Of a DNA stretch of 64,000 bases, positions 1 through 64,000 are shown one piece after another. Position 1 is the first letter of the stretch. Every line of letters begins with the position of its first letter. The notes below the pieces were generated by a model that was not told the DNA's origin, did no database searches, and saw nothing but the letters and a program-made list of their open reading frames with translations. The DNA lies in the NCBI RefSeq assembly GCF_001465795.2, contig NZ_CP013659.2, positions 3,406,501-3,470,500 of the forward strand. The letters are read 5' to 3'. The translations under genes and the position numbers were made by a program. This DNA is from Planococcus rifietoensis. Its GTDB lineage: Bacteria; Bacillota; Bacilli; Bacillales_A; Planococcaceae.

Positions 1-1509
1 CAAACGAATATGTCGCCTTTGTACTCCAATTTGGATCCTGCGGAAGCAGGCGAAATCAAGGCAGCGATCGAAACCCAAGGAATTCCAGTCGAAGTGTCGA
101 CGGACGGCTCGACCATCTCCGTCCCGGACGAGCAAGTCGCCAGCTTGAAAGTGAGCCTAGCGGCAGAGGGCTTGCCGAAAAACGGCAATGTCACGTACGG
201 CATATTCAGTGAAAACATGGGGCTTGGGATGACCGACCGCCATTTTGATGTCGTGGAACGTGACGCGATGCAAAACGAACTTGCGTATTTGGTGAAACAA
301 ATCGCTGGCGTGACTGATGCCAACGTCATGATTACCTTGCCGAAAGAAAATGTCTGGCTGACCGATGAAGAACAAGTGTCGACCGCATCGATCGTCATCC
401 AAGGCGACGGCACTTTGAATTTGGACCAAAAACAAATCAACGGTTTATACCATTTGGTCAGCAAGTCGGTGCCGAATTTACCGATGGAACAAATCGTCAT
501 TATGGATCAGAACGGACAAGTATTTGAATTGCAAGATACAGGCGCTCCGGACACCAATTTGACGGTCTATCAGCAAAACCGAGAAATCCAGCAAGGCATC
601 GAACAAGATATTCAACGTGAATTGCAGCAGATGCTCGGGCTATTGCTCGGGCAGGACAAAGTCGTTGTTTCCGTTATGGCAAACATCGATTTCACGAAAG
701 AAAAACGCGAAGAGCAATTGGTGGAGCCGGTTGATCTCGAAACGGGCGAAGGCATCGACATCAGCGTCGAGCGGATCGTCGAAACTTATGCAAGTGAAGG
801 GGCGGCGCTGGCAGATGATGCCGGAACCGGGGAAACGGATATTGCCAATTACCCCGCAGCAGACGGCACCGGAACGAGTGAATCCGAACGGACCGAAGAA
901 CGCATCAATCGCGAAGTCAACCGCATTAGCCGGCAGATCGAGATGAGCCCTTATGTCATCGACGATATTACGATCAATGTCGGCGTCGAGCCGCCGGTGC
1001 CGGACAATCCGGCAAGTTTGACCGAGCAGAACATGACCGATATCCGTAATTTACTCGGGAATACGGTCAGCGCATCGCTCAGCATGAACGAGTTCCAGCC
1101 GACGCCGGCAGAACTCGATGACCGCATTTCAATTTTTGCGACAGAATTCCAAGGGCGTCCGGAACTGGCCGAAGAAGAGCCGGTCACGACATTCTGGACA
1201 GGCGTTCCACTTCTTTGGTACGTACTTGCCGGAGTGGCTGTGATCTTGTTGACGGGAATCATTCTCCTTGTAGCCAAGAGACGCAAAAAGCAGCAGGAAG
1301 AATTGGCAGCAGAACTTGAGATGGATTATTTCGAGCGGGCGGCTGCGAAAATGCAGCCAGCAGCAAACGCCACCGAACAAGACGGTGGAGTCGATTTGTC
1401 TGAATTTAATAATCGGACCAATCCAAAGCGCAAAACCATCGAGAAGCTTGCTAAAGGGCGTCCTGATGATTTCACAAATCTACTGCGCTCATGGATGGCG
1501 GATGATTAG
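1..1509 (+). CDS. fliF: Flagellar MS-ring protein FliF, 5' end outside window
   Basis: FliF forms the membrane-embedded MS ring at the base of the flagellum and houses the export apparatus. The reading frame is open to base 1, so the first ~40-50 residues, with the first membrane segment, lie upstream; the first in-frame ATG at 10 is internal. Visible are the ring-building periplasmic domain with FTKEKREEQ and the proline-rich stretch VGVEPPVP, then a second membrane helix (around bases 1200-1280) followed by KRRKK and an acidic C-terminal tail that in the family binds FliG. fliG starts 11 bases downstream. Identification is firm; only the N-terminus is missing. Confidence 0.96.
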   Translation, partial: QTNMSPLYSNLDPAEAGEIKAAIETQGIPVEVSTDGSTISVPDEQVASLKVSLAAEGLPKNGNVTYGIFSENMGLGMTDRHFDVVERDAMQNELAYLVKQIAGVTDANVMITLPKENVWLTDEEQVSTASIVIQGDGTLNLDQKQINGLYHLVSKSVPNLPMEQIVIMDQNGQVFELQDTGAPDTNLTVYQQNREIQQGIEQDIQRELQQMLGLLLGQDKVVVSVMANIDFTKEKREEQLVEPVDLETGEGIDISVERIVETYASEGAALADDAGTGETDIANYPAADGTGTSESERTEERINREVNRISRQIEMSPYVIDDITINVGVEPPVPDNPASLTEQNMTDIRNLLGNTVSASLSMNEFQPTPAELDDRISIFATEFQGRPELAEEEPVTTFWTGVPLLWYVLAGVAVILLTGIILLVAKRRKKQQEELAAELEMDYFERAAAKMQPAANATEQDGGVDLSEFNNRTNPKRKTIEKLAKGRPDDFTNLLRSWMADD

Positions 1510-1520
1510 GGGAGAATTGA

Positions 1521-2537
1521 ATGGTAGAACGCATTAAAGAATTGACGGGAATCCAAAAAGTCGCCGTATTGCTTGTAGGTATGGGTCCTGACGTTTCCGT
1601 CGAAGTATTCAAGCGCTTATCTGAAAGGGAAATCGACCAATTGACGATGGAAATCTCCAATGTGCGCCAATTGAAGAACAGCCAGACAGAAAAAGTGATC
1701 AACGAATTTTATGAAATGGTCCTGGCGCAGGATTATATGAACGAAGGCGGGCTCAGCTACGCGCGGGAAGTTCTCGAAAAAGCGCTCGGCAAAGAAAAGG
1801 CCATCGACACGATCGGCCGCCTGTCAAATCGGCTTCAAGTCAAGCCATTCAATTTCGCGAGGCGCTTGGATCCGGCCCGGCTTGTGACCGTGTTGCAGAA
1901 CGAACAGGCACAGACGATTGCATTGGTGTTGTCTTATCTTGATCCAAAGCAATCTTCGCAAATCCTCTCGCAGTTGCCGATTGAGCAGCGGGCGGAAGTA
2001 GCAAAACGAATTGCGTTAATGGAAAGTACGTCACCCGATGTTATCCAGCAAGTGGAACAAATTTTGGAGCGGAAACTATCTTCTGTGAACGGTGTCCAGG
2101 ATTACGCAGTGACCGGTGGGGTGGAAGCGATTGTCCGCGTCCTCAACCAAGTCGACCGGAGTACAGAAAAAGCCATTTTGTCTGAACTTGAAAGCGGCAG
2201 CCCAGAGCTTGTCGCGGAAATCAAAAAACTTATGTTTGTCTTCGAAGACCTGGTTAAATTGGACGTGCGTTCAATCCAGCGGGTTATTCGCGAAGTGAGC
2301 GATGTGGAATTAAGCCTGGCATTGAAGGCAGCAAGTGATGAAGTTAAGGAAAGCATATTTAGAAACATGTCTTCAAGACGCTCAGAACTGATTAGAGAAG
2401 AGATAGAAGTGATGGGGCCTGTGAAACTGAAGGATGTGGAAAATGCGCAGACTGAAATCGTAGCGCTGATCCGCAAGCTTGAAGAAGAAGGCGAAATCAC
2501 CGTTTCCCGGGAAGAGGGAGATGAACTGATTGTCTAA
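1521..2537 (+). CDS. fliG: Flagellar motor switch protein FliG
   Basis: FliG is the C-ring protein that contacts the stator and generates torque; its N-terminal domain binds the FliF tail. The 338-residue product has the family length and the usual FliG-N, middle and C-terminal domains; LDPKQSSQILSQLP is in the middle domain and the charged helix near KAASDEVKESIFRNMSSR belongs to the torque-generating C-terminal domain. ATG start with GGGGAG upstream. The 3' end overlaps fliH by 8 bases, so translation of the two is probably coupled. Confidence 0.97.
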   Translation: MVERIKELTGIQKVAVLLVGMGPDVSVEVFKRLSEREIDQLTMEISNVRQLKNSQTEKVINEFYEMVLAQDYMNEGGLSYAREVLEKALGKEKAIDTIGRLSNRLQVKPFNFARRLDPARLVTVLQNEQAQTIALVLSYLDPKQSSQILSQLPIEQRAEVAKRIALMESTSPDVIQQVEQILERKLSSVNGVQDYAVTGGVEAIVRVLNQVDRSTEKAILSELESGSPELVAEIKKLMFVFEDLVKLDVRSIQRVIREVSDVELSLALKAASDEVKESIFRNMSSRRSELIREEIEVMGPVKLKDVENAQTEIVALIRKLEEEGEITVSREEGDELIV

Positions 2538-3318
2538 TATCATCCGCAGCACCGAACAAAGCGGCACAAAAATCATCGGATTACGCAAAGTGGAAACCCG
2601 CCGGCCGTTCGAAGCTCAAGCGGATTCAGACGTCGAACAGTACGGTGTACATTTAAAAGAAGAAGTCAGCGGCCTGGAGCAGCAATTGGACACGCTGAGA
2701 AAACAATTGGCTGAAGAACAGCAACAAGCACACGCAGAAATGGCCGAATGGCGTGAAACTCAACAGCAGCAAGCGCTAGAACAAGCGGAGCAACAGGCGC
2801 AAGCTGCCGCGGAAGCTGGATTTCAAGAAGGCTTCACCCAAGGGCTCGCTCAAGCCGAAGTGGATTTTCTCCAAAAGCGCGAGCTGATGGAAAGCTTGAT
2901 CGCTGCGGCTTACGAAGAACAGCGCCGCATCATCCGGGAATCGGAACCGTTCTTGCTATCGCTCAGCACCGAAATCGCGCGGAAAATCATCCGCAATGAA
3001 TTGATGCAAGACGATGTGCAACTCTTGTCGATCATCCGCCACGCGCTTCGGCAAGCGGACGATACGGAAGAAGTCGCCATCCATGTGGCACTCGAAGACT
3101 ATCCGGCGATGCTGCCGTTTGAAGACGAGCTGAAAAGCTATATCCGGGCAGGCGCAGAACTCAAACTGATGCCAGTCGCAGGGCAAGCGCCTTCTGGGTG
3201 CACCATCCACACGAAAAGCGGCTCGTTTGACGCGACACTGGATAGCCAGCTGAATGAAATCAAAAAGCAATTGCTCGTTTATTGTGAGGAGAAATCCAAT
3301 GATGAAGCTGATAGATAG
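2530..3318 (+). CDS. fliH: Flagellar export ATPase regulator FliH
   Basis: FliH is the stator-like partner that holds the export ATPase FliI at the C ring and restrains it. The 262-residue product starts with TTG inside the end of fliG, preceded by GGGAGATGAACTG. The first half is a long Gln/Glu/Ala-rich coiled coil (roughly residues 40-120) and the second half is the globular FliH/V-ATPase E-type domain. Sequence alone is poorly conserved in this family, but composition, length and position between fliG and fliI make the call safe. It overlaps fliI by 20 bases. Confidence 0.93.
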   Translation: MSNIIRSTEQSGTKIIGLRKVETRRPFEAQADSDVEQYGVHLKEEVSGLEQQLDTLRKQLAEEQQQAHAEMAEWRETQQQQALEQAEQQAQAAAEAGFQEGFTQGLAQAEVDFLQKRELMESLIAAAYEEQRRIIRESEPFLLSLSTEIARKIIRNELMQDDVQLLSIIRHALRQADDTEEVAIHVALEDYPAMLPFEDELKSYIRAGAELKLMPVAGQAPSGCTIHTKSGSFDATLDSQLNEIKKQLLVYCEEKSNDEADR

Positions 3319-4624
3319 CGAATATTTGACGCTGCTGGAAGAAATCGAGCCGGTGAGAAAACACGGAAAAGTCGTCCAAGTGATTGGCTTGACCATTGAA
3401 GCACAAGGCCCAAACGCCAAGCTCGGCGAGTTGTGCTTACTTTATCCAAGCCGTTTTGACCCGCCGATTGAGGCTGAAGTCGTCGGCTTCAAGGAAAACA
3501 AAATTATGCTCATGCCATTGCGCGATTTGGCGCAAGTCGGTCCAGGCTGCCTCGTCGTGGCAACAGGCGTGCCGTTGCAGATCCGTGTCGGCCCGGCCAT
3601 TCTTGGGAAAATCCTAGATGGCACCGGAAAGCCTTTGGATGACAATAAATTGCCGAAAGGCTTAAAGAAATATTCCACGACCAATACGCCGCCGAACCCG
3701 CTGAAGCGGCCGCGCATCGACAAGCCTTTGGAAGTCGGCGTGCGCGCGATCGACGGCTTGCTGACGGTCGGGCAAGGTCAGCGCATCGGCGTATTTGCCG
3801 GAAGCGGCGTCGGAAAAAGCACGCTTATGGGCATGATCGCCCGCAACACCGAAGCCGATGTCAACGTCATCGCGCTGATCGGCGAGCGCGGCCGGGAAGT
3901 GCGTGATTTCATTGAACGCGATCTCGGGCCAGAAGGATTGAAAAACTCGGTCGTGGTCGCTGCAACCTCCGACCAGACGCCGATGCAGCGCATCAAAGGC
4001 GCCTTGACGGCCACGGCGATCGCGGAGTATTTCCGCGATCAGGGGAAAAACGTCATGTTGATGATGGATTCCGTTACCCGTTTTGCCATGGCGCAGCGCG
4101 AAGTGGGTCTTGCTGTCGGTGAACCGCCGACCAGCAAAGGCTATACGCCGAGTGTCTTCGCATTATTGCCGCGTTTATTGGAGCGCTCCGGCACTTCCTC
4201 GAAAGGATCGATTACGGCATTCTACACCGTCTTGGTCGATGGCGATGACATGAACGAGCCGATTGCCGATGCGGTGCGCGGAATCTTGGACGGCCACATC
4301 GTCCTGGACCGTAAATTGGCGCAAAAAGGGCAATTCCCCGCGATCAATATCATGGCCAGCGTGAGCCGCATCATGAATGAAGTGACGACGCGCGACCATC
4401 AAAGAGCCGCGACCGAATTGAAGCGATTGCTCGCAGCTCACGATTCCGCGGAAGACTTGATCAATATCGGGGCCTATAAAAGCGGCGCCAATAAAGAAAT
4501 CGATGAAGCGATCCGGGCGTATCCATTGATTCGCGAATATTTACAGCAAGATATTTACGAGAAGGCCGAATTGACGGAAAGCGTCGAACGGCTCGCACGA
4601 CAATTTGGAGGTGCTGATACGTGA
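3299..4624 (+). CDS. fliI: Flagellum-specific export ATPase FliI
   Basis: FliI is the F1-beta-like ATPase that energises type III export of rod, hook and filament subunits. The product is 441 residues, close to the B. subtilis length. Walker A GSGVGKST is near residue 168; RGREVRDFIERDLG and the Walker B region MLMMDSVTRFA follow. I chose ATG 3299 (an ATG also follows at 3302) because GAGGAGA sits 6 bases upstream; an upstream frame extension to 3254 would lie deep inside fliH with no ribosome site. The stop overlaps the fliJ GTG start by 4 bases. Confidence 0.97.
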   Translation: MMKLIDSEYLTLLEEIEPVRKHGKVVQVIGLTIEAQGPNAKLGELCLLYPSRFDPPIEAEVVGFKENKIMLMPLRDLAQVGPGCLVVATGVPLQIRVGPAILGKILDGTGKPLDDNKLPKGLKKYSTTNTPPNPLKRPRIDKPLEVGVRAIDGLLTVGQGQRIGVFAGSGVGKSTLMGMIARNTEADVNVIALIGERGREVRDFIERDLGPEGLKNSVVVAATSDQTPMQRIKGALTATAIAEYFRDQGKNVMLMMDSVTRFAMAQREVGLAVGEPPTSKGYTPSVFALLPRLLERSGTSSKGSITAFYTVLVDGDDMNEPIADAVRGILDGHIVLDRKLAQKGQFPAINIMASVSRIMNEVTTRDHQRAATELKRLLAAHDSAEDLINIGAYKSGANKEIDEAIRAYPLIREYLQQDIYEKAELTESVERLARQFGGADT

Positions 4625-5082
4625 CACGATTCAATTTCCGATTCCAGAAAATTCTCGAACTGAAAGAAAATGAAACACAGCTGGCACAAGTAGAGATGGC
4701 CGAAGCACTGAAAAAAGAGCAGGCAGTCCGTGAACAAAGTGAAGCATTGCATAGCAAGATCGCCCAGGTGGAAGAAATGAAAAAAGCAAAAGAGCAAAAA
4801 GGCCTTCCGATCTCTGAGCTGCGCATGCTAGAAGAATACATCCACCAGCTCTATGAGCAATCGTCCATGGCGAACCGCGAAGTTGCGACGCACGAACGCA
4901 TTGTCTCGAGAAGCCAGGATGCCTTAAAAGAAAAAGCGCGTGAAGAAAAAACCTGGGGCAATTTAAAAGAGCAAAACTATGCCGCCCACCAAAAAGAACA
5001 TCAAGCGGCCGAGCAGAACTTTTTCGATGACCTGGCCGGCAGCCGTTATTACCGCCTTGGCAGAACCGGTGACGCACAGTGA
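4621..5082 (+). CDS. fliJ: Flagellar export chaperone FliJ
   Basis: FliJ is the coiled-coil stalk protein of the export ATPase, analogous to the gamma subunit of F1, and escorts chaperones. The 153-residue product is almost entirely charged heptad-rich helix, beginning RFNFRFQKILELKENE, which is typical of the family N-terminus. GTG start in a GTGA overlap with fliI; its own stop overlaps the fliK GTG by 4 bases in the same way. Family sequence identity is low, so the call rests on coiled-coil character, N-terminus and position. Confidence 0.92.
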   Translation: MTRFNFRFQKILELKENETQLAQVEMAEALKKEQAVREQSEALHSKIAQVEEMKKAKEQKGLPISELRMLEEYIHQLYEQSSMANREVATHERIVSRSQDALKEKAREEKTWGNLKEQNYAAHQKEHQAAEQNFFDDLAGSRYYRLGRTGDAQ

Positions 5083-6371
5083 ACGCGCTGGTGTCTGCGT
5101 TAACCAGCCGGCCCGCTGCATCCGCAGCTGCAGTGAAAACGCCGGCAAGCAATGAGCCCGCAGGACAGTTTGGGCAATTGCTCATGGCGTTATCGAAAGA
5201 ACCGGCGCAGGCGATAGCGGAGCCTGAAACCGCACTAGAAGAGTTGCCGATGAAAGAACTCGCAGCGCTCCTCGAGCAATTATCGGACATGCCTAAAGAA
5301 CAATTGACCGAAGAGCAGCAAGCTTTGCAATACGCAGTGTTCCAATTGCTTGCAGATGTCAACGGTGAGCAGCTTCAGCAAGCTATCGAAGCCTTTAGTT
5401 CCGACGAAGAGGTGCAGGGTGAATTGGCTGCGCTGGTAAAACAAATAAAATCCTTATTGCTGACTGCTAAAGAATTCGTACAGCCCGCGGAATTTTCGGG
5501 GGTCGCGGAAAAAGAAATTGCCTCAGCTGAAGCGGCGCCGGAAGAAGCGCTGCGCCCGCTCATCGAGTTGGCTGCGCAGCTGAAAGAAGAAACGCTTCCT
5601 TCAGAAAAGCTGCTGTTATTGAAAGAGCTCACGCCGATTAAAACGGAAGCGCGCCTGCCATTTGCACAGACGCCTGCCGCCTGGCTGCGCGCGCTGTCGA
5701 AGGACAGCACTCAAGCTAACAATGCGGTTGAACAGCAAGCGCCTGACACGCAAGCTGCGAAAGCGGTGCCTGCAGAGGGCGAAACGATTCCAAAAGCGGA
5801 AGCAGTTCAAGCTGCAGCTCCTGTGAAAACAGAAGGGCAAGTGCAGGCTGTTGTACTTCCGGCTGCTCTTGCTGATCAAAAGCCAGTGGATGTTCCGGTT
5901 CGGCAAGTGCCGGTGCAGAAGCTGTCGGAAACGCTCGCGGAATGGATCAGCTCACCGGCCCGCTTGAGCACTGGTGGAAATGAAGCGCGCTTGCGTATCA
6001 ATATTTTTCCTGAACATCTCGGCCATCTGGAGATTTTGGTAAGCACGGCAGGCGGCAAAGTCAGCGCACAAATCATCGCGAGCCACGGCGCAGCGAAAGA
6101 AGCCGTGGAGTTCCAATTAAATCAATTGCGCATGTCACTGTCTCAGCAAGGTGTGGAGATCGATCGCTTGGAAGTGCGGGAAGAGCGCAATTCATCTGAA
6201 TTCCAACAGCACGAACGGCAGCGGGAATCGCCTTTCGCGGATGCGTCTGGAAATAGCGCTGGCCGGCGCGGCGGAAGCAGCGGTGAATCCGTTTCGGATG
6301 ATGCTGATATACCGCAGAGGCGCCAGCGTGAAGCTGTTTCAGCCAATGGCCAAGTGAATTATACCGTTTAA
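5079..6371 (+). CDS. fliK: Flagellar hook-length control protein FliK
   Basis: FliK measures hook length and switches export from hook to filament substrates. The 430-residue protein has a low-complexity Ala/Glu/Gln/Pro-rich ruler region over its first ~280 residues. A conserved C-terminal hook-control domain follows, seen in [20 protein letters not shown] and the helix [21 protein letters not shown] hydrophilic tail rich in Arg, Ser and Asp ends the protein. GTG start overlaps the fliJ stop. The ruler region is unlikely to be recognisable by pairwise search, but the C-terminal domain is clear. Confidence 0.94.
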
Positions 6372-6388
6372 CAAAGGGGACTGATTGG

Positions 6389-6847
6389 ATGAATATCACC
6401 ACAGCAACGACGGCGGCGAACCAGCCGGCGGCAGCTGCAGAAAAAACAAAGCCGGATGCACTCGGGCAAGACGCTTTCCTGAAAATCCTGATCGCCCAGC
6501 TGAAATACCAGGATCCGATGGAACCGCAAAAAGATGCAGAATTCATTGGGCAGATGGCACAGTTCAGCAGCCTCGAGCAGTTGACGCAATTGAATAAGAC
6601 GATGACAGGCTACGCTGGAGAAGGCGGAAGCGCATCGCTTGCAGGTTCTGCCCATTTGCTCGGGACCGAAGTCAGCTGGTCGGCGAATGAACAAGCTGGC
6701 ACCGGCATTGTCAAAGCGGTCACGATGAAGAACGGTGAGATCATGGTCGAGCTGGTCGGCGAAGAAACGAAGATTCCATTGTCGGCTATTGAACGGATTG
6801 AACAGCAAGGCGAAATCAAAAATGAACAGGCGGCCGAGCAAGCTTAA
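6389..6847 (+). CDS. flgD: Flagellar hook-cap assembly protein FlgD
   Basis: FlgD forms the scaffold cap under which hook subunits polymerise. The 152-residue product contains the diagnostic segment [20 protein letters not shown] followed by [14 protein letters not shown] (about residues 27-65). It is the short Bacillus-type form and lacks the large C-terminal FLN/tudor modules of proteobacterial FlgD. Start ATG 6389 follows AAAGGGG. Its product ends in an alanine/glutamate tail 31 bases before the hook gene, which it assembles. Confidence 0.95.
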
Positions 6848-6878
6848 ACTTGCAGCCAGCTGAAAGGGGAAATGAAAA

Positions 6879-7661
6879 ATGTTGCGTTCCATGTACTCCG
6901 GGATTTCCGGCATGAAAAACTTCCAGGTGAAATTGGATGTTATCGGTAATAATATTTCCAACGTCAATACGGTCGGATTCAAGAAAAGCACCATCACGTT
7001 CCAAGATCTATTGAGCCAAAATATGTCCAATAGCGGGGCTAATCCGATGCAAGTTGGCCTTGGTTCAACTAGCGCTTCTTTGAACGTCAATCACAACGCC
7101 GGGTCAGCCATGTCGACAGGCGTCGGAACCGACTTAACGATTATGGGCGACGGATTCTTTGTCGTGCAAGATCCGGAAGCACCTGGCGCTGAAGGGCAAT
7201 ATTTAACGCGCGCGGGTAATTTCACGGTTACGGCTGATGGCAACTTGGTCACGGCTCAAGGCTATAACGTATTGGGCGATGATGGACAGCCAATCAATAT
7301 CAGCGGCTACGATTCTTACACAATCAACCGTCTAGGTGAAGTCATTGGAAAGCAAGCGGATGGCACAGAGGAAGTCGCAGCGAATATCGGCATCGCCACT
7401 CCTGAAAATCCAGCTGGCCTGCGCAAGTTTGGCGGTTCTTTGTATGAAATGACCAATATCGCAAGCCCTGGTGGCCTGGTAATAGAAAATGCTGCACAAG
7501 CGGGCACAGAAATTGGTTCTGGAATGCTCGAAATGTCCAACGTTGACCTTACGGAAGAGTTTACGGAAATGATTATTGCGCAGCGTGGTTTCCAAGCGAA
7601 TTCACGGACCATCACGACTTCAGATGAACTGCTTCAGGAAGTCGTGAACTTGAAACGATGA
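6879..7661 (+). CDS. flgE: Flagellar hook protein FlgE (Bacillus-type, older name FlgG)
   Basis: This is the hook subunit of Bacillus-type flagella, a 260-residue member of the FlgE/FlgF/FlgG rod-hook family. The N-terminus MLRSMYSGISGMKNFQVKLD and VIGNNISNVNTVGFKK and the C-terminal heptads ending in SRTITTSDELLQEVVNLKR are the two halves of the D0 coiled coil that polymerise. In the central domain LTIMGDGFFVVQD is typical. Naming differs between databases: short hook proteins in this operon position are called FlgE in B. subtilis and FlgG elsewhere. AAAGGGG ribosome site upstream. Confidence 0.94.
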   Translation: MLRSMYSGISGMKNFQVKLDVIGNNISNVNTVGFKKSTITFQDLLSQNMSNSGANPMQVGLGSTSASLNVNHNAGSAMSTGVGTDLTIMGDGFFVVQDPEAPGAEGQYLTRAGNFTVTADGNLVTAQGYNVLGDDGQPINISGYDSYTINRLGEVIGKQADGTEEVAANIGIATPENPAGLRKFGGSLYEMTNIASPGGLVIENAAQAGTEIGSGMLEMSNVDLTEEFTEMIIAQRGFQANSRTITTSDELLQEVVNLKR

Positions 7662-7689
7662 TAAAACCAGCCGAACGGAGTGATGCGCA

Positions 7690-7905
7690 ATGATTCGCTT
7701 AACAAGGCTGAACCGTTCTGAAATTGTCTTGAATGCGGTTTATATTGAGCGTATTGAAGCCATGCCGGACACGGTTGTTACGCTTACTACCGGAAGAAAA
7801 GTGCATGTGTTGGAGCCAGTACAGACAGTGATTGACTCAGTCTCGGCTTATTACCGTGACATCAACATTCTGCCGAAATTGCACGATGCACCCATGGAAG
7901 AGTAA
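7690..7905 (+). CDS. flbD: Flagellar FlbD family protein (SwrD-like)
   Basis: A 71-residue FlbD/SwrD-family protein. In B. subtilis the orthologous gene (swrD, formerly flbD/ylzI) supports high flagellar torque and swarming; the biochemical role is not settled. The product begins MIRLTRLNRSEIVLNA and has DTVVTLTTGRKVHVLE, which match the family pattern. It sits in its usual place after the hook gene. Unusually, the next gene is fliM only 11 bases later; the fliL gene that normally lies here is absent. Confidence 0.92.
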   Translation: MIRLTRLNRSEIVLNAVYIERIEAMPDTVVTLTTGRKVHVLEPVQTVIDSVSAYYRDINILPKLHDAPMEE

Positions 7906-7916
7906 GGAGAGTCAGT

Positions 7917-8861
7917 ATGGAAACAAATTTTTCAGGCATCAATAGAGAAGCCTTGAACAGCAAGAAAATTCATACCTATGATTTCAAGAAGGCCTTGCGA
8001 TTTTCACAAGACCAGATTCGGACACTATCCCGCATCCATGAGAATTTTGCGCGTCTGTTGACTTCCTATTTTTCGACACAACTGCGTACCTATGTGCAAA
8101 TTACCGCTGAAAAAGTGGAGCAAGTGGCTTATACAGATTTCCTCGAGAATATTGAGAAAAAGTCGATTCTCGGCGTATTTGAAGCGCCTCCGCTTAACGG
8201 CAGCATGGTGATGAAGTTTTCGCCGGAAGTGGCATATGTCATGTTTGACCGCTTGCTTGGCGGTCAAGGAAATGTGGGGCAAAAGCCGAGTGATTTGACC
8301 GAAATCGAAATCAGTGTCATCAACCGGATCTTTGCCCAGTCTCTGGGTTGCTTTCAGGAAGCTTGGACATCGGTCATTGAGCTAACACCCGAATTAAAGG
8401 AAGTGGAAGTGAACCCGCAATTCTTGCCGATGGCTTCGCCGAATGAAACGGTCATCATCGTTAAATTACAGGCGAAGATTGGCGAAACGGAAGGCGAGAT
8501 TCAGTTATGCCTGCCGCATTTGGTGCTAGAACAGGTCTTGCCGAAATTATCTGCACGCCATTGGCTGGCAAGCCAGAAAAAAGCAGTCGAGCATGAGGAA
8601 GTGGAAGTGCTCGAAAGGCGTCTCCACGCAACGAAGATGGACGTAGCGGCAGTGCTGGGCGAAGTGGCAATCGATATCAAGGATTTTCTGGACCTGAAGA
8701 AAGGCGATATTCTTCGCTTAGATGAATCAATTGATGCGCCGGTAAAGCTGTATATCGACCAGAAGCAGAAATTCCTTGCACAGCCGGGAATTTCAAAAGG
8801 CCGCTTGGCGGTACAAATTACAGGCTTGTGTGTGGAAGGGGAAGTTTGCGATGAAGGATGA
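7917..8861 (+). CDS. fliM: Flagellar motor switch protein FliM lacking the N-terminal CheY-binding peptide
   Basis: FliM is the middle layer of the C ring. The 314-residue product aligns by eye with B. subtilis FliM from [15 protein letters not shown] through FEVNPQF-like and SPNETV motifs to the C-terminal SpoA domain. The usual N-terminal segment LSQxEIDALL, which docks phosphorylated CheY, is missing: the protein starts [20 protein letters not shown] and goes straight into the CheC-like middle domain. The start is constrained, because the flbD stop ends at 7905 and TAAGGAGA lies just upstream of this ATG. It overlaps fliY by 11 bases. Confidence 0.95.
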
Positions 8862-9897
8862 GCGCCTATCGCCTGAAGAGATGAAAGGGCTGCTGAATAA
8901 AACAGACAATACGGTCCCAGAGGAAACTTTGGGGGGCCACGAACTCAGTGTATTGAAAGAGTTATTCTGCACAGCATTCGGCGGCACCGCTGCCCTTCGC
9001 GACCCGCTGTTTCCGGAAACGGCAGCCATCAAAGGGCCGGTTTGGAGCGTAAAGAGCAAGGATGAGCTGTTTGCTGAAACCGAGACGCCAGTCTACGTTG
9101 CGCTCGGTGAATATAGCGGCTTGTTGAAAATGCCGCAAATCGTCACGCTCGATCAAGCAGAGGCGGATGCGGTGGCTTCGGAGCTGTCAGATGAAACAGA
9201 CAGCGATAAGCTGTTTGCGGCAGTCCAGGATATGCTCATGCGCCTGTTCGGATCATCAGCGACAGCTTTGTCGATGGTGAGCGGCCAAGAGATCGGCTAT
9301 TCCTTATCGGGTATGGACATTCTGGAGGCAGGTCAGAAGTTTCCGTTCACTCATTTCACGAAAGAGCAATGGTTTGCTGAAGCGCTGTTTACGCTGACTG
9401 TCGGCGACCGCCAAAATGTAGCGTTCCGCATGTATTTGCCAGCCGGGCCGTGCCGAGAGTTGGCCGAAGAGCTGGCAGGCTGCGAGCAAGCGGAAGAAAC
9501 GAAGGAGACACAGGATATGTCATCAAATGAACAGCAACAACCAGAAAAAACTTCACAGCCGGCGGATGCTAATGGACCGAACGTCCAGTCCGTCCAATTC
9601 TCGAGCTTTGATGAGATCGCCGCTGAACAATCGGCGCCGAACAACCTCGACATGCTCTTGGACATTCCGCTGCAAGTGACGGTGGAACTTGGCCGGACGA
9701 AGCGGATGGTCAAGGAAATCCTCGAGATGTCGCAAGGGTCGATTGTCGAACTCGACAAACTGGCAGGAGAGCCGGTGGACATCCTTATCAACAACAAACT
9801 GATCGCTGTCGGCGAAGTGGTCGTCATCGACGAAAACTTCGGCGTGCGGGTCACCGATATTTTAAGTACGGCAGAGCGCATTTCCAAATTGCGTTGA
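8851..9897 (+). CDS. fliY: Flagellar motor switch protein FliY with degenerate CheC-phosphatase sites
   Basis: FliY is the Gram-positive FliN-type C-ring protein, normally a CheC-like CheY-P phosphatase fused to a FliN (SpoA) domain. The SpoA domain is intact at about residues 265-345. The N-terminus keeps a worn trace of the CheY peptide, [10 protein letters not shown] at residues 6-15. The two phosphatase sites, normally ExxN, read E37-L-F-C40 in [10 protein letters not shown] and D127-M-L-M130 in [15 protein letters not shown], so both asparagines are gone. Start ATG 8851 follows GAAGGGGAAG; extensions further 5' would overlap fliM more deeply. Next comes fliO, with no cheY between. Confidence 0.93.
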
Positions 9898-9922
9898 TGC
9901 AAGGCGAAGGAGTACGGCAAGT

Positions 9923-10531
9923 GTGAATTACAGACAATGGATTTTACTACTTATAACGCTCGCTGCCCTTTGGTTTGCTGCACCGGCAATGGCGTCTGCG
10001 GATACGGGAAATGTAGCCGATTGGCTGAAAGAAGACCCGGCAAGCGAAACGGAACCGGCAGAAGCGGAAGCGGTGCCGGAGATCGAAGAGAAAAGTTTCG
10101 CTGCGATCATCGGGCAATTGATTTTCTATACCTTGCTGATCGCCGGATTGATTTACGGGCTCATCAAATTTTTGGCCATGCGCCAAAAAGGGGTGCAGTC
10201 ACAGCGTGCGGTCCAGTTGATGGGCGGCTCGCCGCTCGGCCAGAACAAATCACTGCAGCTGGTCAAAGTCGGAGGCCAATTTTACTTGATTGGCGTGGGC
10301 AACGAAGTGACGCTCATCAAGGAATTTTCGGGAGAAGCGGAGATCGCCGCTTTGGAACAAGACTTGGATCAACAGCGTCCAGCTGCATCCGCGTTGTTCG
10401 GCAACGGTGGCAAAGCGAAAGCGCCATTCACGAATTTCGAGCAATACTTCGCCCGCAGTTTGGACAAGCAAAAAGAACGGCGCTTGTCTTTCGGCGAAAA
10501 GCGCACGGATGACGGGGAGGACCAGCGATGA
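9923..10531 (+). CDS. fliO: Flagellar biosynthesis protein FliO (FliZ in B. subtilis)
   Basis: FliO is a small membrane protein that helps assemble the FliP-FliR export gate. The 202-residue product has an N-terminal signal-like helix ([16 protein letters not shown]), a short acidic extracytoplasmic stretch, one membrane helix ([20 protein letters not shown]) and a cytoplasmic domain with [20 protein letters not shown], the FliO hallmark. GTG start with AAGGAG upstream. The 3' end overlaps fliP in ATGA fashion. Confidence 0.93.
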
Positions 10532-11211
10532 TCCCAGAATTATTATTGGCCATTCCCGGCATCTCACTCGATAATACCGATCCCGGAGATGTCTCGACGA
10601 CTTTGCAATTATTATTGATGCTAACCGTGTTGTCGCTCGCACCGGGCATCCTGATCATGATGACGAGTTTCACGCGCATCATCATCGTCTTGAGTTTCGT
10701 GAGGACAGGGCTCGGGACGCAATCGATGCCGCCGAACCAGGTGCTGGTCGGATTGGCTTTGTTTTTAACCTTTTTCATCATGGCGCCGGTCGCGACGGAA
10801 ATGAATGATACCGCGCTCCAGCCGTATTTGGACGAAGAACTGAACCAAGAAGAAGCGCTCGATGCCGCCATCTTGCCGATCAAGGAATTCATGGCGCAGC
10901 ATACGCGTGAAAAAGATTTGGCGTTGTTCTTCAAATACGCCGAACTGGAAAAGCCGGACGGCATCGAAGGCATTCCATTGACTTCGCTGATCCCGGCATT
11001 CGCACTCAGTGAATTGAAGACCGCTTTCCAGATCGGCTTCGTCATTTTCATCCCATTCTTGATCATCGATATGGTCGTCGCATCAACCTTGATGGCGATG
11101 GGGATGATGATGCTGCCGCCGGTCATGATTTCACTGCCTTTTAAAATCTTATTGTTCGTCCTGGTGGATGGATGGTACTTAATCATCGAATCGCTGCTTG
11201 TCAGCTTTTAG
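10528..11211 (+). CDS. fliP: Flagellar export gate protein FliP
   Basis: FliP is the core pore-forming subunit of the type III export gate. The 227-residue protein has several membrane helices and the strongly conserved blocks [32 protein letters not shown] and [16 protein letters not shown]. The N-terminal region is a short hydrophobic segment that may act as an uncleaved or cleaved signal. It starts at the ATG overlapping the fliO stop by 4 bases. Confidence 0.97.
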
Positions 11212-11228
11212 CGAGAGGAAGAATTTAT

Positions 11229-11498
11229 TTGACGCCGGATATGGTCATCAAACTAGCAGAACAATCCATTTACCTCATCATTCTCATATCAGCACCGCTA
11301 TTGCTCATCGCACTGGGAGTGGGGCTACTGGTCAGCGTGTTCCAGGCCATGACCCAAATCCAGGAGCAAACTCTGGCATTCATCCCGAAAATACTGGCGG
11401 TTTTCTTGTCGCTCGTCATTTTCGGCCCCTGGATGCTGACGATGCTCCTGGATTATACGCGCGATTTGTTCGAGCAGCTTCCGCGGTTTATCGGATAA
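11229..11498 (+). CDS. fliQ: Flagellar export gate protein FliQ
   Basis: FliQ is the small two-helix subunit wrapped around FliP/FliR in the export gate. I place the start at TTG 11229, giving an 89-residue product like B. subtilis FliQ (TPDMVIKLAEQSIY at the N-terminus), with AGAGGAAG seven bases upstream. QAMTQIQEQTLAFIPKI is the conserved family block. A longer frame from 11172 would run inside fliP and adds non-family residues. Confidence 0.95.
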   Translation: MTPDMVIKLAEQSIYLIILISAPLLLIALGVGLLVSVFQAMTQIQEQTLAFIPKILAVFLSLVIFGPWMLTMLLDYTRDLFEQLPRFIG

Positions 11499-11504
11499 GC
11501 GCCG

Positions 11505-12281
11505 ATGAATGATGTTCTTAATCTGCTGCCGTTCTTCCTGCTCGTGCTTATTCGCCTTACCGCTTTTTTCCTGATTGCGCCGCTGTTTGCGATGAGGGGC
11601 GTGCCCAATCAATTCAAGATCGGCATTGCCGCTTTTCTCGCACTGACCGCGACCACTGCTTGGGCTCCAGAAAGCGCATTGGTGCTTGATGGCAGTTACA
11701 CTTTGCTGATCTTCAAGGAGCTGGCGGTCGGCTTGGCGCTTGGCTTTACGGCTGCGCTTTTGCTTTATGCGGTGCAAATTGCCGGAGCCTTCATCGATTT
11801 CCAGATGGGTTTTGCCATCGCCAATGTCTTGGATCCGCAGACGGGCGCTCAAGTACCGATCATCGGGCAATTCAAATACACGCTCGCGCTGTTGTTCCTA
11901 TTGACCGTGAACGGCCATCATATGATGCTAGACGGCGTCATGCAGAGCTTGCGCGCCCTGCCGGCGGAAGAGTTTTTATCGGTCGGTGCGGAATCCATCG
12001 CGCGTTTTATGACCGATTTGTTTATTGAAATGTTCATCATCGCTTTTCAGATTTCACTGCCGATCGTCGCGTCCTTGTTTTTGATCGACGTGGCGCTTGG
12101 CATCCTGACAAAAGCCGTGCCGCAATTGAATATCTTTGCGGTCGGCTTGCCGCTAAAGATCTTTGTCGGCTTTGTGCTGCTGCTCTTGACGATGAGCGTG
12201 TTCTTTTATTTGCTGCAGATTCTCTTTGAAAAAATGATGGGCAGCATGGGCGAATTAATCAGCTTATTGGGAGGCGGATAG
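11505..12281 (+). CDS. fliR: Flagellar export gate protein FliR
   Basis: FliR completes the FliP5-FliQ4-FliR1 gate. The 258-residue product is strongly hydrophobic with about six membrane helices and conserved stretches such as FQMGFAIANVLDPQTGAQVP and ALGILTKAVPQLNIFAVGLP. The ATG lies 6 bases after fliQ and the stop ends 1 base before flhB, as is usual for these tightly packed genes. Confidence 0.96.
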   Translation: MNDVLNLLPFFLLVLIRLTAFFLIAPLFAMRGVPNQFKIGIAAFLALTATTAWAPESALVLDGSYTLLIFKELAVGLALGFTAALLLYAVQIAGAFIDFQMGFAIANVLDPQTGAQVPIIGQFKYTLALLFLLTVNGHHMMLDGVMQSLRALPAEEFLSVGAESIARFMTDLFIEMFIIAFQISLPIVASLFLIDVALGILTKAVPQLNIFAVGLPLKIFVGFVLLLLTMSVFFYLLQILFEKMMGSMGELISLLGGG

Positions 12282-12282
12282 G

Positions 12283-13374
12283 ATGAAACGCTATCCATTG
12301 AACCTGGACCTGCAGTTTTTTGCCGGCGAAAAGACCGAAAAAGCGACGCCCCAAAAGCGCCAGGAATCGCGCAAGAAAGGCCAAGTTGCCAAAAGCCAGG
12401 AAGTCGCGGCCGCACTCATCATGCTCGGCGGCATCCTGGTCCTAAGTTTTCTCGGGGATTGGATGCTTGATCAATTGCTGGCCATTTACCGCATCAATTA
12501 CATCCAATACATCAGTTGGGACATCACGCCAGACACAATCCGGCTCATGTTCGAACAATTGGCCATGGATGCGTTCTTAGTCATTGTGCCGATTATGCTG
12601 GTCGGCGTGGTCTTCGGGTTTCTCGGAAATTATATGCAAGTGGGCCCGCTTTTTACGGCAGAACCGTTAAAAGCGAAGCTCGAGCGGCTCGATCCGATCA
12701 AAGGCGCAAAACGGATTTTCTCGGTTCGGGCACTTGTGGAGCTGGCCAAATCCTTGATGAAGATTGCGATTGTCGGGGGCGCCGCGTTTGGTGTCTTGTG
12801 GTTCGGCCAGGAAGAGATTTTCTCGCTGTCTAGGCAAAGCCTGCGCGATTCCCTGAGCCTGGTCGGCGGCCTTGTCCTCCAGATGGGCATGGTCGCGGCG
12901 CTCATCTTGTTGTCTTTATCAACGCTCGATTATATGTACCAGAAATACGAGTTCGAAAAAGGCATCCGGATGTCGAAGCAAGACATTAAAGATGAATACA
13001 AAAAAGCGGAAGGCGACCCGTTGATCAAGCAAAAGATCAAAGAAAAGCAACGCCAAATGAGCATGAACCGCATGATCCAGGATTTGCCGAACGCTGACGT
13101 CGTCATCACCAACCCGACGCATTATGCGATCGCGATCCAATACGACGCCGAAACGATGGAAGCACCGAAAGTCATTGCGATGGGGAAAGACTTTACCGCG
13201 CTCAAGATCAAAGAAAAAGCGAAAGAGCTCGGCATCGTGACAATGGAAAACAAGCCACTCGCCCGCTCGCTCTACGCACAAGTATCGATCGGCGATTCCG
13301 TGCCCGAAGAATTATTCCTAGCCGTCGCCGAAGTCCTGGCTTATATCTACGCTTTGAAGGGCAAGCTTTCATGA
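12283..13374 (+). CDS. flhB: Flagellar export switch protein FlhB
   Basis: FlhB is the substrate-specificity switch of flagellar export, acting with FliK. The 363-residue protein has the N-terminal signature EKTEKATPQKRQESRKKGQV, four membrane helices and a cytoplasmic domain containing the self-cleavage motif NPTHYA (near bases 13110-13130). Ribosome site GGAGGCGGATAGG precedes the ATG. Downstream the operon is interrupted by 336 bases of palindromic repeats before flhA, whereas these genes are nearly adjacent in B. subtilis. Confidence 0.97.
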   Translation: MKRYPLNLDLQFFAGEKTEKATPQKRQESRKKGQVAKSQEVAAALIMLGGILVLSFLGDWMLDQLLAIYRINYIQYISWDITPDTIRLMFEQLAMDAFLVIVPIMLVGVVFGFLGNYMQVGPLFTAEPLKAKLERLDPIKGAKRIFSVRALVELAKSLMKIAIVGGAAFGVLWFGQEEIFSLSRQSLRDSLSLVGGLVLQMGMVAALILLSLSTLDYMYQKYEFEKGIRMSKQDIKDEYKKAEGDPLIKQKIKEKQRQMSMNRMIQDLPNADVVITNPTHYAIAIQYDAETMEAPKVIAMGKDFTALKIKEKAKELGIVTMENKPLARSLYAQVSIGDSVPEELFLAVAEVLAYIYALKGKLS

Positions 13375-13399
13375 GTTTGTATTAAGAGATAGTAATGTG

Positions 13400-13515
13400 G
13401 AGGCGCTTCAGGCGGACGCTTTCCGCGGGCATGGCTTGAGCCTCCTCGGTCGCTTCGCTTCCTGCGGGGTCTCAAGACTCATGCTATTCCCGCAGGAGTC
13501 GCCGCCTTCCGCTTT
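13400..13515 (+). repeat. Palindromic intergenic repeat R1 (CTTTCCG/AGGAGTC type)
   Basis: This imperfect palindrome of ~115 bases has left-arm elements GGCGGACGCTTTCCGCGGG and right-arm elements CCCGCAGGAGTCGCCGCC, with GAGCCTCCTCG and CGGGGTCTC inside. Elements of this look are widely scattered in intergenic DNA of Bacillaceae and Planococcaceae (recalled, not searched). A relative occurs at 62850-62970. It lies between flhB and flhA with no open frame of its own. It would form a strong hairpin in the flagellar transcript but has no U-tract, so it does not look like a normal terminator. Confidence 0.8.
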
Positions 13516-13532
13516 TTATAATTAGCAAAAAA

Positions 13533-13656
13533 GGATATGGAGCAAAACAGCGCAGACTCCTGGGGGATCAGCGAAGTGCTGAAATCCATTCGGGCGCCTA
13601 GCCCGAATTAGTTCAGCGCGAGCCCCCCGGAAAGCCAGCTGTTTTGCGGAATATCC
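13533..13656 (+). repeat. Palindromic intergenic repeat R3 with long inverted arms
   Basis: A second, unrelated palindrome follows R1. Its outer arms pair GGATAT-N4-CAAAACAGC with GCTGTTTTG-N4-ATATCC. Internal arms pair CTGGGGG with CCCCCGG, AGCG..TGCTGAA with TTCAGCGC, and CGGGCG with CGCC..CCCG around the centre. It is a single copy in this window. The resulting transcript hairpin is long and GC-rich and sits 55 bases before the flhA start, so it could protect or process the operon mRNA; that is inference. Confidence 0.75.
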
Positions 13657-13710
13657 GGAATCATCTTCAACATACATAGCAAACCGCAACACGAAAGAGG
13701 AGGAAGCAGT

Positions 13711-15750
13711 TTGAAATTCAGAGATTATGCGATATTGGTATCGGTGATCATGATTGTCATCATGATGGTTATCCCGCTGCCACCGCTGTTATTGGATATT
13801 TTAATCATGATCAATATCAGCTTGGCGCTGACCATCATCCTGGTGGCGATGAACACGCAAGAACCGTTGCAGTTCTCGATCTTTCCGACGCTCCTCCTGC
13901 TGACGACTTTGTTCCGTCTCGGTTTGAACGTCTCGACGACACGCTCGATCCTGACCAATCAAACCGGCGGGCAAGTCATCGAAACCTTTGGCTCGTTCGT
14001 GGTCGGGGGCAGTGCCATCATCGGGATCTTGGTGTTCTTGATTTTGGTCATCATCCAATTCCTCGTTATCACCAAAGGTTCGGAGCGGGTAGCAGAAGTT
14101 GCGGCCCGTTTCACGCTCGATTCGATGCCCGGTAAACAGATGAGCATCGATGCTGATCTGGGCGCAGGGATGATTTCTGACCGCCAAGCGAAAACACGCC
14201 GCGAAAAAGTCGGCCAGGAAGCCGATTTCTACGGCGCCATGGACGGTGCCAGTAAATTCGTTAAAGGCGATGCCATCGCCGGCATCATCATCACCATCAT
14301 CAATATCATTGGCGGCTTGATGATCGGCGTCGTCGTCCATGGCTTGCCAATTGGTGAAGCGGCGCAATTGTTCACTTTGCTATCGATCGGCGATGGATTG
14401 GTCAGCCAAATCCCGGCGCTGTTGATTTCGACGGCAATGGGGATTGTCGTCACCCGTGCAGTATCGGATGGCAACCTCGGATCCGATATTACCCGTCAAT
14501 TGTTCGCTTTCCCGAAAATGCTGTACGTCGTCGCTGGAACGCTGATGATGCTTGCAGTTTTCACACCCATCAGTCCGCTGTTGATTATGCCAGTCGCTGG
14601 CGTCATTGCCTTTAGCGCCTTTAGGATGCAAAAAACGCTCAACGCCGAGGAAGCGGTCGAAAAAGACAGCGATCCCGGCGAAAAAGAAGCGGCTGATCTG
14701 AAGAGTCCGGAAAGCGTCACCGACCTGCTTCATGTCGATGCGATCGAATTCGAATTCGGCTACGGTCTGATTCCGATCGCTGATAAAAACCAGGGCGGGG
14801 ACCTATTGGACCGCGTCATCATGATCCGCCGTCAATGCGCAATGGAACTGGGCATCGTCGTGCCGGTCATCCGCATCCGTGACAATATCCAATTGCAGCC
14901 GAACGAGTACGTCATTAAGATCAAAGGCAACCGGGTCGCACGCGGCGACATCATGCTCGACCATTATCTTGCGATGAGCCCGGGCGTCGATGATGAAAAC
15001 GTTTTTGGCATCGAAACAGTCGAGCCTGCGTTTGGCATGCCGGCACTGTGGGTTGATGAAGACATGAAAGAAGAAGCAGAGATGGCAGGCTACGCCATCG
15101 TCGATCCGCCGTCTGTTGTCTCGACGCATTTAACAGAAATCATCAAACGCCATGCGCATGAACTCGTCGGCCGCCAGGAAGTGAAATCATTGATCGAAAA
15201 TATCCGTGACTCTTCTCCAGCCGTCGTCGAAGAATTGATTCCGAATTTGATGAGCATCGGCGAAGTGCAGAAAGTACTCATGAAATTATTGAAGGAAAAA
15301 GTGTCGATCCGCAATTTGCTGGTCGTCTTGGAAACCTTGGCCGATTACGCGCCGCAGACGAAAGATGTCGATTTGCTGACGGAATACGTGCGCCAGGCAC
15401 TCGCGAGACAAATCACCCGCCAGTATGCGCCGGACAATGAAGCATTGAAAGTCATCACGGCAGGAGCAAGCTTAGAGAAGAAATTCGCCGATTCGGTCCA
15501 CCGCACCGAGCAAGGCAATTACCTGTCGATCGATCCGGAATCGTCCCAGACGATTTTCCAGAAAATCACCGAGCAGGCGGGGCAGCTGCAACAAAACGGC
15601 GTCCAGCCAATCCTGCTCACTTCGCCTGCAATCCGCATCTATATGCGCCAGTTCGTGGAACGCTTCGCGCCGGATCTACCGGTGTTGTCCTATAACGAAT
15701 TGGAGCCTGAAATTGAAATCCAAAGTGTTGGAGTCGTGAATATCCCATGA
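13711..15750 (+). CDS. flhA: Flagellar export component FlhA
   Basis: FlhA forms the nonameric export ring that uses the proton motive force and docks chaperone-substrate complexes. The 679-residue product has about eight N-terminal membrane helices, the FHIPEP-family blocks FPTLLLLTTLFRLGLNVSTTR and DSMPGKQMSIDADLGAG (each within the first 170 residues), and a large cytoplasmic domain. TTG start at 13711 with GAGGAGGAAG upstream. The stop overlaps the flhF ATG by 4 bases. Confidence 0.97.
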   Translation: MKFRDYAILVSVIMIVIMMVIPLPPLLLDILIMINISLALTIILVAMNTQEPLQFSIFPTLLLLTTLFRLGLNVSTTRSILTNQTGGQVIETFGSFVVGGSAIIGILVFLILVIIQFLVITKGSERVAEVAARFTLDSMPGKQMSIDADLGAGMISDRQAKTRREKVGQEADFYGAMDGASKFVKGDAIAGIIITIINIIGGLMIGVVVHGLPIGEAAQLFTLLSIGDGLVSQIPALLISTAMGIVVTRAVSDGNLGSDITRQLFAFPKMLYVVAGTLMMLAVFTPISPLLIMPVAGVIAFSAFRMQKTLNAEEAVEKDSDPGEKEAADLKSPESVTDLLHVDAIEFEFGYGLIPIADKNQGGDLLDRVIMIRRQCAMELGIVVPVIRIRDNIQLQPNEYVIKIKGNRVARGDIMLDHYLAMSPGVDDENVFGIETVEPAFGMPALWVDEDMKEEAEMAGYAIVDPPSVVSTHLTEIIKRHAHELVGRQEVKSLIENIRDSSPAVVEELIPNLMSIGEVQKVLMKLLKEKVSIRNLLVVLETLADYAPQTKDVDLLTEYVRQALARQITRQYAPDNEALKVITAGASLEKKFADSVHRTEQGNYLSIDPESSQTIFQKITEQAGQLQQNGVQPILLTSPAIRIYMRQFVERFAPDLPVLSYNELEPEIEIQSVGVVNIP

Positions 15751-16847
15751 GATTAAAAACCTACCGAGTTACTACAATGCCTGAAGCCATGGTGCTCATC
15801 AAAAGAGATTTGGGCGATGATGCCCTCATCCTCAATACGAAAAAAGTGAAAACCGGCGGCTTGTTCGGCTTGTTCCGAAAAGACTGCCTCGAAGTGACCG
15901 CGGCGGTTGAAACCATGGAAGAACCGGCGCCAAAATCCATTTCGCCAGTCAACACGCAAGCGATGCCTGCTGAAGCGCCACTTAAAAAGAGCCAGGAAAA
16001 CGATGCGCTGATGGACGAACTGCAAAGTTTGAAGCGGCTTATGATGCATGAAGGGCCGGAAGACCGGTTGCCCGAATCATTGCGGCCACTGCGAAGCTTG
16101 CTGGAAAAACAAGGCGTCGAAAAAGCAGTGCAGACAGAGCTGCTCTCCAAATTGTTGCAGGCATCAGAAAATGAAGCGCCGGTGCAGGAGGCGTTCCATG
16201 CGGAGCTCATCCGCTTTATTGAACAGCATCAACAGGCCGTCAAAAATGAATCGCCTTCGATTGCCTGCTTTATCGGGCCAACAGGTGTCGGCAAAACGAC
16301 AACGATCGCGAAAGTGGCAGCTGAGCAATTGCTGGAATATAAACGCACCGTCGGTTTGATCACCGCCGATACGTATCGCATTGCAGCCGTGGCGCAATTG
16401 AAAACTTACGGCGAAATCCTGGATGTGCCGGTCGAAGTGGTCGAATCGCGTGAACAACTGGCCGGAGCACTTGATGCCTTAAAAGCCTGCGACGTCATTT
16501 TGATCGATACCGCAGGGCGCAACTACCAGCAGGCCGAATACATTGAAGATTTACAGAAGCTGCTGCCGGAAACGCAGCATATCCATACGACTCTAGTCTT
16601 GAGCATGACGGCAAAATATGAAGACATGGTTCAGATCATCGGCAACTTCGAAGCGCTGTCGATCGATGAGTTATTGTTGACGAAAAAAGACGAAACGGCT
16701 TCTGCCGGGGTCATCCTTAATTTATTGCACCGCTACCGGATACCGCTTCGCCGCATCGCGACAGGGCAAAACGTACCGGACGATTTAGTTGCGGCAACGC
16801 CTGGGCGCATCGCTGATTACATTGCAGGGGAGCTGCGCCATGCGTGA
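15747..16847 (+). CDS. flhF: Flagellar placement SRP-like GTPase FlhF
   Basis: FlhF is an SRP-family GTPase that sets where flagella are built. The 366-residue product has the basic N-terminal B domain (MRLKTYRVTTMPEAM), a linker/N domain, and a G domain with G1 GPTGVGKTTTIAK (about residue 176), the DTYRIAAVAQLKTY block and DTAGRNYQ. It overlaps flhA by 4 bases and flhG by 8 bases; its partner FlhG activates its GTPase. Confidence 0.96.
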   Translation: MRLKTYRVTTMPEAMVLIKRDLGDDALILNTKKVKTGGLFGLFRKDCLEVTAAVETMEEPAPKSISPVNTQAMPAEAPLKKSQENDALMDELQSLKRLMMHEGPEDRLPESLRPLRSLLEKQGVEKAVQTELLSKLLQASENEAPVQEAFHAELIRFIEQHQQAVKNESPSIACFIGPTGVGKTTTIAKVAAEQLLEYKRTVGLITADTYRIAAVAQLKTYGEILDVPVEVVESREQLAGALDALKACDVILIDTAGRNYQQAEYIEDLQKLLPETQHIHTTLVLSMTAKYEDMVQIIGNFEALSIDELLLTKKDETASAGVILNLLHRYRIPLRRIATGQNVPDDLVAATPGRIADYIAGELRHA

Positions 16848-17697
16848 CCAGGCCGTTCAGTTAAGAGAGAAGATGTCCCGTAAGAATACGAAGCCCAGCA
16901 TACGCAATACGCGTGTGCTGGCAGTGACAAGCGGGAAAGGCGGCGTTGGCAAATCGAATTTCACCTTGAATTTCGCGCTCGCATTGATCGAACAAGGGAA
17001 ATCGGCGTTGATCATCGACGTCGATTTGGGATTTGCCAATATTGATATCTTGTTCGGCCATGCGCCGCGCGAAACGATTGCGGGCATGCTCGACAAGCAA
17101 TTGGCAATCGAAGACGTAATTGAGCGCGGCCCGCTCGGCTTGCAGTTGATTGCCGGAGGGCAAGGGTTTTCAGGACTGTTTGAACTCGATGCCGATAAAA
17201 TGAAACGTTTTATGGAACAGCTCGGCAGCCTGCAAGGAAAAGTGGATTTTGTGCTGCTCGATACAGGAGCGGGATTGTCGGAGAACAATATGCGTTTTCT
17301 GCTCGCAGCGGATGAAGTGCTGTTGGTCACGACGCCTGAACCGACGTCGGTCACCGATGCCTATTCGGTCGTCAAGATGATGCACGCCAAAGACTCGGAC
17401 CTGGCCATCCGGCTCGTTGTCAATCAATGCACCGACGGCAAAGAAGGGCGGCAGACAGCCGAAAACTTCGCGGAAGTCGCACAGCGCTTCTTGGATAAAG
17501 ACATCCGGACGCTCGGCATATTGCCATCAGATCTCCATGTGCCGCAAGCGGTGAAAAAGCAGGAACCGTTCTTGTTGGCGCATCCGGGCAGTTCGGTGAG
17601 CAAAGCGATGCGTACGCTCGCGGCACAGTACCTGGAGTTGCCGTCGCCATTCAAGATCGGGCTTCGGGGATTCGTCATGAAATTATTCTTCAAATAA
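16840..17697 (+). CDS. flhG: MinD-like flagellar number regulator FlhG (YlxH)
   Basis: FlhG is a MinD/ParA-type ATPase that controls flagellar number and pattern and loads FliY/FliM onto the C ring. The 285-residue product has the deviant Walker A SGKGGVGKSN near residue 31 and LIIDVDLGFANIDILFG. The N-terminal DQAVQLREKM helix resembles the FlhF-activating motif (DQAxxLR). Start ATG 16840 follows AGGGGAG. In B. subtilis cheB comes next; here sigD follows after 18 bases. Confidence 0.95.
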   Translation: MRDQAVQLREKMSRKNTKPSIRNTRVLAVTSGKGGVGKSNFTLNFALALIEQGKSALIIDVDLGFANIDILFGHAPRETIAGMLDKQLAIEDVIERGPLGLQLIAGGQGFSGLFELDADKMKRFMEQLGSLQGKVDFVLLDTGAGLSENNMRFLLAADEVLLVTTPEPTSVTDAYSVVKMMHAKDSDLAIRLVVNQCTDGKEGRQTAENFAEVAQRFLDKDIRTLGILPSDLHVPQAVKKQEPFLLAHPGSSVSKAMRTLAAQYLELPSPFKIGLRGFVMKLFFK

Positions 17698-17715
17698 AGG
17701 CATCGCGGAAGTGGG

Positions 17716-18483
17716 GTGGACAGCTTGGTAAATCAGAAATTGTCGAATGCAGAACTAGCGCAATGGGGCAACTGGCAGCAGCACAGGGACCAGGATGCCG
17801 GCGATTATTTAGTCGCGAAGTATTTGCCCTTGGTGGATTATGTGATTCAACGCTTTCTTATCAGCCTGCCGAAAACCGTCGACAAAGACGAAGTCCGAAG
17901 CTACGCCTACGAAGGCTTGCTGGACGCACTCGATAAATTCAAGCCGGAGAAAGACTGGAAATTCGAAACCTATGCCGCGTGGCGGATCAAAGGGGCGATC
18001 ATCGATGGCCTTCGGAAAAGCGATTGGCTGCCGCGTTCATTGCGGGACAAAGTGAAGAAAATCGAGAAAGCGTACGCCGAACTGGAACAACAGAAAGGCG
18101 AAAGTGCCAGTGACCAGGAAGTGAGCGAATACTTGGGGATGACCCCGGCAGAATTGAACCGCGCTGTCTCGGAAGCTGCCTTGTCGGCAATGCTGTCGAT
18201 GGATGACGACCAGGCGAGCGTGGAAGAACGCATGCCGCGCGCCAGTAGCGGTTCGCCGGAACGCGAGCTGTCTGGGCAGATGACCAAAGAGGCGCTAGCG
18301 AAAGCCATTGCCACATTGCCGGAAAAAGAGAAATTGACGGTTTCGTTATGTTATTTTGAAGAAATGAAGCTGACCGAAATCGCGGAAATTCTCGGCCTTA
18401 GCGTTTCCAGGGTGTCGCAATTGCATTCGAAAGCGATGCTCCGGCTGCACGCAGCGATGCTATCGGTCCATGAACATTATTAA
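17716..18483 (+). CDS. sigD: RNA polymerase sigma factor SigD (FliA/WhiG family)
   Basis: SigD directs transcription of late flagellar, motility and autolysin genes. The 255-residue product shows region 2 (YEGLLDALDKFKPEKDWKFE, TYAAWRIKGAIIDGLRKSDW), the PRS box following it, and region 4 (KLTVSLCYFEEMKLTEIAEI, LGLSVSRVSQLHSKAM). The annotated GTG has only a weak ribosome site; a TTG at 17725, preceded by GGGGTGG, is equally likely and would remove three residues. The placement at the end of the fla operon links its level to completion of operon transcription. Confidence 0.95.
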   Translation: MDSLVNQKLSNAELAQWGNWQQHRDQDAGDYLVAKYLPLVDYVIQRFLISLPKTVDKDEVRSYAYEGLLDALDKFKPEKDWKFETYAAWRIKGAIIDGLRKSDWLPRSLRDKVKKIEKAYAELEQQKGESASDQEVSEYLGMTPAELNRAVSEAALSAMLSMDDDQASVEERMPRASSGSPERELSGQMTKEALAKAIATLPEKEKLTVSLCYFEEMKLTEIAEILGLSVSRVSQLHSKAMLRLHAAMLSVHEHY

Positions 18484-18504
18484 TCGAGGGAAAGCAGGGA
18501 GCAG

Positions 18505-18918
18505 ATGGTAGCACTGTTGATAGTGGTCAGCACTTTATTGTTATTGCTGAATGTCAAACTGATGATGTCGAGAAAGCTGATGGTCGAACAGGAATCCGAA
18601 CGGCTCGAAGCGGCCATGGCGGAATTCATCACAGCCGTCGAACAGGAAAATGATGCCTTATACGATAAATTGATGGATCGGCTGGAGCAGACGGAAGCGA
18701 AAGTGGCGCAATGGGAAAAAGCGGAGCATAAAGTAAAAGAGCCGAAAAGCGCAGATTTCTCCGCCGATCAGCCTCCAGTGGAAACAAACCGGCGCGAAAA
18801 AGTGCGGCAGCTCACGAAACAAGGTTTCTCGGCTGCCCATATTGCAAAGCTATTGGAGTTGCCAATCGGCGAAGCGGAAGTCGCCGTCCAATTAGAGAAG
18901 AAAAGACAGATTCGATAG
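18505..18918 (+). CDS. SwrB-like membrane-anchored coiled-coil protein
   Basis: A 137-residue protein with one N-terminal membrane helix (residues ~2-18), a charged coiled coil (~25-80), a short linker and a C-terminal helix-turn-helix-like segment (KQGFSAAHIAKLLELPIGEAE). This is the layout of SwrB, which in B. subtilis lies directly after sigD and promotes FliF/FliG basal body maturation. Sequence similarity cannot be judged by eye beyond topology, so the name rests on architecture plus position. Confidence 0.75.
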   Translation: MVALLIVVSTLLLLLNVKLMMSRKLMVEQESERLEAAMAEFITAVEQENDALYDKLMDRLEQTEAKVAQWEKAEHKVKEPKSADFSADQPPVETNRREKVRQLTKQGFSAAHIAKLLELPIGEAEVAVQLEKKRQIR

Positions 18919-18925
18919 GTGGGAC

Positions 18926-19366
18926 ATGGAGATGCGCATTGATGCAGCAAGGCCTAGGCCTTCGGAACAACCCAATACAGCAATTGCCAAACCGCCAGGC
19001 GGCGCATTTGCAGAGGCCATGAAACAGTCACGGACTGAGCTGAGGCGGGATGCGCTCACGCCGTTACTCGCGAATGTCGAAAAGAGCGGAAAACGCCTCG
19101 CAGAACACCGGACTCTGCAGAATTTGGTTGCGTATAAACAATCCATTAAGCAATTTCTCGGGGAATCGCTTCGCCACGGACTTCAACTGAGCGACCAAGC
19201 TGCGTCCGGTTTTGGGGAAGGGGCGCCGCCTCAACAAATCGTAAAGGTCATCGACGAAAAAGTGATTGCGCTTCAGGATCAATTATTAGATAATGAAGTG
19301 GAATATATTGGCATACTGGAAACGGTAGGGGAAATAAAAGGCTTGCTGCTCAATTTATATATGTAA
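18926..19366 (+). CDS. YaaR family protein (DUF327)
   Basis: A 146-residue protein of the size and appearance of B. subtilis YaaR (DUF327), whose function is unknown. The recognisable part is the C-terminal helical region from KRLAEHRTLQNLVAYKQSIK to the tail IGEIKGLLLNL-like end (EIKGLLLNLYM). Two ATGs lie 6 bases apart; the first, 8 bases after AGGTGGG, is used. In B. subtilis yaaR is far from the flagellar genes; here it continues the sigD transcript, which suggests a motility or late-flagellar link. Confidence 0.8.
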   Translation: MEMRIDAARPRPSEQPNTAIAKPPGGAFAEAMKQSRTELRRDALTPLLANVEKSGKRLAEHRTLQNLVAYKQSIKQFLGESLRHGLQLSDQAASGFGEGAPPQQIVKVIDEKVIALQDQLLDNEVEYIGILETVGEIKGLLLNLYM

Positions 19367-19392
19367 CAAGCTTGGGGGAAGGGAGAAACAAT

Positions 19393-19743
19393 GTGAGCGA
19401 TAACCGCAGGGAATTTTTTCGTGTGTCTTTTGTCCGCGCGATTACTGGAAAGGTAGGGCTTTCTGAAAAAGAAGAGGTTCTTGTAGATATTTCCAGTTTG
19501 AGTGCCGGAGGGCTTGTTTTTGAAGCCTATCTTGATTTCGCGCTGTATGAACAGGTCATCTGCAGCTTCGAATTGCTGGGCGAACCTTTCCAATTGGAAG
19601 GAAAAATTATCCGGAAAGTGGCCAAAGAGCATAATTTCGAATATGCTGTGCAATTCAATGCTGGCCAGCGTTCTGTATCAAAATTATTCCAGCAATTGAA
19701 TACATACCAAATCCGCAAAAGAAAAAGCGTGTTGAATGATTAA
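19393..19743 (+). CDS. PilZ domain protein, putative c-di-GMP receptor
   Basis: A 116-residue single-domain PilZ protein. The first c-di-GMP motif RxxxR is present as RREFFR near the N-terminus. The second motif, normally D/NxSxxG, appears in extended form DISSLSAGGL, so binding is plausible but not certain. PilZ proteins such as YcgR-type brakes slow flagellar motors when c-di-GMP is high; its position as last gene of the flagellar operon supports a motor or surface-transition role. GTG 19393 is chosen because GGGGGAAGGGAG lies 7 bases upstream; a TTG at 19372 would overlap that site. Confidence 0.82.
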   Translation: MSDNRREFFRVSFVRAITGKVGLSEKEEVLVDISSLSAGGLVFEAYLDFALYEQVICSFELLGEPFQLEGKIIRKVAKEHNFEYAVQFNAGQRSVSKLFQQLNTYQIRKRKSVLND

Positions 19744-19744
19744 A

Positions 19745-19768
19745 GGAAGGCTCCGGCCTTCTTTTTTT
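19745..19768 (+). terminator. Rho-independent terminator ending the flagellar operon
   Basis: GAAGG-CTCCGG-CCTTC stem followed by seven T, immediately after the PilZ stop codon. Confidence 0.85.
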
Positions 19769-19834
19769 CATGCAGGAATATAGATGTCTCGAATCGAAAG
19801 TAATGGAAGATGGATGAGGAGAGGGGATCGGAAA

Positions 19835-20593
19835 ATGCGGGCAGGTGAACATCTTCTGAATGTATGGCGGCGCTTTGACGGGTTGCCGATGGATAATTTG
19901 GTGAAGGCTTGGAATTACGAACGGGCTGGGTTGAAAAAGCAGCGCAGCGTCGAGCAAATGCGGGAGCATCGCGAAGCGTATGGGCTTGGCGGAAATTGCT
20001 TCGATTTGGCGCTTTGGCTGATTGCGGAATTCCGCGAGGCGGGAATCGAGGCCTATGCGGTCGGTTCGGAACTCAGCACAGAAGGAGCGCATGCAGCGGT
20101 ATTGGCACTTGATGACACGGGCAGGCGTTTTCTGTGTGATTTAGGGGACCAGTGGATACAGCCGATTTTAGTAGACTCACAAGATCCAGCTTTCTCGGAT
20201 GTCCCGCAATCAGGGTTTTTTCCAGGAGCGGACGTGCAGTTGTCGGCTGAGCCGGATGGCCTGACGATCATCTATCAACGTCCCGGCGGCAAATTGTCGG
20301 TGCAGAAGTATTCACTCGACCCAATCGGCGAAGAAGCCTTTTGGCAGGCAGCGGAATATTCGCAGCATCAGCTCGGCAAAACACCGCTCATCGAAGTCCG
20401 TGTCCCTTTCGAAGGTGAAATCGCCCATTGGGAATTCGACGATTGGCACAGCGAACTCAGCACGAGCAAGGGCTTGTTCAAAGAAGAGCCAGCCGCGTCC
20501 TTTGACGCATGGGTGGAGCGCATTCATGAGCGGTCAGGGTATGACCGCGATATAATAGAAGAAGCACTCGCATTTTACAAAAGCATGGACTGA
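19835..20593 (+). CDS. Arylamine N-acetyltransferase-like / transglutaminase-fold protein
   Basis: A 252-residue protein with a possible Cys-His-Asp triad in the order of the NAT family: C55 in GLGGNCFDLA, H86 in EGAHAAVLA and an aspartate in FLCDLGDQW (102 or 105). NATs transfer acetyl from acetyl-CoA to arylamines; distant members of the fold have other acyl-transfer or protease roles, so the substrate is unknown. ATG 19835 has GGAGAGGGG upstream; in-frame ATGs at 19784 and 19814 are alternatives, but the first lies close to the terminator of the previous operon. Confidence 0.6.
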   Translation: MRAGEHLLNVWRRFDGLPMDNLVKAWNYERAGLKKQRSVEQMREHREAYGLGGNCFDLALWLIAEFREAGIEAYAVGSELSTEGAHAAVLALDDTGRRFLCDLGDQWIQPILVDSQDPAFSDVPQSGFFPGADVQLSAEPDGLTIIYQRPGGKLSVQKYSLDPIGEEAFWQAAEYSQHQLGKTPLIEVRVPFEGEIAHWEFDDWHSELSTSKGLFKEEPAASFDAWVERIHERSGYDRDIIEEALAFYKSMD

Positions 20594-20620
20594 GCAAAGC
20601 AAGGCAAGGAGGCAAAACGC

Positions 20621-21091
20621 ATGAACACCAATTCATTACCGAAAGAAATCCAGACGGAGCGGCTGAAGCTGGTGCCGATCACAGAAGAACTGTACCGCAA
20701 TTTATACGGCAGCTACGAAATGGGCGCGCATATCAGCCTGCATTTGGATGATTTGAAACAAGATCAGCGGCTTTATGGCTGGGGTGCATGGATCGCTTTC
20801 GATAAATCCGGCGCGCCGGTTGGCGATATGGGGTTTAAAGGGCGCCCGGATAAAGCGGGAAAAGTGGAAATTGGCTACGGCGTCAAAGAGTTTTATCAAG
20901 GCAAGGGCTATGCCACGGAAGGCGTCCAAGGCTTAATCGATTGGGCTTTTTCATTTCCGGAAGTACGGGAAGTGACGGCGGAATGCTACGAAGACAATAT
21001 GCCGTCGATCCGTGTGCTCGAAAAACTGGGGTTTGAACGCACTGCGCAGTCGAAAGAATTGGTGTTTTGGAGATTGCGCGATGGCTATTGA
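20621..21091 (+). CDS. GNAT family N-acetyltransferase (RimJ/RimL type)
   Basis: The 156-residue product has the RimJ/RimL layout: TERLKLVPITEE at the start, then VEIGYGVKEFYQGKGYATEG, which includes the acetyl-CoA pyrophosphate loop (Q/RxxGxG/A as QGKGYA), and the C-terminal AECYEDNMPSIRVLEKLGFE block. It would acetylate an amine on a protein N-terminus or small molecule. AAGGAGG precedes the ATG. It overlaps the following Nudix gene by 11 bases, so the two are co-translated. Confidence 0.9.
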   Translation: MNTNSLPKEIQTERLKLVPITEELYRNLYGSYEMGAHISLHLDDLKQDQRLYGWGAWIAFDKSGAPVGDMGFKGRPDKAGKVEIGYGVKEFYQGKGYATEGVQGLIDWAFSFPEVREVTAECYEDNMPSIRVLEKLGFERTAQSKELVFWRLRDGY

Positions 21092-21710
21092 AAAAATTGC
21101 CTGCGTGACAGAAGATGGCGCGCTGACAGGCGTCGCGACGCGTGATGAAGTCCATCGGCAAGGTTTGTGGCACGAGACTTTTCATTGCTGGGTGGTCTCA
21201 AGAGAATTGGGCCGCACCCGAATTCACCTCCAGTTGAGAAGCCAGGATAAAGCAGATTTCCCGGGGCTTTTTGACATTACGGCAGCGGGCCATATTGCAG
21301 CGCATGAAACGATGAAAGATGGCGTGCGGGAAATCGAGGAAGAGCTCGGCCTCAAGCTTGCGTTTGAGCAATTGACGCCACTTGGTGTAGTGAACGACGA
21401 GATTTTGCTGCCTGGATTCACCGATCGCGAGCGGGCTTACATTCATTTATACGAGGGCACGCAAATCGATTTGGCGGATTATCGCCTGCAGCCGGAGGAA
21501 GTAGCGGGCATGGCGGCTGTCGATTTTCAGGCATTCTTTGAATTGTGCATGAAGCAAACGGAGACAATCGATGCCTTTGGGTTTATTGACACACAAGAAG
21601 GCAGGCAATCGTTCCAGCAAAAGCTCAGCTTGTCCGATTTTGTGCCGCATCAAACGGATTATTGGAAGCAAATGGCGATTCGCATCCGCCGGCAATTGAT
21701 GGATAGTTAA
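21081..21710 (+). CDS. Nudix hydrolase, IPP-isomerase-like group
   Basis: A 209-residue Nudix protein. The complete Nudix box GX5EX7REUXEEXGU is seen as GHIAAHETMKDGV followed by REIEEELGL. The surrounding pattern (DEVHRQGLWHETFHCWV before the box, an ERAYIHLYEG segment after it) matches the IPP isomerase-like Nudix subgroup, such as B. subtilis YfcD-type proteins; the true substrate is unknown. ATG 21081 has GGAG 8 bases upstream and starts inside the GNAT gene. Confidence 0.9.
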   Translation: MAIEKIACVTEDGALTGVATRDEVHRQGLWHETFHCWVVSRELGRTRIHLQLRSQDKADFPGLFDITAAGHIAAHETMKDGVREIEEELGLKLAFEQLTPLGVVNDEILLPGFTDRERAYIHLYEGTQIDLADYRLQPEEVAGMAAVDFQAFFELCMKQTETIDAFGFIDTQEGRQSFQQKLSLSDFVPHQTDYWKQMAIRIRRQLMDS

Positions 21711-21720
21711 ACAGAAAAAC

Positions 21721-21764
21721 AAAAAGCGCTTGTATGGAAAATTTCCATACAAGCGCTTTTTTTA
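21721..21764. terminator. Bidirectional terminator between Nudix gene and oxoproline operon
   Basis: AAAAAGCGCTTGTATGGAAA pairs perfectly with TTTCCATACAAGCGCTTTTT, with A- and T-tracts on both sides. It serves the convergent genes ending at 21710 (+) and 21770 (-). Confidence 0.93.
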
Positions 21765-21769
21765 GGTTT

Positions 21770-22552
21770 TCAAAACACGCTAAAATCTTCTGATTTCAAA
21801 TCAGTGATGAACATATGGCCTGGTGCATGGGTGATCATCAAGGAAGGCTTGCTTTCCATGGCGACAGCTTGAGGCGTCACACCACATGCCCAGAAGACCG
21901 GCACTTCTCCTGGCTTGATTTCCACCGCGTCACCGAAATCGGGCTTTGTGATGTCTTGGATGCCGATCGATTCGGGATTGCCGATGTGGACGGGCGCACC
22001 GTGGACGTTCGGGAAGCGGCTCGTCACTTGGACCGCGCGGACGATGTCTTGTTCTTTGATCGGGCGCATGCTGACGACGGTCGGGCCTTGGAAGCGGCCA
22101 GCTGGAACGGCAGGAATCGAAGTCTTGTACATCGGCACGTTGCAGCCTTGTTGCTGATGGCGCATCGGGATGCCGTTTTGCATCAGTGCTTCTTCGAATG
22201 TAAAGCTGCAGCCAAGCAGGAATGCGACCATGTCGTCAGTCCATAATGAGCGGATATCTGCCGTCTCTTCCGCCAATATGCCGTCCCGGTAGACACGGTA
22301 TTTAGGGATGTCAGTACGCAAGTCTGCAGTCGGTGCTGACAAGGCCGGAACGAATGAACCGGGTTCTGTGACATCGATGACCGGGCAGGATTTCGGGTTG
22401 CGCTGGCAGAACAGCAGGAACTCAAACGCCATGTCTTTCGGCAAAATGGCCAGATTCGTTTGAATGAATCCCGGGGCAAAGCCGGAAGTCGGTGCTTGAA
22501 ATTCCCCTTTTCGGATGGCGCTGCGCAGCTCTTCTGGAGATGTGAATTGCAT
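21770..22552 (-). CDS. Putative hydro-lyase, DUF1445 (YcsI-like)
   Basis: A 260-residue DUF1445 protein, the family of B. subtilis YcsI and of proteins annotated as D-glutamate cyclase-like hydro-lyases. Conserved stretches include GFAPGFIQTNLAILP near the N-terminus, CSFTFEEALMQNGIPMRH in the middle and PVFWACGVTPQAV near the end. It is the last gene of the oxoproline operon; a role in interconverting glutamate and 5-oxoproline fits the context but is inference. AAGGAGTG upstream of the ATG. Confidence 0.85.
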   Translation of the reverse strand: MQFTSPEELRSAIRKGEFQAPTSGFAPGFIQTNLAILPKDMAFEFLLFCQRNPKSCPVIDVTEPGSFVPALSAPTADLRTDIPKYRVYRDGILAEETADIRSLWTDDMVAFLLGCSFTFEEALMQNGIPMRHQQQGCNVPMYKTSIPAVPAGRFQGPTVVSMRPIKEQDIVRAVQVTSRFPNVHGAPVHIGNPESIGIQDITKPDFGDAVEIKPGEVPVFWACGVTPQAVAMESKPSLMITHAPGHMFITDLKSEDFSVF

Positions 22553-22566
22553 GTTTCAATCACTCC

Positions 22567-23772
22567 TTATTTAAATAATTGCGGGATGCCGTTCAACAGC
22601 GTGTAGCCGCCCATCCAGGACATGGCGATGACGATAACGACACCGAAGATTGTCATCCACAGTGGATGTTTGTAGTCGCCGACAATTTTCTTTTTGTGTG
22701 CGGCGATGAGCATGACGCCGAGTGCGATCGGCAAGATCAAGCCGTTGAGTGAGCCGACAAGTAGAAGGATCAAGACCGGGCGCCCGATGGAAATGAAGAC
22801 GATGGTCGAGATGACAATAAAGCCAATGGTCAAGTAGCGGTGATATTTCTCGAGTACCGGGCTGAACGAACGGATAAACGAAACGGATGTGTAAGCAGCG
22901 CCGACGACCGAAGTGACAGCGGCCGCCCACATGACGACACCGAAGATTTTGTAGCCGACATTGCCGGCAGCGAGCTGGAACACTGACGCTGGCGGATTGG
23001 ACGGATCGAGTGCAAGCCCTTGCGAGACGACACCGAGTACGGCAAGGAATAAGATGACGCGCATGATCGAAGCGACACCGATCGCGTAGATGGAACTTCT
23101 TGTCACTTGCGGCAAATGCCGTTTGCCGGTCATGCCGGCATCGATCAAGCGGTGGCCGCCGGCGAATGTGATATAGCCGCCGACCGTTCCGCCGACGAGC
23201 GTGACGATGGCGAAAATATCGATCGTGTCAGGTACGAAGGTTTTCGCAACGGCTTCACCGATAGGCGGTTGTGCCGTAATCATCACGTAAACAGTTAAGG
23301 CGATCATGACAAATCCGAGAATCTGGGCGAAGCGGTCCATGGCGCGTCCCGCTTCTTTGACCATGAAGATCCCGACGGCTAGCAAGCCGCTAAGACCGGC
23401 GCCGAGTTCCGGGGAAATGCCGAACAGCACATTCGTACCGAGCCCGGCACCGGCGATATTCCCGATATTGAAGGCAAGGCCGCCGATGACGACGAGAAAC
23501 GCCAGCACATAGCCAAGGCCTGGCAGCACATCATTGGCAATGTCTTGTGCGCGCTTGCCTGAAATGGCGATGATGCGCCAGATATTTGTTTGCGCACCGA
23601 TATCGATGATGATGGAAATGAGGATGACAAAACCGAATGAAGCCAATAAGGTTTCAGTGAAAACGGTCGTTTGGGTCAAGAACCCCGGCCCGATAGCAGA
23701 AGTTGCCATCAGGAAGGCAGCGCCGAGCAGCACGCTGCGATTGGTATTTTTCATCTTTTTGACATTGTTCAT
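22567..23772 (-). CDS. NRAMP-family transporter (YcsG-like)
   Basis: A 401-residue membrane protein with about eleven helices, belonging to the NRAMP/divalent-metal family as YcsG does. SAIGPGFLTQTTVF near the N-terminus takes the place of the metal-binding DPGN motif in helix 1, which is absent, so transport of manganese or iron is doubtful. Operon placement suggests uptake of 5-oxoproline or a related organic solute instead; that is inference. AAGGGGGT ribosome site before the ATG. Confidence 0.85.
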   Translation of the reverse strand: MNNVKKMKNTNRSVLLGAAFLMATSAIGPGFLTQTTVFTETLLASFGFVILISIIIDIGAQTNIWRIIAISGKRAQDIANDVLPGLGYVLAFLVVIGGLAFNIGNIAGAGLGTNVLFGISPELGAGLSGLLAVGIFMVKEAGRAMDRFAQILGFVMIALTVYVMITAQPPIGEAVAKTFVPDTIDIFAIVTLVGGTVGGYITFAGGHRLIDAGMTGKRHLPQVTRSSIYAIGVASIMRVILFLAVLGVVSQGLALDPSNPPASVFQLAAGNVGYKIFGVVMWAAAVTSVVGAAYTSVSFIRSFSPVLEKYHRYLTIGFIVISTIVFISIGRPVLILLLVGSLNGLILPIALGVMLIAAHKKKIVGDYKHPLWMTIFGVVIVIAMSWMGGYTLLNGIPQLFK

Positions 23773-23794
23773 GGAAGTACCCCCTTAGGCAGTG

Positions 23795-24565
23795 TTAAAC
23801 GATTTTTTGGATATGTTGGATATCGATTCCCGCCTCTTTCAAGGAGCTGGAAATATGCATGGCGAACTCTTTCGCGGTCTTGCCGTCGCCATGGATGCAG
23901 ATCGTTTCTGCTTTCAAAGAAGTTTCGGTGCCTTCTGTGTTGATGACTTTGTTTTCTTTGACCATGCGGATGACTTGCTCGATCGCAGCATCCGGGTCGG
24001 TGATGAGCGCATTGGGCTGGCTGCGCGGAGTGAGTGTGCCGTCGGGTTGATAAGTGCGGTCGGAAAACACTTCATTGGCAGTGCGCAGGCCGATCCGGTT
24101 TCCAGCTTTGATGATTTCACTGCCGGACAAGCCGAACAAAACCAATTCCGGATCGATTTTATAGACCGCTTCCGCGATTGCTTCGGATAACTTAGCATCG
24201 CCTGCCGCCATATTGTACATAGCGCCGTGAGCTTTGACGTGCTGCAATTTCCCGCCTTCTGCTTTGACGAAGCCGTAGAGCGCGCCGATCTGGTAGACAA
24301 CGAGGTCGTATACTTCCTGGGGCGATACAGCCATCTGGCGGCGCCCGAAGCCGGCAAGGTCCTGAAGCCCAGGATGTGCGCCGATGCCAACATTTTTCTC
24401 GAGTGCGAGCTTGACGGTTTCACGCATCGTCGCCGGGTCGCCCGCGTGAAAACCGCAGGCAATATTGGCGGACGTGACGTAATCAAGAATTACTTGGTCG
24501 TTTCCAAGTGTATACGTACCGAAGCTTTCGCCCATGTCACAGTTCAAATCTACTTGATGTTTCAT
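23795..24565 (-). CDS. pxpA: 5-oxoprolinase subunit A (LamB/YcsF family)
   Basis: PxpA is one of three subunits of prokaryotic ATP-dependent 5-oxoprolinase, which opens pyroglutamate to glutamate. The 256-residue product has the YcsF signatures [27 protein letters not shown] and [15 protein letters not shown]. The start at 24565 rather than the ATG 6 bases earlier is supported by GGAGGA 6 bases upstream and by a clean 4-base ATGA overlap with the pxpC stop. Confidence 0.95.
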
Positions 24566-25542
24566 GTCCATTCCTCCCGTTTCATTTGGATGGCAATCTT
24601 CAATTGGCGAATTTGTTGTTCTTGTTCGATATAAAGTTGTTGTGCATCATCCGCGGATATGTGGCGGAACTTCAGCGATTCGCCGGGTTTTAATTGGCTG
24701 ATCAGCGGCAAGTCGACCGATGCGACTTGGCCGATTTTCGGATAGCCGCCGGTCGTTTGGCGGTCGGCGAGCAAGACGATCGGGTTGCCGTCTGCCGGCA
24801 CTTGCACAGAGCCGAACGCGACTGCTTCCGAAATCAATTCTTCCTGCTTTTCGAGCGCCAGTTCAGGGCCTTCCAGGCGATAGCCCATTCGGTCTGAATT
24901 GGCAGAGACGGTGAAGGTTTCCTCGAATATGCGCAAGCGGCTCGCTTCATTAAAGAGTGCGTACTGCCGGCCTGGCATCATCCGGACAATCGGCTGCTCG
25001 TGGTAGCGGGCAGGGGGAATGAGCCAATCAGGCGTTTGGGCATTTTGGTTTTTCAAAGCATCTAGGCGCTGAGGCGAAATGGGTAAGGTCTTTAAACTGT
25101 CGCCATTTTTTAGCGCGCGTCCCTGGAAGCCGCCGATGCCTGCCCGTAAATAGGTCGAGTGGCTGTCCATGACGGCCGGAACGTCAAAACTGCCGGCTAC
25201 GGCCAAATAACTGCGGGCGCCGCGTTTCGGTTCGCCGAACGACAAGACGCTGCCTTTTGGGACGAAATGGCCGCGCCACATGGCCAGTGGTTCGCCGTTA
25301 AGCGAAGGGGACAAATCACCTCCGCAAATGGCGATGAAATGGTCGGCGTCGAACTCGATGATCGGCCCGGATAAGGCAATCTCCAAGGTCGGGGACGTTT
25401 CCGCGTTGCCCGCGAGCAAATTGGCGATGCGGTGGGCAAACGGGTCCATGACACCGCTTGCGATGACACCGTAGCGCTGGAAACCTGTTCGGCCGAGGTC
25501 CTGGACCGCTGTCTGGAGCCCGCTTTTACGAATGCTCAGCAT
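24562..25542 (-). CDS. pxpC: 5-oxoprolinase subunit C (KipA-like)
   Basis: A 326-residue PxpC/KipA (biotin-dependent carboxyltransferase-like) subunit. It has [19 protein letters not shown] near the start and [20 protein letters not shown] toward the end, both family hallmarks. With PxpB it is thought to phosphorylate or activate 5-oxoproline for ring opening by PxpA. The N-terminus overlaps pxpB by 17 bases and the stop overlaps pxpA by 4, so the three subunits are translationally coupled. Confidence 0.94.
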
Positions 25543-26224
25543 CTAACTTCGCCTCCTGTTCACGGTATTCGGCTTCATCGATCTGCGTGAAGCGGATTTC
25601 ATCGCCTGCACGCAGCAAGCTCGGAATGTCCTGTTCCGGAACGAATAGGCGCAGCGGCGTCCGGCCGATCAATTGCCAGCCGCCCGGTGTTTCAATCGGA
25701 TAGACGCCGGTTTGCATGCCAGCGATTCCGACGGTGCGTTCCGGGATGCGCAAACGCGGCGACTTTCTGCGCGGTGCGGCAATTTTTTCGGACATGCCGC
25801 CGATGAACGGAAATCCCGGGGCGAAGCCGATCATGTGTACGCTATAGACGCCGGACGTGTGGATTTTGATGACTTCTTCTTCGGTGAGGCCGTTATGCTC
25901 CGCGACAAAGATGAGATCAGGGCCGAAATCACCGCCATAGCAAACCGGGATTTCGATTTGACGTGGTGTGGGTGCTTCGACCTCATCTAAATGAGCCGTT
26001 AGGAGCCGCAATTCCTGTTCAACTTCTGCTTGCCTGATCTGGCACGGGTCGTAAAAAACAGTTACTGTCGTGAATGCCGGGATGAATTCAACTAGCCAAT
26101 CCGGTGCTTGCTTTTCCAGAAGCGAGGACAGTTTGCGTACCGCTTGTTCCGACTCTTTATTGATGATGGTGCCGGTTTCGATGACCAGCGCCTGTTCACT
26201 GAGCGGGGAAAATGTGAATTCCAA
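25526..26224 (-). CDS. pxpB: 5-oxoprolinase subunit B (KipI-like)
   Basis: A 232-residue PxpB/KipI subunit. In B. subtilis KipI also inhibits the sporulation kinase KinA. Family blocks are VHMIGFAPGFPFIGGMSEKI and the adjacent PRRKSPRLRIPERTVGIAG, GVYPIETPGGWQLIGRTPLR. It is first in the operon; the start is TTG with GAGGTG five bases upstream. The B. subtilis order (ycsF-ycsG-ycsI-kipI-kipA-kipR) is rearranged here, and no kipR-like repressor gene is next to it. Confidence 0.94.
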   Translation of the reverse strand: MEFTFSPLSEQALVIETGTIINKESEQAVRKLSSLLEKQAPDWLVEFIPAFTTVTVFYDPCQIRQAEVEQELRLLTAHLDEVEAPTPRQIEIPVCYGGDFGPDLIFVAEHNGLTEEEVIKIHTSGVYSVHMIGFAPGFPFIGGMSEKIAAPRRKSPRLRIPERTVGIAGMQTGVYPIETPGGWQLIGRTPLRLFVPEQDIPSLLRAGDEIRFTQIDEAEYREQEAKLDAEHS

Positions 26225-26454
26225 AAGTTCACCTCATCTGCAGATTATTCTAAATACTTTAATAGTATAATGCTTTTCACTAGTGAATGAAAGTGGAGAA
26301 TAGTTGGAGTTTATCATCTTAATATAGTAAATAATCGTTGAAGTAAAAGAAATAACTAAATAGATAGGCTCAGCAAAAAGGATGATCGTGGAAATAGAGA
26401 GAAAGCGCTTCCGAAAATTATTTGAGAAATGCTATTAAAGTAATAGCATTCTGT
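26225..26454. promoter_or_regulatory. AT-rich upstream region of pxp operon with a cre-like AAGCGCTT site
   Basis: This region is upstream of pxpB (minus strand) and downstream of the binding-protein terminator. It is AT-rich and carries no open frame. AGAAAGCGCTTCCG around 26400-26413 matches the CcpA cre consensus at about 11 of 14 positions. No clear -35/-10 pair could be fixed with confidence. Confidence 0.35.
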
Positions 26455-26488
26455 AAAAAAAACCGATGGCCGCAGAAGCGGGCATCGG
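26455..26488 (-). terminator. Terminator of the binding-lipoprotein gene
   Basis: Read on the minus strand: CCGATG-C-CCGC-TTCT-GCGG-C-CATCGG followed by eight T. Confidence 0.9.
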
Positions 26489-26499
26489 GTCAGTAGAGC

Positions 26500-27345
26500 T
26501 TATTCTTCAATGTCGATTGGCTGTGTCACATCGGCGCCGTCAAAGAACTCAGCGGAAAGTTCAGCGATGGTGCCGTCTTCTAGCATTTCATCAATTGCTT
26601 TGTTGACGTTTTCGACCAGTTCATCGTTGCCTTTGTTCATGACCATGCCGCCTTCAGAAGGGCGGTATTTGATCGTCGGATGGATGACGATGTCGAGCTC
26701 CGGGAATGCTTCGATGGCAAGCGTCTGCAAATAATAATCGTTGAGGATGACATCGGTGCGGCCAATTGCCACATCGCGCAAATAGGTTTCGTTCGTTGCA
26801 TTGTCATACGTCACTTCTTCAGCGCCATAAGAACGGGCTGTTTCCATATAGACGGATGTCGAAGCGCCGGCTGCTTTTTTGCCTTCGAGATCTTCGAGCG
26901 TCTCGATGCCAGAAAGGTCGCCTTCGCGGACAATGGCGGTACCGTATGAATATTTGAACGGCGTGGAGAACACGAATTTCTCCTTGCGGTCTTCGTTGAT
27001 TTCGATATCGTTCGCTGCGATATCAACTTGGCCGGTCTGGACGGATGTCATCATCTCGTCAAATCCCATTTCAGAGAATTCCACGTCAAGTTCGAGGCGT
27101 TCAGCCATTTCGCGGACCACTTCAACTTCAAAGCCGGTCAATGCATCGGTGCCTTCCTCGCGGTACGAAGTCGGGTAAAGCGTGCCGGATGTCGCAACGG
27201 TCAATGTGCCTTGTTCTTGAATCTCATCCCACGCACTTGCAGTGTCAGCGGTTTCTTCGCTGTCACTGCCGCACGCGGACAAGGTAAGTGCTGCGGCTGC
27301 AGTGAGTGCGGCGACAGAAAACTTAGGTGTCATGATTTTATTCAA
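26500..27345 (-). CDS. Amino-acid-type ABC transporter substrate-binding lipoprotein (orphan)
   Basis: A 281-residue family 3 solute-binding protein. The N-terminus is a lipoprotein signal with lipobox LSAC-G. Next comes the periplasmic-binding fold: GTLTVATSGTLYPTSYRE, TGFEVEVVREMAERL, then the long middle segment DIAANDIEINEDRKEKFVFS typical of polar amino acid binders. I use TTG at 27345 because AGGAGGAG lies just upstream and MNKIMTPKFS makes a normal signal peptide; ATG 27333 is the alternative. No permease or ATPase is adjacent, so its partners must be elsewhere. Confidence 0.88.
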   Translation of the reverse strand: MNKIMTPKFSVAALTAAAALTLSACGSDSEETADTASAWDEIQEQGTLTVATSGTLYPTSYREEGTDALTGFEVEVVREMAERLELDVEFSEMGFDEMMTSVQTGQVDIAANDIEINEDRKEKFVFSTPFKYSYGTAIVREGDLSGIETLEDLEGKKAAGASTSVYMETARSYGAEEVTYDNATNETYLRDVAIGRTDVILNDYYLQTLAIEAFPELDIVIHPTIKYRPSEGGMVMNKGNDELVENVNKAIDEMLEDGTIAELSAEFFDGADVTQPIDIEE

Positions 27346-27455
27346 AAGAAGCTCCTCCTGTCTTGTCATACTTATGTAAAACATAGCATGAGAAGCGCTT
27401 TCAGGGAAGCTGAAATACTTCCGGAGATAAACACGGAATTATCTGATTTTTAAGT

Positions 27456-27503
27456 TTGACCAGGGTGGTCGAATGTTGTATATTTAAGTCGACCAGGGTG
27501 GTC
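27456..27503 (+). promoter_or_regulatory. Sigma-A promoter with twin TetR operators
   Basis: TTGACC (27456-27461), a 17-base spacer and TATATT (27479-27484) form a good promoter. The palindrome GACCA-GGG-TGGTC occurs twice, at 27458-27470 over the -35 and at 27491-27503 at the expected transcription start, 33 bp apart, about three helical turns. This is the expected layout for autorepression by the TetR protein encoded next. Confidence 0.88.
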
Positions 27504-27525
27504 TAGTTGCGTGAAGGAAGAGGAG

Positions 27526-28176
27526 GTGGATATCATCATTGCACGATTTGAAAGTTTGGAAGAAAGCAAGCAACACACCATCCGCCAGGCAGCACTCGAG
27601 GAGTTTGCGCAACACGGCTACAAGAAAGCGTCGACCAACCGCATCGTCAAAGCGGCAGGGATCGGCAAGGGAATGTTGTTTTATTATTTCACCAGCAAGC
27701 AGGAGCTCTACGAGTATTTGGTGAAGTATAGCCTTGAATTCATCCAAAGCCGCTATTTGAATCGAGTGGACGCAGGGGAATCAGATTTAATCGAACGGCT
27801 CACGCAACTGGCCCGCTTGAAAATGGAAGCCCAAGCGGAAAATGAAGAAGTGTTCAAGTTCTCGGCGGTTTTTTTGCAAGAAGGCGAAGCGCATTTGCCG
27901 AAAGAGCTGGCAGCGAAAATAGAGGAATTGAAGCAATCTGGCTACCGGCTTATGTATGAAGGCATCGACCATAGCCGTTTCCGAAAAGACGCGGATCCCG
28001 ATAAAGTGTTCCATTTGATCCGTTGGTCAATCGATGGCTACCAGCAGGAACTGTTCACCAGATTGACAGGGCAAAAACTTGCCGATATCGATTTTGCGCC
28101 GCATTGGGAAGAATTCTACGCTTATTTAGCTATTTTGAAGAAGAGCTTTTACGAAACGGAGGAGGAATCGCGATGA
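27526..28176 (+). CDS. TetR/AcrR family regulator, probable autorepressor of the exporter operon
   Basis: A TetR-type repressor of about 216 residues: N-terminal HTH (QAALEEFAQHGYKKASTNRI, VKAAGIGKGMLFYYFTSKQE) and a C-terminal ligand domain. The start is unclear. A GTG at 27511 has no ribosome site; GTG 27526 follows AAGGAAG; and the strong AGGAGGTG at 27521 points to a rare ATC/ATT start around 27535-27538. The stop overlaps the ATPase gene by 4 bases. Two matching palindromes in the promoter suggest it represses its own operon and is released by an exported compound. Confidence 0.9.
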   Translation: MDIIIARFESLEESKQHTIRQAALEEFAQHGYKKASTNRIVKAAGIGKGMLFYYFTSKQELYEYLVKYSLEFIQSRYLNRVDAGESDLIERLTQLARLKMEAQAENEEVFKFSAVFLQEGEAHLPKELAAKIEELKQSGYRLMYEGIDHSRFRKDADPDKVFHLIRWSIDGYQQELFTRLTGQKLADIDFAPHWEEFYAYLAILKKSFYETEEESR

Positions 28177-29078
28177 CGGTCGTCAAAACACAAGGGCTCA
28201 GTAAAACCTTCGGAGATTTCAAAGCGCTGGATGGTGTCGACATCGAAGTGAAAGAGGGGGAAGTGTTCGGTTTTATCGGGCCGAACGGAGCAGGAAAGTC
28301 AACGACCTTGCGCGTCCTGCTTGGAATTTTGAAAGCATCCGAAGGCAGTGCCGAGATTTTCGGCAAAGATGTCTGGAAAGATGCGGTCGATATCCATAAA
28401 CGGGTGGCGTATGTGCCGGGTGACGTCAATTTATGGCCGAACCTGACCGGCGGCGAAGTAATCGATTTGTTCGGAAGATTACGCGGCGGCTACGATAAGG
28501 ACCGGCGCGATGAATTAATCAGCCGTTTTGGGCTCGACCCGGGCAAGAAATGCCGGACCTATTCAAAAGGGAACCGCCAGAAAGTGGCGCTCATCGCCGC
28601 CTTTTCCGCGGATGCGGATCTCTATATCTTCGATGAGCCGACTTCAGGCCTCGACCCGCTCATGGAGCGCGTGTTTTCAGAATATGTCCAGGAAGCGAAA
28701 GCGCAAGGCAAGAGCATCCTATTGTCGAGCCATATCCTATCGGAAGTGGAAAAGCTGTGTGACCGGGTAGCGATCATCCGCAAAGGGCGCATCATCGAAA
28801 CCGGGACACTGAAGGAAATGCGCCATTTGACCGGATCGCTAATGTTCATTGAAACTGACAAGCCGATACCTGATTTGGTGGAGCTTCGTGGGGTCCACCG
28901 TGTGCAGGCGTTTGACGGGGGCTGGTCGTTCCAAGTGGACGCCGATGAACTGGATGCGGTCGTCCGTCATTTAAGTGCGTTTGGCATCAAGCGGATGGAA
29001 AGCCGGCCGCCGACGCTGGAAGATTTGTTCATCCGCCATTACGAGGAAACGGAGACAGGAGCAGGAGGTGGCGTGTGA
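28173..29078 (+). CDS. ABC transporter ATP-binding protein (drug/polyketide exporter type)
   Basis: A 301-residue ABC-2 type ATPase. Walker A is GPNGAGKSTT near residue 36, the signature is YSKGNRQKV (a Gly-Gln deviation from LSGGQ seen in this subfamily), Walker B is LYIFDEPTSGLDP, and the H-loop is LLSSHIL. The C-terminal ~80 residues form the regulatory tail common in antibiotic exporters. ATG 28173 has GGAGGA 7 bases upstream and overlaps tetR; the stop shares one base with the permease start. Confidence 0.95.
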   Translation: MTVVKTQGLSKTFGDFKALDGVDIEVKEGEVFGFIGPNGAGKSTTLRVLLGILKASEGSAEIFGKDVWKDAVDIHKRVAYVPGDVNLWPNLTGGEVIDLFGRLRGGYDKDRRDELISRFGLDPGKKCRTYSKGNRQKVALIAAFSADADLYIFDEPTSGLDPLMERVFSEYVQEAKAQGKSILLSSHILSEVEKLCDRVAIIRKGRIIETGTLKEMRHLTGSLMFIETDKPIPDLVELRGVHRVQAFDGGWSFQVDADELDAVVRHLSAFGIKRMESRPPTLEDLFIRHYEETETGAGGGV

Positions 29079-30679
29079 TGAGCCAGCTTTTTGACCATAC
29101 ATGGAGTTTGATGCGTTTTATCCTGCGGCGCGACCGCGTTCGGTTGCCGATCTGGATCTTGTCGTTTGTTTTCGTGTCGGCAGGGATCGTCCTCGTCTTC
29201 GACAATTTATACGGAGATGATATCGAGCGGCAAGCCATTGCGGAAACGATGGAAAACCCGGCCATGGTCGCGATGGTCGGGCCCAATTACGGCGGGGCCG
29301 ATTACACGACCGGCGCCATGACGGCACATGAAATGCTGGTCATGACCGCGGCGATTGTCGCCTTGATGAATATCTTGCTGGTCAGCCGCCATACGCGCGG
29401 GGATGAGGAGGAAGGGCGGCTTGAGCTTGTCCGTGCGCTGCCGGTCGGGCAGTTGTCCAGTTTAACGGCGGTGCTGCTGGTGCTCACTGCTGTCAATACA
29501 CTGCTTGCGGTATTGACCGGTGTTTCAATGGCCGCGCTGCAAGTCGAGAGCGTCGACCTTCACGGTTCGCTCTTGTTCGGGGCAGCGCTCGGTGCGACCG
29601 GCTTGTTCTTCGCTGCGCTAACGGCCGTGTTTGCACAACTTACGCAAAATGCCCGTGCGACGACCGGCTTGTCGATCGCCGCTTTGCTGGTGTTTTATAT
29701 GATTCGTGCAATTGGCGATGTCATGAGCGAGGCCTTGTCGCTCACTTCGCCGCTCGGCTGGATCCTGCGCGCCAAGCCATTTGTCGAAAACTTATGGTGG
29801 CCGGTCATGCTATCGGTGGGTTTGGCGTTGGCGCTGTCCATCTTGGCGTTGTATTTAAACAGCATCCGTGATCACGACTCCGGGTTTTTACCGACGCGTG
29901 CGGGTCGTACACAAGCCCCGGCAACGCTTCGCGGGCCGTTCGGCTTGGCGTGGCGGCTTCAGCGCACGGGCTTGATTGCCTGGGCGGTCGCGTTGTTCAT
30001 CCTGGGCATCTCGTATGGGTCGGTGCTCGGTGAAATCGAACGCTTTTTTGAAGGCATCGATTTGTTCCAGCAATTGATCGTCGAGCAGGAAGGCTTTAGC
30101 TTGATCGAGCTGTTCATTCCTGTACTGTCTTCGGTCATGGCGATTCTCGCCTCGATCCCGGCCATCATGGTGATGCTGAAAGTGAAGACGGAAGAAAAGA
30201 ATGGGCGCATGGAACACGTCATCGGCCGCTCGGTTTCCCGCTGGCGCGTGGCGTTCAGCTATTGGCTGCTTGCCGCATTGACGGCGATTACGATGCTGTT
30301 TTTGACCGGTATCGGGCTCGGCCTCGCAGGCAATGCCGTGCTTGATGAAGACTTGCCGCTAGGCACGTATATCGGTGCTTCGTTCGTGTATTTGCCAGCA
30401 GTGTTGATCATGATCGGTTTGGCGCTCGTGTTCATCGGCTTTTTGCCGAGTTTTGCGAGTGTTATCTGGCTCTACTTAGGTCTATCGTTTTTCGTTGTCT
30501 ATTTGGGCGAGCTGCTGCAGCTTCCGGATTGGGTGGAGAAGCTGACACCTTACGGACATATTCCAGGCATTCCACTGGATGAAGTCAATTACGGTGGGCT
30601 GGCTTTGATGATTGTAATCGCTGTTCTCCTGTCTGTTGTGGGGGCCTATGGTTTCCGCCGGCGTGATTTGAAAACTTAA
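29078..30679 (+). CDS. ABC-2 type permease, exporter of polyketide-like compounds
   Basis: A 533-residue membrane protein with about twelve helices arranged as two six-helix halves, the layout of TnrB3-like exporters. The start of each half contains a basic cytoplasmic segment (RRDRVRLPIWILSF; WRLQRTGLIAWAVALFI). Transport direction is inferred from the ABC-2 family and from the TetR regulator. GGAGGTG sits 7 bases before ATG 29078; a GTG one codon earlier is less well spaced. Confidence 0.92.
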   Translation: MSQLFDHTWSLMRFILRRDRVRLPIWILSFVFVSAGIVLVFDNLYGDDIERQAIAETMENPAMVAMVGPNYGGADYTTGAMTAHEMLVMTAAIVALMNILLVSRHTRGDEEEGRLELVRALPVGQLSSLTAVLLVLTAVNTLLAVLTGVSMAALQVESVDLHGSLLFGAALGATGLFFAALTAVFAQLTQNARATTGLSIAALLVFYMIRAIGDVMSEALSLTSPLGWILRAKPFVENLWWPVMLSVGLALALSILALYLNSIRDHDSGFLPTRAGRTQAPATLRGPFGLAWRLQRTGLIAWAVALFILGISYGSVLGEIERFFEGIDLFQQLIVEQEGFSLIELFIPVLSSVMAILASIPAIMVMLKVKTEEKNGRMEHVIGRSVSRWRVAFSYWLLAALTAITMLFLTGIGLGLAGNAVLDEDLPLGTYIGASFVYLPAVLIMIGLALVFIGFLPSFASVIWLYLGLSFFVVYLGELLQLPDWVEKLTPYGHIPGIPLDEVNYGGLALMIVIAVLLSVVGAYGFRRRDLKT

Positions 30680-30692
30680 GGAGGTTGATCAC

Positions 30693-31070
30693 ATGACTCA
30701 AACGATTACGACATTTTTACTGTTTCAAGGGCAAGCAGAAGAGGCGATGAAACTGTATACTTCCATTTTCAAAAATTTCCATATCGATTCAGTGAAGCAT
30801 CGGGAAGATGGTAAAGTAGAGCAGGCGAGCTTTACGTTGGCAGGCACTGAATACATGTGCATCGATAGCCCGATTCCGCATGAGTTCACTTTTACGCCTG
30901 CTGTGTCGCTATTTGTCCAAGTGGATGATGAAGCGCAATTCGATAAAGTCTATAGTGCTTTAAGCGAAGATGGAAAAGTACTAATGGAACCTGGCGATTA
31001 CGGCTTCAGCCGGAAATTCGGCTGGTGCAATGACCGCTTCGGCGTATCCTGGCAAGTGACGATCAACTAG
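30693..31070 (+). CDS. VOC family protein (PhnB-like)
   Basis: A 125-residue vicinal-oxygen-chelate protein of the PhnB/3-demethylubiquinone methyltransferase-like group. Visible marks are TITTFLLFQGQAEEAMKLYT at the start, the central CIDSPIPHEFTFTPAVSLFV and the end FGWCNDRFGVSWQV. The reaction is unknown; members often bind metal or small toxic compounds. It follows the exporter by 13 bases with GGAGGT and may belong to the same operon. A terminator follows directly. Confidence 0.9.
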   Translation: MTQTITTFLLFQGQAEEAMKLYTSIFKNFHIDSVKHREDGKVEQASFTLAGTEYMCIDSPIPHEFTFTPAVSLFVQVDDEAQFDKVYSALSEDGKVLMEPGDYGFSRKFGWCNDRFGVSWQVTIN

Positions 31071-31072
31071 AG

Positions 31073-31107
31073 AATCCCCGGTGCACCGATGCACCGGGGA
31101 TTTTTTT
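31073..31107 (+). terminator. Terminator after VOC gene
   Basis: AATCCCCGGTGC-ACCGAT-GCACCGGGGATT followed by T-tract. Confidence 0.92.
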
Positions 31108-31168
31108 GGAGCTATTGAATTGCGATGATGGTAAGAAGATATGATTCCTACTTGTACTTGAATGCAGG

Positions 31169-31858
31169 CTAAAGCAGCAGCCAGGCGGCGAGCGGGCTGA
31201 GCAAGGCGCCAAGAACGGCGGCCAAGGTCATTGCCACAGAACTCATCGAGGCATCTTCCGGACCGTATTCGAATGCTTTCGCTGTACCAAGCCCGTGGGC
31301 AGAAGCGCCGAGGCCGATGCCGCGCCCGATCGGGGAGTCGATATTCAATAAGTGCAACAAATACGGCCCGAGCAGGATGCCCGTGAAGCCGGCAACCATG
31401 ACGAATACGGCAGCCAGCGATGGAATGCCGCCGATTGTGTTCGCGACTTGCATGGCGACAGGCGTCGTCAATGATTTCGGCAAGACCGTCAAGATCAATT
31501 CTTCCGTAAAACCGAGCCAACGTGTAAACAAGGTGCCGCTGACAAGGCCTGCGATGACGCCCGCGACAATCCCGGCAGCGATCGGCACCAGGTTTTTCTG
31601 GAGCAATTCACGATGCTTGTAAAGTGGTACGGCAAGCGCGACGACAGCGGGCCCGAGAAAAGCCGCCACCCAGTCGCCGCCTTCCATATAAGTTTCATAA
31701 GGAATATCGAACAGGATTAAAATGGCCACGAGCGCTACCGTCGCCGTGATGACGGGGTTCAAGGGCGTTTTGCGAAAGCGCAGGTACACGAAATTGGCGA
31801 CAACGTAAGTCGCTACGGTCAGGACGGAGAACACAATGGCTGAGGGAGTGAATGCCAT
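31169..31858 (-). CDS. lrgB: LrgB/CidB family membrane protein
   Basis: A 229-residue LrgB-type membrane protein with several helices and the family blocks LPKSLTTPVAMQVANTIGG, FTGILLGPYLLHLL and GLGASAHGLGTAKAFEYG. LrgAB/CidAB pairs modulate murein hydrolase activity and, in some species, export pyruvate or related overflow metabolites. It is translated after lrgA, 2 bases downstream, with AAAAGGAGG before the ATG. Confidence 0.93.
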   Translation of the reverse strand: MAFTPSAIVFSVLTVATYVVANFVYLRFRKTPLNPVITATVALVAILILFDIPYETYMEGGDWVAAFLGPAVVALAVPLYKHRELLQKNLVPIAAGIVAGVIAGLVSGTLFTRWLGFTEELILTVLPKSLTTPVAMQVANTIGGIPSLAAVFVMVAGFTGILLGPYLLHLLNIDSPIGRGIGLGASAHGLGTAKAFEYGPEDASMSSVAMTLAAVLGALLSPLAAWLLL

Positions 31859-31860
31859 GA

Positions 31861-32235
31861 TTATGCTTCCTCCTTTTGCGCTGTGCTTCGATTTGCAATA
31901 TACTGGCTTGCAAAGCCGGCAGCCGCCATCGTGATGAGCGTACTGATGATCACGATCGGCAGCAGCAACACGCCTTTTCCGGAAAACAAGGGGCCGTAAT
32001 CAACGACGCCGACCGTTGCCGGAATGAAATATAAGGAAAGAAAGCTTAATAAAAAAGTGGCGCCTGCGTCTATCCATTCCAGTGGATAGATTTTCAGCAA
32101 TAAAGCGCTGAACAATAGCAAAAAGCCGATGATGCTGCCAGGCATCGGCAGCTGGAGCAAAGCTTGAATGGCTTCACCGATCAGCAAAAACCCGTACAGG
32201 ACAAGCAATTGCAAAATGATACGAATGATCTTCAT
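31861..32235 (-). CDS. lrgA: LrgA/CidA family holin-like protein
   Basis: A 124-residue holin-like membrane protein with four helices: ILQLLVLYGFLLIGEAIQAL, LPMPGSIIGFLLLFSALLL, FIPATVGVVDYGPLF and a last helix ending before polar residues. It forms the membrane partner of LrgB in the two-gene operon. No LytSR- or CidR-type regulator gene is beside the pair, so the control source is not visible. Confidence 0.92.
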   Translation of the reverse strand: MKIIRIILQLLVLYGFLLIGEAIQALLQLPMPGSIIGFLLLFSALLLKIYPLEWIDAGATFLLSFLSLYFIPATVGVVDYGPLFSGKGVLLLPIVIISTLITMAAAGFASQYIANRSTAQKEEA

Positions 32236-32449
32236 AGGGTACCTCCGCCTTCCGGTCAGTTTTGGAAAACGATGGACGTCTTCATATATGTAGATATTTT
32301 ACAGCAATCGAGGGGAAATGCGAGTCAATTTATTCGGAAATGGAGACGGAATAACTGTAAGGAAAGGAAGAAAATGTTATAGCGCGAAAGCTCTATACAA
32401 CAAGGTTTTAAGCGAATAATGAAATTTTCCGAAAACAAGAATTTAACAC
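32236..32449. other. Intergenic region between lrgA and brnQ, no gene seen
   Basis: AT-rich stretch between the divergent lrgA and brnQ genes. It contains short out-of-frame readings only, with no convincing ribosome site or conserved product. A promoter for lrgAB must lie here on the minus strand, but no consensus pair stood out. Confidence 0.5.
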
Positions 32450-32500
32450 TTGCATTTTGTAGAGGATGTTGTAGTATTACCTTATGCAATATATCGCATA
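32450..32500 (+). promoter_or_regulatory. Probable brnQ promoter with near-palindromic operator
   Basis: TTGCAT (32450-32455), 16-base spacer and TAGTAT (32472-32477) precede brnQ. At the expected start of transcription lies TATGCAATATATCGCATA (32483-32500), an 18-bp palindrome with one mismatched pair. Its core ATGCAATATATC recurs upstream of the GntR gene at 34719-34730. Confidence 0.55.
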
Positions 32501-32570
32501 CAATTATTCGTTGATAGTATTTCGGAATAAAGAAGAATGAATATTCAAAAAAGTAAGGGAGCTAGTAAGT

Positions 32571-33944
32571 ATGGACAGCAAATTATCGATGAAGGCTTAT
32601 CTTATCATTGGGACAATGCTTTTCGCATTGTTTTTCGGAGCAGGGAACTTGATCTTCCCCGCGCAGCTCGGCCAGTATGCAGGTGAAAATGTCTGGGTGG
32701 CAATGGCTGGTTTCTTAACGACAGGGGTCGGCTTGCCGCTACTCGGCATTTTGGCGATCGGTTTTTCAAAAAGCCGGGACTTGCAGGATCTCTCAAGCCG
32801 CGTGCATCCGGTGTACGGCTTATTGTTCACCGCCGCGCTTTATTTGACGATTGGGCCGTTTTTCGCATTGCCGCGGACAGCAGCCGTTTCTTATGAAGTG
32901 GGCATCGTGCCATTTATCGGAGACGGATCGATTACGATCGGTTTGATTGTCTTCTCACTCATTTTTTATGTGGTTTCTTTATTGTTGTCGTTGAACCCAA
33001 CGCAAATGGTCGACAGCATCGGTAAATTCCTGGCTCCAGCCATCTTGATCGTCCTTGGCGTCTTGCTAGTCGCGGCGTTCGTCTCTCCGATGGGCGAGGC
33101 TGGCCCTGCACAAGACGGGTACGCAAGCGGCGCCTTTTTGACCGGCTTTACGGAAGGATACAATACGATGGATGCGCTCGCTTCGCTCGTGTTCGGAATT
33201 ATCGTCATTTCAGCGGTCCAGAAAATGGGCGTCACCTCATCTAAGGGCTTGCTGAAGGCGACGCTTCTCAGCGGTGCCGTGGCAGCTGGATTATTGGCTG
33301 TCGTTTACACGGGAATCGCTTTCCTTGGCGCGACCAGCACTTCTCAGCTGGGCCTTTTGGAAACCGGCGGGCCGGTTCTGAGCGGGGCTTCTGAACATTA
33401 TTTCGGCACATTCGGCGCCATGCTATTGGCCGTGATCATCATCTTGGCATGCCTTACAACAGCAGTCGGCTTGACTGTCGCCACTTCAGAATTTTTCCAT
33501 AAGCTGACGCCTGGCATCAGCTACCGCACATATGTCTTTATCTTCACCATCTTTTCGTTAGTGGTAACGAACGCTGGACTTTCGAATATCATCACGTATT
33601 CCATTCCGGTATTGATGTTCTTGTATCCACTCGCAATCGTCCTGATCATGCTGGCATTCATGTCGCCGCTTTTCAACCACAGCCGCATCGTCTACGTATC
33701 GGCTATCGGCGTGACGTTCTTCATCGCGATCGTCGACGGATTGAAAACTTTGACAGGCTCGCTCGGCATTGAAAATCCGGCTTGGCTCCAAAGCATCATC
33801 GACTTTTATGCTGAGGTCCTGCCGCTTTACGGCGACGGGCTCGGCTGGCTAGTGCCGGCTTTGGCCGCTATCATCATTTCAGGTGTGGCCGCCCGTTTGA
33901 GAAATCGCGGGGAAGCGGAATCTCCAGCCTTCACAAATCGCTAA
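32571..33944 (+). CDS. brnQ: Branched-chain amino acid transporter BrnQ
   Basis: A 457-residue LIVCS-family sodium-coupled importer of leucine, isoleucine and valine. It has about twelve helices, with the family start LIIGTMLFALFFGAGNLIFP and the stretch ALFFGAGNLIFPAQLGQYAG binding region; TIGPFFALPRTAAVSYEVG follows. ATG 32571 is preceded by AAGGGAG. No leucine T-box leader is visible upstream; instead there is a palindrome that may be the target of the GntR regulator encoded just downstream. Confidence 0.95.
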   Translation: MDSKLSMKAYLIIGTMLFALFFGAGNLIFPAQLGQYAGENVWVAMAGFLTTGVGLPLLGILAIGFSKSRDLQDLSSRVHPVYGLLFTAALYLTIGPFFALPRTAAVSYEVGIVPFIGDGSITIGLIVFSLIFYVVSLLLSLNPTQMVDSIGKFLAPAILIVLGVLLVAAFVSPMGEAGPAQDGYASGAFLTGFTEGYNTMDALASLVFGIIVISAVQKMGVTSSKGLLKATLLSGAVAAGLLAVVYTGIAFLGATSTSQLGLLETGGPVLSGASEHYFGTFGAMLLAVIIILACLTTAVGLTVATSEFFHKLTPGISYRTYVFIFTIFSLVVTNAGLSNIITYSIPVLMFLYPLAIVLIMLAFMSPLFNHSRIVYVSAIGVTFFIAIVDGLKTLTGSLGIENPAWLQSIIDFYAEVLPLYGDGLGWLVPALAAIIISGVAARLRNRGEAESPAFTNR

Positions 33945-33990
33945 AAAAAGCTGTTCCCAACGTGTGCGACACGTTGTGGAACAGCTTTTT
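33945..33990. terminator. Bidirectional terminator between brnQ and gntR-type gene
   Basis: AAAAAAGCTGTTCC and AACGTGT pair across a GCG loop with ACACGTT and GGAACAGCTTTTTT, one small internal mismatch. Confidence 0.92.
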
Positions 33991-34652
33991 TAAATGCCTT
34001 TGGAAGCGGTCAATTCTTCAATAGTGCGGACCCAATTGGATTTCATCAAGTGTGAAATCTTTTCGGCGTCTCCGGCTTTGAGAGTTTCGATGATTTCGAT
34101 GTGCTCGTCATGGGAGCGCATCGTCAAGACTAGGGAATGGTGGAAAAATTGTCTGCGGACATGTGATTGAAGCTGGCCGAGAATGGAATCTATATATGGA
34201 TTTCCGGCTGCATCCACGATGATCTGATGGAATTCTTCATCGATTTTCAAAGCAGAGAAGGAATCGCTGTTGCGGATGGCGCGCGCAAATTTCCGGTTGG
34301 TTTCTTCCAACAGCCCAAAAATCTCAGGGGTCAAATTCGGAATGGCCAGCTCACCGGCAAGTGCTTGCAGCACAGCAAGAGGAGGCAGGAGGTGTTTGAT
34401 GTCTTCGATATGGATATCCGTAACGCGTGTCGCTTTGCCGGGAAACATTTCAATGAATCCTTGTACTTCAAGAAGCTGCAGGGCTTCACGAATCGGCGTC
34501 CGGCTCAAATTGAGCGCTTCAGCGAGTTCGGTGTCAACCAGTTTCTCACCAGGCTGTAAGGTGCCGTCAATGATCCATTGCTGCAATTGTAAGTGGGCAC
34601 TTTCTTTAGCGGAAACGCGTACCGGCCTTGTATGGTCTACAGGAATCGGCAT
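33990..34652 (-). CDS. GntR family regulator with FCD domain
   Basis: A 220-residue GntR/FadR-subfamily transcription factor. The N-terminal winged helix is seen in LQQWIIDGTLQPGEKLVDTE and LAEALNLSRTPIREALQLLE. The C-terminal FCD all-helical domain has the metal/ligand histidines in DEEFHQIIVDAAGN and the later EHIEIIETLKAGD. Start at 34652 is backed by AAAGGAG 7 bases upstream. The ligand is unknown; sharing of a 12-mer with the brnQ promoter region suggests amino-acid or organic-acid control. Confidence 0.92.
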   Translation of the reverse strand: MPIPVDHTRPVRVSAKESAHLQLQQWIIDGTLQPGEKLVDTELAEALNLSRTPIREALQLLEVQGFIEMFPGKATRVTDIHIEDIKHLLPPLAVLQALAGELAIPNLTPEIFGLLEETNRKFARAIRNSDSFSALKIDEEFHQIIVDAAGNPYIDSILGQLQSHVRRQFFHHSLVLTMRSHDEHIEIIETLKAGDAEKISHLMKSNWVRTIEELTASKGI

Positions 34653-34815
34653 AGTAAATCTCCTTTCGAAATTATCTGACTCCATTATACACTAATCTGC
34701 AAAGCAATAAAATGCAGAATGCAATATATCTAAAACGCTGATTTGCGAATGTCAGTTTGATGCCCTCTGTAAAGGGAATAACAGCATTATCAGGAAACTT
34801 TAAGGAGGAGCCGCC

Positions 34816-35175
34816 ATGCTATCATTCTTTACCAGTAAAGACGAACAAACCTTTGCTATCGAAGTCGAGGGCAAAGTAACCAAAGACGATTTGAAGAAAT
34901 TTGACAATGTGGTGTTCGAAAAATTCCGCAACGATCAGAAATTTAATGTGTACGCCGTGATCGGCGATATCGACACGCCTACAGCGGGCGCCATGTTCGA
35001 AGAGTTGGCCATCGATGCCAAACGCTGGAGCCAATACAATAAACTCGCGGTCGTCAGTGAAAAAGACTGGCTCGACAAAGTATCGGGCGCACTCGACAAA
35101 CTGCCTGGCGTGCAAGCCAAACATTTCCCAATGGACCAGATGGAAGCAGCCTGGGATTGGATAAAGGAGAGGTGA
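34816..35175 (+). CDS. SpoIIAA-like (STAS/SEC14-fold) protein, copy 1
   Basis: A 119-residue single-domain protein of the SpoIIAA-like family. It opens MLSFFTSKDEQTFAIEVEGK, followed by a KxDxxK helix, a central WSQYNKLAVVSEKDW block and C-terminal helix EAAWDWIKE. These domains may bind lipid or nucleotide ligands; no enzymatic role is established. Eleven-base-pair spacing to the start from AAGGAGGAG. A paralogue follows at 35182 after 6 bases. Confidence 0.85.
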   Translation: MLSFFTSKDEQTFAIEVEGKVTKDDLKKFDNVVFEKFRNDQKFNVYAVIGDIDTPTAGAMFEELAIDAKRWSQYNKLAVVSEKDWLDKVSGALDKLPGVQAKHFPMDQMEAAWDWIKER

Positions 35176-35181
35176 CGAGAT

Positions 35182-35538
35182 ATGTTGTCAATTGTACCGA
35201 GCAAAGACATCGAAACGATTGCGATTGAAGTGGAAGGGCGTGCCAGCAAAGCCGATATCGAAAAACTGGATCATGTCATCCGCGACAAAGTGAGCGAAAA
35301 AGGACATTTCAATATGTATGCCATCATTTACAAAGTGGAAGATTCAACTTTGTTCGATGCGGCAGATAGTGCGGTAATCGACCGGCACAGCTGGAGCCAA
35401 GCGCGCAAATTCGCGGTTATCAGCGAAAGGGACTGGACCTCGGCAGCGAGCGGCTGGCAAGGCTTCGCGGACGGCCTGGAAACTCGCCATTTCAACCTCG
35501 ACGAAATGAACGATGCATGGGAATGGATGCAAGAATAA
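35182..35538 (+). CDS. SpoIIAA-like (STAS/SEC14-fold) protein, copy 2
   Basis: A 118-residue tandem paralogue of the preceding gene, with MLSIVPSKDIETIAIEVEGR at the start, WSQARKFAVISERDW in the middle and NDAWEWMQE at the end. The shared framework with clear divergence between (for example GDIDTP against YKVEDS) indicates an old duplication rather than a recent copy. GGAGAGGTGACGAG provides the ribosome site within the end of copy 1. A terminator follows, so the two genes form a unit. Confidence 0.85.
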   Translation: MLSIVPSKDIETIAIEVEGRASKADIEKLDHVIRDKVSEKGHFNMYAIIYKVEDSTLFDAADSAVIDRHSWSQARKFAVISERDWTSAASGWQGFADGLETRHFNLDEMNDAWEWMQE

Positions 35539-35549
35539 CCAATGAATAC

Positions 35550-35582
35550 AAAGCGTTCCGCATTGCTGCGGAGCGCTTTTTT
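35550..35582 (+). terminator. Terminator after SpoIIAA-like pair
   Basis: AAGCG-TT-CCGCA-TTGC-TGCGG-AG-CGCTT stem followed by T-tract. Confidence 0.9.
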
Positions 35583-35653
35583 CTTTTGAGAGGATTATGC
35601 AGATATAAAGATAGAAGTTGAAATTTAGTGATTACAATAGCTTGCGCTATGAG

Positions 35654-35791
35654 ACTTCGTTTCAGGGGGCTGCTTTCCGAGGGGCGGGTGTTGAGCCAAT
35701 GTGCGGCAAAGAGAGCCGCACATTTGTCTCGCCAGCCCGCGCGGTCCCTCAGGAGTCAGCCCCCTTCCACTCCGTCTCTAGTTTTAGAGTG
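35654..35791 (+). repeat. 138-nt palindromic leader repeat, copy A
   Basis: It is about 95% identical to 45250-45389. The outer stem pairs CAGGGGGCTG with CAGCCCCCTT. An inner hairpin pairs TGTGCGGC with GCCGCACA; copy B has TGTACGGC with GCCGTACA, a compensatory change. Copy B also carries one extra G and one extra C in the outer stem. The element resembles the CTTTCCG...AGGAGTC palindromes at 13400 and 62850. It contains no credible gene. Confidence 0.88.
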
Positions 35792-35940
35792 AAAGATCAT
35801 TTTTTGCTCATTAAATATTAAATGTAGAAACAATTCAGGTTTTCTAGCTCAAGTTATCTTTGGAGTAGAGAAGCGAGCTAATCCTGATACTGCCACCAAC
35901 ATTTTCGACTAAAGCACAAATGTGCCAGACACTACATCAC
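35792..35940. other. AT-rich spacer between leader repeat and hairpin array A
   Basis: No gene or recognised signal. The corresponding stretch in cassette B (45390-45540) is different in sequence apart from scattered words such as TAGCTCAAGTYATCTT, so only part of the spacer is repeated. Confidence 0.4.
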
Positions 35941-36021
35941 AGGAGGCGATTCCCCCGCTAGCCGGCAACTGACTAAAGAAGCAGACCTAGTTGAACGCAC
36001 CTTAGGCAATGAAATCACTCA

Positions 36022-36107
36022 GCCGCCGAGCGACAAGGGTGAGCCGACGCAGTAAGACAAGTGTCCTTCTTGGCTTGCTGCCAAAGGCCAACCCAAAGCA
36101 CGGCGGC
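36022..36107 (+). repeat. Covarying hairpin core A1
   Basis: Nested stems: GCCGCCG/CGGCGGC outside, GGGT/ACCC and GCC/GGC in the middle, then GCAGTAAG-A-CAAG with CTTG-G-CTTGCTGC around the loop TGTCCTT. The closing pairs differ from cores A2, B1 and B2 in a compensatory way. Strand of function, if any, is unknown. Confidence 0.8.
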
Positions 36108-36263
36108 GACTACTCAGGCGAAACTCAAACAAAGGCAAAAACAATTCGACAAGTAAACTCTCACTAGCTTCTAGCTTCTTATACATTTCTTCCGGGAAGC
36201 GATTCCCCAACTAGCTACAGAAGCCGGACTGACTAAACATTCTTCACTCAATGAAATCACTCA

Positions 36264-36350
36264 GCCGCCGAGCGTAAAGGGGTGAGCCGATGCCGTAAGC
36301 CAAGTGTCCTTCTTGGCTTACGGCTAAAGGCCAACCCAAAGTCCGGCGGC
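36264..36350 (+). repeat. Covarying hairpin core A2
   Basis: Same fold as core A1. The apical stem is a perfect 13-bp helix, GCCGTAAGCCAAG with CTTGGCTTACGGC around TGTCCTT; the outer stem is GCCGCCG/CGGCGGC. Confidence 0.8.
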
Positions 36351-36507
36351 GACTACTCAGACGAAACTCAAACAGAAGCAAAAACAATTCAACATCTAAA
36401 CTCCCACTATCTTTTCCAATCATGTCCCGGGAAGCGATTCCCCTACTAACCTGAAGCTCCGATAGAACATCAAACACATTTCCACAAGTTAACCCTCGCT
36501 ATCTTCA

Positions 36508-36711
36508 CTAAGCTTCTTCAATACGCACAAGCTCAGCACGCACGATGTGGAAGAGGTTCAAGACAAGCGTCTTGCCCGCTGTATCTTCAACCGGAAGCAG
36601 GCTGACGGCAATGCCGATGAAATGGTCTTCCAGTGCGCCTTCAATGCGGATGCCTTCCAGCATGTCGCCATTGGTCAGCAGGATGTTGTAGATGTAGTAT
36701 TTCTTTTTCAC
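36508..36711 (-). CDS. Small conserved-looking hypothetical protein, 67 residues
   Basis: The GTG start at 36711 has AAAGGAGGAG at ideal spacing, which is why a longer frame further upstream is not used. The product begins KKKYYIYNILLTNGDMLEGI and is a compact beta-rich sequence with no membrane helix or cysteine motif (GIRIEGALEDHF, VLNLFHIVRAELVRI). I do not recognise it. It is divergent from the methyltransferase gene at 36833 and its 3' end abuts repeat array A. Confidence 0.7.
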   Translation of the reverse strand: MKKKYYIYNILLTNGDMLEGIRIEGALEDHFIGIAVSLLPVEDTAGKTLVLNLFHIVRAELVRIEEA

Positions 36712-36832
36712 GACGGCTCCTCCTTTCCTTATCCAATTCAATGAAAAGGGCCTTTGAAAGTGGGCAGGGCGACGGATTTCCTTTACACTGATTATAATGC
36801 AAAACGCAACGGCATAGATAGGATGAGGAATT

Positions 36833-38023
36833 GTGAGAAACGAAATGACGGTAACAGTGAAAGATGTTTTGAGAAATGAATTGGCGAAAGGGTCTCCGCT
36901 CATCACAAAATACGGATTGATGAGTGAAATCGATGCACCGGAAGGCACATTGCTGCGCCTCGTTGATAAAGATGGGGAATATTTGGGCACAGGTTATTAC
37001 GGCGAACAGAACAAAGGCGCTGGCTGGATCTTGACGAGAAACCAAGACGAGGCAGTCGGCCAAGCCTTTATCGAACGCAAGCTGGAATTGGCGTTCAGCC
37101 GCCGCGAGAAATTCTTCAACAATCCGGAGACGACCGCTTTCCGTGTCTTCAACGGCGAAGGCGATGGTTTCGGCGGGTTGACGATCGATTATTATGCCGG
37201 ATTCTACCTGCTGTCCTGGTATAGCGAAGGCGTCTATTCGTTCCGCGAAGACGTCGTGGCAGCTTTGGAGAATGTAGTGGAATGCATCGGAATCTATGAG
37301 AAAAAACGGTTTGATACGAAAGGCCAGTATATCGAAGACGATGATTTCGTATCGGGCGAGCGTGGGGAATTCCCATTGATCGTCCAAGAAAATGGCATGA
37401 ATTTTGCGGTGTATTTGAACGACGGCGCAATGACCGGCATCTTCCTCGACCAGCGCGATGTGCGCCAGGCGATCCGCACGAAATACGCAGACGGCAAAAC
37501 GGTGCTCAATACCTTTTCTTACACAGGGGCCTTTTCAGTAGCGGCGGCGCTTGGCGGAGCGGACAAGACGACGAGCGTGGATCTCGCGAAGCGCAGCTCG
37601 GCGAAAACGATCGAGCAGTTCAGCATCAACGGCATTGATTTTGACGAGCAGGACATTCTGGTGATGGATGTCTTCAATTATTTCAAATACGCGAAGCGCA
37701 AAAACCTAAACTTTGATATGGTCGTCCTCGATCCCCCAAGTTTTGCGCGCTCGAAAAAGCACGTTTTCAGTGCGGCGAAAGATTACACTAATTTGATGAA
37801 AGAAACGATCGATATTACGGCGCCGGAAGGCTTGATCGTCGCTTCGACCAACAGCGCTTCATTCAATATGAAGAAGTTCACCCAAATGATCGATAAAGCT
37901 TTTAAAGATAAAAACCAGAAATACAAAGTGGTGGAGACTTATAGCCTGCCGGTCGATTTCCATGTCGACAGAAGATTCCCGGAAGGCGATTATTTGAAAG
38001 TGCTTTTCCTCCGTTTACTGTAA
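36833..38023 (+). CDS. RlmI/RlmK-like class I rRNA cytosine methyltransferase
   Basis: A 396-residue SAM-dependent methyltransferase like RlmI and B. subtilis YwbD, which methylate 23S rRNA cytosines. An N-terminal PUA-like domain precedes the Rossmann domain. Binding and catalytic motifs seen are FLDQRDVRQAI, NTFSYTGAFSVAAALGGA (SAM loop) and the motif IV VVLDPPSFARSKK. GTG start with AGGATGAGG upstream; an ATG 12 bases later is an alternative. A terminator follows at 38047. Confidence 0.92.
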   Translation: MRNEMTVTVKDVLRNELAKGSPLITKYGLMSEIDAPEGTLLRLVDKDGEYLGTGYYGEQNKGAGWILTRNQDEAVGQAFIERKLELAFSRREKFFNNPETTAFRVFNGEGDGFGGLTIDYYAGFYLLSWYSEGVYSFREDVVAALENVVECIGIYEKKRFDTKGQYIEDDDFVSGERGEFPLIVQENGMNFAVYLNDGAMTGIFLDQRDVRQAIRTKYADGKTVLNTFSYTGAFSVAAALGGADKTTSVDLAKRSSAKTIEQFSINGIDFDEQDILVMDVFNYFKYAKRKNLNFDMVVLDPPSFARSKKHVFSAAKDYTNLMKETIDITAPEGLIVASTNSASFNMKKFTQMIDKAFKDKNQKYKVVETYSLPVDFHVDRRFPEGDYLKVLFLRLL

Positions 38024-38046
38024 GGCGGGCTCATAAGCAGAAACAA

Positions 38047-38093
38047 AGAGCGCAGATGGGCATTCAAAGGCGAATGTGCAACTGCGCTTTTTG
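38047..38093 (+). terminator. Terminator after RlmI-like gene
   Basis: AGCGCAG and TGGGCATTC pair with GAATGTGCA and CTGCGCT around AAAGGC, followed by TTTTTG. Confidence 0.85.
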
Positions 38094-38167
38094 TGCATTT
38101 TATTGCTGGATCAGATTGGTTTATAATGGAAAAAAAGAACGTGATTACTTAATTTGGAGGCGGCATA

Positions 38168-39382
38168 ATGGCAAAAGCAATATCCTCATCTTCGCTCGCA
38201 GGGAACCCGGTTTATCCGGTGATGTTCGCGATCGGCGGTGTCCATTTACTGAATGATTCCTTGCAGGCAGTGATTCCAGCAATGTTCCCGATTTTAGAGA
38301 AGGACCTGGGCTTGTCCTTCACACAGCTCGGGCTGATCGCTTTTGCGCTCAATATGGTGGCGTCTGTCTTGCAGCCAGTCATCGGGTTTGCAAGCGATAA
38401 AAAGCCGATGCCTTATGCATTGCCGCTTGGTATGGTGTTCTCGTTCATTGGGATCGCAGGCTTGGCGTTTGCGCCCGAGTATTGGCTCATCTTATTGTCG
38501 GTCATTTTTCTCGGTTTCGGTTCTGCGGTCTTTCATCCGGAAGGTTCGCGCGTGTCGTATATGGCAGCGGGATCAAGACGCGGCTTGTCGCAATCGATTT
38601 ACCAAGTCGGGGGCAATTCTGGGCAAGCGCTGGCGCCTTTGATCAGTGCCTTTATCCTGGTGCCGCTTGGGCAACGGGGAGCGGCCTTGTTTCTTTTTGT
38701 CGCAGCACTCGGCATTTTCGTATTATCCAAAATTTCCGCCTGGTACAAGGCACAGTTAGAGCGCGATAAGCTGGAGAAAGTGAAAAAAACGGTGCTGTCT
38801 TCTTTGCCGCCTTTGACGAAAAAGCAGGTGGGCACTGCTTTGACTTTGCTGTTGTTGATCATTTTCGCGCGCACTTTTTACATAACGACGATCACCAGTT
38901 TTTATATTTTCCATTTAATGGATAATTATGGTGTGACGATTCAGCAAGGGCAAATGTTCATCTTCCTATTTCTCGGAATCGGGGCGTTCGGGACCTTTTT
39001 CGGCGGCCCACTTGCAGACCGCATCGGCCGCAAGCGCGTCATTGTGCTGTCGTTGCTCGTACCGATTCCGTTGGCGCTGGTGCTGCCGTATGTGGCCTTG
39101 CCGATTGTCGCTGTCATTCTTGCCGTATTGGGCTTTTTCCTTATGTTGAGCTTTTCTGTCATGGTCGTCTACGCCCAGGAACTCGTACCGAGCAGAATCG
39201 GCACGATGTCCGGGCTGACAGTCGGCTTGGCATTTGGCATGGGGGCCATTGGAGCGGTCGCGATCGGTGTGTTGATGGATTCGATCGGCGTTTATGAAAC
39301 GATGGTCATTATTTCCGTGCTGCCGATACTCGGGCTGGTTGGCCTCGCTTTGCCGAAAGACCGGAAAATTGCTGCCGCGTAA
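38168..39382 (+). CDS. MFS efflux transporter, fosmidomycin-resistance (Fsr) family
   Basis: A 404-residue MFS protein with twelve predicted helices. The start GGVHLLNDSLQAVIPAMFPIL matches the Fsr subgroup, and the loop GGPLADRIGRKRVI after helix 8 is the MFS motif. It probably exports a drug or metabolite; the true substrate is unknown. GGAGGCGG precedes the ATG. An ABC exporter and a MerR regulator follow on the same strand, suggesting a multidrug cluster. Confidence 0.9.
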   Translation: MAKAISSSSLAGNPVYPVMFAIGGVHLLNDSLQAVIPAMFPILEKDLGLSFTQLGLIAFALNMVASVLQPVIGFASDKKPMPYALPLGMVFSFIGIAGLAFAPEYWLILLSVIFLGFGSAVFHPEGSRVSYMAAGSRRGLSQSIYQVGGNSGQALAPLISAFILVPLGQRGAALFLFVAALGIFVLSKISAWYKAQLERDKLEKVKKTVLSSLPPLTKKQVGTALTLLLLIIFARTFYITTITSFYIFHLMDNYGVTIQQGQMFIFLFLGIGAFGTFFGGPLADRIGRKRVIVLSLLVPIPLALVLPYVALPIVAVILAVLGFFLMLSFSVMVVYAQELVPSRIGTMSGLTVGLAFGMGAIGAVAIGVLMDSIGVYETMVIISVLPILGLVGLALPKDRKIAAA

Positions 39383-39414
39383 ATGGCTTGGCCGGATAGA
39401 TAGGAGATGGAGTT

Positions 39415-41154
39415 ATGGAATCAATTCAGAAAAAACAAAGCATCAAGCCGTTTTTCACACTGTTAACGTCGATTAAAATCCCGAAATGGGCGCTCGTTTT
39501 TGGGCTGGCGACCAGTTTAGTCACGACCATCGTCGGCTTGCTTGTCCCGTTGCTGACGAGAGAGTTAGTGGACGGGTTTTCAGTGGAGGCATTGAGCGGA
39601 GGATTGATTGCCGCGCTTGCCGCTGCTTTTATCGTGCAGGCGGTCATTAACGGCGTATCGATTTATTTATTGAGCATGGTCGGGCAGCGGATTGTGGCTG
39701 GGCTGCGCGAGCGCATGTGGCTTCATTTGCTACGTTTGCGTGTTGGCTATTTCGACCAGCACGCAAGCGGGCAAACGGTGAGCCGTGTCGTCAACGATAC
39801 CGGCATCGTCAGGAATCTCATCACCGATCATTTCCCGAATTTCGTGACCGGCATCATTACGATCATCGGGGCGGTCGCGATCCTTCTGGTGCTGGACTGG
39901 AAAATGACTTTGATCATGATGCTCGCAGTGCCGTTGACAATTGCCATCATGATTCCTTTAGGACGCAAGATGGCGAAGATTTCCCGCAGCTTGCAGGATG
40001 AAACCGCCGTATTCACGGGCGACGTCCAGCAGACGCTCGGGGAAATCCGCTTGATGAAATCATCGACAGCGGAACGAGTGGAAGAACAGCGCGGGTTGTC
40101 GGGCGTCCAGAAATTATACGGGCTCGGCATGAGAGAAGCGAAAGTCTATGCTTTGATCGGCCCGCTGATGTACTTGGTTGTTATGGTCGTTATCGTGATG
40201 ATCATCGGCTACGGCGGTATCCGTGTATCGGAAGGGTCGATGTCGACCGGATCCTTAGTCGCTTTTCTTCTGTATTTGTTCCAGATTGTTGTGCCGCTCG
40301 CTACGTTTGCGCGGTTCTTTACAGAGTTGCAAAAAGCCAGAGGGGCGACAGAACGCATTATCGATATTTTGGAACTGCCACGTGAAGAACAACATCGCGG
40401 CATCGAACTGGACATCACCGGCAAAACACTGCGCCTTGAAGACGTCAGTTTTGCATACGAAAACGGCGAGCCAGTGTTGCAGGGCGTGTCGTTTGAAGCG
40501 CGGCCTGGCCAGAAGATTGCGTTTGCTGGGCCGAGCGGTGGAGGCAAGACCACCATTTTCGGATTGATTGAGCGCTTTTACGAACCGACCGCCGGCACCA
40601 TTACAATCGGTGATGTGCCGATTGGGGATGTGGCGATCGCTTCTTGGCGCGACCAGATCGGCTATGTATCACAGGAAAGTGCCATGATGGGCGGGACGAT
40701 CCGTGCCAATCTGACTTATGGCTTGCCGGATGCGGACAGTTATGCAGATGAAGAGTTGTGGCGCGTCTCCCGCATGGCGTACGCTGAGGAATTCATCGCT
40801 TCGTTTCCGGACGGATTGGATACACAAGTCGGGGAGCGCGGCGTCAAATTGTCCGGTGGGCAAAGACAGCGCATTGCCATCGCCCGCGCATTTTTGCGCG
40901 ATCCAAAATTATTGATGATGGACGAGGCGACAGCGAGCCTCGACAGCCAGTCGGAAGGCATCGTCGGCCAGGCGCTTGGCCGCTTAATGGAAGGGCGCAC
41001 GACATTGGTCATCGCCCATCGGTTGTCGACAATCGTCGATGCCGATCAGATTGTCTTTATCGAAGGTGGTCGGGTCACCGGCATCGGGAACCACCGAGAA
41101 CTGACCGGGAAGCATGCACTATACCGCGAATTCGCCGAGCAGCAATTAACCTAA
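39415..41154 (+). CDS. ABC multidrug exporter, fused permease-ATPase (BmrA-like)
   Basis: A 579-residue half-transporter with six N-terminal membrane helices and a C-terminal nucleotide-binding domain. Walker A GPSGGGKTT is near residue 371, the signature is LSGGQRQRIAIARA, Walker B LLMMDEATASLD and the H-loop VIAHRLST. It should work as a homodimer exporting lipophilic drugs. AGGAGATGG precedes the ATG. The MerR-family gene begins 62 bases after its stop. Confidence 0.94.
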   Translation: MESIQKKQSIKPFFTLLTSIKIPKWALVFGLATSLVTTIVGLLVPLLTRELVDGFSVEALSGGLIAALAAAFIVQAVINGVSIYLLSMVGQRIVAGLRERMWLHLLRLRVGYFDQHASGQTVSRVVNDTGIVRNLITDHFPNFVTGIITIIGAVAILLVLDWKMTLIMMLAVPLTIAIMIPLGRKMAKISRSLQDETAVFTGDVQQTLGEIRLMKSSTAERVEEQRGLSGVQKLYGLGMREAKVYALIGPLMYLVVMVVIVMIIGYGGIRVSEGSMSTGSLVAFLLYLFQIVVPLATFARFFTELQKARGATERIIDILELPREEQHRGIELDITGKTLRLEDVSFAYENGEPVLQGVSFEARPGQKIAFAGPSGGGKTTIFGLIERFYEPTAGTITIGDVPIGDVAIASWRDQIGYVSQESAMMGGTIRANLTYGLPDADSYADEELWRVSRMAYAEEFIASFPDGLDTQVGERGVKLSGGQRQRIAIARAFLRDPKLLMMDEATASLDSQSEGIVGQALGRLMEGRTTLVIAHRLSTIVDADQIVFIEGGRVTGIGNHRELTGKHALYREFAEQQLT

Positions 41155-41163
41155 TGTTTTTTC

Positions 41164-41194
41164 TTGAGATTGACGCAACGTCAAGGTTTATGAT
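41164..41194 (+). promoter_or_regulatory. MerR-type promoter with 19-bp spacer and operator dyad
   Basis: TTGAGA (41164-41169) and TATGAT (41189-41194) are 19 bp apart, the overlong spacer on which MerR activators act. The spacer contains the perfect dyad TTGACG-CAA-CGTCAA (41170-41184). It should drive the regulator gene starting at 41217. Confidence 0.88.
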
Positions 41195-41216
41195 GAAGTC
41201 ATCAGGAGGTGGCGGT

Positions 41217-41978
41217 ATGTATACCGTGCAGAAATTGGCAACGCTTGCCGGCGTGAGTGCGCGGACTTTGCGCTATTACGATTCGATCGGCTTATTGACG
41301 CCGCAAAAAAACGACTCCGGCTACCGGGTGTACGGAAGTGCAGAAATTGATCGTCTCCAGCTCATCTTATTTTACCGAGAGCTCGGTTTTGGGCTTCATG
41401 ATATCGCGAAGCTGTTGGACGAGCCGGGTTTTGATGAAACCGAAGCATTGATCGGGCAGCGGGAACAATTGATGCGGGAACGCAGCCGCCTGGACCTTTT
41501 GATTACAAATGTGGAGAAAACGATTTCCACAAAACAAGGGGAGAGTCGAATGGCAGATCATGAAAAGTTCGAAGGATTCAAGAAGCAGCTGGTTGAGGGC
41601 AATGAAGCGGCTTACGGGAAAGAAATCCGCGAGAAATACGGCGACGCGGAAGTCGACCGTTCAAACGCCAAAATGCTCGGCATGGGCCAGGAACAATATG
41701 AAGCATTCAAACGCCTTGAGCAAGAGATACTGAAAAAGTTGGAGCATGCACTGAAAGAAGGCGAACCAGCGGGAACCGCGGGACAGGAAATTGCCGATTT
41801 ACACCGACAGTGGCTGGGGTTTACATGGGGCAGCTATGAACCGAAAGCTCACGCTGGACTGGCGGAAATGTATGTCGCGGATGAACGCTTCGCAGCCTAT
41901 TATGAAAAAGCCGGCGAAGGGGCAGCGAAATATTTGCGGGATGCGATCATTGCCTATACAGATCAGCAAGATGAATAA
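41217..41978 (+). CDS. MerR family activator with TipAS ligand domain (Mta-like)
   Basis: A 253-residue protein with an N-terminal MerR DNA-binding domain (YTVQKLATLAGVSARTLRYYD), a dimer coiled coil (about residues 75-110) and a C-terminal TipAS-type all-helical domain that binds antibiotics in TipA and Mta. The end WLGFTWGSYEPKAHAGLAEM is a TipAS hallmark. AGGAGGTGG lies just before ATG 41217. The matching 19-bp-spacer promoter upstream points to self-activation; whether it also controls the adjacent pumps is not shown by their upstream sequence. Confidence 0.93.
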   Translation: MYTVQKLATLAGVSARTLRYYDSIGLLTPQKNDSGYRVYGSAEIDRLQLILFYRELGFGLHDIAKLLDEPGFDETEALIGQREQLMRERSRLDLLITNVEKTISTKQGESRMADHEKFEGFKKQLVEGNEAAYGKEIREKYGDAEVDRSNAKMLGMGQEQYEAFKRLEQEILKKLEHALKEGEPAGTAGQEIADLHRQWLGFTWGSYEPKAHAGLAEMYVADERFAAYYEKAGEGAAKYLRDAIIAYTDQQDE

Positions 41979-41984
41979 AAATGG

Positions 41985-42009
41985 GCCCGCTTGCTTGCGG
42001 GCTTTTTTT
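41985..42009 (+). terminator. Terminator after MerR-family gene
   Basis: GCCCGC-TTGCTT-GCGGGC followed by seven T. Confidence 0.93.
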
Positions 42010-42074
42010 GGTTTCAATCGGCAAGGCGCGGGAATGGAAGTAAACAATAATAAGAGAAGATGGGGGTGGGGAAG

Positions 42075-42821
42075 ATGCTGACAGTGATGAGCTTTAATAT
42101 TGCATCAGGCAAGCGGATCGACGGAAAGCTGGATCTTGAACTAACGGCTCAGGCGATTGAACAAGGACAAGTGGATGTCGCTGGATTGCAGGAAGTGGAC
42201 CGAAACTTTTCTTCCCGCAGCCGTTTTTGGGACCAGGCCAAATGGCTTTCCAACCGGCTTGGCATGCACATGGCGTACGGGCCGAATTTGGTTGACAGGG
42301 GAGCCGGAGGTGCACGGCCGAAGCGTGAATACGGCAACGCCATTTTGAGCCGCTATCCGATCCTGTCATTCCGCAACCATGATTTGAGCGCAGTCGAAGT
42401 CCATCCCGAAGAGTTCGAGCCGCGCGGGATGCTCGAAGCGATTATTGAAATGGAGGGGTTCCGGTTTTCTTTCTATAACACGCATCTATCGCTTATTGAT
42501 GAGGAAGTGGACCGCAACTTGACGGAAATCATCGCCATCACTACCGATAATCCGCTGGCGCAAGTGCTGGTGGGGGATTTCAATGCTGCGCCATCCACCA
42601 AACATATCCAGCGATTTTCCAAGCATTTTTATAACGGGTTCGGTTCGGGACCTTATCCCGATACGTATAAAAAACAAGGCGACCACGGCCAAAAAATCGA
42701 TTATATTTTCCACGATGCCCATTTTCAAGCATTGGAAGCGTGGACCATCGATACCGATGCATCGGATCATGTTCCAATTGTGGCAAAAATCAGAAATTTA
42801 CAAAACTCTAACAATTTTTAA
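42075..42821 (+). CDS. Endonuclease/exonuclease/phosphatase family protein, copy 1
   Basis: A 248-residue EEP-fold metal-dependent phosphodiesterase. Key motifs are VMSFNIASG, AGLQEVDRNF (metal-binding Glu), FYNTHLSL, LVGDFNAAP and DASDHVPI (catalytic His). Substrates in the family range from DNA to sphingolipids and phosphoinositides; none is indicated here. ATG 42075 follows GGGGGTGGGG; an ATG at 42060 is possible. A paralogue follows at 42918. Confidence 0.9.
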   Translation: MLTVMSFNIASGKRIDGKLDLELTAQAIEQGQVDVAGLQEVDRNFSSRSRFWDQAKWLSNRLGMHMAYGPNLVDRGAGGARPKREYGNAILSRYPILSFRNHDLSAVEVHPEEFEPRGMLEAIIEMEGFRFSFYNTHLSLIDEEVDRNLTEIIAITTDNPLAQVLVGDFNAAPSTKHIQRFSKHFYNGFGSGPYPDTYKKQGDHGQKIDYIFHDAHFQALEAWTIDTDASDHVPIVAKIRNLQNSNNF

Positions 42822-42851
42822 CCTGTTTTTAACTTACAAAAGCGCCATCCT

Positions 42852-42860
42852 TGCTATAAT
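42852..42860 (+). promoter_or_regulatory. Extended -10 promoter of the second EEP gene
   Basis: TGCTATAAT is an extended -10 element, 57 bases before the ATG of the next gene. No good -35 hexamer is seen. It indicates that the second paralogue has its own transcript. Confidence 0.6.
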
Positions 42861-42917
42861 GAAGGGGACAATTGCAGCTGCCACTGATTCGTTTCAACCA
42901 GAAAAGGAGATGGTCTC

Positions 42918-43766
42918 ATGCACGGCGATGCCAGCAGGACACCAACAGTGAAAGTGATGTCGTTCAATATTGCCCATGGAATGGGCATGGATGGCGAAGT
43001 GGATTTAGAAAGAACCGCACAAGTGATTGAAGCATCGGGAGCTACCGTAGTGGCACTTCAGGAAGTCGACCGTTATTTTTCAGCCCGTAGTTTTTATATG
43101 GATCAGGTCGAATGGCTTTCTGAACGGCTCGGAATGTACGCCGCGTATGGCGCCAACCTGAACCAGGCACCGGATGATCCCGAACGCCCGAACCGCCAGT
43201 ACGGCAATGCAACGTTAAGCCTTTATCCAATCAAGTACGCAGAAAACCATTTTTTGACGCAAGTCGTAACAGACATCTACAATAATGAGCAGCGAGGCGT
43301 TCTCGAGACAGTAATTGAAGTCGGAGGCACTTACCTCAAAGTGTTGAATGCCCATTTAGCGTTGAAAGATGAAGAGCTTGAAATGAGCATTGCGGAAATA
43401 TTGGAGATTGCCGGCAAGAGCCATTTCCCGAAAATCATCGCGGGTGATTTCAATGCACCGCCGACCCATCGTCATTTGGCGCATCTTCACCAGACCATGA
43501 CAGATGTCTTCTTGAAAGCAAAGCGCGGCGATGCCTACACGTATCCATCTCCTTATGAAAATCATGAAACTGGCGAATCGTTCAAGCCGATGACGCGCAT
43601 CGATTATATTTTTGCCGACCGCGGCTTTGACGTACGAGATGCAGAAAAAATCGAAACGGCTGTATCGGATCATTTGCCGATCACCGCAGAGCTCGTTTGG
43701 ACACAGAAACACGACTCGGCTGCGATCATCGTACCTGCAGCCCAACCAGCCAAACAAAAAATTTAA
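42918..43766 (+). CDS. Endonuclease/exonuclease/phosphatase family protein, copy 2
   Basis: A 282-residue paralogue of the preceding gene. The same catalytic series is present: VMSFNIAHG, VALQEVDRYF, LNAHLAL, IAGDFNAPP, TRIDYIFADRG and VSDHLPI. It has a longer N-terminus and a polar Ala/Pro/Lys C-terminal tail. No secretion signal is seen, so it acts in the cytoplasm. AAAGGAG lies 8 bases before the ATG, and an independent promoter precedes it. Confidence 0.9.
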   Translation: MHGDASRTPTVKVMSFNIAHGMGMDGEVDLERTAQVIEASGATVVALQEVDRYFSARSFYMDQVEWLSERLGMYAAYGANLNQAPDDPERPNRQYGNATLSLYPIKYAENHFLTQVVTDIYNNEQRGVLETVIEVGGTYLKVLNAHLALKDEELEMSIAEILEIAGKSHFPKIIAGDFNAPPTHRHLAHLHQTMTDVFLKAKRGDAYTYPSPYENHETGESFKPMTRIDYIFADRGFDVRDAEKIETAVSDHLPITAELVWTQKHDSAAIIVPAAQPAKQKI

Positions 43767-43770
43767 ACAC

Positions 43771-43809
43771 AAAAGCCGCCGGCAATGTTTAACTGCCGGC
43801 GGCTTTTTT
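43771..43809. terminator. Bidirectional terminator
   Basis: AAAAGCCGCCGGCA pairs with TGCCGGCGGCTTTTTT around ATGTTTAAC, serving the genes ending at 43766 (+) and 43823 (-). Confidence 0.93.
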
Positions 43810-43822
43810 ATGCATGGATCGA

Positions 43823-44452
43823 TTACGCGAAGCTTTTTTGAGTGGCTGTCTTGGAGCGGCGCGCGAGTTTGACGAGCAAGTAGACAAGCGGCGTGTCCGC
43901 TGCTGCAACGACCCATTTGAACAAATACTGCGTCAAAATCATGGCAGCCAACGCCGACAGCGGCATCGTCCCATAAAAAGCGATCGTGATGAAAATCGTC
44001 GTATCCACCAATTGGCTAACCATCGTCGAGGCATTATTGCGCAGCCACAATTTCGACTCGCCGTTACGTGCTTTTAATTTATGGAAAATCGTGACGTCCA
44101 GGTTTTGGCTGATGAAATAAGACACCAAACTCGCAAGCGTTACCCGGAAGCCGGCCGAGAAGATCGATTCAAACGCTGCCTGGTCCGCAAAAAATGGCGC
44201 AGAGGGCAAATGAATGGCCGCAAAGATGAATGCCAGCGCTGCGAGTTGTGTGATAAACCCAGCCATGACCGTCTGGCGCGCGGCTTCTTTGCCGTACACT
44301 TCCGCAATCGTGTCGGTGATTGGGAACGTGAAGACATAGACGATGACTGCAGCCGGCAGTACGGCCCATTCGCTGATGGAAAATAGTTTTACGGCCAAGA
44401 TATTCGACAGGATGAGCAAACCGACAAAAGCGCCGTTCAAATAAAGTAGCAT
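43823..44452 (-). CDS. Queuosine precursor transporter (YhhQ/DUF165 family)
   Basis: A 209-residue membrane protein with about six helices and the DUF165 blocks VFTFPITDTIAEVYGK, SYFISQNLDVTIFHKLK and QLVDTTIFITIAFYG. YhhQ proteins import queuosine precursors such as preQ0 or preQ1. It lies 12 bases behind queF in an operon led by a preQ1 riboswitch, which supports the substrate. GGAG precedes the ATG. Confidence 0.93.
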   Translation of the reverse strand: MLLYLNGAFVGLLILSNILAVKLFSISEWAVLPAAVIVYVFTFPITDTIAEVYGKEAARQTVMAGFITQLAALAFIFAAIHLPSAPFFADQAAFESIFSAGFRVTLASLVSYFISQNLDVTIFHKLKARNGESKLWLRNNASTMVSQLVDTTIFITIAFYGTMPLSALAAMILTQYLFKWVVAAADTPLVYLLVKLARRSKTATQKSFA

Positions 44453-44464
44453 GGACGGTTCTCC

Positions 44465-44959
44465 TTATCGGTTGGTGATCGTTTCCGGATTCATGTCGTG
44501 GTTCATCATCCGGTACGTCGCCATTTCTTCGTATTTCGTGCCTGGCTTGCCATAGTTCGTATACGGGTCGATCGACAAACCGCCGCGCGGAGTGAATTTG
44601 CCCCATACTTCGATATAGCGCGGGTCGAGCAGTTCGATCAAGTCATTCATGATGATGTTGACGACATCTTCATGGAAATCGCCATGGTTGCGGAAGCTGA
44701 ATAAATACAGCTTCAAGGCTTTGCTTTCGACGAGTTTCTTGTCGGGAATGAAGCTCAAGTAAATTGTCGCGAAATCGGGCTGGCCGGTTTGCGGGCACAG
44801 CGAGGTGAATTCCGGGCAATTGAATTTAACGAAGTAATCGCGCGTGTGGAGATTGTCGATCGCTTCTAGAATGCCTGGGTCGTATTCGAATTTGTAGCGC
44901 GTGTTCTGGTTGCCGAGCAAAGACAAATGCTCGAGTGTTTCTTCATTTCTTCCTGCCAT
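44465..44959 (-). CDS. queF: NADPH-dependent preQ0 reductase QueF
   Basis: QueF reduces the nitrile preQ0 to the amine preQ1 in queuosine biosynthesis. The 164-residue unimodular product contains the catalytic cysteine in [15 protein letters not shown] and the family stretch [20 protein letters not shown]. Start at 44959 is supported by AAGGAGG 8 bases upstream; a longer frame lacks a ribosome site. Expression should fall when preQ1 is plentiful, through the riboswitch upstream. Confidence 0.96.
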
Positions 44960-45013
44960 GTGAGTGGCCTCCTTATATTCGGCCGGCTGGGGGAGAGCTA
45001 TAAAAAATTCGGA

Positions 45014-45048
45014 CAAACGAAAAGCCGAATCGCATGTGGATTCGGCTT
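45014..45048 (-). terminator. preQ1-controlled intrinsic terminator
   Basis: On the minus strand AAGCCGAAT-CCACATGCG-ATTCGGCTT is followed by TTCGTTTG. It lies between the aptamer and queF and is the expected expression platform. Confidence 0.8.
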
Positions 45049-45060
45049 GATTTCAAAATC

Positions 45061-45101
45061 CATAGTTTTTTATAGAGGGTGGAATGCTATGAACCTCTCC
45101 C
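45061..45101 (-). ncRNA. preQ1-I riboswitch aptamer
   Basis: Minus-strand sequence GGGAGAGGTTCATAGC, then ATTCCACCCTCT and ATAAAAAACTATG. It matches the preQ1-I consensus: the AGAGGTTC/ACCCTCT stem and the A-rich 3' tail that forms the pseudoknot. It precedes queF and the queuosine transporter gene. Confidence 0.95.
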
Positions 45102-45129
45102 GTTGCCGGGTTATTTAATTTCCTGCCTT

Positions 45130-45158
45130 ATCGTATAAGATAGGGGCGGTTCTGTCAA
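45130..45158 (-). promoter_or_regulatory. Sigma-A promoter of the queF operon
   Basis: On the minus strand TTGACA (45158-45153), a 17-base spacer and TACGAT (45135-45130). Transcription would begin about 22 bases before the preQ1 aptamer. Confidence 0.85.
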
Positions 45159-45249
45159 TTGTTGGTTTGTTATGGCTTAGAGTCTGCAATTTGCGGGTCA
45201 TACGTTTTGATGCATGATAAAGAGTGAGTAGAAAAGCTTCCGCTTCTCG

Positions 45250-45389
45250 ACTTCGTTTCAGGGGGGCTGCTTTCCGAGGGGCGGGTGTTGAGCCAATGTA
45301 CGGCAAAGAGCGCCGTACATTTGTCTCGCCAGCCCGCGCGGTCCCTCAGGAGTCAGCCCCCCTTCCACTCCGTCTTTAGTTTTAGAGTG
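45250..45389 (+). repeat. 140-nt palindromic leader repeat, copy B
   Basis: Counterpart of 35654-35791, same orientation. The outer stem is one G and one C longer, and the inner hairpin reads TGTACGGC/GCCGTACA. It lies just upstream of the queF promoter on the opposite strand side and leads into hairpin array B. Confidence 0.88.
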
Positions 45390-45540
45390 GAAGAGCATTT
45401 CTTCATTCTACTTGATAAAAGATGTGAAAATGTGTCGGGCTTTATAGCTCAAGTCATCTTGATTAATAAAGATGTAATTGTAAATTCTATTCCGATTATA
45501 AACTTTCTATTCAAGCATCTTAAACCTAGACGCCACATCC
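45390..45540. other. AT-rich spacer before array B, no gene seen
   Basis: No recognised signal. Short words such as TAGCTCAAG are shared with the spacer of cassette A. Confidence 0.4.
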
Positions 45541-45622
45541 CAGGAAGCGATTCCCCCACTAGCCGGCAACCGATTATAGAAGCAGAGCTATCTAATCATG
45601 CTCCACACATTGAAATCTCTAA

Positions 45623-45708
45623 GCCGCCAAGCGCCACGGGTGAGCCGACGCCGTAAGACAGGCGTCCTTCCTGGCTTATGGCAAGAGGCCAATCCAAAGC
45701 AGGGCGGC
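45623..45708 (+). repeat. Covarying hairpin core B1
   Basis: Outer stem GCCGCC/GGCGGC, middle GGGT paired with ATCC (one wobble), apical GCCGTAAG-A-CAGG with CCTG-G-CTTATGGC. CAGG/CCTG replaces CAAG/CTTG of the other cores, a compensatory change. Confidence 0.8.
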
Positions 45709-45869
45709 GACTACTAAACTGAAGCACAAATAGAATTACGGAACAATGAGACAAGCAACCCCTCGCTATCTTCTCACACGCTCGATCTGGGAAGCGATTC
45801 CCCCGCTAGCCGGCAACTTTATATAGAAGCAGATCAATTTAATCATGCTCGATACATTGAAATCTTTAA

Positions 45870-45955
45870 GCCGCCCAGCGCCACGGGTGAGCCGACGCAG
45901 TAAGACAAGTGTTCTTCTTGGCTTACTGCCAAAGGCCAACCCAAAGCAGGGCGGC
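45870..45955 (+). repeat. Covarying hairpin core B2
   Basis: Outer stem GCCGCCC/GGGCGGC, where cores A1 and A2 have GCCGCCG/CGGCGGC; apical stem GCAGTAAG-A-CAAG with CTTG-G-CTTACTGC around TGTTCTT. Confidence 0.8.
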
Positions 45956-46033
45956 GAATACCAACATGAAGCTCAACTAATGAACAGGAATGATTCCACA
46001 AGCAAACCCTAACTATCTTCTTTTCCAGCAAAT

Positions 46034-46061
46034 AAAAAAAGCTAGAGACAGAATCTCTAGC
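46034..46061 (-). terminator. Terminator of the P450 gene
   Basis: On the minus strand GCTAGAGA-TTCTG-TCTCTAGC followed by seven T. Confidence 0.9.
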
Positions 46062-46070
46062 CTTTCATTA

Positions 46071-47399
46071 TTAATGGAATGGGCACCCTGATTGAACAGT
46101 TGTGTTCTTCTGTTCGTGATAGAACACATTGTCTGGGCGGTTTTTCAGTTTTTGCACGTCTTTTAAGATTAAGCGGCTTTTTGGCATAGTTGGCATGCGG
46201 GACATGTCGTAGGACAAGTCTTGTTCAGGCACGCTGTATTTCAAGTTCTCCGCAAAATATTTGAAGATTGATTGCATATACATGACCGTCATCCATTCGC
46301 CTGCGCAGCGGTGTCCGGTATGGTGGTCGCCGCCTCCTTGCGGAATGAAAGAAAATGGGCTGCCGTTCCATGTGCTGAAACGTTCTGGGATGAATTCATC
46401 AGCGTTGTCCCAAGAATCCGGGTGATGGTTCGTGCCATAAAGGTCCAGAATGACGCGCATGTCTTTTTTGAAGTGAACGCCGTTCCAGTTGAAATCTTTT
46501 TTGGAGATCGCTGCCATGACCGGTGCGAACGGATAATAACGGCGCACTTCCTGGGCGAAATTGTGGCTGTAATTGTTTTCGTCTGCTTGGAGTTTGCCAC
46601 GCGTGACTGGGTTTTCGTGCATCGCCATGACGCCGAAGACGATAAAGTAAGCTGTAGCAATCATCGGGCGGTAGGCGTTATTCAAGTCGACAGCTGCCGT
46701 CTCGAGGTCGAGCAGCTTGCCGTTCGGTGTCCGGTGGTGGGCGACTATATACGCTGCCGTATAGGCCGGCGGATTGTATTCGCCTTTGCGGATTTGCTTG
46801 ATGATTTTTTTCAGCCAGTCTTCGTGCGCATTGCGCGCTTTCATGCCTTCAAGGTAGCGTCCTTCAGTAAGGCCGAATGAATCGACCATCGTCACGAGTT
46901 CCCATGTGCGCTGCTTGACTTCGCTTTCTTTCATCGGCAAACCAGCCCAGTGGATCATGGAGCGCGTGAAGATTTCTTCGATTTCATCCAATAGGACAAC
47001 TTCGTCCATCTGCTCCCATTGTTCGGCCTTTGTTTCAAGTTCTTGGATTACCATGCGTTTGGCATCTTCTAAACGTTCAGGTGTCATCATCGACAGGAAC
47101 ATGCGCTTTTGTTGGTGATGGTCTTCGCCGTCGCGGCCGTGGACCGCACCTCGCCCGAATAGCGTTTGCTCAAGCGGAAGCGGCGCTGCGCCGCTGCGCT
47201 TGAAATAATCATTATTGTAGAACAGTTCAGCCGCTTCTTCGCCGGCCATGCACACTACCTTTTTCCCGAGCAGGCGGGTTTCAAAAATATCCGAACCCAG
47301 CTCTTTGCGGCGGCCAGGCAGGAAATCAAATCCTTCTCCGAGAAGGGATAGGGTATTGTCCAATTCTTTTGCTTTCGGGATCGGGTGCTTCACTTTCAT
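46071..47399 (-). CDS. CYP152-family cytochrome P450 (fatty-acid peroxygenase, OleT-like residues)
   Basis: A 442-residue CYP152 enzyme. These use hydrogen peroxide to hydroxylate fatty acids or, in OleT, to decarboxylate them to terminal alkenes. The heme Cys is in GDHHTGHRCAGEW. The I-helix has R244-P245 (NNAYRPMIATAYF) in place of the usual acid-alcohol pair; this arginine binds the substrate carboxylate. F81 and H87 in TLFGRGAVHGRDG correspond to OleT Phe79 and His85, whereas P450-BSbeta has Gln at the latter position. A C-terminal extension ends in GCPFH. Product specificity cannot be settled from sequence. GAAGGAG ribosome site. Confidence 0.93.
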   Translation of the reverse strand: MKVKHPIPKAKELDNTLSLLGEGFDFLPGRRKELGSDIFETRLLGKKVVCMAGEEAAELFYNNDYFKRSGAAPLPLEQTLFGRGAVHGRDGEDHHQQKRMFLSMMTPERLEDAKRMVIQELETKAEQWEQMDEVVLLDEIEEIFTRSMIHWAGLPMKESEVKQRTWELVTMVDSFGLTEGRYLEGMKARNAHEDWLKKIIKQIRKGEYNPPAYTAAYIVAHHRTPNGKLLDLETAAVDLNNAYRPMIATAYFIVFGVMAMHENPVTRGKLQADENNYSHNFAQEVRRYYPFAPVMAAISKKDFNWNGVHFKKDMRVILDLYGTNHHPDSWDNADEFIPERFSTWNGSPFSFIPQGGGDHHTGHRCAGEWMTVMYMQSIFKYFAENLKYSVPEQDLSYDMSRMPTMPKSRLILKDVQKLKNRPDNVFYHEQKNTTVQSGCPFH

Positions 47400-47434
47400 G
47401 TAACGTCAGCTCCTTCAGTATGTTCAATGCAGGC

Positions 47435-47451
47435 ACTTAACCTGTTTAAGT
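47435..47451. promoter_or_regulatory. Possible operator palindrome in the P450/phosphotransferase intergenic region
   Basis: ACTTAA-CCTGT-TTAAGT, a perfect 6-bp inverted repeat, lies 36-52 bases upstream of the P450 start and 146 bases before the + strand gene. No regulator gene is adjacent, so its use is conjecture. Confidence 0.35.
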
Positions 47452-47596
47452 TGAAAAGTCATTGTAGGAAACCATACCCTTTTGGCGCTTCGGTAAACGC
47501 TTCCCGGATTTCTGGATGGCGCGTATCAAAAAACTGGAGTAGGCGTTTTTTCATGGTACACTTAAAGCAAAAGATAGGCTGAAAGGAGCGGCAAGG

Positions 47597-48526
47597 ATGA
47601 CAAATGGATTCGGCGGCTTATCCCGCCAGGCACTCGATTGGGTCGAGTCGAAATGGCAAGGCGCTGTGCTAGAAGAAGCTGTTCCCTTAGAAGGCGGGAC
47701 TTCTTCACTGCTTTACGAAATTCGCGCAAGCAAAGACGGAGAGCAGCAGAGTGTCGTTTTGCGGCTTCACCATAAAGGGGAGTGGCTAGACCAGGAACCG
47801 GACTTGGCGAGGCATGAAGCGATGAGCCTGGAGCTTGCAGAAAAATCGGGCATTGCCGCTCCGCGTATTTTGGCGTTTGACGAAAGCGGTGAAGCGTGCG
47901 GCATGCCGGCTGTACTGATGACGAAAGTTCCGGGAGCGGTCATCTTGCCTCCTGCGTACGATGCGGCTTGGCTTGACGGGCTTGCTGGAACACTCGCGGA
48001 AATACACCGCCACAAAGCAGAAGGCTTTCCTTATGAATATTTTGCCTATAACGATGCTAGACGCCTCGAGCGGCCGAAATGGTCGCGCGTGGAAGGCGAT
48101 TGGATGCGCGCATTCTATATTGTGGCTGCAGGCGGGCCACCGGTTGAATATTGCTTGATTCATCGCGATTATCACCCGGGAAATATTCTATGGGAAGAGG
48201 GGCGTGTCAGCAGCGTCGTCGATTGGGTGAATACATGCCGGGGGCCTGCGGGTGTCGATGTTGGGCATTGCCGTGTCAACTTAGCGCAGCTTTACGGCAC
48301 ACGCATCGCCAACGAATTTTTGGATGCTTACGAACGCCATGCCGGTGAATCGTTTGTGTACGATCCATATTGGGATTTGCTGTCACTGATCGATACCTTG
48401 GATGGCAAGCCGGCAGTCTACCCTGGATGGAAGACGTTTGGCATGGCCGGTTTATCCGATGAATTGGTCCGTTACCGCTTGGATGAGTATTTGATGAGCT
48501 TGATGGACCGCTTCGATGATTTCTAA
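47597..48526 (+). CDS. Aminoglycoside phosphotransferase-family kinase
   Basis: A 309-residue APH/choline-kinase fold protein. The catalytic loop IHRDYHPGNILW carries the HxDxxxxN signature, and the metal-binding aspartate follows in VVDWVNTCRGPAGVDVGHC. The ATP-binding N-lobe has LEGGTSSLLYEIR. Family members phosphorylate antibiotics, choline, homoserine or sugars; nothing here favours one substrate, so resistance should not be assumed. AAAGGAG lies 8 bases before the ATG. Confidence 0.9.
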   Translation: MTNGFGGLSRQALDWVESKWQGAVLEEAVPLEGGTSSLLYEIRASKDGEQQSVVLRLHHKGEWLDQEPDLARHEAMSLELAEKSGIAAPRILAFDESGEACGMPAVLMTKVPGAVILPPAYDAAWLDGLAGTLAEIHRHKAEGFPYEYFAYNDARRLERPKWSRVEGDWMRAFYIVAAGGPPVEYCLIHRDYHPGNILWEEGRVSSVVDWVNTCRGPAGVDVGHCRVNLAQLYGTRIANEFLDAYERHAGESFVYDPYWDLLSLIDTLDGKPAVYPGWKTFGMAGLSDELVRYRLDEYLMSLMDRFDDF

Positions 48527-48603
48527 GCTATGCCCCTGAGGTTTGATTTCTCCGAGAAAGGCAATATATATAGCACAAGCGAGTATTTGGAGGAGGAGTC
48601 ATA

Positions 48604-49155
48604 ATGACGGACGAACAGCAAAAGAACTTGAAGCAAGAACTCGAAGCGCAATTGAAATCGCTCGAGGAACGGATGGAACAAACAGAGGAATTCGAAACTA
48701 GCGAACTATCCAATTACGATAATCACCCGGGCGATAACGCCACTGATCTGTATGACCAGGAACGCGGGATGGCGATGGAGCAGTTCAAGGAAGAAGAGCA
48801 TGAAGACGTGCTCGCGGCGTTGAAAGCCATTGAAGACGGAACTTACGGCACATGTGCAGTGTGCGGCAAAGACATTCCGTATGAGCGGTTGGAAGCCATG
48901 CCGACCGCACTGACTTGCATCGACCACGCCGACCACAGCTTGGATTTGGAAAGCCGCCCATCAGAAGAAGATGTCATCGGCTCGTCGACAGACCGCCCGG
49001 CCAAAACGGAAGATAGCCGAATCCGCGATTACGACAACAGCTTTGAAGATGTCGAGAATTTCGGTTCCTCGGATGGCCCTCAAGACCAACCAGGGGAAGA
49101 CCAGGAAGATTTCTACAAGGACGACGAGGCAGAGGAAGACGAACAATTTAAATAA
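48604..49155 (+). CDS. DksA/TraR-type C4 zinc-finger protein (YteA-like)
   Basis: A 183-residue protein with an N-terminal coiled coil (LKQELEAQLKSLEERMEQTE), the linker NHPGDNATDLYDQERGMAME and a zinc finger CAVCGKDIPYERLEAMPTAL-TC-IDH with three Cys and a His. The long acidic tail is typical of Bacillus YteA/YocK proteins, which are thought to affect transcription or sporulation; the function is not settled. GGAGGAG before the ATG; a terminator follows. Confidence 0.9.
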   Translation: MTDEQQKNLKQELEAQLKSLEERMEQTEEFETSELSNYDNHPGDNATDLYDQERGMAMEQFKEEEHEDVLAALKAIEDGTYGTCAVCGKDIPYERLEAMPTALTCIDHADHSLDLESRPSEEDVIGSSTDRPAKTEDSRIRDYDNSFEDVENFGSSDGPQDQPGEDQEDFYKDDEAEEDEQFK

Positions 49156-49161
49156 GCTGGT

Positions 49162-49186
49162 CCCGGCGCTCGCCGGGGCTTTTTTT
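49162..49186 (+). terminator. Terminator after DksA/TraR-type gene
   Basis: CCCGGC-GCTC-GCCGGG followed by GC and a T-tract. Confidence 0.9.
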
Positions 49187-49214
49187 AATACAGATAGATG
49201 GAAGGGGGATTCGA

Positions 49215-49580
49215 ATGGAAAGCTTGCATAAACAATTTCTAGATTTAGAGAACAGCCATTTGGCGCCGGCTGCCAGGGAGTCGAACCGCAACATGGCAGA
49301 AATATTGGATGACGAGTTTTTTGAATTCGGCATCTCCGGCGGGATTTGCCAGCGTTCCGATTTTAACGGAGACTATGCTTTGCAAGAAGATGACTATCAC
49401 ATTTCCCGCTTTGAAGCAAAATCTCTGGGGCCGGAGTCGGTTCTGACAATATATGTCTTGGAGAACCGGACAACAGGGGTATGGAGCCACCGCAGTTCAA
49501 TATGGAAAAAACGCGCGGACGGTTGGAAGCTATTCTTCCACCAAGGAACGAAGACAGATGGTTTCAAGAAATGGGAATAG
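49215..49580 (+). CDS. DUF4440 (NTF2-like) protein
   Basis: A 121-residue protein of the DUF4440/SnoaL-like NTF2 fold. The pattern LLDDEFFEFG-like (EILDDEFFEFGISGG) in the first third and the C-terminal SIWKKRADGWKLFFHQGT strand pair are typical. Members range from small enzymes to binding proteins; the function is unknown. AAGGGGG precedes the ATG. Confidence 0.85.
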   Translation: MESLHKQFLDLENSHLAPAARESNRNMAEILDDEFFEFGISGGICQRSDFNGDYALQEDDYHISRFEAKSLGPESVLTIYVLENRTTGVWSHRSSIWKKRADGWKLFFHQGTKTDGFKKWE

Positions 49581-49621
49581 GGAAAACGAAAGACAGGCAT
49601 TAGTTTAAAGGAGGATCATCT

Positions 49622-50023
49622 ATGGAGCATGCGATTGTGTTATTCGATGGAGATTGCAATTTCTGCGATTCCAGCGTTCAGTTCATCATCAATCATGACC
49701 CGGCAGGTTATTTTCAATTCGCTTCCCTGCAAAGCGAGATCGGACAGGAGCTTTCCAAAAAGCACAATGTGCCCGACGACGTCGACAGCCTGGTGTTGAT
49801 TGAAGGCGGCGAAGCGTATGTGAAGTCAGAAGGTGCGCTCAAGATTTCACATCATTTGACGGGGCTTTGGAAATTGGCGTATCACCTACAGCCATTCCCG
49901 CGTGTACTTCGTGACGGCGCATACGACGTCATCGCAAAAAACCGCTATAAAGTATTCGGCAAGCTCGACAGCTGCATGCTGCCGCCTCCGCATATCCGCA
50001 AGCGTTTTTTGGATCAGTTTTAA
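49622..50023 (+). CDS. DCC family thiol-disulfide oxidoreductase-like protein (YuxK-like)
   Basis: A 133-residue DUF393/DCC protein. The thioredoxin-like N-terminus has the motif FDGDCNFCD with the CxxC pair, as in YuxK, and the conserved end YRLFGKxDxC-like (KVFGKLDSCMLPPP). Redox activity is presumed from the motif. AAAGGAGG precedes the ATG and a strong terminator follows. Confidence 0.9.
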   Translation: MEHAIVLFDGDCNFCDSSVQFIINHDPAGYFQFASLQSEIGQELSKKHNVPDDVDSLVLIEGGEAYVKSEGALKISHHLTGLWKLAYHLQPFPRVLRDGAYDVIAKNRYKVFGKLDSCMLPPPHIRKRFLDQF

Positions 50024-50027
50024 ATAT

Positions 50028-50070
50028 AAAAAAGGGCGGTTCCAGTTTTTCTGGAACCGCCCTTTTTTTT
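50028..50070. terminator. Bidirectional terminator
   Basis: AAAAAAGGGCGGTTCCAG pairs with CTGGAACCGCCCTTTTTTTT around TTTTT. Confidence 0.95.
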
Positions 50071-50094
50071 ATGGAACTGTTTTGCTCTTGTTCA

Positions 50095-51288
50095 TTACAG
50101 GAAGTTCGAGAAGCGCCAATAATGGGCTGCGATTGGATCGGCCATCCAGGCAAGCCCTTCGCTTTCGGTCTGGTGAAGCGGCTGCCATGCCCCGTCGTCC
50201 TCGAGTTTCAAGTAAATCTCGTGATTCGGCGACTGGTCATGGACGCCGATAAAATCATATACGCCGTTCCGGTAAAATGTCGCCGATAGTTCGTAATCGA
50301 TATTCGGCGATGTCGTCAACGGATTTCCGACGCTGTGGGTGATCAGGATTTCGGTTTTCAGAGGCGTTTCTTCCGTTATTTTGGCACTGACGCCTTCACT
50401 CGAAGCGACATCCGCTTTACGGAATTTCCGGCGCCAATTATAGGCGATGCTGGTACCGATATCTTTGTCGAAATCGAACGTGCTCTGTTGTTCCACTAGA
50501 TTGACAATGGAATTGGTGAGCGAGCGGTAATGCTTGGAGTCTGGATCGAATGTGCGATTATCCCCTTGGAAATAGGGGTTCGGCGATGTCAGGTTTGGAT
50601 TTTTCAAGACATCATCGGGCAAGAAGGTCAGGTAGCGCAGATGCCATTTCAGCGCCGGCGGCTTGCCCTCGCCTTCCTTGAGCAATTGGTTGAGCGGGGC
50701 GATCTTTTTCGACAGCCAGAATTTTTCTACCGCTGCTTGTTCTTGCGACGAACCTAAGTTCAAGGCTCCGAATATATTAGCGGCGAACGATTTGATCTTG
50801 CGCAATGGGCTTTCGGTCCGTTCGACTGGGCGCCTTGCACGCACCCAATAGACCACTTCACGGTCTTCCGGCACATCTCGGTCTGTGAATTGGGTCTTGG
50901 CGATTTTCGCTACTTGCTCGCCGTCGCGGTAGATGTCGTATTCGTCGATGCCGTCGATTGCGCCCCAAGCAAGTGAGATCCGGTTGTGTGAAACGATGGT
51001 CGACAAGACGATTTGCTCCAATTGATTGATGCAATCAGGGTCGCGCTTTTCGGTGCCGGTCAAAAGTTTCAAGGCCGGTACCCAGCTGCCTTGCGGGGTT
51101 TGGCGTTCAATCGTGTAACAGAACAATTCACCGGCGCTTAAGCCTTCCTCGTGAAATGATGCTTGGGTGCCTGTATAGACGATCTCTCCGTCTTTTTTTA
51201 TCCGTGAAACTTCATCTGTCGGGGTCCAGCTGAAAGAAATCATGCTATCGGTTTGTTCCAATAATTCAATGTCCCATTCTTTGTTCAT
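50095..51288 (-). CDS. Hypothetical protein with fibronectin-III-like modules (DUF3238-like C-terminus)
   Basis: A 397-residue cytoplasmic protein with no signal peptide. Two beta-sandwich modules resembling FN3 occupy about residues 1-75 and 90-155 (SMISFSWTPTDEVSRIKKDG; NRISLAWGAIDGIDEYDIYR). The C-terminal ~180 residues contain YFQGDNRTFDPDSKHYR and a beta-rich DYELSATFYRNGVYDFIGVH stretch, which resemble DUF3238 proteins of Bacillus; that match is from memory. Function unknown. AAAGGAGG before the ATG. Confidence 0.75.
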   Translation of the reverse strand: MNKEWDIELLEQTDSMISFSWTPTDEVSRIKKDGEIVYTGTQASFHEEGLSAGELFCYTIERQTPQGSWVPALKLLTGTEKRDPDCINQLEQIVLSTIVSHNRISLAWGAIDGIDEYDIYRDGEQVAKIAKTQFTDRDVPEDREVVYWVRARRPVERTESPLRKIKSFAANIFGALNLGSSQEQAAVEKFWLSKKIAPLNQLLKEGEGKPPALKWHLRYLTFLPDDVLKNPNLTSPNPYFQGDNRTFDPDSKHYRSLTNSIVNLVEQQSTFDFDKDIGTSIAYNWRRKFRKADVASSEGVSAKITEETPLKTEILITHSVGNPLTTSPNIDYELSATFYRNGVYDFIGVHDQSPNHEIYLKLEDDGAWQPLHQTESEGLAWMADPIAAHYWRFSNFL

Positions 51289-51473
51289 GGATGAGCCTCC
51301 TTTCGCTTGTGCTAAGGTATACCCGATATTTGGAAATAATGAACATGCTAAAAAAACTGTTTTTGTTACACAATTTAAACATTTCAGATATTAAAGAGCG
51401 CTATAATGAAGGAAGATAAAAGTATTGGCGTCATTTTCGGTTCAAGCATAAGTGGGAAAGGGGAGATGGCTGA

Positions 51474-52325
51474 ATGGTGAGAGGAAATCTGGAGAAAATA
51501 AGGGATTTCAGTGATTTCGATGAAGCGGCTTCATATATTCTCCAAATTCTCAGCAAGCAAGCAGGCATGAACAGCTTCTATATCGCAAAGCAGGAGGGCG
51601 GCGTCCAAAAGATCGTCAAGGTACATAATACGAAGCACCATTTAATTGAAGAAGGCGAAGCATCCCCGCTGCCATGCATGTTGTCGGCTTTGAGCGTCGA
51701 GCATGGCGCACAGGCATTGATCATTGAACATATCGGAGAGCATGAATTGACACGATCTCTAGGAATTGCGGATGGATTCGAAGCAGGTTGTTTTATCGGC
51801 GTGCCAATTTTTTATGAGGACGGCTCAAGCTATGGCACCGTTTGCGGTCTCGACGATGGCCCATGCGAGCTGTCGGCGGATTTGCCGTTCATTTTTGAAA
51901 CCCTCGCTACTTTATTGACGTACGTCTTGGAACTGGAACGGGCATACGGGGAAATTGAATCGCTGGCTGCGCCGATGGTCCCCATTGTCGGGAAAGTGGC
52001 AATTTTGCCGATCATCGGCGAAGTCAGGGCATTGAGGGCACAGGCGATCATCGACCATGCCATGCACGGTTGTGCAGAGAAAGGCATCGAAGTACTGGTG
52101 ATCGATGTATCCGGTGTATCGCAGATCAACTCACAAGTCGGTGAATATTTATTGAAACTCGTGAAGGTGTTGGGCTTGATCGGCGTCCAGCCGGTCGTGA
52201 CAGGCATCCAGCCTTTTATGGCGTTGAAAGTCCCCCATTTCGCCGAGGCCTTGAAAGGAACGATGATCGAAGCGAATCTTGAGACGGCGCTCAAGCGGCT
52301 CGGGTTTAGCTTCGAAAAAAATTGA
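51474..52325 (+). CDS. GAF-STAS protein, RsbR-paralogue-like
   Basis: A 283-residue protein with an N-terminal GAF-like sensor domain (ASYILQILSKQAGMNSFYIA; IGVPIFYEDGSSYGTVCGLD) and a C-terminal STAS domain (GKVAILPIIGEVRALRAQAI; VLVIDVSGVSQINSQVGEYL). This resembles RsbR-type co-antagonists of the stressosome that control sigma-B. In RsbR a phosphorylated Thr lies where this protein has the Ser of INSQV, so regulation by phosphorylation is possible. GGGGAG is 8 bases before the ATG; TATAAT at 51402 may be its -10. Confidence 0.88.
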   Translation: MVRGNLEKIRDFSDFDEAASYILQILSKQAGMNSFYIAKQEGGVQKIVKVHNTKHHLIEEGEASPLPCMLSALSVEHGAQALIIEHIGEHELTRSLGIADGFEAGCFIGVPIFYEDGSSYGTVCGLDDGPCELSADLPFIFETLATLLTYVLELERAYGEIESLAAPMVPIVGKVAILPIIGEVRALRAQAIIDHAMHGCAEKGIEVLVIDVSGVSQINSQVGEYLLKLVKVLGLIGVQPVVTGIQPFMALKVPHFAEALKGTMIEANLETALKRLGFSFEKN

Positions 52326-52364
52326 AATGCTCTATTTTGCCGATGCCGCCTATCTTCCGGCCAT

Positions 52365-52402
52365 AAAAAGGCCATTTCCTTTAAATCAGGAAATGGCCTT
52401 TT
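52365..52402. terminator. Bidirectional terminator
   Basis: AAAAAGGCCATTTCCT pairs with AGGAAATGGCCTTTT around TTAAATC. Confidence 0.93.
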
Positions 52403-52403
52403 G

Positions 52404-52904
52404 TTAGTCTTCTTTATCGAAAAAAACATGTTTGAGCTCCCAAGTATCACTGATTTCAAGCAGCCCAAATGAGTATTGCGGTTCACGGCGTTTATCGGTC
52501 GGTGAGCCGGGGTTGAATAAAGTCAGGCCGTCCGTTTCACGCATGAGCGGCTGATGGGAATGGCCAAAAACAATGATGTCGACGTTTTCGCCTTCAAAAC
52601 TATCAAGAGCCCGCTGTTCGGTCGTTTTGCGTATGCCATCTCCGTGGACAACGCCGATTTTCAAGTCGCCGAATGTGAAAATCTTTTTCCGCCCGAAACG
52701 GTCTACGATGTCCCAAGGGTCAACATTGCCGGCCACGCCATCCGTTTCAGCATAAGCTGATAATTCATGGTAGACATCAAGTATTTGCCAGTCGCCGGCA
52801 TGGATGATGAAGTCGGCTCCATCACAGGCGTCGACAAGCGGTTGAGGGAGTTTTTTTCCGCGGTTCGGAATATGCGTATCAGATACGATGACTATTTTCT
52901 TCAT
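52404..52904 (-). CDS. YfcE/MJ0936-type metallophosphodiesterase
   Basis: A 166-residue calcineurin-like phosphodiesterase. Metal-binding motifs in order are IVSDTHIPN, IIHAGDW, VAGNVDPWD, VVHGDGI and VFGHSHQP, the full set for the family. These enzymes hydrolyse phosphodiesters in vitro; the natural substrate is unclear. Start 52904 has TGGAGG 7 bases upstream. Confidence 0.92.
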   Translation of the reverse strand: MKKIVIVSDTHIPNRGKKLPQPLVDACDGADFIIHAGDWQILDVYHELSAYAETDGVAGNVDPWDIVDRFGRKKIFTFGDLKIGVVHGDGIRKTTEQRALDSFEGENVDIIVFGHSHQPLMRETDGLTLFNPGSPTDKRREPQYSFGLLEISDTWELKHVFFDKED

Positions 52905-53030
52905 CAAATCGCCTCCAGGATCATTTTGTTTCACTTTACCAAACTCTGGGGCATACGTCTAAAACCTTCAGAGGTTAAGGCAATTGAAAAAGGGGAAGAC
53001 ACTTAGAAAGAACAAGTTGGAGGGATCGTT

Positions 53031-53306
53031 ATGGGCATCGATATGAAAAAATTCATCGCATCTGGCGCGGCACTCGGCGCAGGATTGGTCTTGCTAAAAG
53101 CTTATAATGGCAGAAAGCGCAATGTGTGGGTATACGAAGACAGCGATATGCACAATAGCTACGAAATCGACCATGAGGAAAGCGTTAATGCTCCTTACGA
53201 CCATGCAGAACAAGGATTGACCCAATTGGATTCTGCGTATCGTTCGGAATGGCAGGCAAATGCATTCCCGCAAACAAAAAAACAATTGGAAGAACTGGAA
53301 TCCTGA
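53031..53306 (+). CDS. Small hypothetical protein, 91 residues
   Basis: GGAGGGATCGTT precedes the ATG, so translation is likely. The N-terminus has a short hydrophobic segment (FIASGAALGAGLVLLKAY) that may be a membrane anchor, followed by a polar acidic domain ending SEWQANAFPQTKKQLEELES. I do not recognise the family. It lies between the phosphodiesterase and a DHFR-like gene on the + strand. Confidence 0.7.
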   Translation: MGIDMKKFIASGAALGAGLVLLKAYNGRKRNVWVYEDSDMHNSYEIDHEESVNAPYDHAEQGLTQLDSAYRSEWQANAFPQTKKQLEELES

Positions 53307-53358
53307 TTGAACAAATGACGAAGAAAGCGGCAGCAACCAACCACTGAAGGAGGCAATT

Positions 53359-53895
53359 ATGATGGCTGAACGGAAAGTCATTTGTTATATCGCGCAAAGT
53401 TTGGACGGTTATATCGCTGATCCCGAAGAGACGTTGGACTGGCTATTGGATGTGGAAATGGATGGAGATGCGGGGTATGGGCAATTCATCGAAACGGTCG
53501 ATACCATTCTGCTCGGCAGGCGCACCTATGAATGGGTGGTCTCACATGAAAGTGGGGAATTTCCTTACGTCGATCAGCGCTCCTATGTATTCACCAGCCA
53601 TCCGAAAGAAAACGAGGGCCAGATCACCTTTACTTCGGAAGACCCAGCTAGCATCGTGAAAAAATTGAAGCAGCAACCCGGCGGAACCATCTGGCCAGTC
53701 GGCGGCAGCTTGCTGCTGGAGCGCCTGTTGCAAGAAGACCTGGTCGATGAATTCATCATTTCCATTGCACCAGTAACACTTGGCGACGGTATCCCCTTAT
53801 TTCAAAAAGCACAGCGCCAACTTGGTTTCACTTTGGAAAATGTGGGGAAAGACGGTCAAGTTGCGCAATTGCATTACTCGAGACGAAGAAAGTGA
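53359..53895 (+). CDS. Dihydrofolate reductase family protein (RibD C-terminal domain, YyaP-like)
   Basis: A 178-residue stand-alone RibD_C/DHFR-fold reductase. Typical segments are YIAQSLDGYIADPEETLDWL, DTILLGRRTYEW and WPVGGSLLLERLLQEDLVDE, which hold the NADPH-binding fold. Such proteins are presumed NADPH-dependent reductases with unknown substrates. Two ATGs stand at the start; AAGGAGGC precedes the first. Confidence 0.92.
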   Translation: MMAERKVICYIAQSLDGYIADPEETLDWLLDVEMDGDAGYGQFIETVDTILLGRRTYEWVVSHESGEFPYVDQRSYVFTSHPKENEGQITFTSEDPASIVKKLKQQPGGTIWPVGGSLLLERLLQEDLVDEFIISIAPVTLGDGIPLFQKAQRQLGFTLENVGKDGQVAQLHYSRRRK

Positions 53896-53913
53896 ATCGA
53901 TGGAAAGTGTGGA

Positions 53914-53941
53914 AAGGCGGGCGTATAGCTCGCCTTTTTTT
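53914..53941 (+). terminator. Terminator after DHFR-like gene
   Basis: GGCG-G-GC-GTATA-GC-T-CGCC followed by eight T. Confidence 0.85.
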
Positions 53942-54050
53942 CATTTCCCCGATTGTGCAAGTGCGTTTTTGTAGGTCTAAAGAATGCACTGGACATAGAA
54001 AGGCCTAGCGAGTTGATAGAAAAATTCGAAAACAAAGTAACTCCGTCATG

Positions 54051-54079
54051 TTGTTTTTGATATATGCCAAAGATATACT
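54051..54079 (+). promoter_or_regulatory. Probable promoter of the SleB-like gene
   Basis: TTGTTT (54051-54056), a 17-base spacer and TATACT (54074-54079), 53 bases before the ATG. A vegetative sigma-A promoter, not an obvious sigma-G site as would be expected for sporulation-only sleB. Confidence 0.6.
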
Positions 54080-54131
54080 TTAAAAAGGAATCAATTGTCG
54101 ATTCTTGTCAAAAAGGAAAAGGAGAGGAAGC

Positions 54132-54755
54132 ATGAAAACAATTAAAGTGCTCTTATTCAGTTTAGCAACGATTTTCTTTCTAACATTTTCATATTCAGCA
54201 GTTTCCGCCCATGCGCCTGATCTACACGAAGGCGTTTCCGGAAGCGAAGTTACAGAACTACAAGCGAAGCTTCAAAAACTCGGTTATTTCCACCTCGCAC
54301 CGACTGGCTATTATGGCTCGATCACAAAAGATGCCGTAGTGCAGTTCCAACGTGATTTCGGCGTAAAAGCGACTGGCTTTACCGGCCCGTTGACACGCGA
54401 AAAGATGAAGCAAGTCGACATGATGGCACGCACTGTCCACGGCGAAGCCCGCGGTGAAATATTCGAAGGAAAAGTCGCGGTAGCGGCAGTCATTATGAAC
54501 CGTGTGCAATCCCGCGTGTTCCCGAGCAGTACATATGGCGTCATTTTCCAGCGCAACGCTTTCACAGCAGTGAATGACGGGCAATACTGGCTGACGCCAA
54601 ACGCTTCCGCTTACCGTGCTGTACGGGAAGCGGCGAAAGGCTGGGATCCATCTTCCGGCGCGACATATTATTACAACCCGGTCACGGCAACTGACCAGTG
54701 GATCTTTACTCGTTCGACCATCAAGAAAATCGGCAAGCATGTCTTTGCCAGATAA
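54132..54755 (+). CDS. Cell wall hydrolase, SleB-like with peptidoglycan-binding domain
   Basis: A 207-residue secreted protein with a signal peptide (VLLFSLATIFFLTFSYSAVSA). Next is a peptidoglycan-binding domain 1 (LHEGVSGSEVTELQAKLQKL, then GPLTREKM) and a Hydrolase_2 domain (ARTVHGEARGEIFEGKVAVA, then MNRVQ). SleB is a lytic transglycosylase that degrades spore cortex; related enzymes act on vegetative walls. The Glu in HGEARGE is the presumed catalytic acid. AAAAGGAG precedes the ATG. Confidence 0.92.
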   Translation: MKTIKVLLFSLATIFFLTFSYSAVSAHAPDLHEGVSGSEVTELQAKLQKLGYFHLAPTGYYGSITKDAVVQFQRDFGVKATGFTGPLTREKMKQVDMMARTVHGEARGEIFEGKVAVAAVIMNRVQSRVFPSSTYGVIFQRNAFTAVNDGQYWLTPNASAYRAVREAAKGWDPSSGATYYYNPVTATDQWIFTRSTIKKIGKHVFAR

Positions 54756-54760
54756 TAAGA

Positions 54761-54789
54761 AAAGCCTCCGGAAATTCCGGAGGCTTTTT
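54761..54789. terminator. Bidirectional terminator
   Basis: AAAAGCCTCCGG-AAATT-CCGGAGGCTTTTT between convergent genes. Confidence 0.93.
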
Positions 54790-54790
54790 G

Positions 54791-55600
54791 TTATCCTTTG
54801 ACGGCGCCGGCTGTGATGCCTGCGACGAAGTAGCGTTGCAAGAAGACGTAGGCCACGACCATCGGCGCTGAGGCGATGATGACGCCTGTGAACAGCATCG
54901 GATAATTGGTGGAATATTGCCCTTGGAACTCAAGAAGTGCGAGTGGCAAGGTTTTGTAGGCATTGTCTGTGATGAATAGGAGCGGGTACAAAAGGTCGTT
55001 CCAGTGCATGACGAACAGGAAAATCGCGGTAGCCGAGAGGGAAGGCAAGGATAGTGGAATCGCCACTTTCGTGAACATCTTCCAATTGCCGGCCCCGTCG
55101 ATTGTCGATGCTTCAAACAATTCTTTCGGCAAAGTTTTCATAAAGCCGGTCAGGATGAAAACAGCAATCGGCAAGGTCGAGGAAATGTTGACGAGAATCA
55201 GCCCAAGAAGGCTATTCGTCAGCCCCAAATCCAGCATGAGCGAATACAGCGGCACCATGATAACTTGTGCGGGTACCATCATGCCAAGCGTGAATACGGC
55301 GAACAGCACATTGCCGATCCAGTTATTCATGCGCGTAATGCCAAATGCAACCATCGCGGCGAGCAGCAAAGTGAACGACACCGAGAACAAGGTGACGATG
55401 GTGCTATTGAGAAAATAGCCCGCCATCGTTTGTTCCTGGAATATCGCGACATAATTATCGAATTTAAAGCCGCCGTCTGGCAAGCCGAGCGGGTCGCGGA
55501 ATGTTTCCTGAAGTGTTTTGACGGACGTCAACAGGACGACCACTAACGGAATCAGGATCAGCAGCGCATAGATGAGCAGTGAGAATTTCCTGAACAGCAA
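54791..55600 (-). CDS. Carbohydrate ABC transporter permease (MalG type)
   Basis: A 269-residue permease with six membrane helices. The EAA motif that contacts the ATPase is LFEASTIDGAGNWKMFTKVA. It pairs with the MalF-type permease upstream to import an oligosaccharide or polyol. TTG start with AGGGGGC upstream. It is the last gene of a three-gene unit with no ATPase gene, so it presumably uses a shared MsmX-like ATPase encoded elsewhere. Confidence 0.93.
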   Translation of the reverse strand: MLFRKFSLLIYALLILIPLVVVLLTSVKTLQETFRDPLGLPDGGFKFDNYVAIFQEQTMAGYFLNSTIVTLFSVSFTLLLAAMVAFGITRMNNWIGNVLFAVFTLGMMVPAQVIMVPLYSLMLDLGLTNSLLGLILVNISSTLPIAVFILTGFMKTLPKELFEASTIDGAGNWKMFTKVAIPLSLPSLSATAIFLFVMHWNDLLYPLLFITDNAYKTLPLALLEFQGQYSTNYPMLFTGVIIASAPMVVAYVFLQRYFVAGITAGAVKG

Positions 55601-55616
55601 AGTTGCCGCCCCCTTT

Positions 55617-56492
55617 CTAGTAAGATACGCGGTCTGAGCGCAAGGCCTTGAATTGCAGATACGTAATCAATGCGATGATGACCATGAAAATGATGGAAAT
55701 CGCAGAAGCGTAGCCGAATTGATAGCTCTTGAACGCGACATCGTAAATATACGTGGCGATGATTTCAGTAGAGTTGTTCGGCCCGCCGCCGGTCATGGCA
55801 AACACCAAATCAAAGGCTTTGAACGACTGGATGGTCGTATAGGCGACGACGATGGTGGCGGAAGGTGCAAGAAGCGGCCAAGTGACGCTTTTGAACGTCT
55901 GCCACTTGCTGGCGCCTTCGATTTTTGCCACTTCATACAGTTCTTCTGGAATGGCTTGAAGCCCCGCGACAAAGATGATTAGCATCTGTCCCGCATGGAA
56001 CCACACTTGGGTGATAGCCAGCGAGTAAATCGCGATATTGGCATTGCCGAGCCAGTTTTGCGCAAGGAAATCAAGGCCGATGAGCTCGAGCACTTGATTC
56101 AGGATGCCCATCGATGGGTCGTAAATGAACGCCCAGATGAACGCGACCGAGACCGAAGAAAGAATGGTCGGGAAAAAGTAAAGCGCCCGCAGGAACACAT
56201 TCGTTTTCGTGTTTTTGATGACGATCAGCGCAAAAGCAAGCGCGACCAGCGTCTGGAACACGACGACCGTCAGCATGAACTTCAAGTTATTGCCGATCGT
56301 TTTCTGGAAAATGGAATCCCCCGTAAATGCGCGGGTGTAATTGTCGATGCCGACAAACTGGAAGGCAGTGCTTAAACCATCCCAGTCGGTAAAGGAATAG
56401 AAAAGGGCGCTGATGGTTGGATATAGAAAGAACAAGCTGTATAAGACAAGCCCCGGAAGAAAGAACAGGTAGATGGATTTGGAGATTCTCAT
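55617..56492 (-). CDS. Sugar ABC transporter permease (MalF type)
   Basis: A 291-residue permease with six membrane helices and the EAA loop ELYEVAKIEGASKWQTFKSV. PTISALFYSFTDWDGLST near the N-terminus and ALIVIKNTKTNVFLRALYFF are standard for the family. It lies 7 bases downstream of the binding-protein gene and 16 bases before malG-type gene. Confidence 0.93.
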   Translation of the reverse strand: MRISKSIYLFFLPGLVLYSLFFLYPTISALFYSFTDWDGLSTAFQFVGIDNYTRAFTGDSIFQKTIGNNLKFMLTVVVFQTLVALAFALIVIKNTKTNVFLRALYFFPTILSSVSVAFIWAFIYDPSMGILNQVLELIGLDFLAQNWLGNANIAIYSLAITQVWFHAGQMLIIFVAGLQAIPEELYEVAKIEGASKWQTFKSVTWPLLAPSATIVVAYTTIQSFKAFDLVFAMTGGGPNNSTEIIATYIYDVAFKSYQFGYASAISIIFMVIIALITYLQFKALRSDRVSY

Positions 56493-56499
56493 GGACTGG

Positions 56500-57759
56500 T
56501 TATTCCCTGTTTTCTTCTACGATTTGCTGGGCTGCTTCAGCCGCCGCCATTGGATCTTCGCCCCCAAGCACGTTTTCAATTGAGCTGAGGACCGCGTCTT
56601 CAATTTGGGCGTTGGTGATCAAAAAGCGCGGCTGGAAGCGCGTATTGCGCTCGTCGATCCAATACGAAGTGTTCTGCAGGGCTTCGGACTCGTATTCGAC
56701 GTCGTTGACAGTCAAATGCTGTCCGGTTTCATTGGCGTATTTGGAAGCCACTTCCGGCTGGCTCAAATAGTCGATGAACGCTTTCGCCTGGTCTTTCTTA
56801 TCAGAATTGCTGTTGACGGCCAGCATGAAAGTGGCAGTGTTGATGCCTTCATAAGTGGCTTCGCTTTCTTCCACTGTAATCGGCGCGAGCAAGTCGAGCT
56901 CAAGGTCCGGGTTCAAGTCGAGCAAGGAATTCATGTGGTAGGAACCAGTCGCAAGCATGGCCGCTTCCTCGTTTGCTACCATCGCCATGGCGGAATCTTG
57001 ATTGGTGCCGAGGGCATCGTCCTGGATATAGCCTTTATCCGCGAGAAGTTTAAAGTCTTCCAGCGTCTTGACCCACCATTCATTCGTCAAGGATTCGTCG
57101 CCGTTCTGAAGTTTTTCGAAAATATCTTCGTCGGGCGCATTGTTCATCATCATGCTGTTCATGAATTGGTTCGGCCCGATATCAGCGCCTGGGAACGCGA
57201 TTGGCGTGATGTCGTTTTCGAGCAAGGTATCAGCCATCTCCTGGAATTCCGTCCAGCTTTTCGGCACTTCTAGGCCAAGTTCGTCAAACATGCCTTTGTT
57301 ATAGACGGGCATATTGAATACCAATTGATAAGGCAACGCATACTGCGTGTCGTCTTTTTGACCCACAGCGATCAGGCTTTCGTCAAAATTCGAGACGAAT
57401 TCTTCTCCGCTCAAGTCTTCAAAAAAGCCGGCGCTTTGGATCGATTCAAATTGCGCGCCCGGGAAAGAAGTGAAAACGTCTCCTGTCGAACCTTCCTGCA
57501 GCATGCGCTGTGCCGTCGCCTGGTATTGGTCGGACGGATAGATGTTCTGCTCTACGCGAATATCAGGGTTCGCTTCTTCGAAATCGGCAATGATTTCATC
57601 AAGCACGGCTTTGTCTTCTCCGCGCCAGTGCATAAAGCTGATTTGTGTCGCGTCGCCGCTCTCAGAAGAAGAGTCCTCGCCTCCGCTTTCGCCTGCACAA
57701 GCGCCGAGTATAAGCCCAAGTCCTACTGTTCCTGTTGCCAGCCAAAGTCTGTTTTTCAT
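56500..57759 (-). CDS. Extracellular sugar-binding lipoprotein (family 1 SBP)
   Basis: A 419-residue lipoprotein: signal peptide, lipobox LGAC-A, an acidic linker GESGGEDSSSESGD, and the binding fold beginning TQISFMHWRGEDKAVLDEII. It delivers a sugar to the adjacent permeases. No glycosidase or regulator is next to it to reveal the sugar. A weak cre-like AAGCGTTTGC word lies ~85 bases upstream. AAGGGGGT ribosome site before the ATG. Confidence 0.93.
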   Translation of the reverse strand: MKNRLWLATGTVGLGLILGACAGESGGEDSSSESGDATQISFMHWRGEDKAVLDEIIADFEEANPDIRVEQNIYPSDQYQATAQRMLQEGSTGDVFTSFPGAQFESIQSAGFFEDLSGEEFVSNFDESLIAVGQKDDTQYALPYQLVFNMPVYNKGMFDELGLEVPKSWTEFQEMADTLLENDITPIAFPGADIGPNQFMNSMMMNNAPDEDIFEKLQNGDESLTNEWWVKTLEDFKLLADKGYIQDDALGTNQDSAMAMVANEEAAMLATGSYHMNSLLDLNPDLELDLLAPITVEESEATYEGINTATFMLAVNSNSDKKDQAKAFIDYLSQPEVASKYANETGQHLTVNDVEYESEALQNTSYWIDERNTRFQPRFLITNAQIEDAVLSSIENVLGGEDPMAAAEAAQQIVEENRE

Positions 57760-57861
57760 TTTCTGATACCCCCTTCGATTTTAGAAACATTCTTCTACTA
57801 TATTTATAACCCAAATCTTCTTATAAATACAGAATTATCTAAATTAAGCGTTTGCTTTCAG

Positions 57862-57890
57862 TTGACAGACGGCTCTGAATTCCATAAGAT
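57862..57890 (+). promoter_or_regulatory. Sigma-A promoter of the trpEG operon
   Basis: Perfect TTGACA (57862-57867), 17-base spacer and TAAGAT (57885-57890). Transcription should start near 57897, just upstream of the T-box leader. Confidence 0.88.
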
Positions 57891-57939
57891 GGTCACAAGC
57901 TTTTAAATGCGCGGCAACTTTACAGGACTGCGGATACAA

Positions 57940-58190
57940 AGCGCCACATGAAAAAACGTTGAATAAGAAAAGTAGCGCATGGATAGCTTCTGACAGAGAG
58001 CCGGGGAACAGCTGGAAACCGGTGTTGCACATGCGTGAATGGACTTATGAGTGGCCATCTGAAAAGAAGGCCCGTCTGCCCCGCGTTATTGGGGTTCAAG
58101 TGGAAGCTGAGAGCTTCAAGATGAGGTGGCACCGCGGTCGATCCGTCCTCTGTACGAAATGATCTTATTTCGTGCAGGGGGCTTTTTTTA
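57940..58190 (+). ncRNA. T-box leader, tryptophan specific
   Basis: Hallmarks of a T-box riboswitch: AAAAGTAG S-turn region at stem I, CGCATG/CATGCG stem I helix, specifier loop TGAATGGA with UGG at 58040-58042, and the T-box TGGCACCGCGGT at 58127-58138. The terminator stem TCTGTACGAAAT with ATTTCGTGCAGG lies at 58147-58188 with a T-tract. Uncharged tRNA-Trp would pair with UGG and the T-box bulge to allow readthrough into trpE. Confidence 0.93.
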
Positions 58191-58231
58191 TTGAACCGGC
58201 GGTGCCCAAAAGAAAGAGGAGTTGAGCCGAG

Positions 58232-59584
58232 ATGAGAAGAGATGTACAGATCAAGAAAGTAGAAGGAGATAGCTTGACGCCGATCATGGTGTTCCATCGT
58301 TTGCAAGGGCCTTACAAATGCCTGCTCGAAAGCTCGCTGAAAACGAGCGCAAGCGGCCGGTATTCATTTATTGCGGCAGATCCGTCAAAAGCATTTATCG
58401 GATTGAAGGACCAGTTGGAAGTGATCGATTATCGGAGCGGCGAGCGTTCAACAGAACAAGGGCGCCCGCTCGAGCGGATCAAGGAATTGATGCCGAAAGA
58501 CGATCGTGATATAGAAGGCTTGCCATTTACCGGTGGGGCGATCGGTTATATCGGCTATGACGCCATCGCTGCGTATGAGCCGGTCGAGAGCGCCCGTAAA
58601 GACAGCCTGAACATGCCGGACATCCATTTGCAGCTATATGAAACGATTGTCGTGTTCGACCATGTCCGCCATGATGTAACGGTCATTTCATTTGAAGGGC
58701 GCGCAGATGAAATTGCAGAGCAGCTTGAGCAGGCAGCGGAGAAAGAACCGGGCGACCAGCCGGAAACATTAAGTTTCCATTCTGAAACGACGGCTGAACG
58801 GTTCCGCGAACAAGTCGAACTGGCCAAACAGGAAATCCGTAAAGGAGAAGTGTTCCAGTTGGTATTGTCGCAGCGTTTGTCTGCGGATTACCGGGGCGAT
58901 GCTTTCACCTTATATCGGAAACTGCGCAAGCAAAATCCGTCGCCTTACCAGTTTTATATCGATTTCGGTGACTATGCCGTCGTCGGCGCTTCGCCTGAGA
59001 GCCTATTGACGATCCGCGGCGGGGAGATGGTCACCAATCCCATCGCCGGCACGAGAAAGCGCGGCAAGACCGAAGCGGAGGATACAGCGCTTGAGAACGA
59101 ATTGTTAGGGGATGAAAAAGAGCGGGCAGAGCATCAAATGCTCGTCGACCTCAGCCGCAATGACGTCGGCCGCGTCGCAAAAGTCGGCACGGTCGCGATC
59201 CCGAAATACATGGTCATCGAGAAGTACCAGCACGTCATGCACATTGTGTCGGAAGTGACCGGTGAATTAGAAGGTGCGATGCATCCACTAGATGCGCTCG
59301 TTTCCTGCCTGCCGGCTGGTACCGTATCGGGTGCGCCGAAAGTGCGTGCGCTGCAGCTCATCCAGCAGTTCGAAGAAGAGCGGCGCGGCGTCTATGGCGG
59401 CGCTGTCGGTTACCTCGGTTTCAATGGCAATCTCGATGTGGCGCTCGCCATCCGAACATTCGTGGTCAAAGACGGCGCTGTCCACGTCCAAGCGGGAGCG
59501 GGCATCGTCTTCGATTCCGAACCGCAAGCCGAATACGAGGAAACGCTCCATAAAGCGCGTTCGTTGACGGAGGTGTTCGGATGA
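58232..59584 (+). CDS. trpE: Anthranilate synthase component I
   Basis: TrpE converts chorismate and ammonia to anthranilate, the first step of tryptophan synthesis. The 450-residue product has the tryptophan feedback motif LLES (KCLLESSLKTSASGRYSF), which favours TrpE over PabB. The catalytic end has VVGASPESLL, NPIAGTRKRGK, VDLSRNDVGRV and VSGAPKVRALQLI. Start ATG 58232 has AAGAGGAG upstream. It is controlled by the tryptophan T-box and overlaps trpG by 4 bases. Confidence 0.96.
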   Translation: MRRDVQIKKVEGDSLTPIMVFHRLQGPYKCLLESSLKTSASGRYSFIAADPSKAFIGLKDQLEVIDYRSGERSTEQGRPLERIKELMPKDDRDIEGLPFTGGAIGYIGYDAIAAYEPVESARKDSLNMPDIHLQLYETIVVFDHVRHDVTVISFEGRADEIAEQLEQAAEKEPGDQPETLSFHSETTAERFREQVELAKQEIRKGEVFQLVLSQRLSADYRGDAFTLYRKLRKQNPSPYQFYIDFGDYAVVGASPESLLTIRGGEMVTNPIAGTRKRGKTEAEDTALENELLGDEKERAEHQMLVDLSRNDVGRVAKVGTVAIPKYMVIEKYQHVMHIVSEVTGELEGAMHPLDALVSCLPAGTVSGAPKVRALQLIQQFEEERRGVYGGAVGYLGFNGNLDVALAIRTFVVKDGAVHVQAGAGIVFDSEPQAEYEETLHKARSLTEVFG

Positions 59585-60189
59585 TTCTGTTAATCGATCA
59601 TTACGATTCATTCACATATAATATCTATCAAGCAGTCGCAGCTCTCGGTGAAGAGGTGGAAGTTGTGCGTTACGGCCAATTGAGCCTCGACGAAATCCGC
59701 AACAAAGAAGCACAGGCGATCATCCTGTCCCCAGGCCCGGGCCATCCGAGAGATGTACCCGAATCGATCGAGTTGATCCGTGCGCTCCACCGCGATGTGC
59801 CGATCCTTGGCATCTGCCTCGGTCAACAATTGCTCGGAGAAGCATTCGGGGGACGCGTGACCGAGGCGCCGGTCATCCGCCACGGGAAAGTTTCCGAGCT
59901 GTCCCATAGCGGAACGGATTTGTTCGCAGGAATGCAAGAGCGCGTCCCAGTCATGCGCTATCATTCGCTGGCCATCGAAAAAGCATCGATGCCTGATTGC
60001 TTTGACGTGCAGGCGGAAGCGTTGGATGACGGCACCGTCATGGCAATCAAGCTTAAAGGGCATCCGGTCTACGGGCTGCAGTTCCATCCGGAATCGATCG
60101 GGACGCCGGAAGGCACCGATATGATGGCGAGGTTCGTGGAACTTGCGCGCGAAAGCCGGCTCCACATGCAGCAAGCCGATCTTGATTAA
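59581..60189 (+). CDS. trpG: Anthranilate synthase component II (glutamine amidotransferase)
   Basis: A 202-residue class I glutamine amidotransferase that feeds ammonia to TrpE. The catalytic triad is visible: Cys in GICLGQQLLGEAFGG, and His-x-Glu in GLQFHPESIGTPEG. It may also serve PabB, as in B. subtilis where one TrpG/PabA protein does both. Its ATG overlaps the trpE stop by 4 bases. The rest of the trp pathway is not in this window; a terminator follows directly. Confidence 0.94.
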   Translation: MILLIDHYDSFTYNIYQAVAALGEEVEVVRYGQLSLDEIRNKEAQAIILSPGPGHPRDVPESIELIRALHRDVPILGICLGQQLLGEAFGGRVTEAPVIRHGKVSELSHSGTDLFAGMQERVPVMRYHSLAIEKASMPDCFDVQAEALDDGTVMAIKLKGHPVYGLQFHPESIGTPEGTDMMARFVELARESRLHMQQADLD

Positions 60190-60198
60190 AGATAGACA

Positions 60199-60232
60199 CA
60201 GAAAAAGCTGCCCCATCGGGCAGCTTTTTCTG
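60199..60232. terminator. Bidirectional terminator
   Basis: CAGAAAAAGCTGCCC pairs with GGGCAGCTTTTTCTG around CAT. Confidence 0.94.
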
Positions 60233-60233
60233 T

Positions 60234-61088
60234 TTAGCCTCTAGCAACAGGCATCGTGCAGCAGCGGAAAGCGCCGCCGGATTTGATGATTTCCGAAAAA
60301 TCGGTTTCGATGACGCGGAAGCCGTGTTCGCGCAGCTGTTTATTGACTTTGGTGTTTTGCGGCTGGCTGAAGACGCGACGGTCGCCAATCGACAGTACAT
60401 TCGTGCCGAGCTTGAATTGCTCATCGGATTCGACAGGAATCAGCGTATAGCGCTCACTCAGCATGTCAATTGACGTTTGTTCCAACGCTTCCGGGAAAAT
60501 CAGCGCTTCGGTCGGCGATAAAATATTGAAGACGCAATCAAGATGCAAATATTTTTCGTTCAATTGGATAGGAATCACGCGGAAATTTGGCATATGCCGC
60601 TGCAATTCTTCGATCGCTTGTTCAGAAGTTCGGCTGCTGATGCCGATGAATACCGTATCGTGATCCACCATGACATCTCCGCCTTCGATGCGGTGTCCCG
60701 GCAAATGCTTGAAGCGGACGCCTTTTTCAGCGAGCCAGGTTTGCAGCACCTGTTCTTCTCCTTGGCGGACATTTGCAGCCATCTCACTGATGAATACGGT
60801 ATCGCCGATCGTGAAGCCGATGTCGCGTGTAAACACTTGCTCCGGATATTCTTCAGACGCCTCCAGAAAAGCGGTGTCAACGCCTTCTGCAACCAGTGCC
60901 TCCACAAAGGCGTTGTGCTGACGTAAAGCTTCCGTAACGTCAATGTTTTCCTCTTTATAACGTTTTTGTACATCGTTGATGACGTCTCGAATTTCCATGA
61001 AGCGTGGTGGGCATAGGAGCACATGGCGCAGGGTATCGTATTCGCTGCGGCAATCGGCCGCTGGGACTGGCTTGGCGTGTGTAGACAT
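60234..61088 (-). CDS. Dimethylarginine dimethylaminohydrolase/arginine deiminase-like protein
   Basis: A 284-residue guanidino-group-modifying enzyme. The fold's key residues are visible: EGGDVMVD and the later region KYLHLDCVFN with the catalytic His, and the catalytic Cys near the end in GGAFRCCTMPVAR. DDAH releases citrulline from methylarginines; related bacterial proteins act on arginine or other guanidines. Start 61088 is supported by TTGGAGGAA upstream. Confidence 0.9.
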   Translation of the reverse strand: MSTHAKPVPAADCRSEYDTLRHVLLCPPRFMEIRDVINDVQKRYKEENIDVTEALRQHNAFVEALVAEGVDTAFLEASEEYPEQVFTRDIGFTIGDTVFISEMAANVRQGEEQVLQTWLAEKGVRFKHLPGHRIEGGDVMVDHDTVFIGISSRTSEQAIEELQRHMPNFRVIPIQLNEKYLHLDCVFNILSPTEALIFPEALEQTSIDMLSERYTLIPVESDEQFKLGTNVLSIGDRRVFSQPQNTKVNKQLREHGFRVIETDFSEIIKSGGAFRCCTMPVARG

Positions 61089-61220
61089 AATGAGTTCCTC
61101 CAAAGAGCATGATTTTACAGTACTATTCCTTTTTCGCAGTCTCATAAAACCTGGAAAAGGGTTTATTTAAATCTGGCTGGGTGCAGTTTACAAAAGGCAT
61201 GTGTTTAAAAGTCAATAATA

Positions 61221-61254
61221 GAAAAAACGGGCGCTCTATCGAGAGCGCCCGTTT
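61221..61254 (-). terminator. Terminator of the GIY-YIG gene
   Basis: On the minus strand CGGGCGCTCT-CGATA-AGCGCCCG-type stem followed by TTTTTTCT. Confidence 0.88.
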
Positions 61255-61257
61255 TCC

Positions 61258-61635
61258 TTAGTCGCGATAAAATGCTTTATCGACGTTGTATTTCGCTTTT
61301 CCTGTATTGATCAGGTAAGTCTCATAAATTTCGCGTTCCATCGGGTCTTCCACAATGGAAACCGCAATGCGATGGACTTCATCGCGATGGTTTTTCAATG
61401 GCGAGACATTGTCTTCGAAATGCTTTTTCACGCGCTGGCGCAGTTTGCGGGCTTTGCCGACAAACAGCAGCTCGCCGCTGTGGTTGAAGAATTGAATGAT
61501 GCCGCCTTTGTCGCGTGGAATTTCATGCAAATCGATAAACCCATATAGCGGTTTGATGACTGCTTCATCGCCTTGAATTTCTTGTTTGCGCTGAGTGATG
61601 GTAATGTCAGCTTTCGGTGCTTGAATATTAATCAT
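61258..61635 (-). CDS. GIY-YIG domain protein (UvrC-like nuclease)
   Basis: A 125-residue protein with one GIY-YIG nuclease-like domain. GIIQFFNHSGELLFVGKARK is followed by the UvrC-like LRQRVKKHF helix. The first tyrosines of GIY and YIG are replaced (GII, FVG), as in some excision-repair stand-alone proteins, and a Glu (EREIYET) could coordinate metal. Annotated homologues are called nucleotide excision repair endonucleases; activity is unproven. AGAGGACG before the ATG. Confidence 0.85.
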   Translation of the reverse strand: MINIQAPKADITITQRKQEIQGDEAVIKPLYGFIDLHEIPRDKGGIIQFFNHSGELLFVGKARKLRQRVKKHFEDNVSPLKNHRDEVHRIAVSIVEDPMEREIYETYLINTGKAKYNVDKAFYRD

Positions 61636-61705
61636 GTTATCACGTCCTCTATTATCGTAAAGCTAGTCTACCATAGAAATGCCGTGAACGCCATCCGCCT
61701 AAAGC

Positions 61706-62350
61706 TTACAGACGGTCGAGTTCCTGGGAGATTTCAGCTTCGCCTTGGAGGATCTCAAAGACTTTTCCGTAAGTGTTTTTACGGTCGACCACCTCAGCAA
61801 GTGTGCGTGCTACATCTGCGCGTGGGATCGAACGGTTGTCGAAAGACTCAAAGTGTGTGGCTGCTTCGATATGGCCAGTTTTTTCATCATCCGATAATGG
61901 GCCGGGACGGACAATCGTATAGTCGAGACCGCTTTGTTCAAGAAGGTCATCGGCTGTACGCTTAGCTACGAGGTAAGGTTTCATTTCCTCGCCGCCGGCA
62001 TCCGGGTCATCAGATCCGACCGACCCGAGCTGTACGAAACGTTTGACGCCTTTTTGCTTCGCGTAATCCGCTGCTTTGACAGAGCCCCATAGATCGATGG
62101 TCAGAGTTTTGTCAGCGCCTGTTTTCGGGCCTGAGCCTGCTGCGAAAATGACCGCGTCGACATCGTCGAATGCATGGCTGAAGTCTTTTTCCAAATCGCC
62201 AAGGACGATTTTCTTCGCACCGCGTTTTTCCATTTCCCCGCGCTGCTCTTCTTTGCGGATCATCGCGACCGCGTCATGGCCTTTTTCGGTTAATTCTTCT
62301 ATAATATTGCGGCCCACTTGGCCATTTGCTCCTAAAACTAATACGTTCAT
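61706..62350 (-). CDS. NAD(P)-binding oxidoreductase, atypical SDR (YhfK-like)
   Basis: A 214-residue Rossmann-fold protein. The nucleotide loop is GANGQVGRNIIEEL at the N-terminus, with FAAGSGPKTGADKTLTIDLW and YTIVRPGPLSDDEKTG following. It lacks the classic Tyr-x3-Lys of full-length SDR enzymes in its usual form, though KPYLVAKRTAD is near that position. Flavin- or NAD-linked redox or sensor roles are possible. Start 62350 follows AGGAGTGG; a TTG one codon earlier is less likely. Confidence 0.9.
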   Translation of the reverse strand: MNVLVLGANGQVGRNIIEELTEKGHDAVAMIRKEEQRGEMEKRGAKKIVLGDLEKDFSHAFDDVDAVIFAAGSGPKTGADKTLTIDLWGSVKAADYAKQKGVKRFVQLGSVGSDDPDAGGEEMKPYLVAKRTADDLLEQSGLDYTIVRPGPLSDDEKTGHIEAATHFESFDNRSIPRADVARTLAEVVDRKNTYGKVFEILQGEAEISQELDRL

Positions 62351-62482
62351 CAAAATCCACTCCTAATTTTTTTATGTCTGTTTGGTGTTTTCCCGTATCT
62401 ACTGCACTTAAACGCCAAACCTTCCCTCCATGCTATTCAAATGGCAAGATGAAAGCTAAAATAGAGCAATGGAGGTGCAATA

Positions 62483-62767
62483 ATGGAAATCATTAATTAT
62501 GAAGTTGAAAAATTGCAAGACCCGACTGGCATCCTGACAGGTGAGCGCTATGAGTACACAATGGCAATCAAAGTGGACGAGGAAGACGAACTGTACCGCC
62601 CGGGCGGACTTGACTTGCGCCTGATTCTGGCGATAGAAGATGGCAATGCACGCATTGCCGATTATCATTTTATCGACAATGACAGTGAGAAGCCGCTCGA
62701 TTTTGCGTTGGACGAAGAGGAAGAGCAGGAAGTTTTGGCGTTTTGCAAAGAGCGTCTCGCTGAATAG
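62483..62767 (+). CDS. Small acidic DUF6509-like protein
   Basis: A 94-residue soluble acidic protein beginning MEIINYEVEKLQDPTGILTG and including EDELYRPGGLDLRLILAIED. I believe this is the DUF6509 family common in Bacillales, function unknown; the family assignment is from memory. GGAGGTG precedes the ATG. A terminator follows, one of two identical copies. Confidence 0.75.
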   Translation: MEIINYEVEKLQDPTGILTGERYEYTMAIKVDEEDELYRPGGLDLRLILAIEDGNARIADYHFIDNDSEKPLDFALDEEEEQEVLAFCKERLAE

Positions 62768-62785
62768 CTAATGGCCGTAAGACCA

Positions 62786-62818
62786 AAAAAACCCCTACCG
62801 GTTATGGTAGGGGTTTTT
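62786..62818. terminator. Terminator copy 1
   Basis: AAAAAACCCCTACC-GGTTAT-GGTAGGGGTTTTT. The 33-base sequence is identical to 63055-63087. Confidence 0.93.
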
Positions 62819-62849
62819 CAGGCTGTCGAGAAAGGTGGAAAGCCGTATT

Positions 62850-62970
62850 TTCCGAAGCTTATCGCTCGCTTTCCGTGGGGCGGGAATCGAGCCTCCTCGT
62901 CACTGCGTTCCTGCGGGGTCTCTCAAACCCGCTAGTCCCACAGGAGTCGAGCGAATGCTTCTCCAAATAC
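62850..62970 (+). repeat. Palindromic intergenic repeat R2 (CTTTCCG/AGGAGTC type)
   Basis: Shares CGCTTTCCG, GAGCCTCCTCG, CTGCGGGGTCTC and CAGGAGTCG with R1 at 13400. The core arms TCGCTCG (62862) and CGAGCGA (62948) pair. It lies between the two identical terminators. Confidence 0.78.
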
Positions 62971-63054
62971 TCAGATAGAACATTGATTTTTGAATGTAGA
63001 AAAGGTGATTCCCTTTTTCATTCATAGCGTATTATAGACTTCTTCAACACTCTG

Positions 63055-63087
63055 AAAAAACCCCTACCGGTTATGGTAGGGGTTTTT
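63055..63087. terminator. Terminator copy 2
   Basis: Exact 33-base duplicate of 62786-62818. It closes the minus-strand lipoprotein gene that ends at 63093. Confidence 0.93.
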
Positions 63088-63092
63088 GAAAA

Positions 63093-63866
63093 TTAAAGTT
63101 TTACTTCGACTTCAGCTTCTTCACGCAATTCCTCTACGCGCGCGAAAGTAGCTTCCTGGTCTTTTTGCTCTTGTAATGATTGGCGGATGGTTGGTTCCAT
63201 TTCTTCAAAAGCGGGTGCTTCTTCTTCTGAGCTTTCAACGAATTGGTCATACGCGGCCTGGACTTCTTCGTCCGTCACTTCAGGTGAGTCGATTTCTTCT
63301 TCCATATAGCTCTCATAAACAAGCTGCTCGCGCAATTGCTCTTCCATTTCTTCAAGAGTGAAGCCTGTTTCAGCCAATGCTTCGTTCATGGCTTCTTCGT
63401 CCTCGAAGTTGGCTTTCAATTCTTCCATGCGCTCTTCGACGACTGCATCATCGGCTTCGTGGCCTTTATCCTTGGCATCTTGCAATAGCACGGCGTTGCC
63501 GATGACGACGGACATCGCTTCGTCTTCAATCAATTGAAGGTTCTCTTCAGTTGAAGGATCCTGTCCTTGTGATGCCAATGTCGATTCGAACTGGCGGGCG
63601 ACACTATTGTACACTTTGCCTTGAATTTCTTCGCCGTTGACAACTGCTACGACGGCGTCTTCTTCAGGAAGTTCGAGCGCCGATTCAGCAGGTGCTGCTT
63701 CTTCGCTTCCTGCAGCCTCTTCAGTGTTTTCTTCAGTTCCTTCTGCCTGTTCGGTCTCAGGAGCCGCGGCTTCTTCGTTTGCGGTGGATTCTTCATTATC
63801 AGAACATGCGCCGAGCACTAAGGCGAGGGCGAATGGGGCAAAAACAAATGTCATTTTTTTAATCAT
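63093..63866 (-). CDS. SurA-N-like foldase-type lipoprotein without PPIase domain
   Basis: A 257-residue lipoprotein with lipobox LGAC-S, a long Glu/Ala linker (about residues 24-65) and a SurA/PrsA N-terminal helical domain (VVNGEEIQGKVYNSVARQFE; DEAMSVVIGNAVLLQDAKDK; DSPEVTDEEVQAAYDQF). PrsA family members fold secreted proteins at the membrane outer face. No parvulin PPIase module is present between the helical parts, so it would be a chaperone rather than an isomerase. AGAGGAG before the ATG. Confidence 0.88.
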   Translation of the reverse strand: MIKKMTFVFAPFALALVLGACSDNEESTANEEAAAPETEQAEGTEENTEEAAGSEEAAPAESALELPEEDAVVAVVNGEEIQGKVYNSVARQFESTLASQGQDPSTEENLQLIEDEAMSVVIGNAVLLQDAKDKGHEADDAVVEERMEELKANFEDEEAMNEALAETGFTLEEMEEQLREQLVYESYMEEEIDSPEVTDEEVQAAYDQFVESSEEEAPAFEEMEPTIRQSLQEQKDQEATFARVEELREEAEVEVKL

Positions 63867-64000
63867 GTGAAAACTCCTCTTTCGTCAGTCTCGTTAAAGT
63901 AAACCACATTTAGGTAAGGGTTTCAAATTGTAGGCCGTGTCCCTTTCAGGAAACGGATTTTTCTGTAATAATAGAGACTATTATTTTGCTTTAACTAAGG

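Follow-up and report, generated by a model that had tools for sequence, protein, structure and literature searches.

A dispersed family of structured repeats was identified in Planococcus rifietoensis. In the window (the whole 64,000-nt stretch of DNA that was analysed) the family is present as two arrays of two units each, and the four cores of these units are copies of one rod of about 86 nt, the conserved part of a tandem unit of about 247 bp (profile built from the repeat). The fold of the rod is conserved, the family is dispersed, its units turn over and its arrays are placed away from divergent gaps. The best reading, to which a probability of about one half is given, is that of a non-autonomous, chromosomal family of dispersed structured repeats that is kept by its fold and would be handled as single-stranded DNA (ssDNA) by a trans-acting enzyme.

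The original prediction described an 86-nt hairpin present in four copies. The four cores were found where it placed them (36022, 36264, 45623 and 45870), all on the + strand, and all of the pair-preserving stem differences quoted for them are present in the sequence. What did not stand is the length of the repeat, which is that of the whole tandem unit, with a hairpin and a leader ahead. In both arrays the order of parts is a hairpin termed H1 (about 125 nt), a leader (about 165 nt) and the units. Each unit is laid out as a hairpin resembling GGGAA-GCGA-TTCCC, a spacer, the rod in the middle and a second spacer. The features of the two arrays are as follows (bits are scores with model R1, and each of the four scored copies was used in building R1).

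35653..35776, + strand, H1 hairpin (CTTTCCG...CAGGAGTC type) at the head of array 1 (sequence read; H1 alignment work)
35777..35940, + strand, leader of array 1, from H1 to the first unit (sequence read; 19 of 38 upstream regions aligned)
35941..36193, + strand, unit 1 of array 1: hairpin with GCGA loop, spacer, rod, spacer (repeat comparison, profile)
36022..36107, + strand, rod core of unit 1, array 1 (fold z -5.9; 121.7 bits)
36194..36428, + strand, unit 2 of array 1 (repeat comparison, profile)
36264..36350, + strand, rod core of unit 2, array 1, 87 nt (fold z -7.4; 116.5 bits)
36429..36507, + strand, 3' remnant of a further unit of array 1, with start hairpin and tail and without rod (repeat family D3; sequence read)
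45250..45374, + strand, H1 hairpin at the head of array 2 (sequence read, repeat comparison, H1 alignment)
45375..45541, + strand, leader of array 2 (sequence read; upstream-region alignment)
45542..45788, + strand, unit 1 of array 2 (repeat comparison, profile)
45623..45708, + strand, rod core of unit 1, array 2 (fold z -3.5; 115.9 bits)
45789..46024, + strand, unit 2 of array 2 (repeat comparison, profile)
45870..45955, + strand, rod core of unit 2, array 2 (fold z -5.6; 123.2 bits)

Within array 1, positions 36037-36170 match 36280-36413 over 134 nt at 88%, and within array 2, positions 45543-45732 match 45790-45979 over 190 nt at 85%. The arms of H1 carry GTACGGC/GCCGTAC in array 2 versus GTGCGGC/GCCGCAC in array 1. 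Of the marks of a MITE (terminal inverted repeats and target duplication), inverted repeats of at least 20 nt were absent from the array 1 region, and those of the array 2 region are the H1 arms only; the search for a target duplication is described with the window sites below.

Folded alone, the four cores adopt the same rod, with energies of -45.4, -53.6, -42.1 and -46.3 kcal/mol for the copies at 36022, 36264, 45623 and 45870, respectively; the z values listed above were obtained against 200 dinucleotide shuffles of each core. The minus strand of two tested cores folds about as well (z -3.6 and -5.5), so energy alone cannot tell the strand. The module under selection measures about 105 nt and is a one-strand rod with several helices. 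It consists, in order, of an outer stem (GCCGCC(G)/(C)GGCGGC), a GC/GC step, a GGGY/RCCC stem, a 2x2 mismatch loop, a GCC/GGC stem (AGC/GCT in some units), a purine-rich internal loop (GAN facing, in most cases, NRGA or NRAA), an upper stem of 12 pairs with one mismatch (mostly A.G, in TAAGAC/GGCTTA) and an apical loop. The apical loop is mostly TGTTCTT or near in Planococcus, and longer and variable in genus g33. Conservation is lowest in the outer stem, where 72.9% of the cells pair in alignment A3 (described below). The near-constancy of the unpaired words, which had been noticed in the four copies, extends across genera for the words of the internal loops, and each pair takes several states across genera.

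Covariation was measured in two alignments. Alignment A1 contains 124 distinct cores of the own genus, taken from 143 profile matches after partial and duplicate matches were dropped. Alignment A3 contains 106 modules, drawn from the own genus, g21 and g33, and was fitted to the structure model. In A1, 16 of 28 pairs have changes on both sides and 95.1% of the cells pair, whereas pairing falls to 28-44% in a control with the partners slid by 1-3 columns. The corresponding values for A3 are 23 of 28 pairs with double changes and 91% of cells paired, with 28-40% in the slid control. None of 500 shuffles gave a double-change count as high as the observed one. Since A3 was fitted to the structure, the modules were also realigned with MAFFT alone, free of structure; covariation ranks six rod pairs first among the 5253 column pairs of this alignment, and 11 of the top 20 are rod pairs. 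The ranks held by non-pairs include columns 35/83 and 35/84, which lie across the 2x2 loop and change between GA/CA and TA/AT as a correlated mismatch change. Under a tree-based null (a home-made stand-in for R-scape, in which substitutions are replayed) only two pairs, both stem pairs, reached E<0.05. This result counts against a strong covariation claim, and the null is a poor one because its tree is built on 106 columns and because the units exchange pieces. The covariation looked for in a larger alignment was thus found in the pair counts and in the structure-free ranks, but the tree-based null left it significant at two pairs only. Many copies from several genera, set against slid and shuffled controls that are far lower, support the original prediction of selection on a single-strand fold, either RNA or ssDNA. 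The strand as drawn (+) is favoured by the excess of G.T cells (60) over A.C cells (24), a ratio of 2.5 compared with a mean of 1.27 and a maximum of 1.48 in 500 shuffles.

The genome that holds the window gave 73 matches by BLAST and 83 module matches with the covariance model R2, so the four copies of the window are not due to chance. The 83 matches form 43 arrays, with one module (13 arrays), two (23), three (5), four (one) or five (one). These arrays are spread over the contig except for 1.32-2.13 Mb (about 0.8 of 3.5 Mb), which holds none. If base 1, where the contig starts with genes reading as glycogen genes, is assumed to be the origin, and only then, 26 of the 43 arrays are co-directional with replication. 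A subfamily, B, has a spacing of about 216 bp and is without the usual form of the GCGA start hairpin (by reading of the sequences).

A search of Planococcaceae genomes with a covariance model, as proposed in the original prediction, found the module in 89 of 261. These R1 matches came from a search with strict filters and at most 15 candidates scored per genome, and they cover 5 of 19 genera and all 46 genomes of the own genus; ten of the positive genomes, searched more fully, hold 2 to 90 copies each. R2 was also run on 398 genomes drawn from the class: it matched 20 of the 39 that belong to the family (membership counted by eye, from lists) and none of the 359 others. A pattern scan of named contigs gave 108 stretches, and the 80 listed are all from Planococcus, P. 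citreus, P. maritimus and P. maitriensis among them. The assembly of modules varies. In one genome of the own genus (G014) seven consecutive modules are spaced at ~150 bp. Those g33 loci that were inspected carry two kinds of module back to back, as divergent pairs around an AT-rich centre. This centre is conserved, with TTATAATGTGATTACT or near in most of them (six aligned; L150, L151, L153, L154, L156, L163), and it could be a candidate promoter site. The only plasmid match was NZ_CP025126.1 (L089), a Planococcus record of 7049 bp with genes reading as chromosomal, which may be a misassembled piece of chromosome.

The units turn over at fixed sites. Among 14 genomes of the genus, including the own genome, the two window sites (1.5 kb of flank each) hold 0 to 4 units, and a module is present at each of the two sites in 13 of the 14 close genomes. 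More distant matches to the flanks (15 and 16 loci) were without a module by DNA profile, which may miss divergent modules. An empty site with clean ends or a target duplication was found at neither site. Array 1 in genome G011 has one unit fewer than in the window (by reading). Same-site divergence was drawn from 8 of the 14 genomes at locus 2 and from 5 at locus 1. The last unit of locus 2 shows 0.135 in the core, 0.202 and 0.296 in the spacers and 0.072 in the neighbouring coding DNA, and that of locus 1 shows 0.117 in the core, 0.188 and 0.094 in the spacers and 0.066-0.072 in the coding DNA. The last units thus diverge more than the coding flank, which indicates that units are exchanged or replaced in place. 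It follows from unit exchange that part of the covariation within a genome reflects whole variants that were swapped rather than repeated mutation; the differences between genera are taken not to be of this kind.

This turnover, which is faster than that of the flanking DNA in both unit number and sequence, would also be expected of a passive palindromic repeat that expands by recombination or slippage and has no recognising factor. Its covariation would come from unit exchange, which moves both arms of a pair together, or from templated correction of the arms. Such an origin is quite unlikely, however, given the several states per pair across genera beside nearly constant internal-loop words, the tolerance of G.T over A.C on one strand, and a core at locus 2 that diverges less than either spacer; locus 1 is mixed in this respect, its core value lying between those of its spacers.

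The gene surroundings were analysed for 38 arrays, which come from the first profile search and overlap with, without being identical to, the 43 arrays found by R2. All 38 are intergenic by simple ORF calls, that is, longest-ORF guesses of at least 100 aa with ORFs of <600 bp inside arrays dropped as spurious; the array at L033:9247 shares 124 nt with a called ORF. They lie between co-directional genes (24), in convergent gaps (13) and in a divergent gap (1), compared with 60 tandem, 11 convergent and 26 divergent among 97 nearby control gaps. Convergent gaps are therefore in excess (13 of 38 versus 11 of 97, p 0.005) and divergent gaps are avoided (1 of 38 versus 26 of 97, p 0.0008). The downstream gene of array 1 was taken as co-directional; a 160-aa ORF on the - strand would make this gap convergent. 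No neighbouring protein is constant: after clustering of 243 flanking ORFs, none accompanies more than 7 of the 33 loci. Five ORF clusters touch at least 3 of the 33 loci. Two of these consist of ORFs within arrays, and the largest cluster (7 loci) reads as ABC ATPases by eye. A coding repeat was rejected, as the six frames of 37 units yielded six open frames, about the shuffle level, and this answers in part the case in which the repeat would be a fragment of a coding sequence.

A cis-regulatory leader or riboswitch would be expected ahead of genes, and 17 of the 38 arrays do lie upstream of a co-directional gene, but the other 21 face the 3' end of the next gene, no gene family stands beside more of the loci than the limit given above, and Rfam returned no match for the repeat; this explanation is barely credible. 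A search of the window against Rfam gave only a T-box leader at 57950-58153 (+) and a PreQ1 riboswitch at 45056-45103 (-), the latter upstream of a gene reading as queF by translation, and both are outside the arrays. Around array 1 the best match had E 0.2, far below gathering. Membership of an Rfam family was rejected at the gathering threshold, in agreement with the earlier statement that the fold is not a known riboswitch or ribozyme.

HEARO / IscB omega RNA is a large structured element in many copies, and in this it resembles the repeat. HEARO-type RNAs can also occur away from the nuclease gene, so the modules might serve as scaffold RNAs of an RNA-guided nuclease (IscB/TnpB, HEARO-like) that acts in trans. 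The repeat differs in having no Rfam match, and around array 1 no HEARO match appeared even at E<=10; this role is rated as very improbable.

A transcribed non-coding RNA would read H1, leader and array as one transcription unit, with tandem rods that bind a protein or ligand repeatedly as a sponge or scaffold. The conserved purine-rich internal loops of the rod are in its favour, as are the GNRA-type loop on the unit-start hairpin (80 of 104 matching stretches by a loose pattern, chance matches included), the fold of a 571-nt stretch of H1, leader and unit (z -4.4), and the direction of the arrays between co-directional genes, 16 of 24 of which point with the genes. That last proportion is not significant (p 0.15), however. 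Promoter-like sites on the + strand were found at neither array 1 nor array 2, and over the 38 arrays such sites are not in excess (the best score averages 7.84 of 12 on either strand, and 7.69 in shuffles). A terminator-like site lies between the upstream gene and array 1, and some 40 loci per genome with changing unit numbers would be unusual for one RNA gene. An RNA of this type is rated as rather unlikely.

For the preferred reading, in which the rod is handled as ssDNA, the orientation of the arrays is informative. The eight arrays that are antisense to both neighbours, array 2 of the window being one, are equally intact, with a median of 192 bits (18 units) versus 158 and 186. Because promoters are lacking and arrays antisense to both neighbours are intact, it is somewhat more likely that the rod acts in ssDNA than in RNA; the choice between the two, like the acting enzyme, is one that we infer. 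Against it, the purine-rich internal loops and the GNRA-type loop suit RNA equally well. In the proposed mechanism, the rod would be recognised as single-stranded DNA during replication, in repair or as a cruciform by a putative trans-acting enzyme, which would seed new arrays, and recombination between the direct repeats would then expand, contract and exchange the units.

Candidate partner enzymes were compared with the distribution of the repeat. The Y1 transposase domain (Y1_Tnp) does not track it: the domain was detected in 29 of the 46 genomes of the genus and in 18 of the family's 19 genera, versus 46 of 46 and 5 of 19 for the repeat. Reverse transcriptase (RVT_1), which a group II intron or other retroelement would call for, occurs in 11 of the 46 genomes and not in the own genome. 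A Y1 transposase or a reverse transcriptase as constant partner was rejected, since the presence of neither follows the repeat. A phage or viral element was likewise rejected: the repeat had no match in 50,697 phage records, and two patterns of the module gave none in viral contigs. One viral contig holds the H1 pattern. The possibility that the repeat is a transposon fragment is answered in part by these searches, which covered the two enzyme types and, for the module, the phage and viral records.

In bacteria, dispersed repeats are as a rule short palindromes linked to a transposase. REP/BIME elements go with RAYT (Y1) transposases (PMC3733652). The present family resembles them in consisting of folded repeats that are dispersed between genes and clustered in tandem or inverted order (43 arrays of 1-5 modules here, divergent pairs in g33), but it differs in its module of ~105 nt with several internal loops, in contrast to a palindrome of 20-40 bp, and in a presence that does not follow Y1_Tnp. 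The REP/BIME foot GTAG/CGTC has no counterpart as a constant tag by eye in A1 and A3; GTAG occurs inside the rod of some g33 modules. The family may be called BIME-like in behaviour. The bcr1 and Bhal-1 families of Bacillales are intergenic stem-loop repeats with tens of copies and conserved predicted structure (PMC2267715). They share these properties with the present family; tandem arrays of ~247 bp are not among the features given in the passages on them (PMC2267715). Bhal-1 could be related to H1. The STAXI motif (PMC2864571) is likewise structured and in tandem, but it is described as pseudoknots near DNA-handling genes, whereas the rods lack such a recurrent neighbour. No description of the repeat was found in the open full text of the literature, where sequence words rarely appear in the text.

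It is possible, though doubtful, that the family represents a new class specific to Planococcaceae, in which a putative new enzyme would recognise a multi-loop rod of ~105 nt in single-stranded form (DNA or RNA) and the modules would be assembled differently in each genus (in tandem behind H1 in Planococcus, as divergent pairs in g33). A large multi-loop fold that is kept across genera without an obvious enzyme points to a putative recognising protein. The covariance model and the natural set of variants are a ready means to find such a protein, and the repeat would be a useful annotation family for Planococcaceae genomes.

The H1 hairpin accompanies many of the arrays. Of 32 H1 matches found in the own genome, 27 precede a module on the same strand by 115-375 nt; counted by arrays, 27 of the 43 have H1 just upstream. 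An alignment of 17 copies has 546 of 558 cells paired and double changes at 9 of 33 pairs (e.g., CTTTCC/GGAGTC versus CTTGCC/GGCGTC); it covers 17 of the 38 arrays, 18 having been caught by a word pattern and one long copy dropped. In other species and genera, a simple word test placed an H1 at only 4 of the 29 array starts. An H1-like edge pattern, CTTTCCGCGGGC...CCGCAGGAGTC, was present in 43 of the 398 class genomes (21 of 145 genera), also in genera without the R1 module such as g18, and a reversed control pattern gave no match. The eight matches of this pattern in the own genome are kilobases from any array and are not the H1 of arrays, so its kinship with array H1 rests on the common edges. 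Hairpins of this type occur in Bacillales genomes; a paper describing them was not found in open full text, where the word CTTTCCGCGGGC matched one unrelated paper. Two H1-type hairpins stand back to back in the window without a module array, at 13400-13510 (+) and 13545-13645 (-), and one more CTTTCCGTGGG word at 62869 (+) is a possible H1-type hairpin.

A palindromic element of about 100 nt, CCCACATCTGC..GCAGATGCGTCGC, was observed within the rod or module of four units (L031:3944(-), L033:3895(-), L047:3677(-) and L059:3654(-)) and within one, perhaps two, H1-type hairpins (L061:3137(+), L031:7654(-)), as if it targeted hairpins. Six of 17 word matches are so placed, and the other 11 look like chance. 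Related inserts were seen in L048 and L062, and split matches in L088, L173 and L206.
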